Notes: a model not told the origin generated them from the sequence alone. A stretch of 64,000 bases of DNA from Synechococcus sp. PCC 6312 (GCF_000316685.1 NC_019680.1:3543407-3607406), one strand, 5' to 3'; shown: positions 1 to 64,000, counted from the stretch's first letter. Numbers and translations: made by a program.

Positions 1-229
1 CATAGGGTCTAAAGTTCTCATCTTCCGTAGCCAAGACATAATTTCCCGTATTAATCACCACCCTCAATGTTCCACTTGGAGCTAATTCGCGCCTTGCTTC
101 TGGGGTGGGTGCGGGAAATTTCGCTGATTGGCACGTCATGGGTTTCAGGGGAGGAACAGGATCAGCGTAGGCAACAGTTTCCCAAACGCCAAGGAGGAAA
201 GCCATACCCAGGCCTGGGATCAGCAACAA
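1..229 (-). CDS. Partial periplasmic solute-binding protein, amino-acid (family 3) type
   Basis: A minus-strand reading frame runs off the left edge of the window. Near the start it encodes a hydrophobic signal-peptide-like stretch (LLLIPGLGMAFLLGVWETVA) ending in an AYADP cleavage-like site. Then come E-A-R-R-E-L-A-P-S-G-T-L-R-V and V-I-N-T-G-N-Y-V-L-A, which resemble the N-terminus of family 3 solute-binding proteins of amino-acid ABC transporters. No ATG fits the full signal peptide. I place the start at a TTG (base 229); the ATG at 205 is the alternative and gives a shorter leader. It lies just downstream of the beta-propeller gene on the same strand. The family call rests on about 30 mature residues and is moderate. 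Confidence 0.5.
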   Translation of the reverse strand, partial: MLLIPGLGMAFLLGVWETVAYADPVPPLKPMTCQSAKFPAPTPEARRELAPSGTLRVVINTGNYVLATEDENFRPY

Positions 230-285
230 CGTATGAAACAGGGTTATCGGTAATTTTTGGGGACGATAATGTGTGTGATCAAACG

Positions 286-1347
286 CTATTTTATACGCTC
301 AAATAAAACAATCTGATCAACCCCTTGCTGTCCGGCCCAAATCCGATCTCCAACTCCATTCATCTGGAGCGTTTGGACATTCTGCTTGTTCCCCGGAAAA
401 ATAGTAAATGAATTTGTGACCGGATCAAACTGGTGAATTGAATTCGTCCCAAAATCAGAACTCCAAACCTTATCTTGGTTATCAACATAGGTGGAATAGC
501 CCCGCGGCCCCAGGCCTGGTAGTTTATAGGAGTCCCAAAGTTTCGAGACTGGGTTAAATCGCATCAAGGCCCCAGTCCCCCAGGTCGTAATCCAGATATT
601 GCCTTGGGAATCTGACCAAATTCGCCGCGAACCATTGGCAATCCGCTCAGGAATGGTAAACACCTCTGGGAGAAAGGTTGTTGTGTTAATCCGGGCAATG
701 TAATTCCCTGCCAAACTGGTGTACCAAACATCCCCTTTCGGTGTTGCTGTCATCCCGTAGGGACCATAGCCCAAGGGAGCCGGAAAGATTTTAATGTCAC
801 CTGTGCGTGGATCTAAGCGACCATAATAGCCATTTTGGGCTGTAAACCAGAGAATTCCCTTACCATCAAACACGGGCGTATTCAGGTTGCCGTAACCCAT
901 CGTGTGGGGAAATGGCGGCAGGTTATACCGCTTCACTTCATGGGTTTTCCGGTCAAAACGGACAATGGCATTGACTTCATCACAAATCCAGAGATAGCCA
1001 TCTGGGCCCATAATGACCCCGTGGGGATGGGAGCCACGACCAAGGGGATACAACTTCACCTCCCCAGTGGCCGGAATAAGATGCCCAATCACCCCTGACC
1101 ACTGCCCATTAAACCAAACAGAACCATCGGGATCGGGGGCAACATCACGAGTTCCCATACCGGGCACAGTTGGATAAATGGTCACTTTGTAACGGCTTGC
1201 ATCATTGCCAATGGCATCGGGGGCAGGAATAGCCGTTGTCTTGTATGTGGTGGCTGGAACCGGGGCCGCTAAGACACTACCACCGCTCACAGGCAAGGCA
1301 AGGATCAGGGAGAGGAGGAGGGATGAAACTGAAAAAGCTCGGATCAT
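286..1347 (-). CDS. Secreted beta-propeller protein, virginiamycin B lyase (Vgb)-like
   Basis: A 353-residue protein with a clear signal peptide (residues 1-28, ending near V-L-A-A-P). The rest is made of about 40-residue repeats of the form D-P-D-G-S-V-W-F, G-P-D-G-Y-L-W-I-C, D-G-K-G-I-L-W-F and D-S-Q-G-N-I-W-I, which is the beta-propeller signature of streptogramin B lyase/NHL-like/SMP-30-like proteins. Family members either linearise streptogramin B antibiotics or have unknown substrates, so the enzymatic function is not assigned here. It is presumably periplasmic or extracellular. The binding-protein gene starts about 57 bases downstream on the same strand, so the two may be co-transcribed. 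Confidence 0.8.
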   Translation of the reverse strand: MIRAFSVSSLLLSLILALPVSGGSVLAAPVPATTYKTTAIPAPDAIGNDASRYKVTIYPTVPGMGTRDVAPDPDGSVWFNGQWSGVIGHLIPATGEVKLYPLGRGSHPHGVIMGPDGYLWICDEVNAIVRFDRKTHEVKRYNLPPFPHTMGYGNLNTPVFDGKGILWFTAQNGYYGRLDPRTGDIKIFPAPLGYGPYGMTATPKGDVWYTSLAGNYIARINTTTFLPEVFTIPERIANGSRRIWSDSQGNIWITTWGTGALMRFNPVSKLWDSYKLPGLGPRGYSTYVDNQDKVWSSDFGTNSIHQFDPVTNSFTIFPGNKQNVQTLQMNGVGDRIWAGQQGVDQIVLFERIK

Positions 1348-1397
1348 GGTGAATTATGACAGTAGGGGTGGGGATGGTTGGGAAAATGGTACGGAGG

Positions 1398-1862
1398 CTA
1401 ACGGCAGCCAAACGCTTCTAGGTCGTAGGTAAACCCCTTCGATTGGGGATAGAGGCGATAGTTTTCGAGAATTTTGACATTAAAGACATCAAAAACCTTC
1501 CCAGACTGATTTACTTGTAACGGGCCCCAAATGATTGGTTTGTTACTATCGGGGACAAAGATTGGTGCGCCGGATTCAAAAATTGTGTCATCAGAATATC
1601 GGGCAATCAGTTGGGTTGGATAGGCGGCATTATCAGTGGTGACAGGTGTGAGTTTAATTGTGACCGTGGAAACAGGCCGGGGAATTATAAAATAGGTGTT
1701 GCCATGGGAATTAAAGCCCAAATCTGGAGCAATTCTGATACGAACCTTGTTTCCATCGGTGGGCGAGACTTGAGGGGGGAGTGGCTCACAGGTTTCAGCC
1801 GTTGCTTCTGGCGGAAAAGTGAGGATCAAACCAATAAACACAAAAGCAAGGCTAGATTTCAT
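1398..1862 (-). CDS. Small secreted protein of unknown function
   Basis: A 154-residue protein with an N-terminal signal peptide (K-S-S-L-A-F-V-F-I-G-L-I-L-T, cleavage after A-T-A near residue 22). The mature protein has two cysteines, one just after the cleavage site (E-T-C-E-P-L) and one as the penultimate residue (G-C-R), which could form a disulfide. The remainder is rich in beta-type residues. I do not recognise a family. It lies 50 bases upstream of the beta-propeller gene on the same strand and both are exported, so one export-related transcription unit is plausible. Confidence 0.6.
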   Translation of the reverse strand: MKSSLAFVFIGLILTFPPEATAETCEPLPPQVSPTDGNKVRIRIAPDLGFNSHGNTYFIIPRPVSTVTIKLTPVTTDNAAYPTQLIARYSDDTIFESGAPIFVPDSNKPIIWGPLQVNQSGKVFDVFNVKILENYRLYPQSKGFTYDLEAFGCR

Positions 1863-2202
1863 GAAAGTTGTTAGGTCACTAGTTGAGCATTTGCCTGATA
1901 TTACATTGCCAACTAAAAACTTTCAATTTGAAGATACAGTTCTTAAACTTATAATGTTACGCAGACAGTTATAAATAGATAGAAATCTTAAGATTATTGT
2001 CTTTAATCGAATTTTTGACAAGTTGCTATTAGGCTGGCAATGTGATGATGCCCTCGCTTGGGATAGGAAAGCCTCATGGAAATCATTGGGCGAGGATCAA
2101 CCTGATCTAAGAGTACGAAGCCAAGTAACGGTTCTGATAACCCAGGCCGGGTTGGGGAAGCCGCCATCGTAAAATTAGACTTAGGCCCAATTCCAGGATC
2201 TT
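1863..2202. promoter_or_regulatory. Intergenic region upstream of glutamate dehydrogenase, with a candidate hairpin
   Basis: About 340 bases lie between two divergent genes. The part next to the secreted-protein gene is AT-rich and probably holds its promoter. Closer to gdhA, cctcgcttgg at 2052-2061 can pair with ttgggcgagg (2086-2095) in a ten-pair stem with several G-U pairs. The 24-base loop contains a smaller AGG/CCT pairing. This could be a 5' leader structure or a short RNA. No known riboswitch consensus was recognised. Confidence 0.3.
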
Positions 2203-3492
2203 ATGAGTGGTTCCCAACTATCCGATGCCCAAATTCAACTGCAACGGGCCATGGCCCATGTGGACTTACCCGCCGATACCCTAGAACGGTTGAAATACCC
2301 CAAAGCCGCGATTCGAGTCGCCATTCCCGTGCGGATGGATGATGGCTCATTGCAAATTTTTCAGGGCTATCGGGTGCGCTATGAGGACACGCGGGGGCCG
2401 GGCAAAGGCGGGGTACGCTACCATCCCCATGTCACTGCCGATGAAGTGGAATCCCTAGCCTTTTGGATGACCTTTAAGTGTGCCGTGATGGATTTACCTT
2501 TTGGCGGGGCAAAGGGGGGGATCACGGTTAATCCGAAAGCCCTGTCGGTCATGGAATTGGAACGCCTTAGCCGCGGCTATATTGACGGAATTGCCGACTT
2601 TATTGGCCCGGACATGGATATTTTGGCCCCGGATGTCTATACCAATGCCATGATTATGGGCTGGATGATGGATCAGTATAGCCTAATTAACCGCCGGATC
2701 AGTCGGGGTGTGGTCACGGGTAAGCCAATTGCAATGGGGGGGAGTTTAGGCCGCAATTCTGCCACTGCTAAGGGAGCCTATACCGTCATCAATAATGTGT
2801 TGCCCCGCTATGGCTATCAACCCCAAAACACGACTGTGGCGATTCAAGGTTTTGGTAATGCGGGTGGAATTTTAGCGGAACTGCTTTTTAAGTCTGGCTA
2901 TCGGGTTGTGGCGGTGAGTGATTCCCAAGGTGGTATTTATGCCCCAGAGGGATTAGATATTCCCAGTGTTAAGCAATATAAGGAAACGACGCGGGGCCTG
3001 GAGGCGGTCTATTGTGCCGGTAGCGTCTGCCAGCGCGTGGACTATCAACGAATTACCAATGAAGAACTCCTGCAACTGCCCGTGAATGTTTTGGTTCCCG
3101 CCGCCCTGGAAAAACAAATTACCCAGGATAATGCCGCCCAAGTCCAGGCCAAGGTGATTTTTGAGGTCGCGAATGGGCCGATCACTGCCGCTGCCGATGA
3201 AATTTTAGAACAAAAGGGAATTCCCGTTTTTCCTGATATTTTAGTCAATGCCGGGGGCGTAACCGTCAGTTATTTTGAGTGGGTGCAAAATCGCAGTGGC
3301 TGGTATTGGAGTGCAGCAGAAGTGGATCAAAAACTTCAAGAGCGGATGTTACGGGAAACTAATGAAATTTGGCACATTGCCCAGGCTAAAACCATCCCCT
3401 TCAGAACGGCGGCCTATGTTCATGCCCTGGGTCGAATTAGTGATGCCATTAAAGCCAGGGGAACTCGGGATGATTATCAGGGCCAACACTAA
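2203..3492 (+). CDS. gdhA: Glutamate dehydrogenase (Glu/Leu/Phe/Val dehydrogenase family)
   Basis: It catalyses the reversible reductive amination of 2-oxoglutarate to glutamate, an ammonium-assimilating side route to GS-GOGAT. The 429-residue length is normal for hexameric bacterial GDH. Visible motifs are the substrate-binding loop G-P-G-K-G-G-V-R (residues 65-72), the catalytic lysine motif P-F-G-G-A-K-G-G (99-106, K104), the catalytic aspartate in A-P-D-V-Y-T-N (about D144), and the Rossmann nucleotide-binding loop G-F-G-N-A-G (216-221). Coenzyme preference cannot be decided by eye, though cyanobacterial enzymes are usually NADP-dependent. It is monocistronic and converges with queC 24 bases downstream. 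Confidence 0.93.
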   Translation: MSGSQLSDAQIQLQRAMAHVDLPADTLERLKYPKAAIRVAIPVRMDDGSLQIFQGYRVRYEDTRGPGKGGVRYHPHVTADEVESLAFWMTFKCAVMDLPFGGAKGGITVNPKALSVMELERLSRGYIDGIADFIGPDMDILAPDVYTNAMIMGWMMDQYSLINRRISRGVVTGKPIAMGGSLGRNSATAKGAYTVINNVLPRYGYQPQNTTVAIQGFGNAGGILAELLFKSGYRVVAVSDSQGGIYAPEGLDIPSVKQYKETTRGLEAVYCAGSVCQRVDYQRITNEELLQLPVNVLVPAALEKQITQDNAAQVQAKVIFEVANGPITAAADEILEQKGIPVFPDILVNAGGVTVSYFEWVQNRSGWYWSAAEVDQKLQERMLRETNEIWHIAQAKTIPFRTAAYVHALGRISDAIKARGTRDDYQGQH

Positions 3493-3516
3493 CGCCTTCT
3501 TTAAGATATATTCAGC

Positions 3517-4212
3517 TTAAAAACAACGATAGGGAATTGGATCCACCAGGCCCAACTCGGCAAACGCTGCTAACCTTAACCGACAGGCATCACAAACCCC
3601 ACAGGCCATGGGAACTTCACCCCTACCACCATCGCTATAGCAAGACCAGGTTTTAAGCCACGGTACACCTAACCGATTTCCCAGTTGAATAATTTCGGTT
3701 TTATGGAGATTGATTAAAGGAGCCGTAATCGTAATCTGTTTTCCTTCCCGACCCGTTTTTGTGCCTAGATCGAAGACCGTTTGCATCGCAGCCACATAGT
3801 CTGGGCAACAGTCGGGATAGCCAGAATAATCTAAGGCATTCACTCCGATATAGACCCGCTGGGCCTCCAGGGCTTCGGCATAACTCAGGGCAAAACTGAG
3901 GAAAATTGTATTGCGGGCTGGGACATAGGTGACGGGAATCCCCTGGCCCATGGCCTCAATATCCCGTTCTTCCGGTACAGCAATCTGATCATCCGTTAAC
4001 GCAGACCCACCCCAGGCCCGGAGATTGAAGGTGACAACTTGATGGGCAACCACACCCGCAGCTTGGGCAATGGCCTGGGCAGAGTTGAGTTCCGTCCGAT
4101 GTCGCTGACCATAATCAAAGGACAGGGCATGACAATCTAGACCATCGGCCTGGGCCTGGTATAACACCGTGGCGGAATCTAAACCACCAGAGAGCAAAAC
4201 AACGGCCTTCAT
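3517..4212 (-). CDS. queC: 7-cyano-7-deazaguanine synthase
   Basis: It converts 7-carboxy-7-deazaguanine to preQ0 with ATP and ammonia, in the queuosine tRNA modification pathway. The N-terminus carries the PP-loop S-G-G-L-D-S (residues 8-13). The C-terminus has the zinc-binding set C191, C204, C207, C210 (pattern C-x12-C-x2-C-x2-C). The length of 231 residues is typical. The motif Y-V-P-A-R-N-T-I-F, characteristic of QueC, is also present. It is the last gene of the minus-strand run gpmI-secG-queC; secG ends 61 bases upstream of its start. Confidence 0.95.
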   Translation of the reverse strand: MKAVVLLSGGLDSATVLYQAQADGLDCHALSFDYGQRHRTELNSAQAIAQAAGVVAHQVVTFNLRAWGGSALTDDQIAVPEERDIEAMGQGIPVTYVPARNTIFLSFALSYAEALEAQRVYIGVNALDYSGYPDCCPDYVAAMQTVFDLGTKTGREGKQITITAPLINLHKTEIIQLGNRLGVPWLKTWSCYSDGGRGEVPMACGVCDACRLRLAAFAELGLVDPIPYRCF

Positions 4213-4273
4213 TCCTTACCCCAGGGTCTCTCCCTCTGCCCCATGGCCAATCTTGAAAAATTACGGTAAAAAT

Positions 4274-4510
4274 TTAGGAACTTGCCCCTAACCAACCTGC
4301 GCTTAAGACCACTGTTAAGCCCATAAACAGTACGGTTAACGTCCAGGTAATTCGGTTTAAGGTCGTTTCCGCACTTTTGGTACTGGTAAATAACTGGGCC
4401 TGACCGCCAATCGCCGCTAGACCATCCCCCTTGGGGCTGTGAAGCAACACTAAAATAACTAAACCCAAGGCAGAAAAGGCCCAAACACCCATCAAGATTT
4501 TTTCCAACAT
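4274..4510 (-). CDS. secG: Preprotein translocase subunit SecG
   Basis: A small inner/thylakoid-membrane subunit of the SecYEG channel. From the ATG at 4510 it encodes 78 residues: a first transmembrane helix (I-L-M-G-V-W-A-F-S-A-L-G-L-V-I-L-V-L-L), the SecG-type loop H-S-P-K-G-D-G-L-A-A-I-G-G-Q-A-Q-L-F, a short polar stretch, and a second helix. I prefer this start to the upstream in-frame ATG at 4552, which would add a cysteine-rich tail (M-C-C-R-C-S) unlike the family. It sits just downstream of gpmI, a pairing also seen in other bacteria. Confidence 0.88.
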   Translation of the reverse strand: MLEKILMGVWAFSALGLVILVLLHSPKGDGLAAIGGQAQLFTSTKSAETTLNRITWTLTVLFMGLTVVLSAGWLGASS

Positions 4511-4573
4511 TGCTTTAACTGACCTGTGACCTGTAGAACATCTGCAACACATCCTGAACCTTAATTCTAAGCC

Positions 4574-6172
4574 TTAAAGCTTAACCGGGACAGGGGTACG
4601 GCTAGTGCGCATCTCATAGGCCGCCGTATCGATTAAGGATTTTCCAGTCATTTCCGTTGGTTGCTCTAACTTGAGGATGTCCAAAATAGTCGGGGCCAAG
4701 TCCGCTAAACAGCCTCCCTCACGCAGTTGCACATCCGTCCCATGACCGGGAATTTGCCGTTTTTCCCCTTCTACCAAAATCAAAGGTACAGGGTTAGTCG
4801 TGTGAGCCGTCCAAGGATTGCCATTCTCATCCTGCATATATTCAGCATTCCCATGATCCGCCGTAATCAGGAGTGTGCCGCCCATCTTCAGAGTGCTGTC
4901 AATCACCTGACCCAAAAAGCGATCAACCGTTTCCAAGGCCTGGATCGTTGCGGGAATTTGCCCCGTGTGTCCAACCATATCGGGATTGGCGTAGTTGACT
5001 ACTACTAACGAGTAAATTCCTTTTTCGACCCCTGCTACTACCGCTTCCGTAACCGCTGCTGCTGACATGGCTGGGGCCCGATCATAGGTGGGAACCATGG
5101 GACTGGGAATCAAAACCCGATCTTCCCCCGGAAAGGGATCCTCAATACCACCATTAAAAAAGTAGGTGACATGGGCGTATTTTTCTGTTTCGGCCACCCG
5201 TAATTGCGATAACCCGGCTTCGGAAATTACTTCCCCCAGGATTTTGTTCAGGTTTTGAGGGGGAAAGGCCACATCACAGGTCAAACTACTGTCGTATTGG
5301 GTCAGAGTGACGAATTCTAAGGGTTCAATCTGCTCCCGGGGAAATCCCTGGAAATTGGGGTCAATAAAGGCCTGAGTCAGTTGCCGGGCCCGATCGGGGC
5401 GAAAGTTAAAGAAAATGACCCCATCCCCTGGCTCAACCGCCCCCGCTGCAATCCGGACGGGTTGAATAAATTCATCGGTAATCTCGAGTTGATAAGCCGC
5501 CGCTGCCACTTCCCACGGTGCAAGAGAGTTCATCCCATCGTTGGAGACCATCACTCGATAGGCCAACTCCACCCGATCCCACCGCCGATCTCGATCCATA
5601 GCGTAATAGCGACCACTCACCGTCACGACTTTGCCCAGGCCAATGTCCTTTAAGTGCTCTTCTAGGGTTTTTAACACCTCCTTGGCTTCCATGGGCGGGG
5701 TATCACGACCATCGGTAATGGCATGGATACAGACTTCCGTAATTCCCTGTTGCTGGGCCATTTCCACAAGGGCATAAAGATGATCTAAATGGGAATGCAC
5801 CCCCCCCTCGGAACATAGGCCAATCAAATGTAACTTCCTTTGACGGCTTTTCAGGGCCTGGCAGAGCTTGACAAGGGCCGGATTTTGATGCAAGGTTTCA
5901 TCCTCCGCTGCGTCAGAAATACGGACTAACTCCTGAGGCACAGTTCGGCCGGCCCCAATATTTAAATGCCCAACCTCCGAATTACCCATTTGCCCCCGCG
6001 GCAGACCGACTGCTTTACCGGAAGTATGCACCAAGGTGTGGGGGTAAGCCGCCCATAGACTGTCCATGACAGGTGTTTTCGCCAAAGCTACAGCATTTCC
6101 AGCCGATTCTTCTCGGTAGCCCCAGCCATCTAAAATAACGAGAACAACAGGTGCAATGGATGTCGATGTCAT
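4574..6172 (-). CDS. gpmI: 2,3-bisphosphoglycerate-independent phosphoglycerate mutase
   Basis: It interconverts 3- and 2-phosphoglycerate in lower glycolysis using two Mn ions and a phosphoserine intermediate. At 532 residues it has the normal length. Visible motifs are the metal-binding V-I-L-D-G-W-G (D15), the nucleophile region G-Q-M-G-N-S-E-V-G-H (S65), G-R-D-T-P-P and A-D-H-G-N-A-E near the C-terminus (alkaline-phosphatase superfamily). It is the first gene of the gpmI-secG-queC run. It diverges from devB with a 195-base intergenic region. Confidence 0.95.
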   Translation of the reverse strand: MTSTSIAPVVLVILDGWGYREESAGNAVALAKTPVMDSLWAAYPHTLVHTSGKAVGLPRGQMGNSEVGHLNIGAGRTVPQELVRISDAAEDETLHQNPALVKLCQALKSRQRKLHLIGLCSEGGVHSHLDHLYALVEMAQQQGITEVCIHAITDGRDTPPMEAKEVLKTLEEHLKDIGLGKVVTVSGRYYAMDRDRRWDRVELAYRVMVSNDGMNSLAPWEVAAAAYQLEITDEFIQPVRIAAGAVEPGDGVIFFNFRPDRARQLTQAFIDPNFQGFPREQIEPLEFVTLTQYDSSLTCDVAFPPQNLNKILGEVISEAGLSQLRVAETEKYAHVTYFFNGGIEDPFPGEDRVLIPSPMVPTYDRAPAMSAAAVTEAVVAGVEKGIYSLVVVNYANPDMVGHTGQIPATIQALETVDRFLGQVIDSTLKMGGTLLITADHGNAEYMQDENGNPWTAHTTNPVPLILVEGEKRQIPGHGTDVQLREGGCLADLAPTILDILKLEQPTEMTGKSLIDTAAYEMRTSRTPVPVKL

Positions 6173-6367
6173 GGGACGACCCTACCAATAGACAGTGGCA
6201 ATGAAGATATTTCCGCAGAGTGGGTATTAAGCAACGCATTAAGCAACAGATCTGTGATAAATGATACCATCCCCCCTCAGAAGGGCAATAGGGTATTGGT
6301 GCGAACATGATTTCATATTTTTAGCATTTCTTTATATTTAGATTAGGATCAACACAGACTCAGACAT

Positions 6368-7576
6368 TTGAGGCAGGCTACAAACAATCAGGGAAGGAAG
6401 GTGAATCGGGTGGGGAGTCCATTTAGTCTCAAGGGCATGAATCCCTGGCTCATCGGTAGTTTGGTCGGTCTCGGGCTATTGACCTTGATGGTGAGTCTTC
6501 GACAGTTGACAAGTCTCCCCGCATCTACGCCCAATCCTGCTATCAGTGAGATTAAGCCACCGCCCTCGGAAAAAATCAGTGCCTTGGGCCGCCTTGAGCC
6601 AGAAGGGGAGAGTATTGTTTTAAGTGGCACCCCCGGTGAACGGATTGGCAAGCTCTTAGTTAAAGAAGGGGATTTTGCTCAACCCGGCCAAGTTCTGCTC
6701 TATTTAGATAGTTATCCGGAACGCTTGGCAGAGCGCAACTTAGCAGCGGATCAGCTGGCAGAAGCCCAGAAACGTCTCCAGGCCGAAACCGAACTGGGAG
6801 AAGCCCAAATTACCGAGGCCCGCTCCCGGCTGAACCAAGTCACCAAACCAAAGCTGGCCCAAATGCAGGCCCAAAAAGCCACGATTCAACGGATTGCCGC
6901 AGAACTAGCCTCGAGCCAACGGGAATATCAACGGTTTCGCCAGCTATCCCAGGCCGGGGCCATCTCCCAACAACAGCTCGAAGACAAAGAATTGATTGTC
7001 CGCAGCCGTACTGAAGAACTGGAAGCCGCCCAGGCCACCTTGAGCCAAATTAGCAACGAAGAACAGACCAACGCCGTCAATGCCCAAGATCAACTCCGCT
7101 CTGCCCAGGCCAACCTCAGTCGTTCCCAGGCCCAGATTCTCGTCAACTCTGCCAAACGGAATTTAGAATTAGCCGAAGCTCGTCTCCAGCGCACCATCAT
7201 TCGTTCTCCCCGGGCTGGCCAAATCCTGAAAATCTATACCTGGGCCGGGGAAGCCATTGGTGATGATGGGATTTTACAACTGGGCAATACAAAGCAGATG
7301 TATGCTGTCGCCGAAGTCTATGAAACCGATGTCCCCCGGATCCAAATCGGCCAACCGGCCCTGATTAAAAGCCCCGCCTTCCCCAAGCTGATTTCTGGTC
7401 AAGTGGCCCATGTCGGCCTGCTCATTGCTAAAAACGATGTCATTGATACGGATCCGGCGGCCAAAACCGATGTCCGGGTTGTGGAGGTAAAAATTCGTCT
7501 GGATGATAGTCGTATTGCCGCTGGCCTGACCAATTTGCAGGTAGAAGTTGTGATTGATCCAGGTAGGCCAGAATGA
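6368..7576 (+). CDS. devB: DevB-type membrane fusion protein of an ABC exporter (HlyD family)
   Basis: The periplasmic adaptor of a DevBCA exporter, bridging the ABC permease to a TolC-like outer-membrane channel. The 402 residues contain an N-terminal membrane anchor (about 25-45, P-W-L-I-G-S-L-V-G-L-G-L-L), a biotinyl-lipoyl-like half (V-L-L-Y-L-D-S-Y), a long alpha-hairpin coiled coil (about 120-270) and the second lipoyl half and beta-barrel (I-I-R-S-P-R-A-G-Q-I-L). It overlaps the permease by four bases (ATGA), so translation is coupled. The Anabaena DevBCA exports heterocyst glycolipid; most unicellular cyanobacteria carry paralogues of unknown cargo, so the substrate is not assigned. 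Confidence 0.88.
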   Translation: MRQATNNQGRKVNRVGSPFSLKGMNPWLIGSLVGLGLLTLMVSLRQLTSLPASTPNPAISEIKPPPSEKISALGRLEPEGESIVLSGTPGERIGKLLVKEGDFAQPGQVLLYLDSYPERLAERNLAADQLAEAQKRLQAETELGEAQITEARSRLNQVTKPKLAQMQAQKATIQRIAAELASSQREYQRFRQLSQAGAISQQQLEDKELIVRSRTEELEAAQATLSQISNEEQTNAVNAQDQLRSAQANLSRSQAQILVNSAKRNLELAEARLQRTIIRSPRAGQILKIYTWAGEAIGDDGILQLGNTKQMYAVAEVYETDVPRIQIGQPALIKSPAFPKLISGQVAHVGLLIAKNDVIDTDPAAKTDVRVVEVKIRLDDSRIAAGLTNLQVEVVIDPGRPE

Positions 7577-8727
7577 TTTTTGCGATTCCCCTGGCCTGGC
7601 TCCAACTCCAACGGGAACGGATTCGGCTGCTAGTCGCTGTGGCAGGCATTGCTTTTGCAGTGGTTTTGATGATGATGCAGTTTGGCTTTCGGGATGCCCT
7701 GTTCAAGGCTGCGGTGCGCTTTCACGATGGGATTAACGCCGATATTGTCCTGATTAGCCCCCAATCCACAGCCCTAATTGCGATGAAGACCTTTACCCGG
7801 CGGCGGCTCTATCAAGCAGGTGGGTTTGTCGGAGTTGAGTCTGTTTCCCCCTTGTATTTGGGCTTTGGTCTCTGGCGGAATCCGGTGGATAAAACCACGC
7901 GTCAACTCCTCGTGATTGGGGTCGATCCCACGGCTGACTCCTTTATTTTGCCAGGGGTTCGGGAAAATCGGGAAAAAATTAAACTTGCCGATCATGCCCT
8001 GTTTGATGTGGACTCCCGCGCTCAATTTGGGCCGGTTAGTCAACTGCTACAGGACAATGGGCGGGTGATCACTGAAGTTTCCGGGCGACAAATCACAGTG
8101 GATGCGGCCTTTCACATGGGGGCGAACTTTGGGGCTGATGGCAATTTACTCACCAGCGACCTGAATTTTTTACGGTTATTTCCGCGCCGGCCTGTGGGAC
8201 TGATTGATGTTGGGTTAATTAAGGTTAAACCAGGGACTGCGGTTGAAACGCTCGTGGCTCAGATGCGCGCAGAGCTACCCAATGATGTTCTTGTTCTCAC
8301 CCATCAAGGCTTTGTGGATTTTGAGCGCACCTATTGGGAAAAAAGCACTTCTATTGGGTTTATCTTTTCCCTGGGGGCCTTGATGGGCTTCATTGTCGGC
8401 ACAGTCATTGTCTATCAGGTGCTTTACACAGATGTCTCGGATCACTTACCAGAGTATGCCACCCTCAAGGCCATGGGCTATCGGAATTTATATTTCTATG
8501 GGGTGGTCATGCAGGAGTCGCTAATTCTGTCTGTATTGGGCTATATTCCAGGGGTTGCGGTGGCATTTGTGCTATACAACCTAATTTATAGAGCCACTGC
8601 GCTCCCGGTGGGGATGACTGTTGAGCGAGCCTTGATGGTCTTTGTCCTGACAGTCATGATGTGTACTGTATCGGGCGGCATTGCCATGAGGCGGGTCCAG
8701 GCCGCGGATCCGGCTGATATTTTCTAA
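7573..8727 (+). CDS. devC: DevC-type ABC exporter permease
   Basis: The membrane permease partner of the HlyD-like protein and the following ATPase. The 384 residues show an N-terminal transmembrane helix (about 17-37), a large periplasmic domain of roughly 220 residues, and three C-terminal helices (about 258-280, 310-335, 350-370). This is the MacB/FtsX-like topology of DevC. The residues I-V-Y-Q-V-L-Y-T-D-V-S-D-H-L-P-E-Y-A-T-L in the loop between the second and third helices are typical of DevC. It overlaps devB by ATGA and is followed 19 bases later by the ATPase gene. Confidence 0.88.
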   Translation: MIFAIPLAWLQLQRERIRLLVAVAGIAFAVVLMMMQFGFRDALFKAAVRFHDGINADIVLISPQSTALIAMKTFTRRRLYQAGGFVGVESVSPLYLGFGLWRNPVDKTTRQLLVIGVDPTADSFILPGVRENREKIKLADHALFDVDSRAQFGPVSQLLQDNGRVITEVSGRQITVDAAFHMGANFGADGNLLTSDLNFLRLFPRRPVGLIDVGLIKVKPGTAVETLVAQMRAELPNDVLVLTHQGFVDFERTYWEKSTSIGFIFSLGALMGFIVGTVIVYQVLYTDVSDHLPEYATLKAMGYRNLYFYGVVMQESLILSVLGYIPGVAVAFVLYNLIYRATALPVGMTVERALMVFVLTVMMCTVSGGIAMRRVQAADPADIF

Positions 8728-8746
8728 GGCTCAAGGATGTGGGGCG

Positions 8747-9460
8747 ATGGAACCCGTTATTGATATTCAAGGCTTAAATCATTATTTTGGCTCTGGTCGT
8801 CTCCGTAAGCAGGTTTTGTTCCAGCTAGAGGCCCAGATCTATCCGGGGGAAATTGTGATTATGACCGGGCCATCAGGATCTGGTAAAACCACCCTCCTGA
8901 CATTGATTGGAGCCTTACGGTCGGCCCAAGAGGGAAGCTTACGGGTTTTGGGACAAGAACTCCGCCATTCCAGCACCAGTCAACAACTACAAATTCGTCG
9001 CCAAACTGGCTATATCTTCCAAGCCAACAACTTACTCCACTCCCTGACGGCCCGCCAAAATGTGATGATGTCAATGGATTTACAGCCGGATATTCCTGCC
9101 CCCATGGCTGAAAAACGAGTCACAGAGATGTTAACGGCGGTGGGATTGGGGGATCATCTGGATTACTTACCCCATCACTTATCGGGCGGTCAAAAACAAC
9201 GGGTTGCCATTGCCAGAGCCTTAGTGGGCCATCCCAAGTTGGTTTTAGCTGATGAACCCACCGCAGCCTTAGATAAACAGTCAGGGCGAGATGTGGTGGA
9301 AATTATGCGGAAACTGGCCCAGGAACAGGGTTGTACAATTTTGCTAGTGACCCATGACAACCGAATTTTAGATGTGGCGGATCGGTTAATTCAGATGGAG
9401 GACGGGCGGCTGTTTCAAAATTTACCCACACCTGCGGGAATGGAGCACTTAGGGAGATAA
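8747..9460 (+). CDS. devA: DevA-type ABC transporter ATP-binding protein
   Basis: The cytoplasmic ATPase energising the DevBCA exporter. In 237 residues it has Walker A G-P-S-G-S-G-K-T-T (41-49), the Q-loop region (Y-I-F-Q-A-N-N-L-L), the ABC signature L-S-G-G-Q-K-Q-R (145-152), Walker B L-V-L-A-D-E-P and the H-loop (V-T-H-D). The G-Y-I-F-Q-A-N-N-L-L-H-S-L-T-A-R-Q-N-V pattern is usual for DevA homologues. Only two bases separate its stop codon from the following coiled-coil gene, so four genes probably form one operon. Confidence 0.9.
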   Translation: MEPVIDIQGLNHYFGSGRLRKQVLFQLEAQIYPGEIVIMTGPSGSGKTTLLTLIGALRSAQEGSLRVLGQELRHSSTSQQLQIRRQTGYIFQANNLLHSLTARQNVMMSMDLQPDIPAPMAEKRVTEMLTAVGLGDHLDYLPHHLSGGQKQRVAIARALVGHPKLVLADEPTAALDKQSGRDVVEIMRKLAQEQGCTILLVTHDNRILDVADRLIQMEDGRLFQNLPTPAGMEHLGR

Positions 9461-9462
9461 CC

Positions 9463-9912
9463 ATGTCTGAAGTCGTAACAGCCAGCGAAACAAAGCAAAT
9501 TTTGGATGCGATCCAGGCCCTCGCCTTGGAAATGAAGGTTAATCAGGCCAAGACCGATGAACAATTCAAAACATTACGGGCCGAGGTAAAAGGGGAGATG
9601 AATGAACTCCGGGCCGAGGTCAAGGCTGAAATTAAGGCAGTTAATGACAAAGTTGATGCGATCAGAACTGAGCTTAAAGGAGAGATTAAGGGTCTTAGTG
9701 ACAAGGTTGATGCGGTTAAGACTGAGCTTAAGGGAGAGATCAAAGCACTCAATGATAAGGTTGGTTCCTTACGGGATGAACTCCGAGATGATATTTCTGA
9801 ATTGCGTGATCGGCAAAAAATCCTGGATGCGCGTCTGTGGGCCTTCATTGTTGGCCTGGTAACTGTAGTTGGCGGCAGTGTGCTGAAGGTGCTCTGGTTT
9901 GACCGAGCTTAA
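9463..9912 (+). CDS. Coiled-coil protein with 18-residue repeats and a C-terminal membrane helix
   Basis: A 149-residue protein that is almost entirely coiled coil (about 10-120) and ends with one hydrophobic helix (L-W-A-F-I-V-G-L-V-T-V-V-G-G-S-V-L-K-V-L-W). The central part is an 18-residue tandem repeat, T-E-L-K-G-E-I-K-G-L-S-D-K-V-D-A-V-K followed by a near copy, with matching 54-base near-repeats in the DNA. Similar tail-anchored coiled-coil proteins are common in cyanobacteria, but I cannot name a function. Its place two bases after devA suggests co-expression with the exporter. The repeats make it prone to length change by slippage. Confidence 0.7.
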   Translation: MSEVVTASETKQILDAIQALALEMKVNQAKTDEQFKTLRAEVKGEMNELRAEVKAEIKAVNDKVDAIRTELKGEIKGLSDKVDAVKTELKGEIKALNDKVGSLRDELRDDISELRDRQKILDARLWAFIVGLVTVVGGSVLKVLWFDRA

Positions 9913-10043
9913 TTTTGCTGCTCTGGCCATGCCTGGGACTATTCTGTTTGTTTGGGACGTGATCTCGGCCTGGGGAAATTTTGTCTAGTGCTAAGATAAT
10001 CAATAATTCCCCTTCTATTCCTGATTTTTGCTGTGACTGAGCC

Positions 10044-11081
10044 ATGAACGCTGCCGTTTTATCCCCGCATGGCCCTCTCCTGGGTGCGTCTAAACCTGAA
10101 CTCATGGCCTGGGCTGAATCCCAACATCAACCGGCCTATCGGGGGCAACAACTCCATCAATGGCTGTATCAAAAAGGGATTCACTCATTAACAGAGGTGA
10201 CGGTCTTTCCCCAGCAGTGGCGGAATTCTTTGGAGTCTGTGGCGGTGGGGCGTTCCCAAATCCAGGCCCGGCATCCCAGTCCCGATGGTACCGTTAAGTA
10301 TCTTTTAAAACTGGCGGATGGCCTGGTGATTGAAACGGTGGGGATTCCGACTGCCAAGCGATTAACGGTCTGTGTTTCTGCCCAAGTCGGCTGTCCCATG
10401 GCCTGTGATTTTTGTGCCACCGGGAAAGGGGGGTTCACCCGCAACTTAGCCCGTCATGAAATTGTTGATCAGGTGTTAACCGTCCAGGCCGATTTTGGGG
10501 AACGGGTCAGCCATGTGGTTTTAATGGGGATGGGAGAGCCGCTTTTGAATTTAGAGGCCGTGTTAGAGGCTGTGCAATGCTTGAATCAAGACGTGGGGAT
10601 TGGGCAGCGTAATATCACCATTTCTACAGTGGGGGTTCCAGGCCAGATTAAACGCCTAGCCAGCTTTAGTCTCCAAGTGACCTTAGCGGTGAGTCTCCAT
10701 GCCCCTGACCAAGCACTCCGATTAGAACTCATTCCCAGTGCCAAGCATTACCCGTTAAATTCACTCATTCAAGATTGTCGGGACTATGTGCAGAAAACAG
10801 GCCGGCGGGTGAGTTTTGAATATACGGTTTTAGCGGGGGTGAATGATTCTCCGGCCCAGGCCTTGGCCTTAGCCCAATTACTCAAAGGGTTTCAAAGTCA
10901 CGTTAATCTGATTCCCTACAATCCGATTCAGGATGCCAGTTATCGCCGCCCCAGTCCCCACCAGTTACAAACATTTTTGAATATTCTCCACCAAGCCGGT
11001 CTTGCGGCCAGTATTCGTCGCTCACGGGGCCTGGAACGAGATGCCGCCTGTGGGCAATTACGGGGCCAATATTCGGGTTAA
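10044..11081 (+). CDS. rlmN: Dual-specificity 23S rRNA/tRNA adenine-C2 methyltransferase
   Basis: A radical-SAM enzyme methylating C2 of A2503 in 23S rRNA and of A37 in some tRNAs. The radical-SAM cysteines are C117, C121 and C124 (C-P-M-A-C-D-F-C, the C-x3-C-x2-C motif). The C-terminal cysteine required for the methyl-carrier mechanism is C336 in D-A-A-C-G-Q-L. Another family motif is [12 protein letters not shown]. The 345-residue length is typical. It converges with dnaX, with 18 bases between the stop codons. Confidence 0.95.
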
Positions 11082-11099
11082 AACACTCTGGTTGTTGGC

Positions 11100-13004
11100 T
11101 TAAAAAGGTAAATCTTCCTCAAGTTCTGGGGGGAGTTCTGCTTCGTCAGTGGCGGGCGTGAGACTATCTGGGCTGAGAGACTCCGGCTCCAAGACTACGG
11201 GGGGGCTACCGGGTTCAGGCGAAACAATTTCGCCCGCAAAAAACCTAGCAAAGCTTTGGGTGGCCTGGCTGAGGGCATCGGGTGGGGCGGGGGGCGCAAG
11301 TTGGAATTCTGGGGCGGGTGAGGGGGGCGGGTTTTCCGGCGGGTGGGCGGGTGGTTGACGGGGATTAAGGGTGGGGTTGGGAGGAGGTGGGGTGGGCCGG
11401 GGCTGGACGGCTGGAGTAGATTGAGATGTATCCGCCGCTGGACTAGTGGCAATTTCTAAGCGAACTTTGACGGGTTTGCCGAGGGCTGTTTGAAAGGCAA
11501 TTTCGATTTTGTCCTGATACTTTTGGGTCAGCTTCAATAGACCGGGAGATGGCAAGCCAATCCGAATCTCCCGATCACTACAACTGAGGAGTTGCCCATG
11601 TTGGGAGAGCAAAGCCTGGGTGCCTGGAAATTGAACCAGTTGAATCCCCTGTTGCCAAAGGTGGGAAAGGTTGAGGTCAGTCGGATCGGGGGGCTGTGGG
11701 GTAGGGTCTGGGGGAGAAGATTTCGCCGGAGATGGTGGCGGGGCCTGGGTTGGTAGATTTTCGGGAACGGCTGGGCGAGGCGGTGTTGCAGTGGGAAGAA
11801 TGGCATTGGCAACGGGCTGGCTTGGGGGGTGGGAAATAACTGCCGGGGGAATCGTGGGCGATTGAGCCTGGGGTCTGGGACTATTGGCTGGGGGTGGAGA
11901 ACTTTGATCTGTTTTGGAGAGAGACAGCAAACCTAAAAGCCCCACTTCTAACCACAGGCGCGGCTGAGTTGTGTTTTTGACTTGTAGTTCACAGGCCCGC
12001 AGATGTTGTTGTCCCACTAAGATGTCCTGACTCGACCAGTTTTGGGCAAATTCACAGAGGGCGGCCCAAGTGTCCGGGGTAATGGCCACTAAATCCTGGC
12101 GGTGGGGAGCCGTTTTAGCAATCAGAAAATCTCGATAGAATCCGGTCAGGTTCTGTAAAACAATTAAGGGTTCACGCCCGCGTTCTAATAAGTGTCTGGT
12201 TTGCTCAAGTAACGTTTCGGGATGTTGACTCTTGACGGCCTGGAGGAGTTGAAATAAATCTTGTTCAGGGACCGAACCGGCTAAATCCCAAACCCGTTCA
12301 ATCGTAATTTCTCCATCTAATAAGCTGAGTTGATCGAGTAAACTTTCCGCATCCCGTAAGCCACCTTGGGCAATTTGGGCGACTAGGTTAACGGCTTCTG
12401 GATTGATATTGATAGTTTCTAGTTCGGCAATATGGGTTAAATGGGAGACCATATCGGCCAGGGGGATGCGGCGAAAATCAAAACGTTGACAACGAGAAAT
12501 AATCGTGGGTAAAACCCGTTGGGGATCGGTGGTTGCGAGAACAAAAATAACCCGATCTGGAGGTTCTTCAAGAGTCTTTAAGAGGGCATTAAACGCTGAG
12601 GTACTGAGCATATGACACTCGTCCACAACGTAAACTTTATAGCGACATTGAACTGGAGCAAATTGGGCTTTTTCAATTAATTCTCGAATATTATCAACCC
12701 CGGTATTACTGGCCGCATCAATTTCAATTACATCTAGGGCAGAACTGTGGGCAATGGCCTGGCAAACATCACAAACACCGCAGGGACTTGGGGTTGGTTT
12801 CGGCGCAGTTAAACAGTTGAGAGATTTTGCTAAAATCCTTGCACTGGAGGTTTTTCCCGTTCCCCGCGGCCCGCAAAACAGATAGGCTGGGGCAATTCGT
12901 TCCTGTTGAAGTGCATTGGTCAAAGTTGTCGTAATAGCCGCTTGTCCCACCAGATCCGCAAAGGTTTGGGGGCGATATTTATGGTGCAGCGGCTCGTAAT
13001 TCAC
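11100..13004 (-). CDS. dnaX: DNA polymerase III subunit gamma/tau
   Basis: The clamp-loader ATPase subunit. The 634 residues start with the AAA+ domain: Walker A G-P-R-G-T-G-K-T-S (45-53), a zinc module C64-x10-C75-x2-C78-x2-C81, a DExx-type Walker B (V-V-D-E-C-H-M-L) and sensor 1 (F-V-L-A-T-T-D). After the clamp-loader domain III (to about 370) there are two long proline-rich low-complexity linkers (about 375-450 and 525-590) flanking a small folded segment. Linkers of this kind are common in cyanobacterial DnaX. I saw no intein and no obvious programmed frameshift site. Confidence 0.93.
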   Translation of the reverse strand: MNYEPLHHKYRPQTFADLVGQAAITTTLTNALQQERIAPAYLFCGPRGTGKTSSARILAKSLNCLTAPKPTPSPCGVCDVCQAIAHSSALDVIEIDAASNTGVDNIRELIEKAQFAPVQCRYKVYVVDECHMLSTSAFNALLKTLEEPPDRVIFVLATTDPQRVLPTIISRCQRFDFRRIPLADMVSHLTHIAELETININPEAVNLVAQIAQGGLRDAESLLDQLSLLDGEITIERVWDLAGSVPEQDLFQLLQAVKSQHPETLLEQTRHLLERGREPLIVLQNLTGFYRDFLIAKTAPHRQDLVAITPDTWAALCEFAQNWSSQDILVGQQHLRACELQVKNTTQPRLWLEVGLLGLLSLSKTDQSSPPPANSPRPQAQSPTIPPAVISHPPSQPVANAILPTATPPRPAVPENLPTQAPPPSPAKSSPPDPTPQPPDPTDLNLSHLWQQGIQLVQFPGTQALLSQHGQLLSCSDREIRIGLPSPGLLKLTQKYQDKIEIAFQTALGKPVKVRLEIATSPAADTSQSTPAVQPRPTPPPPNPTLNPRQPPAHPPENPPPSPAPEFQLAPPAPPDALSQATQSFARFFAGEIVSPEPGSPPVVLEPESLSPDSLTPATDEAELPPELEEDLPF

Positions 13005-13069
13005 AAGACCAATTAATCCCGGCCCAACCTGACTCTCTTCTGCTCATCTATCATAGGTCGGCGAGGAGC

Positions 13070-14233
13070 TTAGCGATTAGCCCGTTGAATGAGCCAGATG
13101 GCCACAGCCAGGCCTAGGCCTTGGGGTAGCCACGCGGCCATAATCGGTGTGAGGATGCCGACAAACCCTAAAGCACCGGAAAAATAGGTCAATAGAATCT
13201 GCCCGAAAATCAAGCCCACACTTAAGCCAAACCCCTGCGCCGCCCCCCGCTTTTGCCCCATCGCCCCAAACCCTAGGCCCATCAAACCAAAGACAATCGC
13301 GACAAAGGGCTGGGCATACTGTTGCTGAAGATGGACATTTAAGGCGCGCACGAGGATGGGGTTATTATCTTTCTGGGCAAGAGTGAGAGCCTGGCGGGCC
13401 TGAGCCGTCGAAAGTTCGGTCACTTGAGAAGGGCTGAGGACATCTTCTTCTAACTTGCGGGGAATGACTAACTGCTGCTGTTGAAACTCAATAATGTCGC
13501 GAATATTCCCCAAGCTCGAGACTAGGTAAATAACTCCATCAGCAATTGTCCAAGTACTGCGGGGATAACTCCAGGCCGCCTCAGCCGCCGTAATCACCTG
13601 TACTAACTCCGGTTGGGAAAAATCTACCACTGTAATCCCCCGCATTGAGACCCCATCAAATTCCTTGGCATAGTACAATCGCCGCACTTGGTCATTGGGG
13701 CCATATTCTGGATAGTAAATGTCCCGACTTTGGCCAACCCGCTCTTCTTGGCGCAGATACCGCTGTAACACCTGATCCGACCGGGCCCGAAATTCAGGGA
13801 TGACGGTTTCACCCAAGGTAAACGTGATGAGGCTAATCACCAGAGAAAAGGCCAAAATCGGTGCAGCAAGACGATAGAGACTAAGGCCAATACTCTTGAA
13901 GGCCACTAGTTCCCCATCCTCCCCCAAGCGACTGATCGTCGTTAAAACAGCCAGCATCACCGCCATTGGCAAAGCAAAGGTGAGAGTGTAAGGGATTTGG
14001 AAGAGCAGAACTTGTAAAACTGCGGTCAAGGGAATTTGAGCCTCGGCCACTTGTCGCACTAGGTCAAATAGCACCCCCACCGAAAGAGCTAAGGCGGCAA
14101 AAATCGTGATCCCCAGGCCAAAGGCGGGGACAATATTCCGCCAGAGATACCAGTCCAACCGTGAGCCAGGCCCAATCCGACCCAGTGGCCAGAGCCATCG
14201 CCGCCAAATTTGCCTAGGGGACAAAATTTTCAC
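13070..14233 (-). CDS. LptF/LptG-type lipopolysaccharide export permease (YjgP/YjgQ family)
   Basis: A membrane permease of the LPS-transport ABC complex, working with LptB. Starting at the GTG at 14233, which overlaps the end of lptB by 20 bases, it has 387 residues. It shows N-terminal transmembrane helices (D-W-Y-L-W-R-N-I-V-P-A-F-G-L-G), a pair around residues 75-130, a periplasmic jellyroll-like segment, and three C-terminal helices. A longer in-frame ATG start at 14305 lies inside lptB and would add a basic, non-family N-terminus. Only one LptF/G-type gene is seen here; its partner must be elsewhere or the protein is a homodimer. The run lptA-lptB-permease is probably one operon. Confidence 0.85.
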   Translation of the reverse strand: MKILSPRQIWRRWLWPLGRIGPGSRLDWYLWRNIVPAFGLGITIFAALALSVGVLFDLVRQVAEAQIPLTAVLQVLLFQIPYTLTFALPMAVMLAVLTTISRLGEDGELVAFKSIGLSLYRLAAPILAFSLVISLITFTLGETVIPEFRARSDQVLQRYLRQEERVGQSRDIYYPEYGPNDQVRRLYYAKEFDGVSMRGITVVDFSQPELVQVITAAEAAWSYPRSTWTIADGVIYLVSSLGNIRDIIEFQQQQLVIPRKLEEDVLSPSQVTELSTAQARQALTLAQKDNNPILVRALNVHLQQQYAQPFVAIVFGLMGLGFGAMGQKRGAAQGFGLSVGLIFGQILLTYFSGALGFVGILTPIMAAWLPQGLGLAVAIWLIQRANR

Positions 14234-14942
14234 CCAAATAGTATTGCCGGACGAGGGGATCCTCGTATAAATCTGCCGCTGCCCCCGCCGCCAGAATATG
14301 CCCATCCCGCATGATATAGGCTCGATCCACGATGGAAAGCGTTTCCCGAACGTTGTGATCGGTAATCAATATTCCCAGGTTTTGGGCCCGCAGTTGAGTG
14401 ACAATCGTTTGAATTTCGCCGACCGCAATTGGATCTACCCCAGCAAAGGGTTCATCTAAAAACAAAAATTTGGGTCCCTCGACTCCCATGGCCAGGGCCC
14501 GCGCTAATTCCGTTCGCCGCCGTTCCCCCCCTGAGACTCGATTGCCTTTGATCTGAGCAATTTTATGGAGATTCAGATCTGCGAGTAAGTGATCCAAGCG
14601 ATCAGCCCAGAGATGGCGGGGAACCTTAGTTTGCTCTAAAACCAGGAGAATATTTTCTGCCACCGTCAAATTCCGAAAGATACTCGGTTCTTGGGGGAGA
14701 TAGCCAATTCCCAACCTGGCCCGGCGATGGAGGGGCAATGGGGTGATGTCGTCACGATCTAACCAAACTCTCCCCTGATCGGGTTTTTCCAGGCCTGTGG
14801 CTAAATAAAATGTTGTCGTTTTCCCAGCCCCGTTTGGCCCCAAGAGTCCGACAACCTCCCCCTGCTCAATCCCTAAGGTGACCTGATCAACAACTGTCCT
14901 GGCCCCATAGGTTTTGCGTACACCTTCTAACAAAATTTTCAT
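14214..14942 (-). CDS. lptB: LPS export ABC transporter ATP-binding protein
   Basis: The cytoplasmic ATPase of the LPS transporter. In 242 residues it has Walker A G-P-N-G-A-G-K-T-T (37-45), signature V-S-G-G-E-R-R-R (about 140), Walker B F-L-F-L-D-E-P-F-A-G-V-D-P and the H-loop I-L-I-T-D-H-N-V. The D-E-P-F-A-G-V-D-P-I-A-V and D-H-N-V-R-E-T-L segments are diagnostic for LptB. Its start is 12 bases after the lptA stop and its end overlaps the permease gene. Confidence 0.92.
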   Translation of the reverse strand: MKILLEGVRKTYGARTVVDQVTLGIEQGEVVGLLGPNGAGKTTTFYLATGLEKPDQGRVWLDRDDITPLPLHRRARLGIGYLPQEPSIFRNLTVAENILLVLEQTKVPRHLWADRLDHLLADLNLHKIAQIKGNRVSGGERRRTELARALAMGVEGPKFLFLDEPFAGVDPIAVGEIQTIVTQLRAQNLGILITDHNVRETLSIVDRAYIMRDGHILAAGAAADLYEDPLVRQYYLGENFVP

Positions 14943-14954
14943 GGGGAAAGGACG

Positions 14955-15407
14955 CTATGGATTTGGATTGGTAGTCTTGGGAGGATTATCCCGAATCAGC
15001 AAAATGGATTCAACCTGTTGGTTTGTGACTGGGGTGGCGACAAACTTTTCCTGATCAATCAAATAGGTCACACTATCGCCCCGTAAGCTGTTCCCCTTTT
15101 GCAGAACATAAACATTGCCAGTTAAGACAATCCGCCGCTCTCGACTGAAATATTGGGCTTGGGTAGCTGTAGCCTGAATTTGGCGGGCGGGATAAATGAG
15201 TTGGACATTACCCCGGGCGGTGACGATCCCCGTAATGGAGTTGGCCTGTTGGACATCGGCGAGAATGGTTAAGGCTTGCTGAGGAACTGCATTGGCATCA
15301 GATGTGGGTAGATTCTGAGACTCTGCTATTCCACTAGTCCCAAGTACTCCCAGGCCAAGGAGTAATCCTAAGAGTAATCGCTTGCTCCCCCAATTGAATC
15401 GTGTCAC
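14955..15407 (-). CDS. lptA: LptA/OstA-like LPS transport protein
   Basis: A periplasmic beta-jellyroll protein that shuttles LPS. The 150 residues begin with a signal peptide (L-L-L-G-L-L-L-G-L-G-V-L-G-T-S-G). The OstA-like domain follows: I-T-G-I-V-T-A-R-G-N-V-Q-L, I-Q-A-T-A-T-Q-A-Q-Y-F and R-R-I-V-L-T-G-N-V-Y-V-L-Q, ending with L-R-G-D-S-V-T-Y-L. It heads the minus-strand run lptA-lptB-permease, and context plus fold make the assignment good. No LptC-like gene is seen next to it. Confidence 0.83.
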   Translation of the reverse strand: MTRFNWGSKRLLLGLLLGLGVLGTSGIAESQNLPTSDANAVPQQALTILADVQQANSITGIVTARGNVQLIYPARQIQATATQAQYFSRERRIVLTGNVYVLQKGNSLRGDSVTYLIDQEKFVATPVTNQQVESILLIRDNPPKTTNPNP

Positions 15408-15480
15408 GCTTAATCCCCTGCCCTTCTCTTGCCCAACGCTCCCGAATCTAATGACTTGATCTTAGTCGAGAGAGTTGCAT

Positions 15481-15822
15481 TCAATGATCAACGAGCTTGA
15501 AGGAAAGGCCACAACCACAGGTTTGCCCGGCAATTGGATTATGAAATCGAAAGGCCCCTCCCATTAAATCTTCGGTGTAGTCTAAATTCAAATCTGTCAA
15601 TTTAGCCACACTGTCGGCCGCCACGGCAATCACCAGTCCAGAAATTTCCGCGACAAAATCATTGGGTTGGGCCGCTGCCGTAAACTCCAAAACGTAGAGC
15701 CAATCGGCGCAACCACCAGACTTGACCCCTAAACGAAGAATGTCTCCATTAGCCTTGGCCTGGGATTTTTGGCGCAGTCGCTCAAGTTCACGGACAGCGG
15801 CGGGGGTTAGAGTCACGGTCAT
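15481..15822 (-). CDS. HesB/IscA/SufA-type iron-sulfur cluster assembly protein
   Basis: An A-type Fe-S carrier of 113 residues. The three conserved cysteines are visible: one in K-S-G-G-C-A-D-W and two in the C-terminal Q-T-C-G-C-G-L-S-F motif. The first motif reads G-G-C-A-D rather than the common G-G-C-S-G, a variation seen in cyanobacterial homologues. F-R-F-H-N-P precedes the C-x-C pair, as in the family. I cannot decide between IscA and SufA naming. No suf genes are adjacent. Confidence 0.88.
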   Translation of the reverse strand: MTVTLTPAAVRELERLRQKSQAKANGDILRLGVKSGGCADWLYVLEFTAAAQPNDFVAEISGLVIAVAADSVAKLTDLNLDYTEDLMGGAFRFHNPIAGQTCGCGLSFKLVDH

Positions 15823-15869
15823 AGTCAGAGTTTAGACAGTATCGGGAGGCAACTCAGGCATGAGAAATT

Positions 15870-16319
15870 TTAAGTATGGGAGCGGGCGTAGTCGTCCTCA
15901 AACCGTTGAATATCATCTTCTCCCAAGTATTGCCCATTCTGGACTTCAATTAAAACTAAGTTGATCTTGCCCGGATTTTCCAAGCGATGACGGGTAAACT
16001 GGGGCACATAGGTAGATTCATTGGGAGAAAGCATAATAATCTCTTCACCCCGTTGAACCTTGGCAATACCAGCAATGACAATCCAATGTTCACTGCGGTG
16101 GTGGTGCATTTGTAAACTCAGGCGATGGCCAGGTTTGACCTCAATCCGCTTAATTTTGTAACCCGGCCCCTCTTCCAAGATCGTAAATGATCCCCAAGGA
16201 CGCAGTTCTGTGGCCGCGACCGTATTGATTGGGGCAATGGCCATTTCAGGTGCAGATATACTCATTGTCTCAGCTTCCATAACTGCCCTCTGTTTTAGCA
16301 TACGGACTTGCGGATTCAC
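15870..16319 (-). CDS. Cupin-type mannose-6-phosphate isomerase (type II PMI C-terminal domain)
   Basis: A single-cupin protein of 149 residues matching the C-terminal isomerase domain of bifunctional GDP-mannose pyrophosphorylase/phosphomannose isomerase. Motifs: R-P-W-G-S-F-T-I-L, the cupin histidines in S-L-Q-M-H-H-H-R-S-E-H-W, Y-V-P-Q-F-T-R-H-R-L-E-N-P-G and V-Q-N-G-Q-Y-L-G-E-D-D-I-Q-R. Stand-alone versions supply mannose-6-phosphate for surface polysaccharides. The start could be an internal ATG near 16262 rather than 16319, because the first 20 residues are not family-like. Confidence 0.85.
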   Translation of the reverse strand: MNPQVRMLKQRAVMEAETMSISAPEMAIAPINTVAATELRPWGSFTILEEGPGYKIKRIEVKPGHRLSLQMHHHRSEHWIVIAGIAKVQRGEEIIMLSPNESTYVPQFTRHRLENPGKINLVLIEVQNGQYLGEDDIQRFEDDYARSHT

Positions 16320-16406
16320 TCAATTTTAGAGGAAGTTGGCAGCGTACACTAGAAATCAGGCGGAACGATTAGCCCCCTTGAATGAGTCAGAAAACTTGGA
16401 ATCACT

Positions 16407-17084
16407 ATGTCTGAGCATTTGTTGTTAGTGGATGATGAACCGGGGTTGCGGGATGCCGTCCAGGCCTACTTAGAGGACAGTGGGTTTACCGTCACCGCCG
16501 CCAGTAATGCCACCCAGGCCTGGGAACTGCTCGAACAACAGCGACCCGATTTAGTCATTACCGATGTGATGATGCCCCAAGTGGATGGCTATGAATTTTT
16601 GGCCAAGCTGCGGGAAGACGAACGCTTTAGTTATTTACCCGTTGTGTTCTTAACTGCCCGCGGGATGAAACGAGATCGCGTCCAGGGCTATGACGCGGGT
16701 TGTGATGCCTATCTCTCCAAACCCTTTGACCCTGATGAATTGGTCGCCATTGTCAAAAACCTCCTGCGCCGTTATCAACAAGCCGCGGCGATTAGCGAAC
16801 CGGATATTGCCGACTTAGCCGGACAAATTGCCGAATTACGCTCCCTCTTAGTCAAACGCGGTACCCCCTTAAATCCCAACCCGATCAAACTGGATCTGAC
16901 CCCCAGAGAGCAGAGTGTTTTAGATTTGGTTGTTCAAGGCTTGATGAATAAGGAAATCGCCAGTCAACTCCAAACCAGTGTCCGCAATATTGAAAAGTAC
17001 GTTAGCCGCTTATTTATTAAAACCAATACCAGCAGCCGCACCGAGTTAGTCCGCTTTGCCCTGGAAAATGGCCTGGCCCCTTGA
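16407..17084 (+). CDS. NarL/LuxR-type response regulator (Ycf29-like)
   Basis: A two-component transcriptional regulator of 225 residues. The receiver domain spans about 3-120, with acidic pocket D9-D10, phospho-acceptor D53 (V-I-T-D-V-M-M-P), and the conserved T and K (F-L-T-A-R, S-K-P-F-D-P). The C-terminal LuxR-type helix-turn-helix is L-T-P-R-E-Q-S-V-L and N-K-E-I-A-S-Q-L with the recognition helix V-R-N-I-E-K-Y-V-S-R-L. The combination resembles the cyanobacterial/plastid Ycf29 (TctD-like) group. No histidine kinase is adjacent, so the input is unknown. Confidence 0.88.
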   Translation: MSEHLLLVDDEPGLRDAVQAYLEDSGFTVTAASNATQAWELLEQQRPDLVITDVMMPQVDGYEFLAKLREDERFSYLPVVFLTARGMKRDRVQGYDAGCDAYLSKPFDPDELVAIVKNLLRRYQQAAAISEPDIADLAGQIAELRSLLVKRGTPLNPNPIKLDLTPREQSVLDLVVQGLMNKEIASQLQTSVRNIEKYVSRLFIKTNTSSRTELVRFALENGLAP

Positions 17085-17159
17085 TCCCAATTATGTTCAA
17101 AATTATTGACACCAGAGACTAACTAAAATCAAAATAGCCCCCCTGGCAGTTGGCCCCTC

Positions 17160-18203
17160 ATGAGCAGCACATCCCCATCCTCTAGCCAGCCACCTCCAGG
17201 CCCCGATCCTGTTATCCAGGCTGAGCTCGTCCATCTCACTCCAGATCGGTTGCGGTTGAAAATCCCCCATCTCCGCCAAGACCCAGGCTACGGAACCTAT
17301 CTCCAACAGCATCTCCAGGCCCAGACCGGGATCACCGAAGTTCGCCTCAACTCAACCGCCCAATCTTTAACCCTTCACTGGAACCCCCAAGTCATTTCCC
17401 TCCCGCAACTGTTAACCCAACTCCAGGCCATTGGGGACTTAGAGGTGATAGGTCAGGGAAATCATGGCATCACGAACCTCACCCGCGCCTTTGCCCTAGA
17501 ACCAGAACAAGTCAGCGACAAAGCCCAGGATATTGGCAGTTTTATTGTTGGGGGACAAGTTGGAGATGTAGTCGGCGGGATAGCTGGGGCGGCAGTGGGT
17601 GGGGCCACAATCGGGCCAGCCGGGGTAGTTTTGGGGACACAGGTGGGGACGTTTGTAGGCGGTGTCATTGGGGCAAGAGTTTGTGTAGAGTCCATGCAAA
17701 CCCTCAAGGAGCATGCCTTTGATCTGCAAACGCTTTGTTTAGATAAAACTAAAGAAAAGGTCACCCAAAGTTTAGAAATTCGCACCAGCAGTAAAGCCGG
17801 AGAGGTAGCTGGGGAAATCACGGGGGGCCTGGTGGGGGGAGCTTTGCTTGGGCCGCCCGGAGAAATTATTGGGCAAATGATGGGGAATATGGTCGGCGGA
17901 CAAATTGCCGAAGACGCAGCCCGACAAGTCATCAGCCCTGATCCAAAACCTGACACAACAGCCCCGACATCGTCCTCGGTTAATATTGTTCTGGAATGGT
18001 GGATGAAAACGAGTCGCGCCTTTGTTGGGGAAACAGCTTTGGCAACCTTGGGGGGACTGTTAATGCGCTTAATTTTGGGCCCCCAGGCCGAGGCCGTCGG
18101 TCTTAAAGCAGGTAGTCGGGCCGGCCGAATCATTGATTGGAATACAGAGTCTGCTTCCTGTAAACAGCCCCAGTCAAACCAGGCTAAAACTGAGGAATTA
18201 TAA
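17160..18203 (+). CDS. HMA-like domain fused to glycine-zipper segments, function unknown
   Basis: A 347-residue protein. Residues about 20-95 read like a degenerate heavy-metal-associated (HMA_2-type) fold: R-L-R-L-K-I-P-H-L, then T-G-I-T-E-V-R-L-N-S-T-A-Q-S-L-T-L, with no C-x2-C metal site. Then come two glycine-zipper blocks (about 120-175 and 210-260), such as G-G-Q-V-G-D-V-V-G-G-I-A-G-A-A-V-G-G and G-E-I-T-G-G-L-V-G-G-A-L-L-G. Glycine zippers pack membrane helices or form pores, so membrane association is likely. An HMA-like domain without metal ligands preceding a membrane region is a recurring cyanobacterial arrangement. No function can be assigned. Confidence 0.65.
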   Translation: MSSTSPSSSQPPPGPDPVIQAELVHLTPDRLRLKIPHLRQDPGYGTYLQQHLQAQTGITEVRLNSTAQSLTLHWNPQVISLPQLLTQLQAIGDLEVIGQGNHGITNLTRAFALEPEQVSDKAQDIGSFIVGGQVGDVVGGIAGAAVGGATIGPAGVVLGTQVGTFVGGVIGARVCVESMQTLKEHAFDLQTLCLDKTKEKVTQSLEIRTSSKAGEVAGEITGGLVGGALLGPPGEIIGQMMGNMVGGQIAEDAARQVISPDPKPDTTAPTSSSVNIVLEWWMKTSRAFVGETALATLGGLLMRLILGPQAEAVGLKAGSRAGRIIDWNTESASCKQPQSNQAKTEEL

Positions 18204-18349
18204 TCCAATAAGAACAGTTCAGGAATTTTGTTCGGAGTACTGAGACGATTGCGCCTCTAAAGAGCGGTAATCCCGACCCTGTCTCGGCCCCAAACTCAGA
18301 GATGATGGAAACAACGCCCCCCGCCCCCGCCACTCAGGGTAATTAAGCC

Positions 18350-19429
18350 ATGCTCGACATCATACTTTCCTTTATTTTTATTGTTGCTGGAGCCGCCATT
18401 GGGTTTCATGCGGTCAATCTTCTTCCTCCCATGACCCTTGAACAAGTGGCCAACATCAGCGCATTACGGTGGGTTGTGGCCGGATTTGGCGGCTTAATTG
18501 GGATTGGGGTTGGTTTAGCAGTACAAACGGTCTATCACCGAGTTGAGGCCGATATTCGCCATTTACCAGCCGATGTTTTATTGTCACGGGCGGTGGGCCT
18601 GGTCGTGGGGTTATTGTTGGCTAACTTGCTCCTGGCACCAATTTTTCTACTACCCATTCCTGATGATTTCTCGTTCATCAAGCCGATGACAGCGGTATTA
18701 ACGAGCATTTTATTCGCTTATACCGGAACCACATTAGCAGACAGTCAGGGGCGGGCCCTGTTGCGGTTAATTAATCCTAATTCTGTCGAAACCTCTCTTG
18801 TGGCCGAAGGTACCTTAAAGGCCGCCGCCTCAAAGGTACTGGATACGAGTTGTATTATTGATGGCCGGATTGAGCAGCTACTCACCTTGGGGTTTATTGA
18901 GGGTCAAATTCTTGTTCCCCAGTTTGTCTTACAGGAATTGCAACTGGTTGCTGATGCTCAAAACGACTTAAAACGGTCGCGAGGACGACGGGGCCTGGAT
19001 ATTTTGAACAGGCTGCAGGCTAATCTAAATGGACGGATTTTAATTCATTCCGCTGATTATCCAGACTTGACGACCGTTGATGCCAAGCTTGTCCGACTTG
19101 CCCAAGAAATTGACGGTATCTTAGTCACTAACGATTACAACCTCAATAAAGTCGCCCAGTTTCAAAAGGTAAATGTTTTTAATGTCAATGAATTAGCCCA
19201 GGCCCTGCGTCCGGTTTACTTGCCAGGGGATACCTTGGAACTGAAAATTATTAAAGAAGGAAAGGAGCCAGAGCAAGGGGTTGGCTATCTCGAAGATGGG
19301 ACAATGGTGGTGGTGGAAGAGGGGCAAACCCACATTGGTGATCAATTACCTGTTGTGGTTACCAGTGCCCTCCAAACCTCTGCGGGGCGGATGATTTTTG
19401 CTCGCTTAAAGTTGTCTAGTTTAGCCTGA
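18350..19429 (+). CDS. PIN/TRAM domain membrane protein (YacL-like)
   Basis: A 359-residue protein with four N-terminal transmembrane helices (about 1-125), then a PIN nuclease domain starting D-T-S-C-I-I-D-G-R-I with acidic residues in D-A-K-L-V-R-L-A and V-T-N-D-Y-N-L-N-K. A C-terminal TRAM domain follows (I-K-E-G-K-E-P-E-Q-G-V-G-Y-L-E-D-G-T-M-V-V-V). This matches the YacL/PIN-TRAM family conserved in Gram-positives and cyanobacteria, a probable membrane-tethered RNase of unknown target. It converges with the FHA gene, whose stop codon lies two bases beyond its own. Confidence 0.88.
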   Translation: MLDIILSFIFIVAGAAIGFHAVNLLPPMTLEQVANISALRWVVAGFGGLIGIGVGLAVQTVYHRVEADIRHLPADVLLSRAVGLVVGLLLANLLLAPIFLLPIPDDFSFIKPMTAVLTSILFAYTGTTLADSQGRALLRLINPNSVETSLVAEGTLKAAASKVLDTSCIIDGRIEQLLTLGFIEGQILVPQFVLQELQLVADAQNDLKRSRGRRGLDILNRLQANLNGRILIHSADYPDLTTVDAKLVRLAQEIDGILVTNDYNLNKVAQFQKVNVFNVNELAQALRPVYLPGDTLELKIIKEGKEPEQGVGYLEDGTMVVVEEGQTHIGDQLPVVVTSALQTSAGRMIFARLKLSSLA

Positions 19430-19431
19430 CC

Positions 19432-19845
19432 TTAGCCCGTCCAGGGAATACTTTTGCTAACGGTTTGGGAAAATTTTTGAATTTCTTTGATAATCCTGAG
19501 TTCTTTAACCTCAAACATAGTCGGATAGTGAAATGCCAGAATTGTCGTTCCCATCACCATGACATCTTGATCATGGAGGAGAGTTGGATAGACTAAGCTA
19601 TTCCCATTCAGCAATGTACCGTTAACTGTGTTGTTATCCATCACAAAATATAGAAATTGATGCTGAAACATGACTGAATTAATCACTGCATGGAGCCGAG
19701 AGGCATAGCGATCTTCAATGACAATCCGACAACTTTGAGAACGACCAATAGTCCAACTGATCCCCCCCCAAAGTTCTACGTCATATTTGAGCTTATTTGA
19801 GCTATGAATGGTTAACCAGGCCGGGTTAGGATTTTGGCTGGGCAT
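19432..19845 (-). CDS. FHA-domain protein
   Basis: A 137-residue protein that is essentially a single forkhead-associated domain for phosphothreonine binding. The canonical pattern is visible: W-T-I-G-R-S-Q-S-C-R-I-V-I, then R-Y-A-S-R-L-H-A-V-I and V-M-D-N-N-T-V-N-G-T-L-L-N-G. FHA proteins act as readers of Ser/Thr kinase signalling. No kinase is adjacent, so the partner is unknown. About 290 bases separate its start from divergent sbcD; I saw nothing distinctive there beyond one CCAGGCCTGG palindrome. Confidence 0.88.
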   Translation of the reverse strand: MPSQNPNPAWLTIHSSNKLKYDVELWGGISWTIGRSQSCRIVIEDRYASRLHAVINSVMFQHQFLYFVMDNNTVNGTLLNGNSLVYPTLLHDQDVMVMGTTILAFHYPTMFEVKELRIIKEIQKFSQTVSKSIPWTG

Positions 19846-20139
19846 GATTCAGTCGGAATATTAATCAACAACTTTCAGCCAACTGTGCCCCAAAATAGGC
19901 AACCCCACTATAGCTTCACAGCGGGAGCGAGACACAAGTCGAAATAAAATATATACAAAGAACAATCGCAGATCCCATCTAGGACGCTGATTAGAGGCAG
20001 TTAAGTCGCATCGTATGGCCAGAATTGCCAAGATGTTTAGACTTGAGAACAGGTCGCGTCCCCCCCATCGTCCACAGTTAAGATAGAAACCAGGCCTGGA
20101 TGAGCGCAACCCCTTAAGAGATGCAGGGCAACAGTGGCA

Positions 20140-21459
20140 ATGGTTAAGCTTCTTCATTTATCAGATATTCACCTCGGCAGCGGTCTGGGCCATGGTCGTT
20201 TGAATCCCCTCACAGGATTGAATACTCGCCTAGAAGACTTTGTCGCCGCTTTAACCTATTGCATTGACCAGGCCCTGGCGGAAGCCGTTGACTTAGTGTT
20301 GTTTGGAGGAGATGCTTTTCCCGATGCCACCCCACCTCCCTTGGTGCAGGAGGCCTTTGCCCAACAGTTCCGCCGGTTAGCTGATGCCCAGATTCCCACG
20401 GTTTTATTAGTCGGTAATCATGATCAACACGCCCAAGGCCAGGGGGGAGCCAGCTTAGTAATTTATCGCACCTTGGGAGTACCTGGCTTTATTGTCGGCG
20501 ATCAGCTTTCTACCCACCGGATTAGAACAAAACAGGGTGATGTGCAAGTGGTAACGTTGCCTTGGTTAACTCGTTCCGCTCTCCTGACAAAACCGGAAAC
20601 CGAGGGCCTGGGCTTGGGCGAAGTTGGGCAACTTTTAATTCAGCGGTTAATGGTGGCATTAGCAGGGGAAATTCGACAACTGGATCCCGAACAGCCAACG
20701 GTATTATTGGCCCATGCCATGGTGGATACGGCCCGGTTTGGGGCAGAGCGCTTCTTAAGTGTCGGGAAAGGCTTTACAATTCCCCTTTCTCTGCTGGCCC
20801 AGTCAGAATTTGACTATGTGGCTTTGGGCCATGTCCATCGGCATCAGGTGTTATGCGAGCAGCCCCCCGTAATTTACCCAGGTAGTATTGAGCGGGTTGA
20901 TTTTGGAGAAGAGGGGGAAGAAAAGGGGTTTATTCTTGTAGAAATCTGTAAAGGTCAGGCCCAGTGGCAGTTTTGTCCAATTCCCACCCGTCCCTTTTTA
21001 ACCTTGGATGTGGATCTATCCCTGATTCATGAGCATCCCCAGGCCCGGCTTTTAGAGATGATTACTCAGGCCAGCATTGACCAGGCCATTGTCCGCCTGC
21101 GGTATCGCCTCCGTCCCGATCAAACGGCCCTGATTGATCTACCGAGTTTGCATGGGGCCCTGACACCCGCCCACAGTTTTAGCATCCACCCCGAACTAGT
21201 CACCCAACTACCGCGGGCCCGCCTGCCAGAACTGGGCCTGGGACAGACCATTGCCCCCTTAGCCGCCTTGGAACTGTATTTAGAACAACGCCCCGACCTT
21301 GAACCCTTAAAATCTGAGTTATTAATGGCGGCAACATCCTTGCTAGATCATCAAGATTGGGAAAAAGAAGGTACAACTCCGTCTCACCCCCCAGGCCCCG
21401 CTTCCGAGATCACACCCATAGCCACCTCTGTTCAATTAGACCTCCTGTCAATGTCTTAG
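20140..21459 (+). CDS. sbcD: Exonuclease SbcCD subunit D-type metallophosphoesterase
   Basis: A calcineurin-like Mre11/SbcD nuclease of about 439 residues. Metal-binding motifs: H-L-S-D-I-H-L-G, F-G-G-D-A-F-P-D, G-N-H-D-Q-H and G-H-V-H-R-H. The start at 20140 (M-V-K-L-L-H-L-S-D) fits the family best; an ATG two codons earlier is possible. Partnered with the SbcC ATPase it processes hairpins and blocked DNA ends. No sbcC lies next to it. The C-terminal half is divergent and proline-rich at the end. Confidence 0.85.
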   Translation: MVKLLHLSDIHLGSGLGHGRLNPLTGLNTRLEDFVAALTYCIDQALAEAVDLVLFGGDAFPDATPPPLVQEAFAQQFRRLADAQIPTVLLVGNHDQHAQGQGGASLVIYRTLGVPGFIVGDQLSTHRIRTKQGDVQVVTLPWLTRSALLTKPETEGLGLGEVGQLLIQRLMVALAGEIRQLDPEQPTVLLAHAMVDTARFGAERFLSVGKGFTIPLSLLAQSEFDYVALGHVHRHQVLCEQPPVIYPGSIERVDFGEEGEEKGFILVEICKGQAQWQFCPIPTRPFLTLDVDLSLIHEHPQARLLEMITQASIDQAIVRLRYRLRPDQTALIDLPSLHGALTPAHSFSIHPELVTQLPRARLPELGLGQTIAPLAALELYLEQRPDLEPLKSELLMAATSLLDHQDWEKEGTTPSHPPGPASEITPIATSVQLDLLSMS

Positions 21460-21648
21460 ATCTTTAACAAATCATTGCCAAGCAATATTGTCCCTATCAA
21501 AATTGTTTGAATTTATGTATGAATATCGAGATGATTTAATCATTTTTTTGGAGCTTGGGACGTTATCTTAAGGTCAAGGCAATAATCAAGATAGGATAAA
21601 TTTAGGGTTATCTGAAACTCTTCGCAAATATCCCCACTTGCTCAGATT

Positions 21649-24288
21649 TTGCCTAGCTTTCTTCACTGCATGACGCAATTTCTTCCCCCGTCAACGTTGA
21701 CCAATATCATGATGTTTGAGGAGTTTCCAATCCCCCTGGTGGTGGTGGATAGCCAAGGGGAAATCGTTGCCTTTAGTGCTGCCATGAATCAGGTTTGGGA
21801 TTATTCAGAAACATCTCTACTGAACCAAAATCTCTGGCGTTTGCTCCCCCAGGCCTGGCAAGACCATCTCCAGCCGGCCTACAAAGCGACTATCACTACA
21901 AACCAAACTGGATATGCCCAAATTTTTGATGCCCCTCATCAGCGTTGGTGGCAGGTGGGACTTGTTCCCAAGGCTAATAGGTCTATATGGTTGATATTTT
22001 GGGACTTGACGACTCAGCAAGAGGAACTGATTTGGCATCAAGCCCAACTGACGGAACTGCGCCGCTGGTATGACCGCCTTCAAACCATCGCCGAGATTAG
22101 TCAACAAGTTTTTTGGGAATGGCACATTCAAGACGACACAACGCTCTGGGTGGGTAATACTGTCAGCCTCTTTGGTTATCCCCTAGATGCCATGCCTCAA
22201 TCCGGCCAGGCCTGGTTAGATTTAATTCATCCGGACGACGTGACAGCAGTACAAGCTGGCTGGGAAAGCAGTCAAAGCTCTGGTGCGCCTTACTGTTGTG
22301 AATATCGGGTTCGCTGCCAGGATGGACACTATGCTTGGGTGCGCGATTGTAGTCAATATTTCCATTCCGAATCTGGAGAGTTCCGGCTTTTAGGTGCAGT
22401 GGCCGATATTAGTAGCCGTAAAGACGCTGAGGCTGCTATTGCCAGCAATGAATTGCGCTTTAAGAATTTAGTGGCCAATTTGCCGGGCCATGTGTTTCGC
22501 TGTGCTAATGATCCAGACTGGACAATTCAATACCTGAGTGACAACATTGAGCAAACTGTCGGTTATCCGGCCGCGGATTTTATCAACAACTGTCGCCGCA
22601 CCTTTGCCAGCATCATTCATCCCGATGATCAGCAGTATGTCTATGACACCATTCAGGAAATCTTCAAGCGACAAAATCACTATGGAGTTGAATACCGAGT
22701 GATTCGGGCCGATGGTCAGGTGCGCTGGTTTTATGAGTCGGGACAAGCGATCCATAACGCGGCTGGGGAAGCTCAGTATATTGATGGTATTTCCATCGAG
22801 ATTACAGTTCAGAAACAGGCCGAGTTGGAACTAGCCCAGAGTGAATCCCGCTTTCGCCAGCTTGTTGAAGATGTGGCGGTGGGTATTATTGTTCACAACC
22901 CACAAGGGGAGATTATTCTGGCCAATGAACGGGCAGCCAATATTTTGGGGTTATCCCTTGATCAACTCCTGGGAAAATCAGCCCAAGATTTAGATTGGTA
23001 TGTTGTAAATGAAACTGGAGAGCGTTTAACGGCGGCCCAATTTCCCTCGGCAAGGGCCACAGAACAGTTAATCCCCATTCGGGATGTGGTCTTGGGGGTC
23101 AACCGTCCAAGCCAAGATCTAATCTGGTTGCAAGTCACGGCCGAACCCCATTTCAACGCCAGCCAGCAGCTAGAACAAGTCGTTATTACCCTGAGTGATA
23201 TTACCCAACGCAAACAAGTGGAAGATGCGCTCCGGTATCAATCCCAGCGAGAACAAACCCTGAACCGGGTGATTAAAGCCATTCGCAACTCCCTCAATTT
23301 GGCAGAAATATTTCAAACCACGGTGGATGAAATTGGGCACTTATTAAATGTTGATCGGGTGGCGATTGTTCAGTATCGGCCAGAATTGGGGCAATGGGAT
23401 CATATTATTGAATACCTGAGAGAGTCTTCCCTACCCCCAAGTCAAGGACTCATTATTCCTGATGCCCAGAACCCGATTGCTACCTCCCTCAAACAGGGGC
23501 AAACGGTACAAATTCACCAGGCCGAAACAGAACCCAACCTAGGCGAGTTTAATCGGGAGTTAGCCACCTCCTTCCCGGGGAATTGGTTAATGGTGCCACT
23601 CCAGGTTGAAGCCCACACTTGGGGCAGCTTAACCTTGCAACAAAGTCACCCCGACCAGGCCTGGCATCCCAGCGAGGTCAGTTTATTAGAAGTGATTGCC
23701 GATCAATTAGCGGTGGCCATTCGTCAAGCGGAGCTTTACCAATCCCTGCAAGCTGCCAACCAAGAACTGAGTCGCCTTGCGATTACCGATGACTTAACCC
23801 AAATTGCCAATCGCCGTCACTTTGATGAATGTCTAGCTCGGGAATGGAATCGTTTGTTGCGAGAACAAGCCCCTTTGAGTCTGGTGTTTTGCGATGTGGA
23901 CGACTTCAAGGCCTATAACGATCTCTATGGACATCAAACTGGAGATGAGTGTTTATACTTGGTAGCCCAAGCCCTCGGAACTACGGCTAGGCGGGCTGTA
24001 GATTTAGTGGCCCGCTATGGTGGTGAGGAATTCGCGATCATTTTGCCCCATACTGATGGAGCCGGGGCTAGTCGTGTGGTTGAGAACATCCAAGCCACCT
24101 TGAAAGCCCTGGAAATTCCCCATGCCGCCTCTCGAGTTAGCCCCGTGGTGACGGTGAGTTTTGGCATCAGCACTGGCCGGCCAACCCCGGAAAGCTCTCC
24201 AGTCCATCTTCTCGAAGCAGCGGATCAGGCCCTCTATCAGGCTAAAGCAGAAGGGCGCAACACTTACCGGATTATTCATGTTCCATAG
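21649..24288 (+). CDS. Multi-PAS, GAF, GGDEF diguanylate cyclase
   Basis: An 879-residue signalling protein predicted to make cyclic di-GMP. Reading order: a PAS domain (about 25-120), two PAS_3/PAC units with the H-P-D-D hallmark (about 160-265 and 275-395), a fourth PAS (about 400-525), a GAF domain (about 550-695), and a C-terminal GGDEF domain (about 715-875). The active site is G-G-E-E-F (791-795), a functional variant. An intact inhibitory I-site, R-A-V-D, sits five residues before it (782-785), so product inhibition is expected. There are no transmembrane helices. A bilin-binding cysteine in the GAF domain was not evident. Its ligand is unknown. Confidence 0.9.
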   Translation: MPSFLHCMTQFLPPSTLTNIMMFEEFPIPLVVVDSQGEIVAFSAAMNQVWDYSETSLLNQNLWRLLPQAWQDHLQPAYKATITTNQTGYAQIFDAPHQRWWQVGLVPKANRSIWLIFWDLTTQQEELIWHQAQLTELRRWYDRLQTIAEISQQVFWEWHIQDDTTLWVGNTVSLFGYPLDAMPQSGQAWLDLIHPDDVTAVQAGWESSQSSGAPYCCEYRVRCQDGHYAWVRDCSQYFHSESGEFRLLGAVADISSRKDAEAAIASNELRFKNLVANLPGHVFRCANDPDWTIQYLSDNIEQTVGYPAADFINNCRRTFASIIHPDDQQYVYDTIQEIFKRQNHYGVEYRVIRADGQVRWFYESGQAIHNAAGEAQYIDGISIEITVQKQAELELAQSESRFRQLVEDVAVGIIVHNPQGEIILANERAANILGLSLDQLLGKSAQDLDWYVVNETGERLTAAQFPSARATEQLIPIRDVVLGVNRPSQDLIWLQVTAEPHFNASQQLEQVVITLSDITQRKQVEDALRYQSQREQTLNRVIKAIRNSLNLAEIFQTTVDEIGHLLNVDRVAIVQYRPELGQWDHIIEYLRESSLPPSQGLIIPDAQNPIATSLKQGQTVQIHQAETEPNLGEFNRELATSFPGNWLMVPLQVEAHTWGSLTLQQSHPDQAWHPSEVSLLEVIADQLAVAIRQAELYQSLQAANQELSRLAITDDLTQIANRRHFDECLAREWNRLLREQAPLSLVFCDVDDFKAYNDLYGHQTGDECLYLVAQALGTTARRAVDLVARYGGEEFAIILPHTDGAGASRVVENIQATLKALEIPHAASRVSPVVTVSFGISTGRPTPESSPVHLLEAADQALYQAKAEGRNTYRIIHVP

Positions 24289-24305
24289 GCAGCGTGAGGA
24301 AATCT

Positions 24306-24500
24306 ATGCTATCTGACTTGGCCTGGATTGGCAAACTGATGATCGTCTCGCTTTCTTTGGCAGTGGCGATTAAAACCTTGGGCAGTCAATACCCACTCCC
24401 AGAAACACCGACTATGATTATCAGTTTGCTTCTTCTCCCAACGATGTTGATCCTCTTGGTTTTGGGCCTGCGTCAACTCTTAAAACCTGATAACCCTTAA
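24306..24500 (+). CDS. Small two-helix membrane protein
   Basis: A 64-residue protein with two hydrophobic helices (W-I-G-K-L-M-I-V-S-L-S-L-A-V-A-I and I-S-L-L-L-L-P-T-M-L-I-L-L-V-L-G-L) separated by a short proline-containing loop. I place the start at the ATG at 24306 because GAGG lies six bases upstream; a GTG at 24294 is the alternative. It follows the cyclase gene by 17 bases, so it may share its transcript. Function unknown. Confidence 0.6.
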   Translation: MLSDLAWIGKLMIVSLSLAVAIKTLGSQYPLPETPTMIISLLLLPTMLILLVLGLRQLLKPDNP

Positions 24501-24979
24501 GCATCAACATCCAATAAGACGCAGGTACTTGGGGGCGGCTCCCGATCCACCTGGGCATAAATTAGGTCAATCCAAACCTCTTCACCGTAGGGATATTTAC
24601 TTGTGACATAAAATAACCAATGCTGATCAATATCTAGTCTTTCCCGGCATTTTTGAAAGGTGGGGGATGAAATTGTTCGATGGGCATTGAGAGCGGGCTT
24701 CCACTTATCTTGCAGGCCCACAGCAATTTTGAAGCTCTCTCCAGCGGAATTTTCTACCAGTAAGAGAGCGTCCATATACAATGCTTGCCACCAGACTTGG
24801 GGATCATTGAGGTCTTCCCCTTCTGCTTTTAAGTCTGTGATCAGTTGTGGCATGGCACTTTTAACCAGGCCTTGTATTTTTGAGAATTCTGGATAAGGAT
24901 GTAAGAGCTTAAGATTTTTGGCTGTTTGACGAAACCAAAGTTTGTGATATGACATAGAAGTAGCAAACTCCATCGGAAA
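24497..24979 (-). CDS. Hypothetical protein
   Basis: A soluble, charged protein of about 160 residues. The reading frame is open up to 25027, but the first 16 codons beyond the ATG at 24979 are hydrophobic and not obviously part of the protein, so I favour a start at or just inside M-E-F-A-T-S-M-S-Y. The sequence is rich in aromatic residues (H-K-L-W-F-R-Q-T, V-W-W-Q-A-L-Y, H-W-L-F-Y-V-T) and has no signal peptide or familiar motif. It converges with the small membrane-protein gene, overlapping its end by four bases. I do not recognise the family. Confidence 0.55.
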   Translation of the reverse strand, partial: FPMEFATSMSYHKLWFRQTAKNLKLLHPYPEFSKIQGLVKSAMPQLITDLKAEGEDLNDPQVWWQALYMDALLLVENSAGESFKIAVGLQDKWKPALNAHRTISSPTFQKCRERLDIDQHWLFYVTSKYPYGEEVWIDLIYAQVDREPPPSTCVLLDVDA

Positions 24980-25241
24980 ACTTAATATTTTCAGGCTAAA
25001 AATTGACCACCCCGATTGATGGCCCACATTTCAGCTAAAGGCAGTAAAAAGCTTAGGCGGCTGAATAATTTCGCCTTAGCTATTTTAGCAATAGATTTAC
25101 CCATTTCAAAATTTATTGTATGCTTGACCCGTCTTCGTTTGTTGAGGGCGATTTGGGTTAAGGAAAGGTTAAGAGCAAATAGGCCCAGGCCAGTCTAAGA
25201 TTGGGATAATTTTGGGGATAATCGCTCCGTAGGCGTGCTTG

Positions 25242-25754
25242 ATGCTGGTTTATCGTGACTTTGACATTCGCCCCTGGCAACCCCAAGATCGGGAAGCAGT
25301 CGCCGCCCTCATTGCCACGGTGCTGGGTGAATTTGGCCTGGCCTGGGAACCGGAAGGGGCAGACGCAGATGTGGTCGCAGTTGAAGCGTTTTACCAAGCC
25401 CAGGGGGGCGAGTTTTGGGTCATAGAACAAGCGGGGCAAATTGTCGGAACGGCCGCCTATTATCCAATTGCACGCGGGGAGAATGCCGTAGAAATTCGCA
25501 AAATGTACCTCCATCCCCAGGCCCGCGGGCAAGGTTTAGGCCAGTTTCTCCTGAGCCAATTGGAACAGCAGATTCACCAACGGGGATTTGACTTAATTTG
25601 GATTGAAACAGCGACCATTATGAACCAGGCCGTGAAACTCTATGAGAAAAATGGCTATCAGCCCACCAGTGGAATCGAAACTCAACGCTGTGATCGGGTT
25701 TATTACAAAACATTAGAACGACACTTAACTCTTAGTTCTCAAGGCCTGGGCTAA
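25242..25754 (+). CDS. GNAT-family N-acetyltransferase
   Basis: A 170-residue acetyltransferase. The acetyl-CoA loop is in motif A, R-K-M-Y-L-H-P-Q-A-R-G-Q-G-L-G-Q-F-L, and the C-terminal Y-E-K-N-G-Y-Q-P motif B is also present. The ATG at 25242 is used; a TTG immediately before it is also open. The substrate cannot be predicted. It stands alone between a hypothetical gene and the VapBC remnant. The roughly 260 bases upstream hold no convincing gene. Confidence 0.88.
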   Translation: MLVYRDFDIRPWQPQDREAVAALIATVLGEFGLAWEPEGADADVVAVEAFYQAQGGEFWVIEQAGQIVGTAAYYPIARGENAVEIRKMYLHPQARGQGLGQFLLSQLEQQIHQRGFDLIWIETATIMNQAVKLYEKNGYQPTSGIETQRCDRVYYKTLERHLTLSSQGLG

Positions 25755-25784
25755 ACTAAGATTTGCAGTCATCAATTATTTATC

Positions 25785-26093
25785 ATGACAACCCTCGAGC
25801 AAATCCAAAAAGATATTCAAACTCTACCTCCAGAATTCCTAGTCTTCCTGGCAGATTTTATCCAACTTCTCAAGAACAATATCCCTTCTCCCCATGAGTT
25901 CTCCTCTCCTTTTTCAGCACAACCTATTACCTCCCTTTGGGAAGACGCGAGTAAGTTTATTGGCAGTTTAGAAGGGGGGCCTGGCAACCTAGCTACTGAT
26001 AAAAACACATGGCAGGATTTGGTCAATAATGGTATCAAGATGGATTTCTTGTTGCGCGCCTCAACTGCAGCAAACAGTATCATCCTTGGGTAA
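25785..26093 (+). CDS. VapB-like (DUF2281-type) antitoxin, probably with an altered C-terminus
   Basis: The N-terminal residues M-T-T-L-E-Q-I-Q-K-D-I-Q-T-L-P-P-E-F resemble DUF2281-type antitoxins paired with PIN toxins (leucine-rich start, L-P-P-E, then F-L-A-D-F-I-Q-L-L). The last 20 or so residues overlap the start of the decayed PIN gene in another frame and look like read-through of the toxin sequence, suggesting an indel has moved the original stop. The neighbour is the broken toxin, so the module is probably non-functional, but this ORF could still make protein. Confidence 0.5.
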   Translation: MTTLEQIQKDIQTLPPEFLVFLADFIQLLKNNIPSPHEFSSPFSAQPITSLWEDASKFIGSLEGGPGNLATDKNTWQDLVNNGIKMDFLLRASTAANSIILG

Positions 26094-26422
26094 AAGCTCA
26101 ACTCAGCCAAACTACCGCCCCGTTTCTCACCTGTGAAGCCGTCATTACAGAAACTTGTTTTCTCTTCTAAAATGTCTACCAAGGACAAGAAATCGTCCTG
26201 AAACTTATCCACAGTCAAAAACTAAAAATTCCCTTTCAACTTAACCAGGGATCGCCTGCCATTCAAGAACTTATGCAGCGGTATCAATCTGTACCTATGT
26301 CTCTGGCTGATACTTGCCTAGTACGGATAACTGAGCTTTATTCTGATAGCACTTTATTGACTTTGGATAGTGATTTTCAGATTCAGCGTAAAAATAGAAA
26401 TCAGATTATTTCATTAGTATAG
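26039..26422 (+). pseudogene. Decayed VapC-type PIN-domain toxin
   Basis: One frame from 26039 to 26422 encodes a PIN-domain protein: D-G-F-L-V-A-R-L-N-C at the start, F-L-T-C-E-A-V-I-T-E-T-C in the middle (the conserved E), and M-S-L-A-D-T-C-L-V-R and L-L-T-L-D-S-D-F at the end (acidic active-site residues). It lacks a usable start, with a TAA just before the first PIN residues, and has an in-frame TAA at 26168-26170. The start of the toxin appears frame-shifted relative to the ATG at 26024 inside the antitoxin gene. Both lesions mark it as a pseudogene. The region from its end to 26566 holds no gene. Confidence 0.75.
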
Positions 26423-26566
26423 TCATTTCTGCCAAAAGTCAGACATTCAAGAGTACAACTGATAGTGGTTTCAAGCATTTCTGTGTTTCATTCCTAAGTG
26501 AAATGACGATAATTCCAAATCAGTAGTATGGCTGACATAGACTGTTTTATAAATTAGCGACTGCAC

Positions 26567-27787
26567 TTAATTTATTTTCCCTTGAGCCATAAGTTGTTGT
26601 CGAAATTTACGAGTGTTTTCTTGAAAGGAGTCTTGTATAACTTGGCGAATCCGGTCGGGGTTGGGTTTCTTGCCCCCCATTAAATCCCCAAAATAAACAC
26701 AGGCCCCTTCCCCCAAAGCCCAGGTATAGGCAAACGACCAAGAGGCGGACATGACGTTCCCTAAGACCGGAATAAATTTAATCAGTTGTTGCCCCACCAA
26801 TCGAGCTAGGAAGCCACCCCCAATGGTTGTTAAAATCCCCCCGGCCTGGGCTGGAGACAGGGTTTGTCCGTAGAGCCGGCCAATTAAGATTACCATCGTG
26901 GTCTGAATGGCAATTAAAACAGGCATGGTGGCAAAGGGTAAGGGGACAATCGCTAGAGTTGCGGCCATGATGGCAAAGGGTAAGATTGATCGCCGCCCAA
27001 CGTTACGATACACCGTTCCCAACTGGGTCGAAATTTCTTTTTCATCTAACAGTTGGTGAATAATTCCGGCTTCGGCTTCCGGTAAAAGTTGCTCTAGGGC
27101 GATACCGAGTTCTCCCAGGCCATAAAACACCGGCTCAAATCCATCTTCTGCTAGGGTAAAGTCCACCCAGACCGTGTTAGTTGTAATATCAGCAAATTGA
27201 GCCTGGAGGGCCTGGGCGGCTTCCTGAAGCAGGGGAAAGTCGGGAGGATAGGGGGGATGGTTGGCTGAGTTAGCTGGATAGACCTCATGTAAGCACGTGA
27301 TGACCAATAGACAGGGGATATGGGGAAACTTCTGCCGCAGTTGTTGGGCAAGGTGGTGGAGAGAATCCGTGGCAAAATCCGTAATCTTGACCGTTAAGAC
27401 TAATATTTGGGCATTTTTGCCGTTAGCCAGTTGGGCTTCTAACTCTTGGTAAATTAAATCCGTATCCTGGCTCGTTTCCCCCAGGCCCACCGTGTCCGTA
27501 AAAATCAACAGGGGCAGATCATCCGTTGGAAAGGCATATTGCTGCGTATGGCGAGTATGGGGCCGAAAGCCTGAGCCAACAATACTCAAATCTGCTCCCG
27601 TCAAGGCCCGAGTGATCGAACTTTTGCCGGCCTGGGGCTTGCCCATTAAAACAACTTCCGTGGTGGGCAACTGACTGCGAATTTGGGCCAGAATCTCCTT
27701 GAGTTTTTCTGGATCCACCTGAAACCAAGACTGCCAGGCCTGGGTTCCTTGCCCTAACCATTTGCGCGGCTCAAACTTCAGTTTCAT
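26567..27787 (-). CDS. GTPase with DUF697-type membrane domain
   Basis: From the ATG at 27787 this is a 406-residue protein. A small GTPase domain comes first: P-loop G-K-P-Q-A-G-K-S-S, switch/G3 D-T-V-G-L-G-E and a V-L-T-V-K-I-T-D element near the usual G4 position. A C-terminal DUF697-like hydrophobic domain follows (about 275-365), with I-L-P-F-A-I-M-A-A-T and I-G-G-G-F-L-A-R-L-V-G-Q-Q. The upstream in-frame ATG at 27838 lies inside the DUF2973 gene; the start chosen overlaps that gene's end by 17 bases, implying coupled translation. The role is unknown; such proteins are common in cyanobacteria. Confidence 0.82.
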   Translation of the reverse strand: MKLKFEPRKWLGQGTQAWQSWFQVDPEKLKEILAQIRSQLPTTEVVLMGKPQAGKSSITRALTGADLSIVGSGFRPHTRHTQQYAFPTDDLPLLIFTDTVGLGETSQDTDLIYQELEAQLANGKNAQILVLTVKITDFATDSLHHLAQQLRQKFPHIPCLLVITCLHEVYPANSANHPPYPPDFPLLQEAAQALQAQFADITTNTVWVDFTLAEDGFEPVFYGLGELGIALEQLLPEAEAGIIHQLLDEKEISTQLGTVYRNVGRRSILPFAIMAATLAIVPLPFATMPVLIAIQTTMVILIGRLYGQTLSPAQAGGILTTIGGGFLARLVGQQLIKFIPVLGNVMSASWSFAYTWALGEGACVYFGDLMGGKKPNPDRIRQVIQDSFQENTRKFRQQLMAQGKIN

Positions 27788-28079
27788 CTCCAGAACTGGG
27801 AGAGTCCTTATAAAGAGCATCGAGTTGATTGCGAGCATCCTCTAGGGTGAGGGAACGCATCACCAGCAAAGGCTCATCAATCACTTGTCCACGACTATCC
27901 AGGAGTTCAGGGTGACTGACTCTAGGGTGATTTGGGCGGGCATAGGGGTAGGTACGCTGTGACTCAATCCCCAGAGTAATGAGGTTGCGAATGAGGTTGC
28001 CCATTGCCAATAAAGCCAAAATGGTAAAGGCAACGATATAAATTAACTGCAAGATGAACGACCCTTCCATAATCAGCAA
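27771..28079 (-). CDS. DUF2973 protein, cyanobacterial
   Basis: A 102-residue protein with one N-terminal transmembrane helix (L-Q-L-I-Y-I-V-A-F-T-I-L-A-L-L-A-M-G-N-L-I) followed by a polar tail with H-P-E-L-L-D-S-R-G and L-V-M-R-S-L-T-L-E-D-A-R. This matches the cyanobacterial DUF2973 family. The next upstream gene is a DUF2605 member, and these two families are commonly neighbours. Its end overlaps the GTPase gene by 17 bases. Confidence 0.82.
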   Translation of the reverse strand: MLIMEGSFILQLIYIVAFTILALLAMGNLIRNLITLGIESQRTYPYARPNHPRVSHPELLDSRGQVIDEPLLVMRSLTLEDARNQLDALYKDSPSSGDETEV

Positions 28080-28184
28080 ACCCCAGTGTAATTATCTCTT
28101 GGTAATGTGTCTCAGGTATTGGTATCTCAGTGTCTAGAAGCCTCTGCCTAAATCATAGCTAAAGAGACCGACTGCCTTGAAATT

Positions 28185-28499
28185 CTACGGGCGTAATAAG
28201 CGATATTGGTAGCTAACTCGCCAACACTCATTGACCAGTTGATGCCACTTCATTAAAACCTCGGTATCGACCCCGGCGGTTCCCTCCGTTGCCGCAAATA
28301 AGCTCTGGGCCGCATTGACCTCTTGTTGGGCCTGAATGACGCGGGCTAAAAGCTGGGCCTGGACTTCGGGTTCCAGAAAGGACAGCACCTCCTGCCGTAA
28401 TAGGGATTCGGCCCGTCCAAACCAATAGTGAAAATCATCGAACAAGGGTTCCAAGAGAGCTTTCAGCAATTGGGGTTCTGGTAAGTTGGAGTGAAGCAT
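28185..28499 (-). CDS. DUF2605 protein, cyanobacterial
   Basis: A 104-residue soluble, mostly helical protein with L-L-E-P-L-F-D-D-F-H-Y-W-F, E-V-Q-A-Q-L-L-A-R-V-I-Q-A-Q-Q-E-V and W-H-Q-L-V-N-E-C-W-R. These segments match the DUF2605 family, restricted to cyanobacteria. It is 105 bases upstream of the DUF2973 gene on the same strand, and diverges from the photolyase-like gene. Function unknown. Confidence 0.85.
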   Translation of the reverse strand: MLHSNLPEPQLLKALLEPLFDDFHYWFGRAESLLRQEVLSFLEPEVQAQLLARVIQAQQEVNAAQSLFAATEGTAGVDTEVLMKWHQLVNECWRVSYQYRLLRP

Positions 28500-28593
28500 A
28501 GGGGCATTAAAATCTGTAGATATATTAACACTGAATTCTGAGACTCCTTTACATTATGATACAAATGCTAAATTCACTCCAGATTTAGGTGTC

Positions 28594-29460
28594 ATGTCTT
28601 CTGCGCTGCGGCGAACGTTTACGGATCGAGCCGATTTAATTCACTACCTAAAGCAGGAATTCCCAGAGATTGCCGCCGAAGGGGATCAGGTGAGTGCTGT
28701 GGTTGGCGGACGGACTGCGGCTGAATTGGCTCTCGCTAGAATCCAACCTGGCCCCTATGGTCAAACCCGTAACTATTTGGCTGGAGCCGTCACTCGCCTA
28801 TCTCCCTATTTGCGTCATGGTGTGTTGAGTCTAGCCGAGGTAAAGACCGCTGTTCTAGCCCAAATTCAAACCTGGACTGAGGGAGAAAAACTCATTACGG
28901 AACTGGCCTGGCGCGACTATTGGCAGCGACTCTATGAAAGACTGGGGGATCACATTTGGCAAGACTTAGAACCTTATAAGACAGGCTGGCAACCGAGGGA
29001 CTATCAACCGGAGTTACCACCAGATATTGATGCCGGTCGCACTGGCCTGGCCTGTATGGATGGCTTTAGCCAAGAACTCAAAAACAGCGGCTATCTCCAT
29101 AACCATGCCCGGATGTGGTTGGCGGCCTATGTAGTGCATTGGCGTAAAGTCCGTTGGCAAGCCGGGGCAGCTTGGTTTTTGCACCATTTACTGGATGGTG
29201 ATCCGGCTAGTAATAATCTCTCGTGGCAGTGGGTAGCCAGTACCTTTAGTCATAAACCCTATTTCTTTAATCGGGATAACCTCGAACGCTACAGTCAAGG
29301 TCAATATTGCCCAACCTGTTCTCTCCAATATCGCTGCCCACTCCAAGGCAGTTATTCAACATTAGCCGCTAAGCTCTTTCCTAACGCTCCAGAACTCCAA
29401 AATCCCCAGACCAATTCGGGTCAGTTTCATCGCAGTAAACCCCAAAAAAATAACCGCTAA
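28594..29460 (+). CDS. Photolyase/cryptochrome-like FAD-binding protein lacking the antenna domain
   Basis: A 288-residue protein equal to the C-terminal helical FAD-binding domain of DNA photolyases, with no N-terminal antenna domain. Visible family motifs: L-S-P-Y-L-R-H-G-V-L-S, E-L-A-W-R-D-Y-W-Q-R-L-Y, N-H-A-R-M-W-L-A-A-Y, L-L-D-G-D-P-A-S-N-N-L-S-W-Q-W-V and F-N-R-D-N. The tail carries three cysteines, C239-x2-C242-x5-C248, after the FAD domain. Such stand-alone FAD-domain proteins are known in cyanobacteria and plants, but their photochemistry is poorly described. Repair activity cannot be claimed. Confidence 0.85.
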   Translation: MSSALRRTFTDRADLIHYLKQEFPEIAAEGDQVSAVVGGRTAAELALARIQPGPYGQTRNYLAGAVTRLSPYLRHGVLSLAEVKTAVLAQIQTWTEGEKLITELAWRDYWQRLYERLGDHIWQDLEPYKTGWQPRDYQPELPPDIDAGRTGLACMDGFSQELKNSGYLHNHARMWLAAYVVHWRKVRWQAGAAWFLHHLLDGDPASNNLSWQWVASTFSHKPYFFNRDNLERYSQGQYCPTCSLQYRCPLQGSYSTLAAKLFPNAPELQNPQTNSGQFHRSKPQKNNR

Positions 29461-29561
29461 ATCCCCAGTTTGCCGGCGTTGGCTCAGTCCTAAAAATACT
29501 TGCCGGAAGACCGGTTTTTGCGTCAGTATAGGATCACTGATTGCTCTGAAGGGGCGATATT

Positions 29562-29978
29562 ATGACTGAAAATATCCAAACCAAAGTCGAAAAACCAGAT
29601 ACGGAGTGGCAAGCCCAACTGACCCCAGAGCAGTTTCATGTGACTCGTAAAAAAGGGACTGAGCGGGCCTTTACGGGCTGCTACTGGAATAATAAAGAAC
29701 CTGGAACTTATACCTGTGTTTGTTGCGGTACACCCCTCTTTAAGTCCCAAACCAAGTATGACTCGGGCACAGGCTGGCCCAGTTTTTGGGAACCCATTGA
29801 CCCCAAAAATGTTCGTCGGGAAGTGGATCGCAGCCTGTTCATGAGCCGAACTGAGGTTTTGTGCGCGGTCTGTGATGCCCACCTCGGCCATGTCTTTCCC
29901 GATGGCCCACCTCCCACGGGTGAGCGTTATTGCATGAATTCGGCTGCACTCAATTTTATGCCTGATAGCGAAGCCTAG
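29562..29978 (+). CDS. msrB: Peptide-methionine (R)-S-oxide reductase
   Basis: It repairs R-methionine sulfoxide in proteins using thioredoxin. The 138 residues contain the structural zinc pairs C52-x2-C55 and C101-x2-C104, the motif [18 protein letters not shown], and the catalytic cysteine C124 in R-Y-C-M-N-S-A-A-L. The length is normal. It lies 15 bases upstream of ispF on the same strand, so the two are likely co-transcribed. Confidence 0.95.
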
Positions 29979-29993
29979 CCTTAGAGTTATGGT

Positions 29994-30473
29994 ATGAAGT
30001 TACGGATTGGTAACGGTTACGATATCCATCGCCTAGTGCCTGGCCGTCCCCTTATTTTGGGTGGAGTGCACCTGGATCATGAGTTGGGTTTGTTGGGCCA
30101 TAGTGATGCGGATGTTCTGACCCATGCCATTATGGATGCCCTCTTGGGAGCCTTGAGCCTAGGAGATATTGGGCATTATTTTCCGCCGGATGATCCGCAA
30201 TGGGCTGGGGCCGATAGTGTGCGCCTCTTGAAACAGGTGGCGGGCTTGGTGAAGGAACGGGGTTGGCAAATTAATAATATTGATTCGGTGATTGTGGCTG
30301 AGCGGCCCAAACTGAAACCCCATCTCAGTAAAATGCAAGTCCAACTCTCCCAGGCCCTGGAACTCGATCTGGATCAAGTCGCGATCAAAGCCACTACTAA
30401 TGAGAAATTGGGGCCTGAGGGCCGGGAAGAAGGAATTGCAGTTTATGCTGTGGCGTTGTTAACCCAAGACTAG
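29994..30473 (+). CDS. ispF: 2-C-methyl-D-erythritol 2,4-cyclodiphosphate synthase
   Basis: The fifth step of the MEP isoprenoid pathway. The 159-residue length is typical. The metal-binding D10 and H12 lie in G-Y-D-I-H-R-L. The [19 protein letters not shown] block and the C-terminal K-A-T-T-N-E-K-L-G motif are diagnostic. After the stop, CCCAAG and CTTGGG flanks make a weak inverted repeat without a T-run. Confidence 0.96.
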
Positions 30474-30860
30474 GGTATTCTCGAACCCTTGGGATGGATT
30501 TGATCGTAATTTACAGAATCGAGTTAAGTAGAGCAATTCAGGGCTGTTAGGGTATTTTGCACTCTTCTGGAGATTTTTAATTTAGTCTGGAGAGCTATGT
30601 GACAAAATTACTGGTTCCTGATGCTGATTCGGAAACGTTTTCTAAGCTGTAATAGAGCGTAAGGACACCTGAATACTGATAATTTATATCTAAACAACAT
30701 GCAATCCTCTACAACAGTCTATTGATTTAAATGGTAGGACTTACATCGAGATGAATAGGCGCTCTGGGCAAGGGTATGTTTATTGAGTCTATTCCTCAGA
30801 CTTAGATCGTAATAAATACCCTAGTAGTGGCAGTTAACGGGGGATGAGATGGAGTAAAAG
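30474..30860. promoter_or_regulatory. Intergenic region upstream of the lasso-like operon
   Basis: About 390 bases of AT-rich DNA precede the cyclase gene. No ORF, repeat or RNA family was recognised. The promoter of the seven-gene operon must lie here unless it reads through from ispF. A purine-rich stretch (GGGGGATGAGATGGAGT) precedes the cyclase ATG and may hold its ribosome-binding site. Confidence 0.35.
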
Positions 30861-32771
30861 ATGACTAAATTTTATGGACTATATTCTCTTAGACATGAGC
30901 TAAATCCAGATCATCATTGGAATAGGGTAGGGGCAACCTCAGATTGGAGCCGAACTGGTCATGAAATTTGGCAAGAGGGGCCAATTTTGTTGTACAGCCA
31001 GTTACTAAGAATTAATCCCCATGATGCGTTTGAGTTACAGCCTCTTGTGACGGAAGATTTTGTCTTGGTTGGTCAAATACGGCTGGATGATCGCGATCGG
31101 CTGGGGCAGAATTTGGGTGTTAATGATGATCAGCTTTCGCAACTATCAGATAGTCAGCTTTTTCTCCAGGCCTGGCAGCATTGGGGTCAAAACTGTGTGG
31201 ATTACCTTTATGGGGACTGGGCTTGCGGAATTTGGGATCGACACCGACAATCTCTTTGGTTGGGGCGAGATGCAGGCGGAAATCGGGGCCTTTACTATTG
31301 GCATAATTCTCAGTGGCTAATTTTTTCCAATAGTTTGAAGACATTATTAGCCCACCCCTTTGTCCCAAAACAACCAAATGCCTATCAGATTGCCCGCCAA
31401 CTAGCATTAGTTATGGATCCGAGCCAAGAGGGGGCAACGGCCTATGGGGAAATTATGCGACTGCCGGTGGGAAATGCGATTCGTTGCCATGACGCAAAAG
31501 TAGAACTCTACACTTGGTGGCAGCCTGAGACTTTATCAGAGTTAGCCTGGGCCGATGATGAGGATTATTACCAGGCCTTTCGGGAACTTTATCGTACAGC
31601 TGTATCTGACCGGCTTGCCAACAGTCATGGGCCTGTGGGACTGATGTTCAGTTCTGGCTTAGATTCTGGTTCAGTTGCCTCGCTGGCGGCTCCGATCTTG
31701 AAAAAACAACATGAAACCCTGCAGGCCTATACTTCTGTGCCACAGTTTCAACCGGATGGAGCCTCGAGACTACGATTGGGAGATGAGACAGGGTTAGCCC
31801 AGGCCTGTGCGGAATATATTGGTGATATTAATTTTATTCCTGTATTCTCAACTGAGAGTAGTATTATCTATTCCCTTGAGAAGCTGTTGGAAATTCATGA
31901 TCGGCCGGGCCATGCGGCGGTGAATTACTACTGGATCCTCGACATCTTAACAATGGCTCAGGCCCAAGGAATCAAAGTGATGCTGACTGGGCAAGGTGGG
32001 AATGCCACGGTTTCCTTTAATGGGTCTGGGACTCTCTGGCCCTATGTCCTCCAGGGGAAATGGCAGCGGTTTTTAACTGAATTTTGTCAGAGTCGCGTGG
32101 GCACTTGGCAAACCCTGAAGGGACAAATTCTCCGCCCGCTCCTACAACCCTCTCTAGATGTCCTGGCTCATTTGAAAACCCTTAATCAAGCTCCCTGGGG
32201 AAATGATGCCCTCATCGGCCCAGAATTAGTGGCTGAGGTTGATCTTTGGGGACGGATGGAAGCCATGGGGTATCACCGGATATTGGGGGCATCTCAGGCA
32301 ATTTCAAGAGAACGGATTAAACAATTTCGGCTAGGGGGCCTGGGGGGCATTGGAGAAATCTGGATGGAATTGGGGGCAGCCCATCACATGGATGTCCGAG
32401 ATCCGACCCGTGATCGGCGCATAATTGAATTTTGTTGGCGAGTTCCAGATCGCATCTTTTGGGCCAAGGGATTACAACGAGGGTTAATTCGCCAGGGGAT
32501 GGCCGGGTCTTTACCGAAAATGGTTCTCCATAGCAAACGGAAAGGGCTGCAAGCGGCCGATATTGGTTATCGAGTTTGGGCCCAACGGGATGCTATTTCG
32601 ACTACTCTTGACAAACTAGAAGCACATTCACTGGCCCAGGCCTGGTTAGATATTCCAAAAATGCGCTTGACCCTAGCAGAATTAGCGACAGGAATCACCC
32701 CGGCCAAAACAGTTCGAGTGAGTTCCCTCTTACGGGGGATTGGAGTTGGCTTATTTTTAATGCGGTTCTAA
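30861..32771 (+). CDS. Lasso-peptide cyclase-like asparagine synthetase homologue (C protein)
   Basis: A 636-residue asparagine synthetase B homologue. The N-terminal half has the class II amidotransferase fold, but the N-terminus is M-T-K-F-Y-G, lacking the catalytic Cys2, so it cannot use glutamine. The synthetase half keeps the ATP PP-loop S-S-G-L-D-S (264-269), L-T-G-Q-G-G-N-A-T-V-S and the C-terminal block D-V-R-D-P-T-R-D-R-R-I-I-E-F-C, K-G-L-Q-A-A-D. This profile is that of lasso cyclases, which adenylate an Asp/Glu side chain and close an isopeptide ring. It heads an operon with a kinase, a PqqD-like protein and a precursor peptide. Confidence 0.8.
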   Translation: MTKFYGLYSLRHELNPDHHWNRVGATSDWSRTGHEIWQEGPILLYSQLLRINPHDAFELQPLVTEDFVLVGQIRLDDRDRLGQNLGVNDDQLSQLSDSQLFLQAWQHWGQNCVDYLYGDWACGIWDRHRQSLWLGRDAGGNRGLYYWHNSQWLIFSNSLKTLLAHPFVPKQPNAYQIARQLALVMDPSQEGATAYGEIMRLPVGNAIRCHDAKVELYTWWQPETLSELAWADDEDYYQAFRELYRTAVSDRLANSHGPVGLMFSSGLDSGSVASLAAPILKKQHETLQAYTSVPQFQPDGASRLRLGDETGLAQACAEYIGDINFIPVFSTESSIIYSLEKLLEIHDRPGHAAVNYYWILDILTMAQAQGIKVMLTGQGGNATVSFNGSGTLWPYVLQGKWQRFLTEFCQSRVGTWQTLKGQILRPLLQPSLDVLAHLKTLNQAPWGNDALIGPELVAEVDLWGRMEAMGYHRILGASQAISRERIKQFRLGGLGGIGEIWMELGAAHHMDVRDPTRDRRIIEFCWRVPDRIFWAKGLQRGLIRQGMAGSLPKMVLHSKRKGLQAADIGYRVWAQRDAISTTLDKLEAHSLAQAWLDIPKMRLTLAELATGITPAKTVRVSSLLRGIGVGLFLMRF

Positions 32772-32790
32772 CCGGGATATTTGATTATCA

Positions 32791-33705
32791 ATGCTAGAAG
32801 CGGAAAAGTATATCGTCCACCCGGCCTTTGGCTTAAGGTTTCGGTCTCAAATGGCTGGTTTTCCAATACGCGCAATTCCAGAGAATGGCCAAGCCTATGA
32901 TGTGGAAGTGGTTGTGGAGCCTGTCCCCCCTGCTTTGCCGCATCCGCTTTACCAGTCACAGATCTATACGGCTGCACCCGGCCAGTTACTCTGTCAAACC
33001 AGAACCATTGCCAATTTTTTTGTTGCGAATGGGTTACGGATTTCGATTGCGCCTAAGCCTACTATAGACCCCCTCAAACTCTGTAATTTGTTGTTTGGAG
33101 GCGTGACCGGGGGAGTATTAATCCAACGCGGAACATTAGCCCTGCATGGTTGTAGTATTGAAACGCCCACGGGGGTAGTGGTGGTTTGTGGTCATTCTGG
33201 GGCGGGTAAATCAACTCTGACGGCCTTGATGTTGGCCCAGGGATTCCGAATTTTGGATGACAATATTGCCGCTCTTACGCCAAAAGCAAATCAGTTTTTA
33301 GTCGCACCTGGCCTGGGATTTTTACGCCTGACTGAACCAACCCTCAAGCTGTTGAATTGGTCTCCCCCGGATCTAAGTTATCCTGTCCCAAACCAACTGA
33401 AATACATCTATCGGTTGCCCCCAACAGGTTTTTGTGATCAACTGCGACCGCTCCGGCAAATTTGGCTGTTAGATCGGGCTTGTGAGCAATTGACTACGCC
33501 GATTCTGGGCAAGGCAAAACTAGAAACCCTGCGCCAATTTACTTATATGACAGAACTAGTGCGGGGCCTGGGGCAGATTGAACATTTTTTTCCTCAGTGG
33601 ATTAACATTGCGAACTCAATTCCCATATCAATCATTGGCTATCCCAAAACCCTAACACTCCCGGCCTGGGTGGATCATCTTGCTAACCTTCTCCACAAAG
33701 CCTAA
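32791..33705 (+). CDS. HPr-kinase-like protein, candidate lasso-precursor kinase (K protein)
   Basis: A 304-residue protein whose centre matches the HPr kinase/phosphorylase C-terminal domain: Walker A G-H-S-G-A-G-K-S-T (134-142) and the following I-L-D-D-N-I-A-A-L (D156-D157). No HPr or PTS gene is present. In paeninodin-type lasso clusters a homologue phosphorylates the C-terminal serine of the precursor, and the precursor encoded three genes later here ends in Ser. It begins 19 bases after the cyclase. Function is inferred from family and context; direct kinase activity is not shown. Confidence 0.75.
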   Translation: MLEAEKYIVHPAFGLRFRSQMAGFPIRAIPENGQAYDVEVVVEPVPPALPHPLYQSQIYTAAPGQLLCQTRTIANFFVANGLRISIAPKPTIDPLKLCNLLFGGVTGGVLIQRGTLALHGCSIETPTGVVVVCGHSGAGKSTLTALMLAQGFRILDDNIAALTPKANQFLVAPGLGFLRLTEPTLKLLNWSPPDLSYPVPNQLKYIYRLPPTGFCDQLRPLRQIWLLDRACEQLTTPILGKAKLETLRQFTYMTELVRGLGQIEHFFPQWINIANSIPISIIGYPKTLTLPAWVDHLANLLHKA

Positions 33706-33784
33706 GCCGAAAAACAGATTTTTATCTCAACGACATCTGAAAGATCGGCTATGCTGTTGGCCATGGACAAACTCCACAATCGTT

Positions 33785-34081
33785 ATGACCGCTTTTACTC
33801 TTAATCCTGATACCCAACTTCAGCTCAACCCAGACATTACCTTTGGCGATGTTGACGGTGAAATTATTGCCTTAAACATTCAAACGGGCTTTTTTCTCAA
33901 TCTAAACAGTAGTGCCAGCTATATTTTTAGTCTTTTAGATAAAGCTACGCCGCGCACTCTAGGGGATATTTACAAACAAGTCCAGGCCGTTTACGATGTC
34001 CAGGATGATGTTTGCAGATCTGAAGTTAGTGGATTTATTACCCATTGTCTTGAGGTAGGATTACTTCAGCAGCTAGAATGA
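33785..34081 (+). CDS. PqqD-like leader-recognition protein (lasso B1/RRE)
   Basis: A 98-residue protein from the ATG at 33785. It has the PqqD/RRE winged-helix pattern: F-G-D-V-D-G-E-I-I-A-L-N-I-Q-T-G-F-F-L-N-L-N-S-S-A, then S-Y-I-F-S-L-L-D and a C-terminal helix F-I-T-H-C-L-E-V-G-L-L. RREs bind leader peptides and deliver them to the processing enzymes. The in-frame upstream ATG at 33680 would add 35 basic residues overlapping the kinase gene and is not preferred. The 31-base gap to the precursor gene supports the pairing. Confidence 0.8.
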   Translation: MTAFTLNPDTQLQLNPDITFGDVDGEIIALNIQTGFFLNLNSSASYIFSLLDKATPRTLGDIYKQVQAVYDVQDDVCRSEVSGFITHCLEVGLLQQLE

Positions 34082-34112
34082 TTTTTTATTTTCTATTGGA
34101 GATTTTTGAATC

Positions 34113-34274
34113 ATGAGCGACAATAGCCAAACCAACTCTACTGCCCACTCAGATCAGGCCCCTAGCCAGGCCAAGAAAGCATGGGTCACACCAGCAGTCT
34201 CTCAGTCTCCGGTTAATGAATTTACCCAAGCTAGTTTCGCTGGTTCAGGTGCTGACGGTGGCTTTTATTCTTAA
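34113..34274 (+). CDS. Putative lasso-peptide precursor, 53 residues
   Basis: A small ORF starting at an ATG preceded by a Shine-Dalgarno-like GGAG (34098-34101). It encodes 53 residues: a serine/glutamine-rich start, then K-K-A-W-V-T-P-A-V, matching the K-K-x-(Y/W)-x-x-P-x-(L/V) leader motif, then N-E-F-T-Q. The Thr is at the -2 position of the predicted cleavage site. The predicted core is ASFAGSGADGGFYS (14 residues). Its Ala1 and Asp9 would close a nine-residue ring, leaving the tail G-G-F-Y-S. Paeninodin has the same A1/D9 and terminal-Ser layout. No product has been shown, so core boundaries are inferred. Confidence 0.72.
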   Translation: MSDNSQTNSTAHSDQAPSQAKKAWVTPAVSQSPVNEFTQASFAGSGADGGFYS

Positions 34275-34301
34275 TCAGTTTTTCTTAAAATTAATCAACT
34301 T

Positions 34302-35495
34302 ATGCTCCATGTGGTGCTTGCCTGGGAGTTAGGTGCGGGTTTTGGTCATCTTACTTCGATTGCAGCCTTTGCAAGTGAGTTAATTGGCTATGGGTACTCT
34401 GTAACGGCTATTGTTCCCAAGCTCCAGCCGGCTGCCTACTCACTACTCCCACTGGCAATCAGGGTAATTGAACTGCCTGTTCCTGCTGCACCACCACGGG
34501 ATTTCCCCCTCTCAGTCAACTACACGGCGAATCTGCTGCGAAATGGGTTTTGGCATTCGGAAACAATTAAGCAAAGAGTCCAGGCCTGGCAGAACATTCT
34601 GAACAAGCTAGACCCTGATCTTTTGATTTGTGATCATGCCCCATCTGCGCTGCTCGCCAGTCGTGATGCCGCTTATCCCCGCGTGGCTATTGGACATGGG
34701 TTTACGCTACCCCCCCTCTCGGAGCCAATGCCAAGCCTCTATCCCTGGTTTTCGTTGTCCATTGAACAGTTACAGCAAGCCGACCAGATTTTCTTAGGGA
34801 TTGTCAACCCTGTTTTGATGGAAATGGGGATCCCTCCTTTAGCCAGAGTTGCGGCATTATTTGACAGGGTCGAGCGTTTTTTGTGCATAGAACCGGAATT
34901 AGATCACTATCCAATTCGCCAAGGAGAAACCTATTGGGGAGGGATTGATGCCGTGTTTTCAGTAAGGCTTGAGGAGAAAAGCTTAGAAAATATAGATTCT
35001 GGTGTTTTTATTTATATGTCAGCAAACAATCGTTTTCTGGTGCCATTGCTCAGGTTTCTCACTGCCAAAGAGATTCCCGTGCTAGCCTACCTTTCTGGAC
35101 AGGGTATTGAAACGGTTCAAACATCTTTCCCACCCCCACAGATTCAATACTTACCATCCCTGATCAACTTCAAAATAATTACGGAAAGCTGCCGGGCTGT
35201 GGTTGTTCACGGTGGTACGTTGTCAGCTTCATTTTTTCTCCGGCAGGGTATCACACTCTTAATTTGCCCCTCAGATCTAGAAAAAGCTATTTTGGGAACT
35301 CGCCTCCAAGAACGGCACTTAGCCCAGACTGCCAATTGGTTTAGCCCCCAGGGTTTATCCGATAATCAACTTGAGAATTGGTTAGGAGCAGACTTAGGAA
35401 GCAATCTTACTGAATTTTCCAAAAAACACGCCACGGCAACTCGTCCTAATCCAGTTAAATCAATTATTAATCAATGGAACCTACAAATATCATAA
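34302..35495 (+). CDS. GT-B (GT1-like) glycosyltransferase of the lasso-like operon
   Basis: A 397-residue glycosyltransferase-like protein. The N-terminus W-E-L-G-A-G-F-G-H-L-T is the acceptor-domain glycine-rich loop, and the C-terminal half has the donor-site segment V-V-V-H-G-G-T-L-S-A-S-F with H-G-G as in UGT/MGT-type enzymes. There is no signal peptide, so it is cytosolic. It starts 27 bases after the precursor gene. Sugar modification of the peptide or of a lipid carrier is possible, but the substrate is not proven. The C-terminal donor motif is weaker than in well-characterised UGTs. Confidence 0.7.
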   Translation: MLHVVLAWELGAGFGHLTSIAAFASELIGYGYSVTAIVPKLQPAAYSLLPLAIRVIELPVPAAPPRDFPLSVNYTANLLRNGFWHSETIKQRVQAWQNILNKLDPDLLICDHAPSALLASRDAAYPRVAIGHGFTLPPLSEPMPSLYPWFSLSIEQLQQADQIFLGIVNPVLMEMGIPPLARVAALFDRVERFLCIEPELDHYPIRQGETYWGGIDAVFSVRLEEKSLENIDSGVFIYMSANNRFLVPLLRFLTAKEIPVLAYLSGQGIETVQTSFPPPQIQYLPSLINFKIITESCRAVVVHGGTLSASFFLRQGITLLICPSDLEKAILGTRLQERHLAQTANWFSPQGLSDNQLENWLGADLGSNLTEFSKKHATATRPNPVKSIINQWNLQIS

Positions 35496-35522
35496 AATTT
35501 CATGTGACCTTTGGACGTTGAT

Positions 35523-36260
35523 ATGAATATGAGTCAGTTAGGCTATTGGGTCAGGTCTATCCCCGCATATTTTCCGATCGATCAAGAGTCAAACTGGGTA
35601 ATTAAGCCGTTGTATAAAGACTATCCAGGCCTGGTGGGGACACTCTCAACTTACTACTCCGTCCTAGCTCCTGGGCATATTCTCCATGCAATTCATACCC
35701 ATGATGATGATGAAATTATTGTCTTGCTTTCTGGGAAATTAGATATTCTCGCTCCTGATCATCGAATTTCCATTGGGCCGGGGAGTTTTTTTCATCATCC
35801 ACCCCATGATCCCCACACAATTGAGGCCGTTGGGTCGGAAGTTGCCTGCTTTCTGGTATTCAAGTGGAAGTCTGAACCTAAACCGCAAACATCTGAAACT
35901 GCTGAATTTTTCCTATTTGATGCCCAGGATTTAGCCCCTTGGGATCAGGAGAAAGGGTTTCAACTCCAGATACTTTGTGAAAACCAACCCCTGACTAATG
36001 GCGGGAAGCTCAAAGTTGGTTTAATTCATCTAGCACCCAATCGAGGGTATCCCCCACACAGCCATGATCATGATTTGATGCTAGTTCTACTCAATGGTGA
36101 AATGAAAGCCCTCGGGCATAACACTAATGCACCTGCTGTTATTTATTACCCTGCTGGTACCCTCCATGCTCTTGCACCTGTCAGCCCAGCCCCAATCACT
36201 ATTATTGAATTTGAATTTCATCGGGGTCGTGAAAACTCACAAACAACTGGGGGCTTCTAG
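35523..36260 (+). CDS. Double-cupin protein 1 of the lasso-like operon
   Basis: A 245-residue protein with two cupin domains (about 40-110 and 165-230). Cupin 1 keeps the metal pattern H-A-I-H-T-H-D-D-D-E and the late histidine in P-H-D-P-H-T-I-E. Cupin 2 has P-P-H-S-H-D-H-D and L-H-A-L-A-P, with the acidic ligand less canonical. Start at ATG 35523 (a second ATG lies six bases on); the TTG at 35511 is a less likely start. It is followed six bases later by a paralogue. Roles could include metal-dependent oxidation or isomerisation; none can be shown. Confidence 0.72.
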   Translation: MNMSQLGYWVRSIPAYFPIDQESNWVIKPLYKDYPGLVGTLSTYYSVLAPGHILHAIHTHDDDEIIVLLSGKLDILAPDHRISIGPGSFFHHPPHDPHTIEAVGSEVACFLVFKWKSEPKPQTSETAEFFLFDAQDLAPWDQEKGFQLQILCENQPLTNGGKLKVGLIHLAPNRGYPPHSHDHDLMLVLLNGEMKALGHNTNAPAVIYYPAGTLHALAPVSPAPITIIEFEFHRGRENSQTTGGF

Positions 36261-36266
36261 ATTCCA

Positions 36267-36983
36267 ATGAAATCAACATTCTGGATTCGGTCTCTACCCC
36301 AAAATCCTCCCATTCATCCATTGGCAAACTGGGTGGTCATGCCTTTAATCAAAGACTACAAAGGGCCGATGGGCAAAATTTCTGCATATTATTCAGCTTT
36401 GTGGCCTGGGCATCGCCCCCATGGGATTCATCAACACCCTGAAGAAGAAATGATTATTCTCCTCAATGGTGAGTTAGAGATTATTTCGCCTGATCATCGG
36501 ATTCGGATTGGGCCGGGCAGTTGCTTCCATCATCCACCGGGGGACTTACATACCATTGAGTCTGTAGGCAATGAGCCAGCTAGTTTTTTGATTTTTAAGT
36601 GGATTGAAGAATTAAAACCAAAACTCCAAAAAGATTTCACTGCCCAGTTTCACTTATTTGATCCAATAGAGTTACAGGCTTGGGATAGTCAAAAACCTCA
36701 TCAACAAAAACAAATTTGGAAAAATCAACCCCTGGCCAATGGCGGGAGTCTTACTTTCTATCGAGCTTATCATCATCCCTATACTGGCTTTCCCATCCAT
36801 TTCCATGACTATGATGTTATGGCTATTCTCCTAACTGGACAGATGGATATTTTGGGCTTTGTGGCAACTGCACCGAGCATTATTTATTACTCTGCTGGTA
36901 TTTTGCATGGTTTAGCTCCCACCAGTCCTGAAGCGATTAACTATCTGGAATTCCAGTTTCACCAGCCTCCAATCACCCGCTAA
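36267..36983 (+). CDS. Double-cupin protein 2 (tandem paralogue)
   Basis: A 238-residue paralogue of the preceding gene, with shared blocks such as W-I-R-S-L-P, G-P-M-G-K-I-S-A-Y-Y-S, R-P-H-G-I-H-Q-H-P-E-E-E and D-H-R-I-R-I-G-P-G-S. Cupin 1 keeps H-x-H and E-E-E plus D-L-H-T-I-E. Cupin 2 has P-I-H-F-H-D-Y-D and G-I-L-H-G-L-A-P. The gap of six bases to the first copy implies coupled translation. It is the last gene of the operon. The DNA from here to the IS630 relic (36984-37149) holds no gene. Confidence 0.72.
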   Translation: MKSTFWIRSLPQNPPIHPLANWVVMPLIKDYKGPMGKISAYYSALWPGHRPHGIHQHPEEEMIILLNGELEIISPDHRIRIGPGSCFHHPPGDLHTIESVGNEPASFLIFKWIEELKPKLQKDFTAQFHLFDPIELQAWDSQKPHQQKQIWKNQPLANGGSLTFYRAYHHPYTGFPIHFHDYDVMAILLTGQMDILGFVATAPSIIYYSAGILHGLAPTSPEAINYLEFQFHQPPITR

Positions 36984-37149
36984 TTTTAGCTGTTAATTAC
37001 AGCATTATCCATTTTGGGATGTAGGCAGATTGAACGATTTTTAAAATTTTTGTCTGGACTTGGTTAAATCTATAGCTATTCCAGGTAAGAGTGGGACAGA
37101 GAGGAGAGAAAAGGGATCCACTTAATGATTGTTGTTAACCCTAATGGTG

Positions 37150-37937
37150 ATGAGTTACAGCTTGGATTTACGCCAACGGGTGATTGCCTATTTCCAACAG
37201 GGTGGTCAAGTGACTCAAGCATCCAAAATTTTCCAGGTGGGTCGCTCAACGATTTATCGGTGGCTGGGACGGGATAATTTAGCCCCAACCGTGGTCACTC
37301 GTCGTCCCCGGAAACTGGACTGGTCTGCGCTGGAAGCAGATGTGAGAGCCTACCCCTAGAGCTTTGCTGCACCTCCGGTAGGCTAAGCCAACGTTCGTAG
37401 AATGACCGTTTAGTGGATCGATCCCAGCGGTTGGGCGTGGGGATTTCGACCGTTGCCTATGCCTTGAGTTAACTTAAAATCACCCATAAAAAAACAACTC
37501 CGGTATCAAGAACGGTGTCGCACTGAGCGAATTAACTACTTAAAGACGCTGCAAGGGTGGGTGAAAGAGTCCGGCAGTTCAAGTCTTGTTTACATTGATG
37601 AGACGGGATTTGACACCAATCCGACCTGTATCTATGGCTGGTCAAAACGGGGGCAGCGGTTATTTGGAGACCAACAGGGGAAACGACGGAAACGAGAGAG
37701 TCTAGTTGCTGCTCGGCGAACTCACATGAAGGATTTTATTGCACGGATGATTTTTAATGGCTTTTTGGATGCAGTGGGATTTGCCGGGTGATTGAGCCGT
37801 TATTGCTTGCCCGAGTTAGACCAACCCTCACTCCTGATTCTGGATAATGCCTCAATACACCGAAAGGCAGTGATGCTGCGCACGACCGTTAGTCTACAAG
37901 ACCTCGTTGAGACGGCCGGACATCAGGTTCTTTTTCT
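37150..37937 (+). pseudogene. IS630-family transposase relic (broken, 3' end missing)
   Basis: Fragments of one IS630 transposase lie in order. An N-terminal helix-turn-helix part starts M-S-Y-S-L-D-L-R-Q-R-V (37150-37359). Next comes an interruption at 37357 with unrelated sequence. The catalytic part has S-L-V-Y-I-D-E-T-G-F-D-T-N-P and R-R-K-R-E-S-L-V-A-A (from about 37490), broken by a TGA at 37789 where a tryptophan is expected. Beyond it comes L-P-E-L-D-Q-P-S-L-L-I-L-D-N-A, after which the gene is cut off by an IS1-like element at 37938. The usual continuation after L-F-L is absent beyond that element. Confidence 0.8.
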
Positions 37938-38710
37938 GGCGTTGCATAATGGAAAGATAAACTGTCCTAATTGTCAATCTACCCATGTGAGTAAGAACGG
38001 CCACCGTGGTGCGAAGCAAAACTATCTTTGTGTAGAATGCGGTCGCCAATTTATCGACTCCTATTCACCCAAAGGCTACCCTGATACAGTGAAAGAACAC
38101 TGCTTGAAACTCTATGTCAACGGTCTGGGATTCCGAGCCATTGAACGCTGTACTGGGGTGAATCACAACACCGTGTAGATATTTTATCTTTCGTAGATTA
38201 ATTGAGTCAAAGCGCTAGGTGAAGTCCTTCCCGATGCACCAGAATCCGCAGAAATTCCACAAATTGCTCAGGTGGATGAGCTAGAAACATTTGTTAGCTC
38301 AAAAAAACAAAATCTGGCTGTGGACATCTGTAAATGCCCATTGTGCTGGGATTATGGCTTGGGTATTGGGGCAACGAAATGCTCCAACATTTTGACAATT
38401 ATGGTTAGTCATTCGTCGTTGGCACTGTTTTCTGTATATTACAGATGACTATTGTGTCTATCCGTGCTTTATTGTAGAGCTTTGCTCGCTCGAAGATGAT
38501 GGCGACCATCTGGTCAGTAAAACTGCGATGACTTGAGTTGAAGGCGAAAACAGTCGCTTGCGTCATTATTTAGCTCGACCACACCGGAAAACCTTTTGCT
38601 ATTCCAAGTCGGTAACAGTCTTAGCTGCCTCGATAAAACTATTACTTCATTACCTCAAGTTCCGGGAAATTCCACGTTATTCTCATATCATCTCTTGACT
38701 ATGCAACGCC
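37938..38710 (+). mobile_element. IS1-family-like element, 773 bp, with intact terminal repeats
   Basis: The left terminus GGCGTTGCATA (37938-37948) and the right terminus TATGCAACGCC (38700-38710) are exact inverted repeats. The 773-base length fits the roughly 770-base IS1 family. The interior codes for an InsA-like zinc-finger N-terminus with C-P-N-C, H-V-S-K-N-G-H-R-G and C-V-E-C-G-R-Q-F-I-D, then an InsB-like catalytic half in several frames. I found no clear target duplication in the flanks, so one side may have been deleted or rearranged after insertion. Confidence 0.82.
37966..38697 (+). pseudogene. Decayed IS1-type transposase
   Basis: The first part (37966-38178) encodes C-P-N-C-Q-S-T-H-V-S-K-N-G-H-R-G and ends at a premature TAG. 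The rest has A-L-G-E-V-L-P-D-A-P, V-D-E-L-E-T-F-V-S-S-K-K, then changes frame several times. Near the end V-E-G-E-N-S-R-L-R-H-Y-L-A-R-P and C-Y-S-K-S-V appear in a frame with a stop just upstream. IS1 normally uses a programmed -1 frameshift, but the number of stops here shows loss of function. A long ORF spanning 37792-38178 is an accidental fusion with the IS630 relic, not a gene. Confidence 0.75.
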
Positions 38711-39799
38711 AAATCTGTTGCTCAGTAAATTTTTTTCTTTTCTTTATGTGTAATTTTTCATACTTCCTCCCATAGGAGAAGTACTTCAAGTAGAAAAGTC
38801 TAAAATAATAATCAAAGGTTGATGCCCTTATAAAAAATTAGAACCATTATAAGTATCTTATACTTCTTTGCAAATATCTTCAAGTCAATCCTGAAAAATT
38901 ATCAACTAAAGATTATCTAATTCTAAACACAAAACTATTTTTTTAAATTAGAATGACTTTTTTATTCAACCGTAAATTGATCAGTATATGCGATTTGAAG
39001 CAGTGTGGCTGAAAGTTAAAAACTTCTTGAGTAAAGTGTGGCACTTATTGAAGACGTTTAAGATTACTAAATGGCTGTTTGAACAGTTTTTAAGTCATTT
39101 TGTTCTCCATTCTTCTCATCTCAGTATGTATAGCAGTCCATCTTGATTTGTGAGAATGATTGATCATCACAGGCCTTGGCAAGGAATAGCCTTTCCGTAA
39201 ACCTAGGGTGAAACTAGAAATTTTCAGATAGATATAATTCCATCCTAATCTCACAATTCATTACTGTTTGCTATATGATGCGTTCTCATGAATAATTCAT
39301 GTTTGCTATATAGGGATTTAATTTGTACCAGTCCAGGAGAGAATCTGTTGTCATAAACCCGTTTAAGACTTTCTGTTTGGAGTTCTGGTGGCAGAATCAA
39401 CAGTTCACAATCTCAAATCCATCAGCTTTTAACCATAAGCATTTCCCTCATTGCAGGACAAGCTTGTTTTTCGTGATAACAGAGGCTTCCGTGTTGTAAT
39501 TAAATAAGGTGGTGGCTACATTGCTAAAGCTGCAGATTCTCCTTTTCGCGCTTATTAAGACAAAGAGCGTTAGGTTGTCAGATTTGAGATATGCTTAATT
39601 CTTCAGCACATAACCATCTGTGGTAATGTTTGATTGCATCTTAGAATTGAGATTAGAGCAAATGCAGGTAGCATATTAATGAGTGAATGGAAGCAAATAG
39701 CTCGATGTCACAACATTATTCAAGAATTTGAAAGATAATCTCTAGATGAAGCAGTCTAATAACGTCTAGTGTCAAGCAGCTGCAACCCGAGGACATTTC
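38711..39799. other. Anonymous AT-rich region after the IS relics
   Basis: About 1.1 kb without a supportable gene. It is AT-rich, with many stops in all frames. The two most similar stretches contain the phrase TTTGCTATAT (around 39270 and 39305). No transposase motif, tRNA, attachment site or RNA family was recognised. It may be debris of older insertions between the lasso-like operon and the methyltransferase. Confidence 0.5.
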
Positions 39800-40591
39800 A
39801 TGACAGAGTGGCACGCAGACGATTATCACCGCCAATCGGGTCTTCAGCAGGTGATGGCGGAGGAACAGCTTGGGCGGTTGGTTCTGGAAGGCGACGAGCG
39901 GATTCTTGATATTGGTTGCGGAGACGGAAAGATCACAGCGGAAATTGCTATGCGGCTTCCCCGTGGCTGGGTGCTTGGCATTGATCCGTCGCGAGAGATG
40001 GTTGCTTTCGCATCGAGCCGCTTCGGTCGCCCTGTTCTAGAGAACCTCCACTTCGAGGTGGCCGATGCTCGCCAATTACCCTACCAGAATGAATTTGATC
40101 TTGTCGTTTCCTTTAATGCTCTTCACTGGGTTGTAGAGCAAGACTTGGCCCTTTGCTCAATTCGAGCGGTACTGAAGCCAGGCGGACGGGCCCTGCTACG
40201 CTTGGTACCAAGTGGCCAGCGCAAATGCCTGGAAGATATTATTGAAGAGGTCTGTCATCGGGAGCGCTGGATCAACAACTTCACGGGCTTTTGCCAACCC
40301 TATGTGCATTTCACGCCCGAGGAGTACAGAGTGTTAGCTGAGAAGGCTGGATTTCGGGTTGTGAAGTTGAACGTGGAGGATAAAGCCTGGGATTTCAAAA
40401 CCCGCAAGACGTTTTTTGCTTTTGCCTGGGCCACGTTTGTGGAATGGACTCAGCATCTACCAGAATCCGAATGGGAGAGCTTCATTACGGACGTACTGGA
40501 CTCCTACCAGTTAGTGGCAGCGGATAACCCAGAGGAAGTGAACACATTCAAGTTTTATCAAATGGAAGTTGAGATCACGCCTGTGCCTTAG
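39800..40591 (+). CDS. SAM-dependent methyltransferase (class I, trans-aconitate methyltransferase-like)
   Basis: A 263-residue cytosolic enzyme. Motif I is I-L-D-I-G-C-G-D-G-K, followed by an acidic D in G-I-D-P-S and F-E-V-A-D-A-R-Q-L-P. The N-terminus W-H-A-D-D-Y-H-R-Q-S and F-N-A-L-H-W-V-V resemble the small-acid O-methyltransferase group. The substrate is not known. It sits alone between anonymous regions near the IS relics, and its codon choice seems less biased to the local CAGGCC-type words, which hints at transfer. A role in the upstream operon cannot be excluded. Confidence 0.78.
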   Translation: MTEWHADDYHRQSGLQQVMAEEQLGRLVLEGDERILDIGCGDGKITAEIAMRLPRGWVLGIDPSREMVAFASSRFGRPVLENLHFEVADARQLPYQNEFDLVVSFNALHWVVEQDLALCSIRAVLKPGGRALLRLVPSGQRKCLEDIIEEVCHRERWINNFTGFCQPYVHFTPEEYRVLAEKAGFRVVKLNVEDKAWDFKTRKTFFAFAWATFVEWTQHLPESEWESFITDVLDSYQLVAADNPEEVNTFKFYQMEVEITPVP

Positions 40592-41189
40592 TAGAGCGAA
40601 CTTGAATTTTTAGGAACCGCAGAGACTTTGCGATCAATGCTGTCATTGATGTGGTTAATGAATAGAACACTGGCTTATACCAGAGATCGTTTATGGCGAA
40701 TTTAATCAATCCGTTTCTTTAATTCACAACTCTTGATTGGAAATTACAGAGTCCCCAATTTTTAACCCTCTAAAAACACTTTTTCTTCTTATGTTCTGTG
40801 AATGAGAGATTGATTGCGGATACGATGTTTGGGACTAATGACAGATAGTTGTCCCGCCCCGAAGTGTGGGGGTTGCGGCGAGAGATGTTGACAATCACGA
40901 GAGATGTATAGCGTTACTCATTTAGGGTTCTTATTGGGACAAGTCAGGAAGGCAGTCTTTTTAAGATTTCTACTCTCTCATAACAGTCTGCGTACCACTA
41001 CATCAATCCGCAGGGGCAGCATTTGCAAGTGAACACAATTTGGCATGACGTGACCTGGGGCAAGTGGGGCGGTTCTGGCCCCCCTACGGACGGTACGTGA
41101 CTTTGTTGGCCATGTTTCAGGCTGATATCCGTCACCGGCCGAGCGAGACTCGATGCAAGTCTCTAAATTACCCTGGATAAACAGTAACG
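40592..41189. other. Anonymous intergenic region
   Basis: Nearly 600 bases between the methyltransferase and bestrophin genes. I see no complete gene. The part at about 40980-41160 has higher GC and a short stretch that could be a fragment of a gene (I-N-P-Q-G-Q-H-L-Q-V-N-T-I-W-H-D-V in one frame), but it has no start, no family match that I recognise, and stops nearby. Confidence 0.4.
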
Positions 41190-42170
41190 CTATTGATCCA
41201 TCTTGGTAAGGGGGTAACCTGACCGTAATTCTGAGTCAGGTGGAGCTATGAACGGCATTAATGGAGCATCAATCAAATCCTGAATATTTTGTTGCATGGT
41301 TTGACAGATGGCATCTAGGGGCAAATCATTACAATCGCGACCAAAGGGATTTTCAATTTCCAGGCCAATTTCTTCTACTCCAAATAATGTGAAGGCAATC
41401 AATCCCACCACCAGGCCAGTAAAAATGCCCAATTGTCCAACTAATTGAAAAGGCAGCAGGAGGCAATAAAGCAGGAGGAGTTGCTTGAGGTGAATTGCAT
41501 AGGCCAAAGGAATCGGGGTTTTGATAATCCGCTCCGAACCACCGACTACATCCACCAAATGCCCCACATAATCACTTAAAACCGTCAGTTGATAGGTGGG
41601 AATTTTCCCTTGCCGATATTGTCGATGGAGATAGTCCTCAAGCCAAAACGCAATTCGCAGGGGGGGATTTTGTACCGTGGCCAAGGCCTGGAGCTGATGA
41701 GGGGTCAAAAATGGGGCTATTTCTTGCAAAGGTTCTTGCCGTAAATGTTGTTTCGTTGCAATTGCAAACGCCAAAATCAAATGCAGGGCAGCAACCTTGG
41801 CATGGCGATCTGCTTCTGTCTCACATGGAATGGCCACCCAAATTAGGCGGGTCAGATTCCGGCTCGTATTCACCATCAGGCCCCATAGTTTCCGCCCCTC
41901 CCAAAATCGTTCATAGGCCGTATTCGTCCGAAAAACTAAGAGCAACCCCAGGACAATGGTGGGAATTACCGTCCCCAGAATCGGCATACTCAGGGGATAG
42001 ACATAGGTATGGAGGAGGCTAATCACAATCCCAACAGCCGTACAGAGTAGCACTGGCGGCATAATCGCTGGAATCACCGAGCCACGGTATTGCAAGGCCA
42101 GACGAAGACGGCCGGGGCGGGGATAGAGAACCTGGCGCAGTTTTGATTCCCAGTATCGTGCTGAACTCAC
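41190..42170 (-). CDS. Bestrophin-family anion channel protein
   Basis: A 326-residue membrane protein of the bestrophin/UPF0187 family. Helical segments at about 30-55 and 60-80 are followed by the family motif F-R-T-N-T-A-Y-E-R-F-W-E-G-R-K-L-W-G. Later hydrophobic helices (about 220-260) precede G-V-E-E-I-G-L-E-I-E-N-P-F-G-R-D-C-N-D-L-P-L. The last motif is conserved in bacterial and thylakoid bestrophins. Likely a chloride or bicarbonate channel. It diverges from nadC, about 95 bases away. Confidence 0.9.
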   Translation of the reverse strand: MSSARYWESKLRQVLYPRPGRLRLALQYRGSVIPAIMPPVLLCTAVGIVISLLHTYVYPLSMPILGTVIPTIVLGLLLVFRTNTAYERFWEGRKLWGLMVNTSRNLTRLIWVAIPCETEADRHAKVAALHLILAFAIATKQHLRQEPLQEIAPFLTPHQLQALATVQNPPLRIAFWLEDYLHRQYRQGKIPTYQLTVLSDYVGHLVDVVGGSERIIKTPIPLAYAIHLKQLLLLYCLLLPFQLVGQLGIFTGLVVGLIAFTLFGVEEIGLEIENPFGRDCNDLPLDAICQTMQQNIQDLIDAPLMPFIAPPDSELRSGYPLTKMDQ

Positions 42171-42264
42171 TGCAGACTTGTCCGAAACATGGAGGATTTT
42201 TGGAGTTTGGCCCTAGAGTATTAAAAAGGATTTGGCAGGCAGTTGTGTAGGGAAGCAAAATTTT

Positions 42265-43128
42265 GTGGCGATTTTACCCCATTGGCTGATCTTAGATACG
42301 CTTCTCCAGGCCTGGCTCCAGGAAGATATTGGCCGGGGTGATCGGACAACACAAGCCTTGGGCCTGGGAGAACAAACCGGACAAGCCGAACTAGAAATCA
42401 AACAAGCTGGAATGATCGCTGGACTATCAATTTTTGGGCGGGTCTTTCAACTCCTCCAGCCCACAGCCCAAATTGAGCTCTTGATTCAGGATGGTGAGCC
42501 AGCCAACCCTAGTCAAATCGCTGCCCGTGTGACAGCCAGTTTAGAAACGCTCCTCCTCGGCGAACGGGTTGCCCTCAACTTAGTCATGCACCTGAGTGGA
42601 GTGGCCAGCTTAACTCGGATATATGCCGATCTCATTGCCGATTTACCAACCCAACTCGTTGATACCCGCAAAACGACACCTGGTCTGAGATTGCTGGAAA
42701 AATATGCCACTCAAGTGGGGGGAGCCATTAACCATCGCTTGGGCTTAGACGACGCGGTGATGATTAAAGACAATCATATTCAGGCTGCTGGTGGTATTGC
42801 CCAGGCCCTTGATCAGATTCGCACCCAAATCCCCTTTACCCACAAAATTGAAGTCGAGACCGAAACCCTCGGGCAAGTCCAAACCGCCCTAGCCGCTGGG
42901 GCAGACATCATTATGCTAGATAATATGCCTATTGAGCGGATGACCCAGGCCGTGGATATGATCCGCCATCAACGCCCAGAGGTCAAAATTGAAGCATCGG
43001 GCAATATCACCCAGGAAACCATTCGCACTGTCGCCCTGACCGGAGTGGACTATATTTCCACAAGTGCGACCATTACCCGCTCTCCCTGGCTGGATTGTAG
43101 CCTAAACCTATTGGCCGAGATGAAATAA
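42265..43128 (+). CDS. nadC: Nicotinate-nucleotide pyrophosphorylase (carboxylating)
   Basis: It forms nicotinate mononucleotide from quinolinate and PRPP in NAD synthesis. From the GTG at 42265 it has 287 residues; a TTG at 42232 would add 11 residues. Motifs: [54 protein letters not shown] and I-M-L-D-N-M. The catalytic lysines and arginines of the family are in place. It is followed 113 bases later by rbcR. Confidence 0.94.
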
Positions 43129-43241
43129 GCTGCCACAATGAGCAATTAAGCTTCTGGCAATTCCTCACTGACCAGACTGATACCTTTCCTCAATTAAATT
43201 GCGATCCTCTTCCCTTTATGGCTAAAGCCTGTGAGTCGTTC

Positions 43242-44273
43242 ATGACCGATCTACCCTTTACGTTGGATCATCTCCGTATTCTCAAAGCCATTGCGGCAGA
43301 AGGTAGTTTTAAGCGCGCCGCCGAAAGCCTTTACATTTCGCAACCCGCCGTCAGTTTACAAATCCAAAATGTTGAGAAACAACTCGATGTCCCCTTGTTT
43401 GACCGGGGGGGGCGGCGGGCCCAACTGACCGAGGCCGGACAGTTACTCTTGGAATATGGAGACCGGATTTTAGCCCTCTGCCAAGAAGCCTGTCGGGCCG
43501 TGGATGACCTGCAAAAACTCCAGGGGGGAACCCTGATTTTAGGCGCAAGTCAGACCACTGGAACCTACCTGATTCCGCGGATGATGGGTCTGTTTCGCCA
43601 TCTCTATCCTCAGGTGGCCGTTCAACTCCATGTCCATTCGACGCGGCGAACCTGTTGGAGTTTAGTCAATGGGCAAGTGGATTTGGCGATCATTGGGGGC
43701 GAAGTTCCAGCCGAATTAACGGAATCCATTAGCGTTACGCCCTATGCGGAAGATGAATTGGCCCTTGTCTTACCGGCAAGCCATCCCTTAGCGGTCTCCG
43801 ATCAAATTGTTAAAGAGGACTTATACAAGCTGAACTTTATTACTTTGGATGCCCAATCCACAATCCGCAAAGTGATTGATCAGGTTCTCCTCCGAGCCAA
43901 TATTGACCCTCGCCGCTTAAAGGTGGAAATGGAACTGAACTCGATTGAAGCGATTAAAAATGCGGTACAGGCGGGACTGGGGGCAGCGTTTCTTTCGGTC
44001 ACAGCCATTGATAAAGAACTGCAATTAGGAGATATGCGGTGCATCAAAATAGAAAATGTCGTTATCAAGCGCACCTTGTCCTTAATCACTAATCCCAACC
44101 GCTATCGGTCGCGGGCCGCAGATACCTTTTGTCGGGAAATTTTACCCCAGTTTGCCACTTTCGAGTTGGGGCGGGATTTTCAGGAATTAAAGCCCACCTT
44201 AACCAGCAACTCAACCCCCCTAAAGGAACTCTTAGCCACGCCCCAGGCCGAGCCAGTTTCCCCCGGTCTCTAA
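43242..44273 (+). CDS. rbcR: LysR-family regulator, RuBisCO regulator RbcR type
   Basis: A 343-residue LysR regulator. Helix-turn-helix: [25 protein letters not shown]. The [13 protein letters not shown] segment opens the effector-binding domain. The N-terminus [13 protein letters not shown] matches RbcR/Ycf30. The ATG at 43242 fits the family; an upstream ATG at 43218 would add eight residues. It is expected to control carbon-fixation genes with phosphorylated sugars as effectors. No rbcLS lies in the window. Confidence 0.9.
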
Positions 44274-44376
44274 GGTAGCCCAGCCCAGCGGGCCTTAGAT
44301 CTACAACAACGACTAGGAAAAGATGCCCAAGAACTCGTTAAGATGGTGAAGCGTTGGTTCTGCTTGAGAGGGCAGT

Positions 44377-44559
44377 ATGGATCAGGAAGCATTACGGACT
44401 GGGGTACGGGACATTGTCCAACAACGAGGAGCTTTAGTGCAGTTGCTCGAGCAGCCCGACATTGGCACCTTACGCATTGACATCAACCAGGCCTTGGAAG
44501 AATTGGATGATCTCTTGGAAGAATTCAAGCGCACTTTTCCTGATGTTGACGGGGTTTAG
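44377..44559 (+). CDS. Small conserved-looking cyanobacterial protein
   Basis: A 60-residue acidic, helical protein: V-R-D-I-V-Q-Q-R-G-A-L-V-Q-L-L, then I-D-I-N-Q-A-L-E-E-L-D-D-L-L-E-E-F-K. No membrane segment or motif. It lies 13 bases before the dienelactone hydrolase gene on the same strand, and an A/G-rich stretch (GAGAGGGCAGT) precedes the ATG. I believe it is real because of its spacing and composition, but its function is unknown. Confidence 0.6.
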   Translation: MDQEALRTGVRDIVQQRGALVQLLEQPDIGTLRIDINQALEELDDLLEEFKRTFPDVDGV

Positions 44560-44572
44560 GGCATAACTGGCG

Positions 44573-45304
44573 ATGACGATTACGACCCGCTCCGTGCAAA
44601 TTCCCAGTAGTGACATTGCCATTGATGCCTACTTAGCCCTGCCCGACTCCCCAGGCCCCCATCCCGCCGTCATTGTCTTTCAAGAAATTTTCGGGGTCAA
44701 CAGCCATATTCGCCATGTCACCGAACGGTTTGCCCAGGAGGGATATGTGGCCATTGCCCCCGCTCTCTATCAGCGCCAGGCCCCAGGCTTTGAGACGGGT
44801 TATACCGCCGCAGACATTGAAATGGGTCGGAAATATAAGGATGCCACCACTGCGGCCCATCTCCTCACCGATACCCAGGCCACGATCTACTACCTCAGCC
44901 AATTAGGGGATGTGAATCCTGAGGCCATTGGGACGATTGGATTTTGCTTTGGGGGCCATGTGGCCTATTTAGCCGCAACCTTGCCAGAAATTAAAGCCAC
45001 AGCCTCTTTCTATGGGGCCGGAATTGTCACATCTACCCCTGGCGGCGGCCAACCTACGATCACTCGCACCCCAGATATTAAGGGAACAATTTATGCCTTT
45101 TTTGGCGATCAGGATGCCAGTATTCCCCTGGAACAAGTAACCGCCATGGAAACGGCACTTCAAAAATCTGGGATTAAACATCATATTTTCCGCTATCCGG
45201 CCGATCATGGCTTTTTCTGTGATCAACGGGGAAGTTATGATGCGGCGGCGGCCAGCGATGCTTGGTCACAGGTGCAAACCCTATTCAAGACAATTCTAGT
45301 TTAA
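44573..45304 (+). CDS. Dienelactone hydrolase-family protein
   Basis: A 243-residue alpha/beta hydrolase. Catalytic triad: nucleophile cysteine in G-F-C-F-G-G, aspartate in G-D-Q-D-A-S and histidine in A-D-H-G-F-F. The E-I-F-G-V-N-S-H-I-R motif near residue 40 is typical of the family. Cysteine as nucleophile supports the dienelactone hydrolase (carboxymethylenebutenolidase) group. The natural substrate in cyanobacteria is unknown. Its end overlaps the convergent methyltransferase gene by four bases. Confidence 0.88.
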   Translation: MTITTRSVQIPSSDIAIDAYLALPDSPGPHPAVIVFQEIFGVNSHIRHVTERFAQEGYVAIAPALYQRQAPGFETGYTAADIEMGRKYKDATTAAHLLTDTQATIYYLSQLGDVNPEAIGTIGFCFGGHVAYLAATLPEIKATASFYGAGIVTSTPGGGQPTITRTPDIKGTIYAFFGDQDASIPLEQVTAMETALQKSGIKHHIFRYPADHGFFCDQRGSYDAAAASDAWSQVQTLFKTILV

Positions 45305-46158
45305 GTTTGTCCGGGGATTGCCGTTTTCTTATGGGTGACTTGTACCCCGGTCAAACAATCTAGGGTCAGGGTATCCCCCCAGGCCTGGGTTAGAGATTTT
45401 TCTAGCTCCCTGAAAAGAGTTTCTCGTTGGTCGGCTGCCAAGACAATGTAGGGGGATAAGGTTCCCAGCAGAGCTAAATAATCCACCACAGAGTAGGTGA
45501 TTTGCCAGGCCTGGGTATGGGTCTGAAAATCTTCAAAATAACCTGAGTCCAAAATATGCCCTTTGAGAATATCCATCGCGACTAAATGTTGCTCGGCCTC
45601 CTCATACTGCCCTAGGTGCAGCGCAAACTCACGGTAAATCGGAGTCATCGTCACGAACACATCCGGGTGGGGTTGGGGTGGCACATTCCAGAGCAAGATC
45701 AATGGGCCGTGGGGAACTAATAATTCTGCTGTTTTTTGACACCGAATGGCTGGGTCTAACCAATGAAACGAAGTCGCCGCTAAGACTGCATCAAAAGACT
45801 GTTCTAAACCACTCCAGGCCTCGAAGGTGGTGTTAATAATTTCAACGTGAGAAAATTTACGACACTGGGCCTGGGCAATTTCGCAAGCCGTCTTACTGGG
45901 TTCTAAACAGGTCAGATGAAATCCCAATTCCGCAAAGGCAAGAGAGGCAATCCCCGGCCCACAGCCTAACTCCAAAATATGACTGCCCGGCGAGAGGTTA
46001 GCCCAATCTAAGGCCTGTTGAATGCACCCTTGGGGATAGCGCGGCCTTACCCGATCATAGGTTTGGGCCACAGAACTGTACCAAGAGTCTCGCTTTACTG
46101 TTGGATAGTAGGCCTGGGTGATATTTGTCCAATGGGGTGGGACGACTACATCAGCCAT
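45301..46158 (-). CDS. Class I SAM-dependent methyltransferase
   Basis: A 285-residue methyltransferase. Motif I is I-L-E-L-G-C-G-P-G-I-A-S (about 60), with acidic residue in C-L-E-P-S, and F-D-A-V-L-A-A-T-S-F-H-W-L-D-P as motif II/III. The Y-D-R-V-R-P-R-Y-P N-terminal signature is shared with a ubiquinone/menaquinone-like methyltransferase group. The substrate is unknown. It lies 29 bases after fabG on the same strand. Confidence 0.85.
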   Translation of the reverse strand: MADVVVPPHWTNITQAYYPTVKRDSWYSSVAQTYDRVRPRYPQGCIQQALDWANLSPGSHILELGCGPGIASLAFAELGFHLTCLEPSKTACEIAQAQCRKFSHVEIINTTFEAWSGLEQSFDAVLAATSFHWLDPAIRCQKTAELLVPHGPLILLWNVPPQPHPDVFVTMTPIYREFALHLGQYEEAEQHLVAMDILKGHILDSGYFEDFQTHTQAWQITYSVVDYLALLGTLSPYIVLAADQRETLFRELEKSLTQAWGDTLTLDCLTGVQVTHKKTAIPGQT

Positions 46159-46187
46159 GAGAGTACCGACATCAATCTCACCTCAGC

Positions 46188-47178
<991 letters not shown>

Positions 47179-47224
47179 AGCTTCAGGGTCGAAACACGGC
47201 AAGACTCCTGGAGCTTTTCTTTTT
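47179..47224 (+). terminator. Strong intrinsic terminator
   Basis: The left arm AGCTTCAGGGTC (47179-47190) pairs with the right arm GACTCCTGGAGCT (47203-47215) almost fully, with one G-T pair and one bulged base. The loop is gaaacacggcaa, and a T-rich run TTTCTTTTT follows (47216-47224). No protein gene precedes it on this strand within 1 kb, so it must end a non-coding transcript. The loop sequence GAAACA recalls the loop motif of the cyanobacterial Yfr2 RNAs, a weak hint only. Confidence 0.65.
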
Positions 47225-47504
47225 GATAACTAGACTAACCCTTCTACTTTGCCCCTCCATCAAGAGCAACACAAAAGTCTGAGCTAGATTTTTACCCTTT
47301 GAGTCAATGATTACCAGGCCTGGGGCGGATTACTAACAAGGCTCTGCCACTGCCATCCATTCATCAGCATCAAAGAATTACCTGTGGGCCTGGCCTCATT
47401 ATTTTAGGATGGCGGAGATTTGTTAAATTTGTAAGGACATAGCCGCACCCAAACCATTTACTTTGTCCTCGCCACTTCGGTCTTGATCAAGGAATTATCT
47501 TTTC

Positions 47505-48980
47505 ATGGCTCCTGCAACTACTTTGCTAATTTCCCACGAACTCCCCAGCCTGACCTATACCCCGAATCTAGAACGGTTTGATCTGTCCTGGGAAGCACCG
47601 TTATCCACCTTGCTGGGCCTGGGCCGGGCAGCCGGGGCTGATTTAGTCGAGTTCTTTCTAGAAAGAGTGAACTATATCAGTTGCTTGGCCGAAGAAGAGA
47701 AAATTACCAGTATTTCACCGCGCTTAACCACTGGGGCTGGGGTACGGGTGTTTCGGGGCACTGCTGATTGTTATGTCAGTACCAACGATTTAAGTTTTAG
47801 TGGCTTACGGGCCGCCCTTGAAAAAGCTTTATTGTTGATGGGCCTCAATCTCCCCAGTCCCCAGGCCTATGTTCCGGAAATTTATTTAGAGCTACTGCGG
47901 GATTATGGCGGGCAGAAAGGAAAAGACTTTTGGTTAAATACCTGTAGCTCTATTTCAGAAACGGGCGAAATTCTTTTGGCGGCCAGTGCCGAAATTAACA
48001 ACGTCACCCAACATTTGCAATCGCGGCGGATTAGCTATTTTCGGGATTGGCAAGAAATCTTAGTAGCGGCCAGTGATGGGACGTTTGCCCGGGATATTCG
48101 CCTGACCCAATCGGCGGGAGCTTCGGTGTTGTGTGCTGATGGGGAACATCGAACCTCTATTGGTGAACGAAAAGGAGATACCAGTAATCCTAATTTCCTC
48201 CGGGCCTGGGACTATCAAACTACGGCTGCCGATGTTTCTGAAGCGGCGGGGCGGATGCTGCGGGCTGATTACATTGAATCGGGAACTTATCCGGTGATCA
48301 TGGCTAACCAATTTGGCGGTGTGATTTTCCATGAGGCTTGTGGGCATTTACTAGAAACAACCCAAATTGAGCGGCAAACCACGCCCTTCATTGATCAAAA
48401 AGGCGAGAAAATTGCCCATGAAAACCTGACGGCCTGGGATGAAGGGATCTCGCGGGGGGAATTTGGCACGATTGACATGGATGATGAAGGGATGCCCGCC
48501 CAACGCACGCTTTTAATTGAACGCGGCATTCTCAAAAACTTCCTCAGTGATCGGGCTGGTTCATTACGGACAGGTCATCCTCGCACGGGTAGTGGTCGCC
48601 GCCAGAGTTATGCCTTTGCCGCCGCGTCTCGGATGCGAAATACCTACATTGCGCCCGGAGACTATTCACTTGATGATTTGCTCGCTTCCGTAGATAAAGG
48701 ACTGTATTGTAAGCGCATGGGCGGCGGCAGTGTGGGGGCAACGGGACAATTTAACTTTGCAGTCGAAGAAGCCTACCTGATCGAAAACGGCAAAATTACC
48801 AAACCCCTCAAAGGCGCAACTCTGATTGGGGAAGCCAAGGAAATTATGAACCGGATCTCTATGTGTTCGGAAGACCTGGGCCTGGCAGCGGGTTTTTGTG
48901 GTTCTGTCAGTGGCAGTATTTATGTGACGGTCGGGCAACCCCATATCAAGGTAGATAGTATTACGGTGGGTGGGCGTTAG
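47505..48980 (+). CDS. tldD: TldD-type metallopeptidase
   Basis: A 491-residue TldD/PmbA-family protein. The zinc motif H-E-A-C-G-H (276-281, HExxxH) marks it as the catalytic TldD subunit. Other motifs: [22 protein letters not shown] and R-M-R-N-T-Y-I. TldD/TldE trims unfolded peptides and matures some ribosomal peptides such as microcin B17. No TldE gene is adjacent. The gene's end overlaps the downstream channel gene by 11 bases. Confidence 0.93.
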
Positions 48981-50067
48981 ATTGTATTCAAGGGGATTCA
49001 GATGGGGGTGGGGGCTGGTTATTTTCCTATTGATTATTGGAATGGGATATCCCCCCGGCCTGGCAGAACCTCTAGCAACTGTCAACAGGCCCCCCACAGC
49101 CCAACCAAGACTTGAGCAATTGCGCCCCCAATTGCAACTGCCCTCACAACAACCTGTAACGGTCGAAGCTGGAATTTTTGTCTATGACATTGGGGAAATC
49201 AATCAGGTTCTGCAAAAGTATCAGTTAAATACTGTGATTTGGCTGATTTGGCAGGACTCGCGATTGGCCTTTACGCCTGATACAGAGGAGAAACCAGAAA
49301 GGCTAATACCTTTAGCAAAAATCTGGTCGCCTGAGGTAGAAGTCGTGAATAGTAGCAACTTTGAGCTACCGACTGATGGCGATGTCATTGTTGAACCTGA
49401 TGGAACGGTCACCTATATTCGCAAGATTAACCTACAACTGGCTTCGGAATTAAATTTGGCCCATTTTCCTTTTGATCAACAGCAGTTAAGACTCATTCTA
49501 GAATCCGAGGACTACAGTATCAATAACGTTGTGTTCAAGGTGAGTCCCAAGCCAAGCCAGTGGCGACAAGAGGTATTTCTCAGTGAATGGAAATTAAACA
49601 ACATTACTCAAGAAGTTACAACAACTCAATTAATTCCTCAAACTGATGATTATTCTCAAGCTCGATTTAAGATTGAGACCCAACGGCGGAGTGGATTCTA
49701 CATTTGGCGGGCATTCTTGCCATTAATGCTGATTGTGATCGTGGCCTGGTTATCTCTTTGGGTTCCTTTATTTAATGTTCCCACTGGTCCTTTCCCCCTT
49801 TCCATTGGAGCCTTACTCACTGCAATTACGTTTAACTTTAGTATTAGTAGCAGCTTACCGCGGGTAAGTTATTTAACCTTTTTTGATGCTTTCTTCCTAA
49901 TTTGTTGTATTTCTATCTTCCTGACCTTAGTCATTAATGTTTATCTGACAAAACGACAACAAGAACAGCAAATGGAGACAAAAATAATTAGACGTTTAGG
50001 CAGACGACTGATTCCAACTAGCTTCCTGGTTTCTTTAGTCATCATTATCCTCGTTTTCTTAATCTAG
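48970..50067 (+). CDS. Pentameric ligand-gated ion channel homologue (Cys-loop/GLIC-like)
   Basis: A 365-residue protein with a signal peptide (about 12-33) and a beta-rich extracellular domain containing [14 protein letters not shown], the FPFD element of the loop before M1. Four membrane helices follow: M1 ([13 protein letters not shown], from about 240), M2/M3 ([14 protein letters not shown] and [13 protein letters not shown]), and M4 near the C-terminus. The segment [10 protein letters not shown] resembles GLIC. The loop lacks paired cysteines, as in prokaryotic members. The GTG start at 48970 lies within tldD. Ligand unknown. Confidence 0.88.
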
Positions 50068-50722
50068 GCCTGGTTCAAGCCTCATTGAGACGATGCTTAC
50101 TCATTTTTAACTAGCACATTGAACCTATGGAGAGTATTGACTTGTAAAAATCTCATGTTGGGAGCCAAAGTTTTTCTAACTAGCCCTTACCAGTCCTAAT
50201 CTGGACAACCCGATATGGCTTGGGGCGTAGCTTAAGGCATTTGAACAATTAACCAGTCAGGCTGATCAAAGCTCAGATAAGGTCTGTTAATAATCAGCAT
50301 TGGATTATTCATAAAACCTGATGATATCAATAGAAAATTTTAATTACAGGCCTGGCTAAAATCTGGAAGATACTGACTAATAGGCAGTGGGGGTAACCAT
50401 AAAAAGTCTTTCCTCCGCATCTCCCGAATTTTATAGTGTTTTCCATCCCCAAGGAATTGTTAATTTAGATACATTTTGCTAGAGGAGATTTCTCTAAGCT
50501 GTACCAAGGGGGTTATAGTCAAAATCAACTCAGTAAGATATGATGCCTAAACATCTTTGAGTCACTGAAGCTTTAGCTCACTGAAAGGGGTGTGGACTAA
50601 AGACTTTAGAGGGGAATTTGAGGGGAAGTTAACATTTGCTTATTGACTAGGTTCGTAGAGTTTTCGATTACGGCTCAACACGACACAAATACTACATACC
50701 TTGAGGATTAGCTACAGCGACC
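50068..50722. promoter_or_regulatory. Intergenic region upstream of the chemosensory operon
   Basis: About 655 bases without a gene. It is AT-rich and holds one near-palindromic ACAGGCCTGG copy. A TTGACT hexamer (about 50643) with GATTAC about 17 bases downstream might be a promoter for the operon. The phrase AGAGGAGATTTCTCT forms a small hairpin near 50480. Nothing else was recognised. Confidence 0.3.
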
Positions 50723-51877
50723 ATGACACACACCACCTTACCGAGTTCTAACACTGCTCCTCCGAAGCCGACATCGAAGGGCAACCCAATGGTGTTTCCG
50801 GCCAAGGTACTTCAGAAAGTTACGGCATCCCACTTGTCTGGCCGGTTTACCTTTTTCGACCCCAACGATAAATCGGTCATTTGGCAACTCTATGTGGGCA
50901 ATGGTCAATTCCACTACGCCAATAGCAAAATGGGACAGCCAGAACGAATCACCTACTTGCTCCAGCAAATTGGAGTGCGGCTGCCCGTCAACTTTACAGA
51001 AAACCAGACCGACTACCAGTGGCTCTGTCAGTTATGGAAAGCAGGCACACTGAATCTAAACCAACTTCGCAAGCTGATCTTTCTTCTCAGCCAAGAAGCC
51101 CTTGTCCATTTACTGGCCCTGCCCCAAGCAGAAGTTGAGTTCGACCGGGTCTTGGGTTTAGAAAACTTAATCTTATCCGTCCCCATTCGCCAGGCCATTC
51201 TCCCGATGCGCAGCGAAATCTCTCAGTGGGCCCAACTGCGGACAATCATCAGTTCTCCCTTCCAGCGTGTGACAATCACGAACCCCAACAAACTGCAACA
51301 ATGCCTCTGGGAACACAGCACTAACTTAACCCTCTTTAAGGGACTCACAACCCATCTTACCCCTGGCGTGAGTATCTACAGCCTGGCGACCAAGCTCAAA
51401 CTGTCCACCTTCGACACCGCCACTATTCTCAAATCTCTGATCGCTGAGGGCGGGATTGATGTTGGCCCCTTTGTGCAACCCAAACAAGCTCAACGCCCAG
51501 TCGTGGCTTGCATTGACGATAGTAAAACCGTTCAGCGCAATGTCCGGCTCATTTTAGAAACATCGGGTTATCAAGTCATGGGACTTACAGAGCCAGCCCG
51601 GGCAATTACGGCCTTAGCCCGACAAAAACCGAATTTGGTCTTAATGGACATTACGATGCCGGAAGTGGATGGCTATGAACTTTGCCGTATGCTGCGCCAG
51701 TCTGATCTCCTTAAGGATGTGCCAATTGTAATGTTAACCGGACGAGATGGGCTAATTGACCGGATTCGGGCTCGGATGGTCGGCGCAACAGACTATTTAA
51801 CCAAGCCATTTACACCCCAAGAGTTGCTGACGTTGGCAGAACGTTTTGCCCGCCAGGCCCGGCCAACAGTCGCTTAG
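50723..51877 (+). CDS. PATAN-domain (DUF4388) response regulator, PatA/PixG/PilG type
   Basis: A 384-residue protein. The N-terminal PATAN domain (about 22-250) has F-P-A-K-V-L-Q-K-V-T-A-S-H-L-S-G and L-Y-V-G-N-G-Q-F-H-Y-A. A C-terminal receiver domain (about 260-380) has phospho-acceptor aspartate in L-V-L-M-D-I-T-M-P (about D309), and K in T-K-P-F-T-P. Such proteins are outputs of cyanobacterial phototaxis and pilus chemosensory systems. It is the first gene of an operon followed by CheY, CheW, an MCP and CheA. Confidence 0.9.
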   Translation: MTHTTLPSSNTAPPKPTSKGNPMVFPAKVLQKVTASHLSGRFTFFDPNDKSVIWQLYVGNGQFHYANSKMGQPERITYLLQQIGVRLPVNFTENQTDYQWLCQLWKAGTLNLNQLRKLIFLLSQEALVHLLALPQAEVEFDRVLGLENLILSVPIRQAILPMRSEISQWAQLRTIISSPFQRVTITNPNKLQQCLWEHSTNLTLFKGLTTHLTPGVSIYSLATKLKLSTFDTATILKSLIAEGGIDVGPFVQPKQAQRPVVACIDDSKTVQRNVRLILETSGYQVMGLTEPARAITALARQKPNLVLMDITMPEVDGYELCRMLRQSDLLKDVPIVMLTGRDGLIDRIRARMVGATDYLTKPFTPQELLTLAERFARQARPTVA

Positions 51878-51917
51878 CTAATAGGAAGCAAAAAGAAGGA
51901 AAAGGACGATACAAAGC

Positions 51918-52286
51918 ATGAAAACAGTCTTGGTTGTAGAAGATTCGCGCACAGAGCAACAATTGCTGACGGGTTTATTGGAGCGGTCTGGCCATAAGGT
52001 TGCTTTAGCCGAGTCAGCAGAACTGGCCTTGACATGGCTGGCTGAGAATCAACCGCCGGATTTAATTGTTTTAGATATTGTCATGCCTGGAGCCAATGGC
52101 CTGGAGCTATGTCGGGAAGTCCGGGCGAAACCAGATCTCAAAGAGATTCCGATTGTCTTCTGTTCATCAAAGGATCAAGAGTTTGATCGGTTTTGGGCGT
52201 TACGGCAGGGGGGAAATGCTTACATTACTAAACCCTATGACCCTGATGAATTGTTAGAGACTGTTGCCGAATACTTACATGATTAG
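51918..52286 (+). CDS. CheY-like response regulator (PixH/PilH type)
   Basis: A 122-residue single receiver domain with E8-D9, phospho-acceptor D53 (V-L-D-I-V-M-P-G), the S/T position in C-S-S-K-D and K in T-K-P-Y-D-P. It has no output domain. In the pix/tax/hmp operons of cyanobacteria this gene follows the PATAN regulator, as here (40-base gap). A shuttle or phosphate-sink role is expected. Confidence 0.9.
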   Translation: MKTVLVVEDSRTEQQLLTGLLERSGHKVALAESAELALTWLAENQPPDLIVLDIVMPGANGLELCREVRAKPDLKEIPIVFCSSKDQEFDRFWALRQGGNAYITKPYDPDELLETVAEYLHD

Positions 52287-52311
52287 GGGCTAGAGCAACG
52301 TTGGGGGATGC

Positions 52312-52812
52312 ATGGAACAAGAGTTTTTCCATATTGAATTAACCAAATCTGTTCATATTGCTGTGCCACTGACCCAAACAGCAGAGGTGTTGACGGTGGA
52401 AGCCTCGGAGCTCTGCCCCATTCCGGGGGTTGCGCCAGCCTTGTTGGGGGTTGTCAACCAGCGGGGGCGGTTACTCTGGATGGTTGATTTGGAATACCTC
52501 TTGGGCCTACAGCCAACCCATTCCAGCAAACGCCGCCGGTCTCCAGCCCTGGTCGTTAATTGGCTTCCTGATGAATCTGAGGATCAAGAGGCTGAGTATC
52601 ATCTTGGCTGTTTAACGAGCCACCTACGGGGTATTGTTGCCTGCCAGGCCAAGGACATTAGCCCAGTCCCTCCTCGCCTCGAACAACGGATGCATCAATT
52701 TTTTTCAGCCTGGATTCATCCACCTGGGTACTCCTTGCTGAAATTAAATGTTGAAGCCATTTTTACTGCCGTACAACTTTACTCTTCCCCTACCTCAATG
52801 GCCCTCCTATGA
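52312..52812 (+). CDS. CheW-like coupling protein (PixI type)
   Basis: A 166-residue CheW-domain protein. Residues include [24 protein letters not shown], the conserved core that binds receptors and CheA. It couples the downstream chemoreceptor to the kinase. Its end overlaps the chemoreceptor gene by four bases (ATGA). Confidence 0.88.
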
Positions 52813-54383
52813 CTCTGACAACCGATTCCCTCACCACCTCTGGGGGTATTCCCAGTAACGATGCCTATTTTGAAGCGATTATCCGGCAAGATGTGGCCGC
52901 CCTTCAGCAAATTATCACGGCTGATCCCCAGGATTACCTAGCTCAATTTAGCTTGGCCACAGCCTATGAGCAACAGGGGTTAACGGCGGAAGCAACAGCC
53001 ATTTATCGGCAACTCGTCGCCGCGGATGAGAATGGATTCTATGGGATTAGTGCCCAAAATAGTTTGGCAGCCATCGCGGGCCAGGCCATTCCTCTCTTTG
53101 TCCCCAGTCTTCCCAAAGTGGCCCTTGCCCCCCCCCCAACTGTTTTTAGTTTTCTGGGGGGAGGCGATAAGAAACTCCGGGGAGAGCTAAGTCGCTTACT
53201 CAATATTTTTCATAATCATGGGGAAGATTGGGCCAGTGAGTTACCACAGGTGGACTGGCAGGATCCACAAGTGGTTGGATTGGTTAGCTATTTACAAAAC
53301 ATTGACCAGAAATTTCAGGCTCTTTACCAGACTGTCACAGATTTGGAGGCCCAACGCCGCGCCGAAGCTCAACAGCAAAAACAAGAACGCCTCCGAGTTC
53401 AGGAAGCCGTGATTAATCTGCTATTGGATATTGAGGGGGCACAGCGGGGAGATTTAACCGTCCGTGCCAAGGTGGATGAAGGGGAAATGGGGTCTATTGC
53501 CGATGCCTTTAACGCCACAGTTCGGAGCTTGCGAGATATTGTTATGCAGGTGCAAGCGGCGGCAAACCAAGTCCAAGACGCGGCTCGTTCCAGTGAAACA
53601 TCCGTCCAACGGTTATCCACGGAAGCCCGTACCCAGGCCGAGGTGATTGCCAACACCCTAGAGTCAGTTGCGAATATTGCCCAGTCCATTCAGACCGTTG
53701 CCGCCTCGGCCCAAGAAGCGGCCCAGATTGCTCGCCAGGCCCGGGAATCTGCCCAAGTTGGGGATCAGACCATGGATGCCACGGTGGACAGTATGGAAAA
53801 TATTCGCACCAGTGTGGCAGAAACCTCAAAACGGATGAAACGGCTGGCCGAATCGTCCCAGGAGGTCTCTAAAATCGTCAACATCATTTCCGGGATTTCG
53901 GAAAAAACCAACCTTTTGGCCTTTAATGCCTCGATTGAAGCGGCGCGGGCGGGAGAAAATGGGCAAGGGTTTCGGGTGGTGGCAGATGAAGTGCGCCGAC
54001 TGGCGGAACGGGTAACAGACTCGACCCACGAGATTGAACAGTTAGTCACCGGGATTCAACAGGAAACCGCAGACGTTTTAAGCCAAATGGAAGCTAGTAC
54101 AACCCAGGTGGTTAAAGGCACACAACTGGTGGCCCAAACTAAAGATACCCTCCAAGGCCTGGCCAGTATCAGCCAAGAAATTGATGCTCTGCTGGAAAGC
54201 ATCTCCAAATCCACGGTTTCCCAGACAGAAGCCTCCTTAGTGGTCAACGAAACAATTCAAGAAGTCGCGACAATTGCCCAAACAACCTCCTCAGAATCGG
54301 AAGGGGTAGCAAGTTCTATGCAGACATTGGTATCCGTGGCTGAAAAACTACAAAGTACGGTCTCACGTTTCCAAGTTGACTAG
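52809..54383 (+). CDS. Soluble methyl-accepting chemotaxis protein with TPR-like N-terminus
   Basis: A 524-residue receptor. The N-terminal 100 residues look TPR-like ([19 protein letters not shown]). A HAMP-like segment (about 200-255, [15 protein letters not shown]) precedes the coiled-coil signalling domain, with the hairpin tip [20 protein letters not shown]. No transmembrane segment is evident, so it is cytoplasmic, unlike PilJ. Phototaxis or twitching control is likely by context. No bilin-binding GAF domain is present, so a direct PixJ-like photoreceptor role is unlikely. Confidence 0.9.
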
Positions 54384-54410
54384 CGGAAAATCGTCTTAGG
54401 TGGATGCCCT

Positions 54411-57119
54411 ATGCCTCTGAATGCTGCTGACCTTGATGCTATTACCCGTGAAGCCCGCCTTTGCTTTCTCCAAGAGGATGCCCCGGAATATTTGGGGATG
54501 CTGGAGCAGGGAGTCCAGGCCCTAACTCGCCAAGCCCAACCCTCCCTCGCCGCCTATTCAGAATTAATGCGGGCAGCCCATACCCTCAAAGGGGGGGCTG
54601 GAATTGCCCAACTGCCTGATTTACAACAAGTAGCCCATCGCTTGGAAGACTTATTAGAAGCTCTACATCAGGGGCGGGCCCGAGACTACAGTACGGCCCA
54701 TGAATTGTTGGCCTTGGGGGTTGAAGAAATTCATGGCTTAGTTGTGGCTGCCACCGAGGCGCAATCCCCCCAGCAAGACCCCAACCGCAATGCTCTGCTC
54801 CAGGCCCTGGATCAATTTCTCAACGATTTACCCAGTGAGGCCTTACCCCAAAAAACTAGCTCCACCGGGATTTCCCCAATTGTCCAAGCTGTCTTAACAA
54901 CCGATTTGGAGGATAGCCTCAAGCAATTAGAAGCCGCTCAGTCCCACCCCAGTCAAGCTCTTAATGCGGCTCTAAATACCTTTTTGGTGGAGACAAAACT
55001 GTTGGGGCAAACCCTGAACCTGGCCTGGCTGACAGAGGTTGTTGAACACATTACGGTTCTCCGCAGTGAGGCCCCATTAGCTGAATTAGTCCCTGCCATT
55101 ATTAGTGAAATCCGGTTAAAACGGGCGGAATTTCTAGCCGGAAAACTTGCTCCATCCCCTCAGAACCCAACTCCGGCAACGCCAGAATCTTCTCCACCTC
55201 TAGAGCCAACTTCTCGTCCACCTCAATTAGAACCAACCGCAAAATCCGAAAAAGCATCCCTGAATTTGCGGATTCCACTCACCCGGATGGATCGGATGGG
55301 GAATACAGTCAGTGAGTTACTGATTAGTCAAGAACGCTTAAACCTCTACCAGGCCCAGTTTCAGCAAATTAGCCGCGAACTCAAACGCCGAATTAGCCAA
55401 TTTGGGCCGATTCGAGAACAGGTGCAAACCCTCTATGACCGCCTGGCCACAGCACCAAGCCTCAAAGCAAATGGACATCATTTACCCCTAGGGGTCTCCC
55501 CTGATCCCGCCCCGGAATTTGACAGTCTCGAATTTGATCGCTACACAGAACTTCATTCCACCCTGCAAGACTTTCAGGAAATCATGGCCCGAATTCAGGA
55601 AACGGGGGCCGACATTGACCTCCTCAATCGGGAATTACAAGCGGCGTTAGATGATGGGCGGCAGTTTTTAGGCAGTTTGCGGGCTGATTTAACAGATGCC
55701 AGGCTTGTCCCCTTTCGAGTCGTTGCTGAACGATTTATCCCGGCCCTAAATAGCCTTAGTCAACGCTATCAAAAACCCCTGAGCGTGGAAATTCATGGGG
55801 AAAATACCTTACTAGATCAGGCCATTCTGGAGCAACTGAAAACCCCGCTCACCCACCTTGTCCGTAATGCCTTTGATCATGGGGTTGAGCCGGCCGCAGT
55901 CCGTCAACGCAATGGTAAACATCCCACCGCAAAAATCATTCTCTCGGCTAAAGTGTCGGGCAATCAGGTCTTGATTAGTGTGGTGGATGATGGGCAGGGG
56001 GTGAATCTGGAAAAAGTGACCCAAAAAGCAGTCCAAAAAGGGCTTTGTCCGGCCGAGGCGGTTTCCCTATTAACGGAAGAGCAGATCTTAGAATTTTTGT
56101 TTGCTCCCGGATTTTCTACAGCGGCGGAAGTAGGTGATTTATCGGGGCGGGGTGTCGGCCTGGATGTAGTGCGGCTGCAAGTGGAGCGATTGCGAGGGAC
56201 GATTCGGGTGAGCACCAAACCCCAACAGGGTACAACGTTCACTTTGGCCTTACCCCTAACTCTGAACATTCTGCCGTTATTGCTGTGTCAAACCCATGAC
56301 TTTACCCTGGCAATTCCCTCTGTGAACATTTTGGAGGTGATTAAGCTGTCCGAGTTTATGGAGCCAGGCATCCCGACAACTAGAATTATCTGGAAAGATC
56401 AGACGATTCCCTATGCACCGCTGCAACAATTTTTACCCTATGCTCGCCCCACCAAGGCGGCTCCCCTCACGGCTGCAATTGGGGTGGTGGTGGAGGTGAA
56501 TGAGCGACCTATGGCTGTAGGGGTGGATGCTTTATTAGAAGAGCGGGAGTTTGTCTTAAAACCCTTTGACACCACCATTAAAGTACCTCCCTATGTGATG
56601 GGCTGTACAGTTTTGGGAACAGGTGCGGTTGTGCCAGTCCTCTCCCCCCCCCAATTTGAACTCTTACTTCAGAGCCCCGCAGAACTGCCAGCCTCTCCAC
56701 CCCCGCCCCCCGAATTGTCTCGCCCTGATCAAGTAACCCTGATGATCGTGGATGATTCGGTAGCGGTGCGGCGGCTGTTAGAGCGCGTGTTAACCCAGGC
56801 CGGTTATGGGGTTATTTCCTGCCGAGATGGACAAGAGGCCTGGGAGCAGCTCAATCGGATTAGTGATCCCATCCGGTTAATTATTTCAGATGTGGAAATG
56901 CCGCGTATGGATGGGTTTGCCCTGTTACAGGAAGTCCGCCATCATCCCCAGTGGGAGGCTTTACCCGTGGCAATGCTGACATCTCGCAGTGGCGATCAAC
57001 ACCGCTATAAAGCTCAACAATTGGGGGCAAATGCCTATTTTGTGAAACCGTTCCAACCTGTGGACTTAGTCAATCAAATCGCTAAACTGATTCAGAAATC
57101 GGCCTATACCCCTGTTTGA
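54411..57119 (+). CDS. CheA-type hybrid histidine kinase (PixL/HmpE-like)
   Basis: A 902-residue kinase. HPt domain first, with phospho-histidine H57 in A-A-H-T-L-K-G-G-A-G. A proline-rich linker (about 245-285) follows. Then dimerisation and ATPase domains (H-L-V-R-N-A-F-D-H-G, D-D-G-Q-G-V and G-R-G-V-G-L-D-V-V), a CheW-like regulatory domain, and a C-terminal receiver (V-D-D-S-V-A-V-R-R, I-I-S-D-V-E-M-P). This layout is typical of the cyanobacterial PixL/HmpE kinases. It is the last of the five operon genes. Confidence 0.92.
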   Translation: MPLNAADLDAITREARLCFLQEDAPEYLGMLEQGVQALTRQAQPSLAAYSELMRAAHTLKGGAGIAQLPDLQQVAHRLEDLLEALHQGRARDYSTAHELLALGVEEIHGLVVAATEAQSPQQDPNRNALLQALDQFLNDLPSEALPQKTSSTGISPIVQAVLTTDLEDSLKQLEAAQSHPSQALNAALNTFLVETKLLGQTLNLAWLTEVVEHITVLRSEAPLAELVPAIISEIRLKRAEFLAGKLAPSPQNPTPATPESSPPLEPTSRPPQLEPTAKSEKASLNLRIPLTRMDRMGNTVSELLISQERLNLYQAQFQQISRELKRRISQFGPIREQVQTLYDRLATAPSLKANGHHLPLGVSPDPAPEFDSLEFDRYTELHSTLQDFQEIMARIQETGADIDLLNRELQAALDDGRQFLGSLRADLTDARLVPFRVVAERFIPALNSLSQRYQKPLSVEIHGENTLLDQAILEQLKTPLTHLVRNAFDHGVEPAAVRQRNGKHPTAKIILSAKVSGNQVLISVVDDGQGVNLEKVTQKAVQKGLCPAEAVSLLTEEQILEFLFAPGFSTAAEVGDLSGRGVGLDVVRLQVERLRGTIRVSTKPQQGTTFTLALPLTLNILPLLLCQTHDFTLAIPSVNILEVIKLSEFMEPGIPTTRIIWKDQTIPYAPLQQFLPYARPTKAAPLTAAIGVVVEVNERPMAVGVDALLEEREFVLKPFDTTIKVPPYVMGCTVLGTGAVVPVLSPPQFELLLQSPAELPASPPPPPELSRPDQVTLMIVDDSVAVRRLLERVLTQAGYGVISCRDGQEAWEQLNRISDPIRLIISDVEMPRMDGFALLQEVRHHPQWEALPVAMLTSRSGDQHRYKAQQLGANAYFVKPFQPVDLVNQIAKLIQKSAYTPV

Positions 57120-57127
57120 GCTGCAAT

Positions 57128-58330
57128 CTAAAACCTGTGACTTTCACGCCGTTTTTGCATCGCAAGAGTAGCTGTAGGAATCGCCGCAACAGCCACTGCA
57201 TTGATCAATTTTGGGCCAGGGTTAAAGGCAACAATCACAGCAGCAATGGCCGAGGAAATCCAGAGCGGTTTTTGAATATCATAGCGAGTTGTACGGACTA
57301 GTTGAAGCTGGCTTAGGGTGGCTTGATTCAGATTTTGTTTTAATTCGGCAACCCAGGCCTGGAGCTGGTTGTTTTGAGCTTCTAAGTGCTGAATTTGGGC
57401 ATTTAAGGTCGCTAGTTGGGTTTGTCGTTGATCTTGAATGGTTTGATGTTGTTGAATGAGTTGCTGACGTTGTTGATGGTGGGCCTCAATTTGATTTTGG
57501 CGTTGAACCTCGGCCTGAGCTAATTGGCTTTGCAGTTGCGCGACTTGTTGCTCAAAAGCTTGTAAATTAGCGACTAACTGTTGGAGATAAACTAACTCCT
57601 GTTCTAACTCAACAAGATGCTGCTGCTGTTCTTGAAATTGTGCAAGTTCAGCGAAGAGATTCATTTTCTCTATCTGCAAAGATTCAATTCTATACGTAGA
57701 TACAGTTAATTCATATTCTTTTTGAGCCAGATTATCAAATAATTGATTAATTTCATCATTTTTTTGGTCAATCAACTGCTGATTTTCATTCAGAATTGCC
57801 TCTAAGGTTTGCTGATCTTCAACATTATTTTGAATCGTATCAAGAGAAACTGAGTGAGCCAGCAAGTGAATTTCTTGATTACGAATGTAAAGTTGGTGCC
57901 TTAAATTTTCAATTTCATTGACTAATTTTTGAAGCTCTGAAGATTCAGCTACCTCGGTATTAAATGTTAACCATTTTCTAAGAGTTGATTGAATCTCCGG
58001 CTCAGCAATAAGTTCTTGAATGAGTTTCTTTTGTTTAGGAGCAAATATTTTTTGTAGTTCAGCTTTGACTTGGCGGGCATATAAATTGTCATTGCAATCA
58101 TCAATCGTAATGTAACCAGAATAACTGGGATGCTCAAAATATTCATCATGCTTATAAATTTTGTGATCCCCAGGAGTACGTTCTAACCACCACCCTTGAG
58201 ACTCTGCAATAGATTTTAGTTCTCGTGCTGGACGATTTTTACTCTCTGAATTTATGGTATCAATGATTTCTTGATTTCTATTTATTAATTGCTTCAACTT
58301 TTCATGCACAGACTCAGGAAACATAATCAA
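57128..58330 (-). CDS. HicA-like domain, long coiled coil and C-terminal membrane segment
   Basis: A 400-residue protein. Residues 36-96 resemble the HicA mRNA-interferase fold (double-stranded RNA-binding-like): R-E-L-K-S-I-A-E-S-Q-G-W-W, then R-T-P-G-D-H-K-I-Y-K-H with H56 at the catalytic position, I-T-I-D-D and V-K-A-E-L-Q-K. From about 110 to 345 it is a glutamine-rich coiled coil. A C-terminal hydrophobic pair follows (L-W-I-S-S-A-I-A-A-V-I-V-A-F and A-V-A-V-A-A-I-P-T-A). No HicB gene is adjacent. RNase activity is unproven, as the domain could be degenerate. Convergent with cheA. Confidence 0.65.
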   Translation of the reverse strand: MIMFPESVHEKLKQLINRNQEIIDTINSESKNRPARELKSIAESQGWWLERTPGDHKIYKHDEYFEHPSYSGYITIDDCNDNLYARQVKAELQKIFAPKQKKLIQELIAEPEIQSTLRKWLTFNTEVAESSELQKLVNEIENLRHQLYIRNQEIHLLAHSVSLDTIQNNVEDQQTLEAILNENQQLIDQKNDEINQLFDNLAQKEYELTVSTYRIESLQIEKMNLFAELAQFQEQQQHLVELEQELVYLQQLVANLQAFEQQVAQLQSQLAQAEVQRQNQIEAHHQQRQQLIQQHQTIQDQRQTQLATLNAQIQHLEAQNNQLQAWVAELKQNLNQATLSQLQLVRTTRYDIQKPLWISSAIAAVIVAFNPGPKLINAVAVAAIPTATLAMQKRRESHRF

Positions 58331-58340
58331 CTCCAGGTTT

Positions 58341-59081
58341 TCAGATTAATTTACTTTTAATAATTATAATTGGCTTGTAAGTTAACCAGGCCTGCCAGTA
58401 GTCTTTACCTAACTCTTTGATACCTTCGGAAGAGACTTCGGGAGCAATCCATTGAATTGGCGTAAACCCGGCCTGGATAAAAGTTTGTTCATAGGTCGTT
58501 GGACTGAGGTAAAAATCAATCACCTTAAATTCAGTGCCATCGGGCAAAATGAAGCCAACTTCTAGGGGAGTTCCCTCAGTTAAAGGTAGTTGCGCGGTTT
58601 TGGTAAAGCCATAGGGAGTACAGATATCAAATGTTTCCGGAGCCTGGCCTAAGTTGTTGGTAACGTGAATGGTTCGCCCCTGGGGTTTGAGGTTTTTAGC
58701 GATGGCCTGGAGCATTTTTAAGAGGGTAGATTGATCAGGGGCATGGTTAACTAGATAGGAAGAAACGACTAAATCAAACTCACCAATCTTCTCCAGGCCT
58801 GTCACATCTGCCACTAAATATTCAACTCCCAAGGGATTTTGGATTTCAGCCGCCCTAGCTAAGGCAATCATTTCCGGTGAAATATCCACACCAACAACCT
58901 GAGCCGCCCCTTGTTGTTTGAAATAACGACTATAGATTCCTTCCCCACAGGCCAGATCAAGAATCCTTAAGTCGGTTACATCGCCAATTTCTTTTAAATA
59001 GGTGTAGGCTTCACTATGCCAGCGAAACGGTAACTCTCGCGAGGCCTGGAACAAGTTAGCAATGGTGTCGTATTCAGCCAT
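58341..59081 (-). CDS. Class I SAM-dependent methyltransferase
   Basis: A 246-residue enzyme. Motif I is I-L-D-L-A-C-G-E-G-I-Y-S, the acidic loop is G-V-D-I-S-P-E-M-I, and F-D-L-V-V-S-S-Y-L-V-N-H-A lies in the position of motifs II/III. The start M-A-E-Y-D-T-I-A and the rest have no signal peptide. It follows the GH3 gene on the same strand by 12 bases. The substrate is not known. Confidence 0.85.
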   Translation of the reverse strand: MAEYDTIANLFQASRELPFRWHSEAYTYLKEIGDVTDLRILDLACGEGIYSRYFKQQGAAQVVGVDISPEMIALARAAEIQNPLGVEYLVADVTGLEKIGEFDLVVSSYLVNHAPDQSTLLKMLQAIAKNLKPQGRTIHVTNNLGQAPETFDICTPYGFTKTAQLPLTEGTPLEVGFILPDGTEFKVIDFYLSPTTYEQTFIQAGFTPIQWIAPEVSSEGIKELGKDYWQAWLTYKPIIIIKSKLI

Positions 59082-59093
59082 GATTTTTATGAG

Positions 59094-60677
59094 TTAGGGG
59101 TGACGAAAGAGAGTTTCAATCGCAAAATTTTGAGCAATTAGACTATGACCGTAGCTAAAAACATAGGGAATATCTTTCGGGAGATTAGGCTGGATACTGT
59201 CTAAAACATAAGGACTACCATAAATGATGATACCAACGAGATGTTCTGAGGCGATGAGTTGCTGAATTTTAACTTGGGCTTGTTCACTTAATCCGGCCAG
59301 GCCCCGAAACGGATTCCCACGGCTAAAAATTTGCACCAAGGTTGGTTGTTGAGGTATCTGCTTTAACTGCCCTAAAGATGTATTGCAATCAACAAGCTCT
59401 AGTTGCTTAAAGCCAAACTGAACAGGTAATTTTACCGCCGGGGCAGTGCGACTCAGATAATCTTGATGTAACAAATCATCCACAATAAGACAATTAATGC
59501 CATTGGGATTTGCTCGTAGTTGACAAGGCAGATCACTGGCAATTTGCGATGCCCTGAGAATTTCCGCACTGAGTTGCCAATCTTCGGGATGAGAAAGTGA
59601 ATTTAACCGAAAGTCTGAGGGTTCAGTAAAAACTCTCGCTTTGGCGGCAAAAATGCGAGTCACTGATGCCTCAATCCGTTGGCGACTAATTTCTCCAGCT
59701 TCCACGGCCGCAACAACAGCGTCAATCGCACCCGGTGGATCAACGGGCATTAACAAAATATCAGCCCCCGCTTTGACGGCCATGACTGGGGCCTGGTTTG
59801 CACCATAACGATTGGCAATGGCTCCCATGACTAACGCATCTGTGACAATTAACCCCTGAAAGCCCCAGGCCTGGCGGAGTTCTTCTGTTAAAGCTTTATA
59901 GGATAAGGTCGCGGGATAGATGTCATCTAAAGAGGGAATTAATAAATGCGCGCTCATGATTGTATCTACCCCGGCGGCAATTGCGGCTCGAAAAGGCGGC
60001 CATTCAATGGTTTCTAAACGGTTACGGTCATGGGGGAGAACGGGCAAATCTAAATGGGAATCTGTAGCCGTATCCCCGTGGCCTGGGAAATGTTTCGCCG
60101 CCGTCAAAACTGGATAGATTCTGGCCCCTTGAATAAAAGCGCAGGCTAATTGACTGACAATTTCAGGACGTTCCCCAAAAGCCCGGACATTAATCACCGG
60201 ATTCGCGGGGTTGTTGTTAACATCTACGACCGGGGCCAAGACCCAATTTAAGCCAATACCGAGAGCTTCCCTAGCAATACAAGCCCCCATTTTAGTGGCG
60301 TAGTTTTGGGCGCGTTCCGGTTGAGTTTGGGCAATTTCCGCTAAGGCTAATGGGGGTGGAAATTCTACGGCTCCTGAAAATCTTTGCCCAACACCCTCTT
60401 CAATATCCGCCGCTAGTAGTAAAGGAATCGGGGCCTGGGATTGTAATTCTTGACAGCGATGGGATAGTTCCGCCGCACTCCCCCCCAGGAAAATGACACC
60501 CCCCACGCCCAAATCGTTGACCCAGTGATTGAGAATATCTGTAGGTGGCTCCCAGGCCGGATACTGAATTTCCTGATCAAAAATATGACCACTGGCCCGC
60601 ACCACTACCATCTGGGCCACTAATTGAGGCAAGGAAAGCTGCTCAAGCTCTGGCAATGGCATTTTAACCTCAACCAT
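59094..60677 (-). CDS. nagZ: Glycoside hydrolase family 3, beta-N-acetylhexosaminidase (NagZ-like)
   Basis: It releases N-acetylglucosamine from muropeptides in peptidoglycan recycling. The NagZ signature K-H-F-P-G-H-G-D-T-A-T-D-S-H is present, and the nucleophile aspartate is in I-V-T-D-A-L-V-M-G. At 527 residues it carries an additional C-terminal domain of about 160 residues beyond the barrel, as in other GH3 enzymes. I place the start at the ATG at 60677 because GGAG lies seven bases upstream; an ATG at 60698 would overlap the divergent gene. Confidence 0.88.
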   Translation of the reverse strand: MVEVKMPLPELEQLSLPQLVAQMVVVRASGHIFDQEIQYPAWEPPTDILNHWVNDLGVGGVIFLGGSAAELSHRCQELQSQAPIPLLLAADIEEGVGQRFSGAVEFPPPLALAEIAQTQPERAQNYATKMGACIAREALGIGLNWVLAPVVDVNNNPANPVINVRAFGERPEIVSQLACAFIQGARIYPVLTAAKHFPGHGDTATDSHLDLPVLPHDRNRLETIEWPPFRAAIAAGVDTIMSAHLLIPSLDDIYPATLSYKALTEELRQAWGFQGLIVTDALVMGAIANRYGANQAPVMAVKAGADILLMPVDPPGAIDAVVAAVEAGEISRQRIEASVTRIFAAKARVFTEPSDFRLNSLSHPEDWQLSAEILRASQIASDLPCQLRANPNGINCLIVDDLLHQDYLSRTAPAVKLPVQFGFKQLELVDCNTSLGQLKQIPQQPTLVQIFSRGNPFRGLAGLSEQAQVKIQQLIASEHLVGIIIYGSPYVLDSIQPNLPKDIPYVFSYGHSLIAQNFAIETLFRHP

Positions 60678-60696
60678 GGAGTAACTCCAAACTATC

Positions 60697-61665
60697 ATGC
60701 CCCTGAAACGAAATAACTTCCCCCGTGCCTCAGTCGCGCAGATTATCCGTTATCTACAGTCTGTGGTTTTACCCGCCACCCCCACCCAATTGATCGTACA
60801 AACGGGGCGACTCTGGAACCAAAATCACTGCACACAGATGGCCGCAGCCTTAGCCTACTATGCCCTGTTGTCTCTCTTTCCGTTGCTACTAGTGGCACTC
60901 AGTGGCCTGGGATACTTCCTGGGGCCGGGTAGCGTAGGATTTCAAACCATCAAAGCCAGTATTGAGCCATTCCTCCCCACAACCGTTCATGATCTAGTCC
61001 AGGAGACGATGTATGCGCTTCATCAAAGTAGTACGGGAGCCGGCCTGGTGGGGTTCATTCTCCTCCTGTTTTCAGCCAGTACAGTCTTTACCAGCTTAAG
61101 AACCGCCATCAATCAGATTTGGCAGTCCCAATACCCCAGGCCTCAGCCGCCATCCTTACAAGGGGCAATGCTTTCAATTCTGCTCAATAGACTGTTGGCC
61201 TTTTTATTAGTCATTGGTACCGCATTACTACTCTTTGTTTCGTTAATAATGAATATCGTTGTTGAATTGATTTTAATGTTGGTTGCGACGTTTCAAGATA
61301 GCTTCTCGCTTCTCCAGCTTGACAACTTCAAACTAGCCCAGGGCCTACAAGGTGTTTCATCCCTCTTTCTCTTAGCTTTAGCAACTAGTATTCTTTTTAA
61401 GATTCTGCCATCAGCTCGGGTTCAGTGGCGAGATATTTGGCTAGGAGCACTACTAACAACGGGATTACTCAAGGGATTACAACAGCTAGTTAGCAATAGC
61501 ATCATTACGATTGGCAGTCATTTTCTCTCCTATGGTGTTATCGGCAACGTGATGATCTTGCTACTCTGGATCTATTTAACCTGTGCTATTTTCCTCATGG
61601 GTTGTCAACTTTCTTACGTTTACGCGCATCTTCTGGGTCGTTACCGTACCAAGGGCCTGGAATAA
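60697..61665 (+). CDS. YihY/BrkB-family inner-membrane protein
   Basis: A 322-residue polytopic membrane protein. The N-terminal family motif A-A-A-L-A-Y-Y-A-L-L-S-L-F-P-L-L-L is followed by six hydrophobic helices. The later block T-V-F-T-S-L-R-T-A-I-N-Q-I-W is typical. The C-terminal part has L-L-W-I-Y-L-T-C-A-I-F-L-M-G. Family members were once thought to be RNase BN; the function is now open. Its start is only 19 bases from the divergent nagZ start. Confidence 0.9.
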   Translation: MPLKRNNFPRASVAQIIRYLQSVVLPATPTQLIVQTGRLWNQNHCTQMAAALAYYALLSLFPLLLVALSGLGYFLGPGSVGFQTIKASIEPFLPTTVHDLVQETMYALHQSSTGAGLVGFILLLFSASTVFTSLRTAINQIWQSQYPRPQPPSLQGAMLSILLNRLLAFLLVIGTALLLFVSLIMNIVVELILMLVATFQDSFSLLQLDNFKLAQGLQGVSSLFLLALATSILFKILPSARVQWRDIWLGALLTTGLLKGLQQLVSNSIITIGSHFLSYGVIGNVMILLLWIYLTCAIFLMGCQLSYVYAHLLGRYRTKGLE

Positions 61666-61684
61666 GGGCAAGCGCAAATAAGTC

Positions 61685-62314
61685 TTAACGTCCCCGCACC
61701 GCCACCCGCGTCGATTGAACTGGCATTGTTTCACCTTTTGAACCCCGACCAAAAATGTGAACTGTAACAGAGCGAGGACTTTCAATGCAGGCATAAAAAC
61801 CTTTAGTACCAGTTTGTGTTCCTGTAGTACAAGAGAAACCTCCTATTGGATCCTGCAAACCATCAAGAAGAACATTACCTAGTGAACTACTGAACGAAGT
61901 TGGCGGATCAGCCGGACTGGTGCCGGGAGGGCCCACTCGATGAAGTACATTAGGCTTATACCATTCTGAGCCAGTACAGGCACTTATGTCCCGAATATAG
62001 TAGATAGTATTACTGTTGTCAGGATTCTTAAGATAAAGGACTGGAGTGCGTATTTCACATCCGGAACCAGAAATAGTGTATCCGGTGGGTAGGCTTATAG
62101 ACTTAGTCTCTCGAATATCGCCAGATAAATAGCCCAATGCCCGATCGATCTCAACAGAACGCTCACCATTAGATTGAGTATTTCTGTCTTGTCCCAGTAG
62201 AGCAACAAGTCCATATCCCAAAAAAGCAATAACTACACCAGCAAGTGCAGCCCCAACAAGAAGTTCTGTCAGCGTAAAGCCTTTATTTTGCAATCTCTTA
62301 GACTTATTTTTCAT
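61685..62314 (-). CDS. Type IV pseudopilin, HpsC-like
   Basis: A 209-residue prepilin. The type III-signal-like N-terminus is K-N-K-G-F-T-L-T-E-L-L-V-G-A-A-L-A-G, with processing expected between G and F and the pilin Glu5. A single hydrophobic helix (about 13-35) follows. The rest is beta-rich with cysteines at G-C-E-I, S-A-C-T-G and G-F-Y-A-C. Its gene overlaps the preceding one by one base (TAATG). It resembles HpsC pseudopilins of hormogonium polysaccharide secretion. Confidence 0.8.
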   Translation of the reverse strand: MKNKSKRLQNKGFTLTELLVGAALAGVVIAFLGYGLVALLGQDRNTQSNGERSVEIDRALGYLSGDIRETKSISLPTGYTISGSGCEIRTPVLYLKNPDNSNTIYYIRDISACTGSEWYKPNVLHRVGPPGTSPADPPTSFSSSLGNVLLDGLQDPIGGFSCTTGTQTGTKGFYACIESPRSVTVHIFGRGSKGETMPVQSTRVAVRGR

Positions 62315-62829
62315 TATTGTATTTGAATTGTATTACATGAAGTAGCCACAGGATTAGAAATATCTCCGGTATAGGCTCCTTTTCTCATCAAGGAAATTCC
62401 ATTAGAAATTACTAAGCAAAGTGACTGAGCATTAGTATTTGGCATAGAAACAACAATTGTACCTTGTGCATTTGTAGTACCGCCAACAAAGAAGTTTATG
62501 TCACTTCGGTTAGAGTCAATTTGAATAGTACCAGTTAGCCAGTTGCTATCAAATCTCCTAGTACCCGTTACAAGGCAATTACCTGACAAGCTCGCGTTGC
62601 TACCTGTAACGACATTTACTGTACAAGTCTTGCTCTGCCGGATAGCCTCTCGTTGGGCCTCTTTCAGCGCTCCTTCAACTCTAACCAACCCGTCTCTAAT
62701 CCGTTGATTATTGAGCCAGGCCAGGAAACTAGGGATAAAAATAGCCGCTAAAATGCCAATAATGACCACCACTGCTAGCATTTCTGGTAACGTAAACCCC
62801 TTAGAATTAGGGACATTTAATCGCCGCAT
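62314..62829 (-). CDS. GspH/FimT-like pseudopilin
   Basis: A 171-residue prepilin with K-G-F-T-L-P-E-M-L-A-V-V-V-I-I-G-I-L-A-A as its N-terminal methylation/processing site and helix. The later I-R-D-G-L-V-R-V-E-G-A-L-K-E-A-Q-R-E-A-I-R-Q-S is the typical FimT/GspH amphipathic helix. Three cysteine-containing segments follow (T-C-T-V, G-N-C-L, L-C-L-V). Its start overlaps the HpsB-like gene by 23 bases. It fits a minor-pilin role in the same operon. Confidence 0.82.
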   Translation of the reverse strand: MRRLNVPNSKGFTLPEMLAVVVIIGILAAIFIPSFLAWLNNQRIRDGLVRVEGALKEAQREAIRQSKTCTVNVVTGSNASLSGNCLVTGTRRFDSNWLTGTIQIDSNRSDINFFVGGTTNAQGTIVVSMPNTNAQSLCLVISNGISLMRKGAYTGDISNPVATSCNTIQIQ

Positions 62830-63529
62830 CGGGAATCACCTCTGTGTCAAGAGTCGCAATGGGATTGGTCTCACCTGCTGGGACAACCTTGTAGGAAATT
62901 TGTAAGACATTAAAGGGAGGGGTAGACGAAATAGCTGGGGTTGTTCCTCCTCCGGCACTCCCACGAGACAAAGTGTAGTTTTTCCCTCCAATGGTTTTAG
63001 TTGTTGTGGCGACAGAGGGAAGATTAGAACGTAAAGCAAAGGCAAACCCAGAGGCAGCAGTTGAAGCATTGCACATATTGACGGCGGTGACGTTAGCATT
63101 AGCTGATTGAACAGTGGTCATCCCCGAAGAGAGGGTTAAAGTAGTTCCCGAAACTCCGCTCACTGTGTAGTTATTGGGGTCAGAGCCGACACGAACAATA
63201 TCCCCAGTGGCAAACCCCGTAGTCCAACCCACTGTTAATGTTGTTGCTCCCACCGTAGTCGCCGAGCTTAGAATTGTTGATTTATATGCCGCTGCTAAAC
63301 TTTTGACTTGTTCTAAATCCTCTTGAATCCAATTTTTAGCCGTACTGGATCCTCGTCCTTGAGAGGCCAACACCAACGCATAAACCATTAGCTGCAATGA
63401 GGTTGTCACAAACAGCAGAGCAATCAACATCCCCACAATGGCTTCAACTAATGAGAAGCCTTGATTTTTAGACTTCAGAAGTAATGAATAACGAACTCGG
63501 AACATCGGGAGCGTCAACAGTTGCTTCAT
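62807..63529 (-). CDS. Type IV pseudopilin, HpsB/PilV-like
   Basis: From the ATG at 63529, which overlaps the stop of the preceding gene as ATGA, this is a 240-residue prepilin. The processing motif is Q-G-F-S-L-V-E-A-I-V-G-M-L-I-A-L-L-F. W-I-Q-E-D-L-E-Q-V-K-S-L-A-A follows the helix, which is an HpsB hallmark. The distal part is threonine- and serine-rich. The ATG at 63550 is upstream and within the previous gene, so less likely. Confidence 0.82.
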   Translation of the reverse strand: MKQLLTLPMFRVRYSLLLKSKNQGFSLVEAIVGMLIALLFVTTSLQLMVYALVLASQGRGSSTAKNWIQEDLEQVKSLAAAYKSTILSSATTVGATTLTVGWTTGFATGDIVRVGSDPNNYTVSGVSGTTLTLSSGMTTVQSANANVTAVNMCNASTAASGFAFALRSNLPSVATTTKTIGGKNYTLSRGSAGGGTTPAISSTPPFNVLQISYKVVPAGETNPIATLDTEVIPDAAIKCP

Positions 63530-64000
63530 GGTATCGCCACCCGTTCCCACTTACTAAAGGTATCCATGCTCAGGGGCAGAACACTACCAGGGGGACTAAT
63601 GGGCGGTAATGTTGGTTGCAACGTTGTCCAGGCCACGCTAGAAGGTTCAAAAGTCGAAGTTCCTTGGGATAAATCAATTGTTTTCGCCCAAATCATCCCC
63701 TTAAAACGAGTTGTATAGTTTGACTGACCAATCGTAACAGTTGCGTTGGGGGCAATAATGATAGCCTCAGTTGTTGTCTGTAAGTTTGAACTACCTCCCA
63801 CCGTATGACGGCTAGCGAGGGTAATTGTATCGGTATTTGTTGTACCAATAATCTTAAAGTTACTTGCCGTACATCCCGTCACAACAGTTGAACCATTAGA
63901 CATCCCATCTGCTGGTGAATCAGTATCAGTACAGTCGTGACCAATTTTTACCCGAGTTGTGGAAGAACCACCTGCTGAAAGAGCCGTGAGTAAATTAGCC
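63526..64000 (-). CDS. C-terminal part of an HpsA-like secreted protein (partial)
   Basis: The reading frame is open up to the window edge at 64000 and continues beyond it. The visible 157 residues include T-T-R-V-K-I-G-H-D-C, T-V-V-T-G-C-T-A-S-N-F-K-I and F-K-G-M-I-W-A-K-T-I-D-L-S-Q-G, which are extracellular beta-rich and end D-T-F-S-K-W-E-R-V. The gene order HpsA, HpsB, minor pilin, HpsC matches hps operons of cyanobacteria. HpsA identity is inferred mainly from that order. Confidence 0.6.
   Translation of the reverse strand, partial: ANLLTALSAGGSSTTRVKIGHDCTDTDSPADGMSNGSTVVTGCTASNFKIIGTTNTDTITLASRHTVGGSSNLQTTTEAIIIAPNATVTIGQSNYTTRFKGMIWAKTIDLSQGTSTFEPSSVAWTTLQPTLPPISPPGSVLPLSMDTFSKWERVAIP

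Follow-up and report, generated by a model that had tools for sequence, protein, structure and literature searches.

A probable kinase-bearing lasso-type RiPP operon with a glycosyltransferase and two bicupins in Synechococcus sp. PCC 6312

Layout of the operon

The window is a 64,000-nucleotide stretch of the Synechococcus sp. PCC 6312 genome (NC_019680.1:3543407-3607406). Positions 30861-36983 hold the seven consecutive plus-strand genes that an earlier note, made from the sequence alone, had described. All seven open reading frames were found; their frames are intact and the gaps between them range from 6 to 79 bp (Table 1). The successive gaps are 19 bp (C-K), 79 bp (K-B1), 31 bp (B1-A), 27 bp (A-GT), 15-27 bp (GT-Cup1) and 6 bp (Cup1-Cup2). 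The start of B1 was set at ATG 33785, because the resulting 98 residues equal the length of the orthologue on contig L119 of Cyanosarcina radialis (see below).

No ABC transporter or other exporter is encoded in the operon. Rfam gave no match at the operon, and promoter and terminator scans of it returned no more matches than shuffled sequence. Broken IS-like ORFs are found at about 37.1-38.3 kb, directly after Cup2.

Table 1. Features of the operon, in window coordinates.
Feature	Position	Strand	Evidence or remark
C, lasso-type macrolactam synthetase (putative), asparagine-synthetase fold	30861..32771	+	PF00733, NF033535, tree, orthologue
PP-loop SSGLDS of C	31650..31667	+	pattern at residue 264
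K, HprK-related kinase, proposed precursor C-terminal Ser kinase	32791..33705	+	TIGR04352, PF07475, orthologue
B1, PqqD-like RiPP recognition element (RRE)	33785..34081	+	PF05402, NF033536, orthologue
A, 53-aa precursor	34113..34274	+	gapless 53-aa orthologue between B1 and GT
A, leader	34113..34229	+	WVTP 34182-34193 (RRE-binding WxxP); Thr -2 at 34224-34226
A, predicted core ASFAGSGADGGFYS	34230..34271	+	ring A1-D9, D9 34254-34256, tail GGFYS
GT, GT-B glycosyltransferase (GT1/GT28-like)	34302..35495	+	weak Pfam GT matches, orthologue
Cup1, bicupin	35523..36260	+	PF07883 in two stretches; TTG start at 35511 possible too
Cup2, bicupin	36267..36983	+	PF07883

Cyclase, kinase and recognition element

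C matches PF00733 (1.6e-27) and carries a degenerate GATase_7 domain. Among the NCBIfam models, NF033535, "lasso peptide isopeptide bond-forming cyclase", fits it best (E 2.3e-79). The score of 268 bits is below the curated cut-off of 525, and TIGR01536 also matches, at 146 bits; the lasso model scores highest. Residue 2 of C is Thr, so the nucleophilic Cys of the glutaminase is absent. With the PP-loop in place, this agrees with the description of C as a glutaminase-dead asparagine synthetase homologue.

Cyclase trees were built from 54 and 28 sequences, including two AsnB outgroup rows. C of the window pairs with the Cyanosarcina orthologue (support 100/100), and the second cyclase encoded in the same genome as C joins this pair (100/99). 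The three belong to a group of 11 rows (100/97), which also includes paeninodin-type cyclases (Paenibacillus, Priestia), among them an annotated paeninodin cyclase (L097), and alphaproteobacterial ones (Azospirillum, Tistrella, a Caulobacteraceae bin). Long branches in several rows make the finer branching order within this clade unreliable. The two AsnB rows and most lasso cyclases of other cyanobacteria fall outside it. Because the clade is the paeninodin-type and alphaproteobacterial one, and not that of most cyanobacterial lasso cyclases, the proposed assignment to the paeninodin type is borne out.

These sequence comparisons support C as a lasso-type cyclase; the tree and the missing Cys together rule out a true AsnB. 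There is next to no chance that the locus is a surface-glycan locus in which C is an asparagine synthetase or amidotransferase and the small ORF is spurious. The AsnB fold, the neighbouring glycosyltransferase and the TIGR01536 match would fit such a locus, but not the absent glutaminase Cys, the higher score of the lasso model, the place of the AsnB rows in the tree or the conservation of the small ORF described below. A search of PDB sequences with C, GT and Cup2 returned weak or generic relatives only.

K was read in the earlier note as HPr-kinase-like, and it does match HprK-related models, weakly (TIGR04352, 1e-8; PF07475, 0.002). Its motifs are LHG (His at 33145), the P-loop GHSGAGKST (33190-33216) and LDDN (Asp-Asp at 33256-33261). 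The His, P-loop and Asp-Asp residues are identical or equivalent in the Cyanosarcina orthologue (59% identity). Lasso kinases use His-Lys-Asp-Asp residues to phosphorylate the precursor on its C-terminal Ser (PMC9266682), and counterparts of these four were matched by eye in K.

B1 matches PF05402 above the cut-off (1.4e-12), in keeping with a PqqD-like RRE, and matches NF033536 (lasso_PqqD_Bac) at 2.4e-10, below the model cut-off. In the profile check suggested at the outset, lasso models match both C and B1, but both stay under the NCBIfam curated lasso cut-offs, which counts against the lasso reading. In the B1 tree, the window and Cyanosarcina proteins are paired (100/99); a looser grouping of this pair with RREs that mostly serve WxxP precursors is poorly supported.

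An RRE, an HprK-like kinase and a [Y/W]xxP leader are also found in linear polyphosphorylated peptide (LPP) systems (Popov et al. 2026). However, LPP systems have no cyclase, a SipW-like peptidase and YxxP leaders, whereas the window has a cyclase and a WxxP leader. The presence of C in the operon rules out an LPP system.

Precursor and tailoring genes in two cyanobacteria

A genome scan with C and its paralogue, the second cyclase of the host, identified Cyanosarcina radialis HA8281-LM2, which has orthologues 48-61% identical to the proteins of the operon. On one contig (L105), C (61% identical) is adjacent to K, and no match to B1, A, GT, a cupin or the leader peptidase B2 is found beside them in the stretch of the contig examined. 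Another contig (L119) carries, in order, B1 (98 residues, 58% identical), A, GT (56%), one bicupin and an NTP_transf_5 nucleotidyltransferase gene. The single cupin is nearer to Cup1 (54%) than to Cup2 (49%). The comparison of genome neighbourhoods in cyanobacteria therefore yielded an orthologous system in which the precursor again stands beside B1, GT and a cupin. Gene set, precursor and gene order are conserved across two genomes, of which one was assembled from a metagenome. The genes form a compact operon in the window, as the earlier note had said, but they also occur in another layout: Cyanosarcina has this gene set divided between two contigs.

Family databases gave no match for precursor A. 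The two precursors are both 53 residues long, occupy the same slot between B1 and GT and align without a gap, so the small ORF is conserved in a second genus together with its leader motif. Identity is very uneven along the alignment: 2/20 in the N-terminal 20 residues, 11/19 in the next 19 (KKxWxTPxVSxSPxxExT..), 0/8 in the putative ring residues 1-8 and 6/6 in the final DGGFYS. In a simple placement model with 18 identical non-start positions, the last six residues would all be identical by chance with p 9e-4; the same event combined with eight non-identical ring positions has p 6e-5.

Cores set by Thr -2 are ASFAGSGADGGFYS in the window and GGRNPNEVDGGFYS in Cyanosarcina. Both have Asp9 and both end in Ser. 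The precursor has the marks of a lasso precursor, that is a WxxP leader, Thr -2 and an acceptor within the Asp/Glu 7-9 rule. The [Y/W]xxP leader motif is an RRE-binding element, and paeninodin-type systems typically have WxxP leaders and RREs with a preference for Trp (PMC13381572). Thr -2 is tied to leader processing by B1 and B2 (PMC10885120). We predict from the sequence a 14-residue core with a ring from residue 1 to D9 and an invariant tail GGFYS. The A1-D9 core put forward before is strengthened by the orthologue, because it starts with Gly1 and keeps Asp9.

Five residues behind a nine-residue ring make a very short tail for a threaded lasso. The product could be an unthreaded lariat, a branched-cyclic phospho- or glycopeptide whose tail would serve as a fixed handle for K, GT and the cupins. 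We consider this rather unlikely. The two glycines next to the isopeptide and the pattern of a conserved tail with a ring free to vary fit it as well, but C lies in a lasso cyclase clade, Phe12 and Tyr13 could act as plugs, and a 14-residue lasso, canucin, is known (PMC9266682).

Relatives of GT match EryCIII-like_C and are found in other cyanobacteria and on plasmids, at 25-36% identity; a rarity scan in cyanobacteria gave only partial matches (30-36%). In the stretches examined, no C, K, B1 or cupin homologue stands beside these relatives, so they give no clue to the sugar acceptor. Cup1 and Cup2 are 52% identical and each has two cupin domains, as judged by motif. In domain 1, His-X-His-X3-Glu and a later His are invariant in all three cupins (Cup1, Cup2 and the Cyanosarcina protein), and domain 2 keeps three His and an Asp. 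Given these invariant metal-site residues, the bicupins are more likely to be metal-dependent enzymes than mere binding proteins. A search with the cupin alignment covered 380 genomes of the class and yielded no further member. Repeated with the Cyanosarcina cupin included, over 391 genomes of the order to which Cyanosarcina belongs, it found Cyanosarcina only; the two draws of cyanobacterial genomes may overlap. A plasmid search found no cupin relatives. AlphaFold models of the cupin (pLDDT 38) and of GT (pLDDT 33) were too poor for fold comparison. No cupin in a lasso peptide pathway is described in the literature searched.

Leader peptidase and proposed pathway

B2 was found in the window by none of PF13471, phmmer and tblastn; its absence from the operon went unremarked in the earlier note. 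Downstream of the operon there are no remnants of B2 or of a nucleotidyltransferase. The operon is therefore not, by itself, a complete lasso cluster. B2 is likewise missing beside the orthologous genes on both Cyanosarcina contigs. By comparison, C, B1, B2 and K stand together in most of the cyanobacterial lasso clusters examined. Tistrella mobilis has C-K-B1-A in the same order on pTM1 with no adjacent B2, and none was found on the two replicons searched (pTM1 and pTM3).

In the complete host genome (3.72 Mb, 2 contigs), PF13471 has a single match, at C1:1090754 (NF033537, 87 bits against a cut-off of 33), adjoining a 66-residue YxxP precursor. Cyanosarcina has one B2 above the cut-off, which belongs to an ordinary lasso cluster that has a C, B1, K and precursor of its own, and one further weak, sub-threshold match. 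Since one B2 is kept in each species, it could serve the orthologous systems in trans. The host also has a second C with a B1 (C1:2693617-2695805) and a second kinase, K2, followed by two precursors that, like A, end in Ser (C1:2921685-2923085); the latter is in favour of the lasso reading. Together with the B2 locus, these genes could make up a complete pathway distributed over three places, an unusual layout next to the clustered cyanobacterial loci examined. In all, the genome encodes three PqqD proteins besides the B1 of the operon.

B2 may instead have been dropped for good, with the leader removed by a host protease or the cyclisation proceeding leader-free. In favour of this are the absence of B2 beside either system and a study cited in PMC9266682, which reports that pseudomycoidin forms independently of leader and leader peptidase. 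Among RiPPs, lanthipeptides are known to have proteases encoded at other genomic loci (PMC8960859). Loss of B2 function nevertheless appears fairly improbable, as one intact, above-cut-off B2 is kept in both genomes and Thr -2, with its link to B1-B2 processing, is kept in both leaders. It is very unlikely that the cluster is decaying and makes no product, with B2 and other genes removed by the downstream IS insertions. Broken IS-like ORFs do follow Cup2 directly, and B2 and NTP_transf_5 are absent. However, all seven frames are intact, and at about 55% protein identity GT, the cupin and the last six residues of the precursor remain conserved. B2 is absent from the distant orthologous system too, so its absence is not a local accident.

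Overall, the operon probably makes a kinase-bearing lasso-type RiPP, by the full pathway that follows; it would work like a complete lasso cluster if B2 acts in trans. We infer each chemical step, phosphorylation and threading included. The putative catalytic residues of K and the C-terminal Ser, present in both species, make an order that starts with B1 binding the most likely one. B1 would bind the leader through WxxP, and K would phosphorylate the C-terminal Ser (Ser14 of the core). The leader would then be cut after residue 39 (Thr -2/Gln -1), most likely by the single remote B2. C would activate the Asp9 side chain with ATP and couple it to the freed N-terminus; the tail GGFYS is probably threaded through the resulting 9-residue macrolactam, with Phe and Tyr as plugs. 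Sugar and cupin steps would come last: GT may add a sugar to the tail, either on the phospho-Ser, as reported for pseudomycoidin, or on Tyr or Ser, and the bicupins may carry out a further metal-dependent step on tail or sugar. The absence of B2 and of an exporter from the operon speaks against this lasso pathway. So does the lack of a PsmN-like NTP_transf_5 gene in it, although the Cyanosarcina locus has one; PsmN of pseudomycoidin has been linked to hexose on phospho-Ser (PMC9266682).

The closest known systems are paeninodin, ThcoA and SyanA, which share the clade of C, an HprK-like kinase, a discrete RRE, a WxxP leader, Thr -2, an Asp/Glu acceptor and a C-terminal Ser. The window differs from this type by the lack of an adjacent B2 or exporter, by GT-B and bicupins, by its cyanobacterial host and by a 14-residue core with an invariant GGFYS tail. 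Pseudomycoidin (Bacillus pseudomycoides) resembles it in a kinase and a sugar step proposed at the C-terminal Ser. There, however, sugar addition is linked to PsmN, a nucleotidyltransferase-like protein, and no cupins are described, whereas the operon has GT-B and bicupins. The common cyanobacterial lasso clusters (NF033535/NF033528 types) share C, B1, K and a precursor, but they have a clustered B2, mostly YxxP leaders and LT before the core. Canucin A also has a 14-residue core and a tailored C-terminal residue; it uses an Fe/2-OG hydroxylase, with no kinase or GT described, in contrast to the cupin_2 bicupins of the window.

Already known are lasso clusters with a kinase, as well as phosphorylation and phosphoglycosylation at the C-terminus. 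New are the bicupins, GT-B in a kinase-bearing cluster, the combination of a free ring with a fixed tail of five residues, and the lack of B2 in both orthologous systems. As a tentative possibility, these features could define a separate lasso/lariat family with a hypervariable eight-residue ring, a dispersed pathway and a fixed DGGFYS handle serving the kinase, GT-B and bicupins. One B2 would then be shared in trans with other lasso precursors.

The system offers a test for a lasso-type RiPP that uses a remote leader peptidase shared with other precursors. It could show the role of metal-dependent bicupins and of a GT-B enzyme in a lasso-type pathway, and it bears on the question why the C-terminal Ser stays fixed in lasso clusters with a kinase. 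With a tail that is fixed and a ring that is free, the peptide would offer the ring as a natural scaffold for libraries and the tail as a handle for enzymatic phosphorylation and glycosylation.

Precursors and clusters in other genomes

Two further cyanobacterial loci encode WxxP precursors, both with Thr -2 and Glu9 (Table). Their cyclases pair with each other in a position adjoining the paeninodin-type clade, apart from most cyanobacterial lasso cyclases.

The gene order C-K-B1-A of the window is also found on Tistrella mobilis pTM1 (L096:8917-16677), followed by a sigma factor, a FecR-type regulator and a TonB receptor. The pTM1 precursor (WIEPEVIRLNLNEAQGAAGPFLDGATVSLPPP) has Ala at position -2, where the window precursor has Thr. 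The leader peptidase B2 was not found on pTM1 or pTM3.

Two Azospirillum plasmid loci (L094, L095) carry lasso-type C, K, B1 and B2. Close by are JmjC-type cupins, a 2OG-Fe(II) oxygenase and a tandem array of three 'tail fiber' ORFs, which suggests that the products of these loci are hydroxylated.

A glycosyltransferase relative and a third Cyanosarcina PqqD protein

A distant relative of the glycosyltransferase is located on Sphingobium plasmid pTomTYG64b (L093:1-9152). Its neighbours, an RTX-type protein and an export system of the C39-peptidase/HlyD kind, hint that a secreted protein is glycosylated. The Cyanosarcina genome encodes a third PqqD protein (L114; G390:C16:74968-75168).

Dispersed genes of the host

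Immediately 3' of Cup2, window positions 37130-38290 contain broken ORFs that, judging solely from translations inspected by eye, are similar to two different IS transposases, one apparently nested within the other.

Outside the operon, the host's lasso genes occupy three separate loci (Table), as if a single pathway were dispersed over the chromosome.

Lasso-related and RRE loci (C1, host contig)
Feature	Locus	C1 position
Cyanobacterial WxxP precursor, Thr -2, Glu9	L052:4852-5082	
Cyanobacterial WxxP precursor, Thr -2, Glu9	L054:7695-7832	
Host B2, one precursor	L033:9751-10561	1090751-1091561
Host second C, B1	L032:8602-10940	2693602-2695940
Host second kinase, two precursors with C-terminal Ser	L086:8685-10085	2921685-2923085
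Host PqqD/RRE protein locus	L084:8997-10561	near 1939000
Host PqqD/RRE protein locus	L085:9186-11775	near 2272000

The two host PqqD/RRE loci each encode a 142 aa protein with a leader-like C-terminal extension, [YF]xxPxLxxYxDMxxLLxLDPxxD. Their neighbours are HprK-like kinases, glycosyltransferases and NTP_transf_5 genes, and no separate precursor was seen. These proteins are possibly RREs fused to their own substrates.
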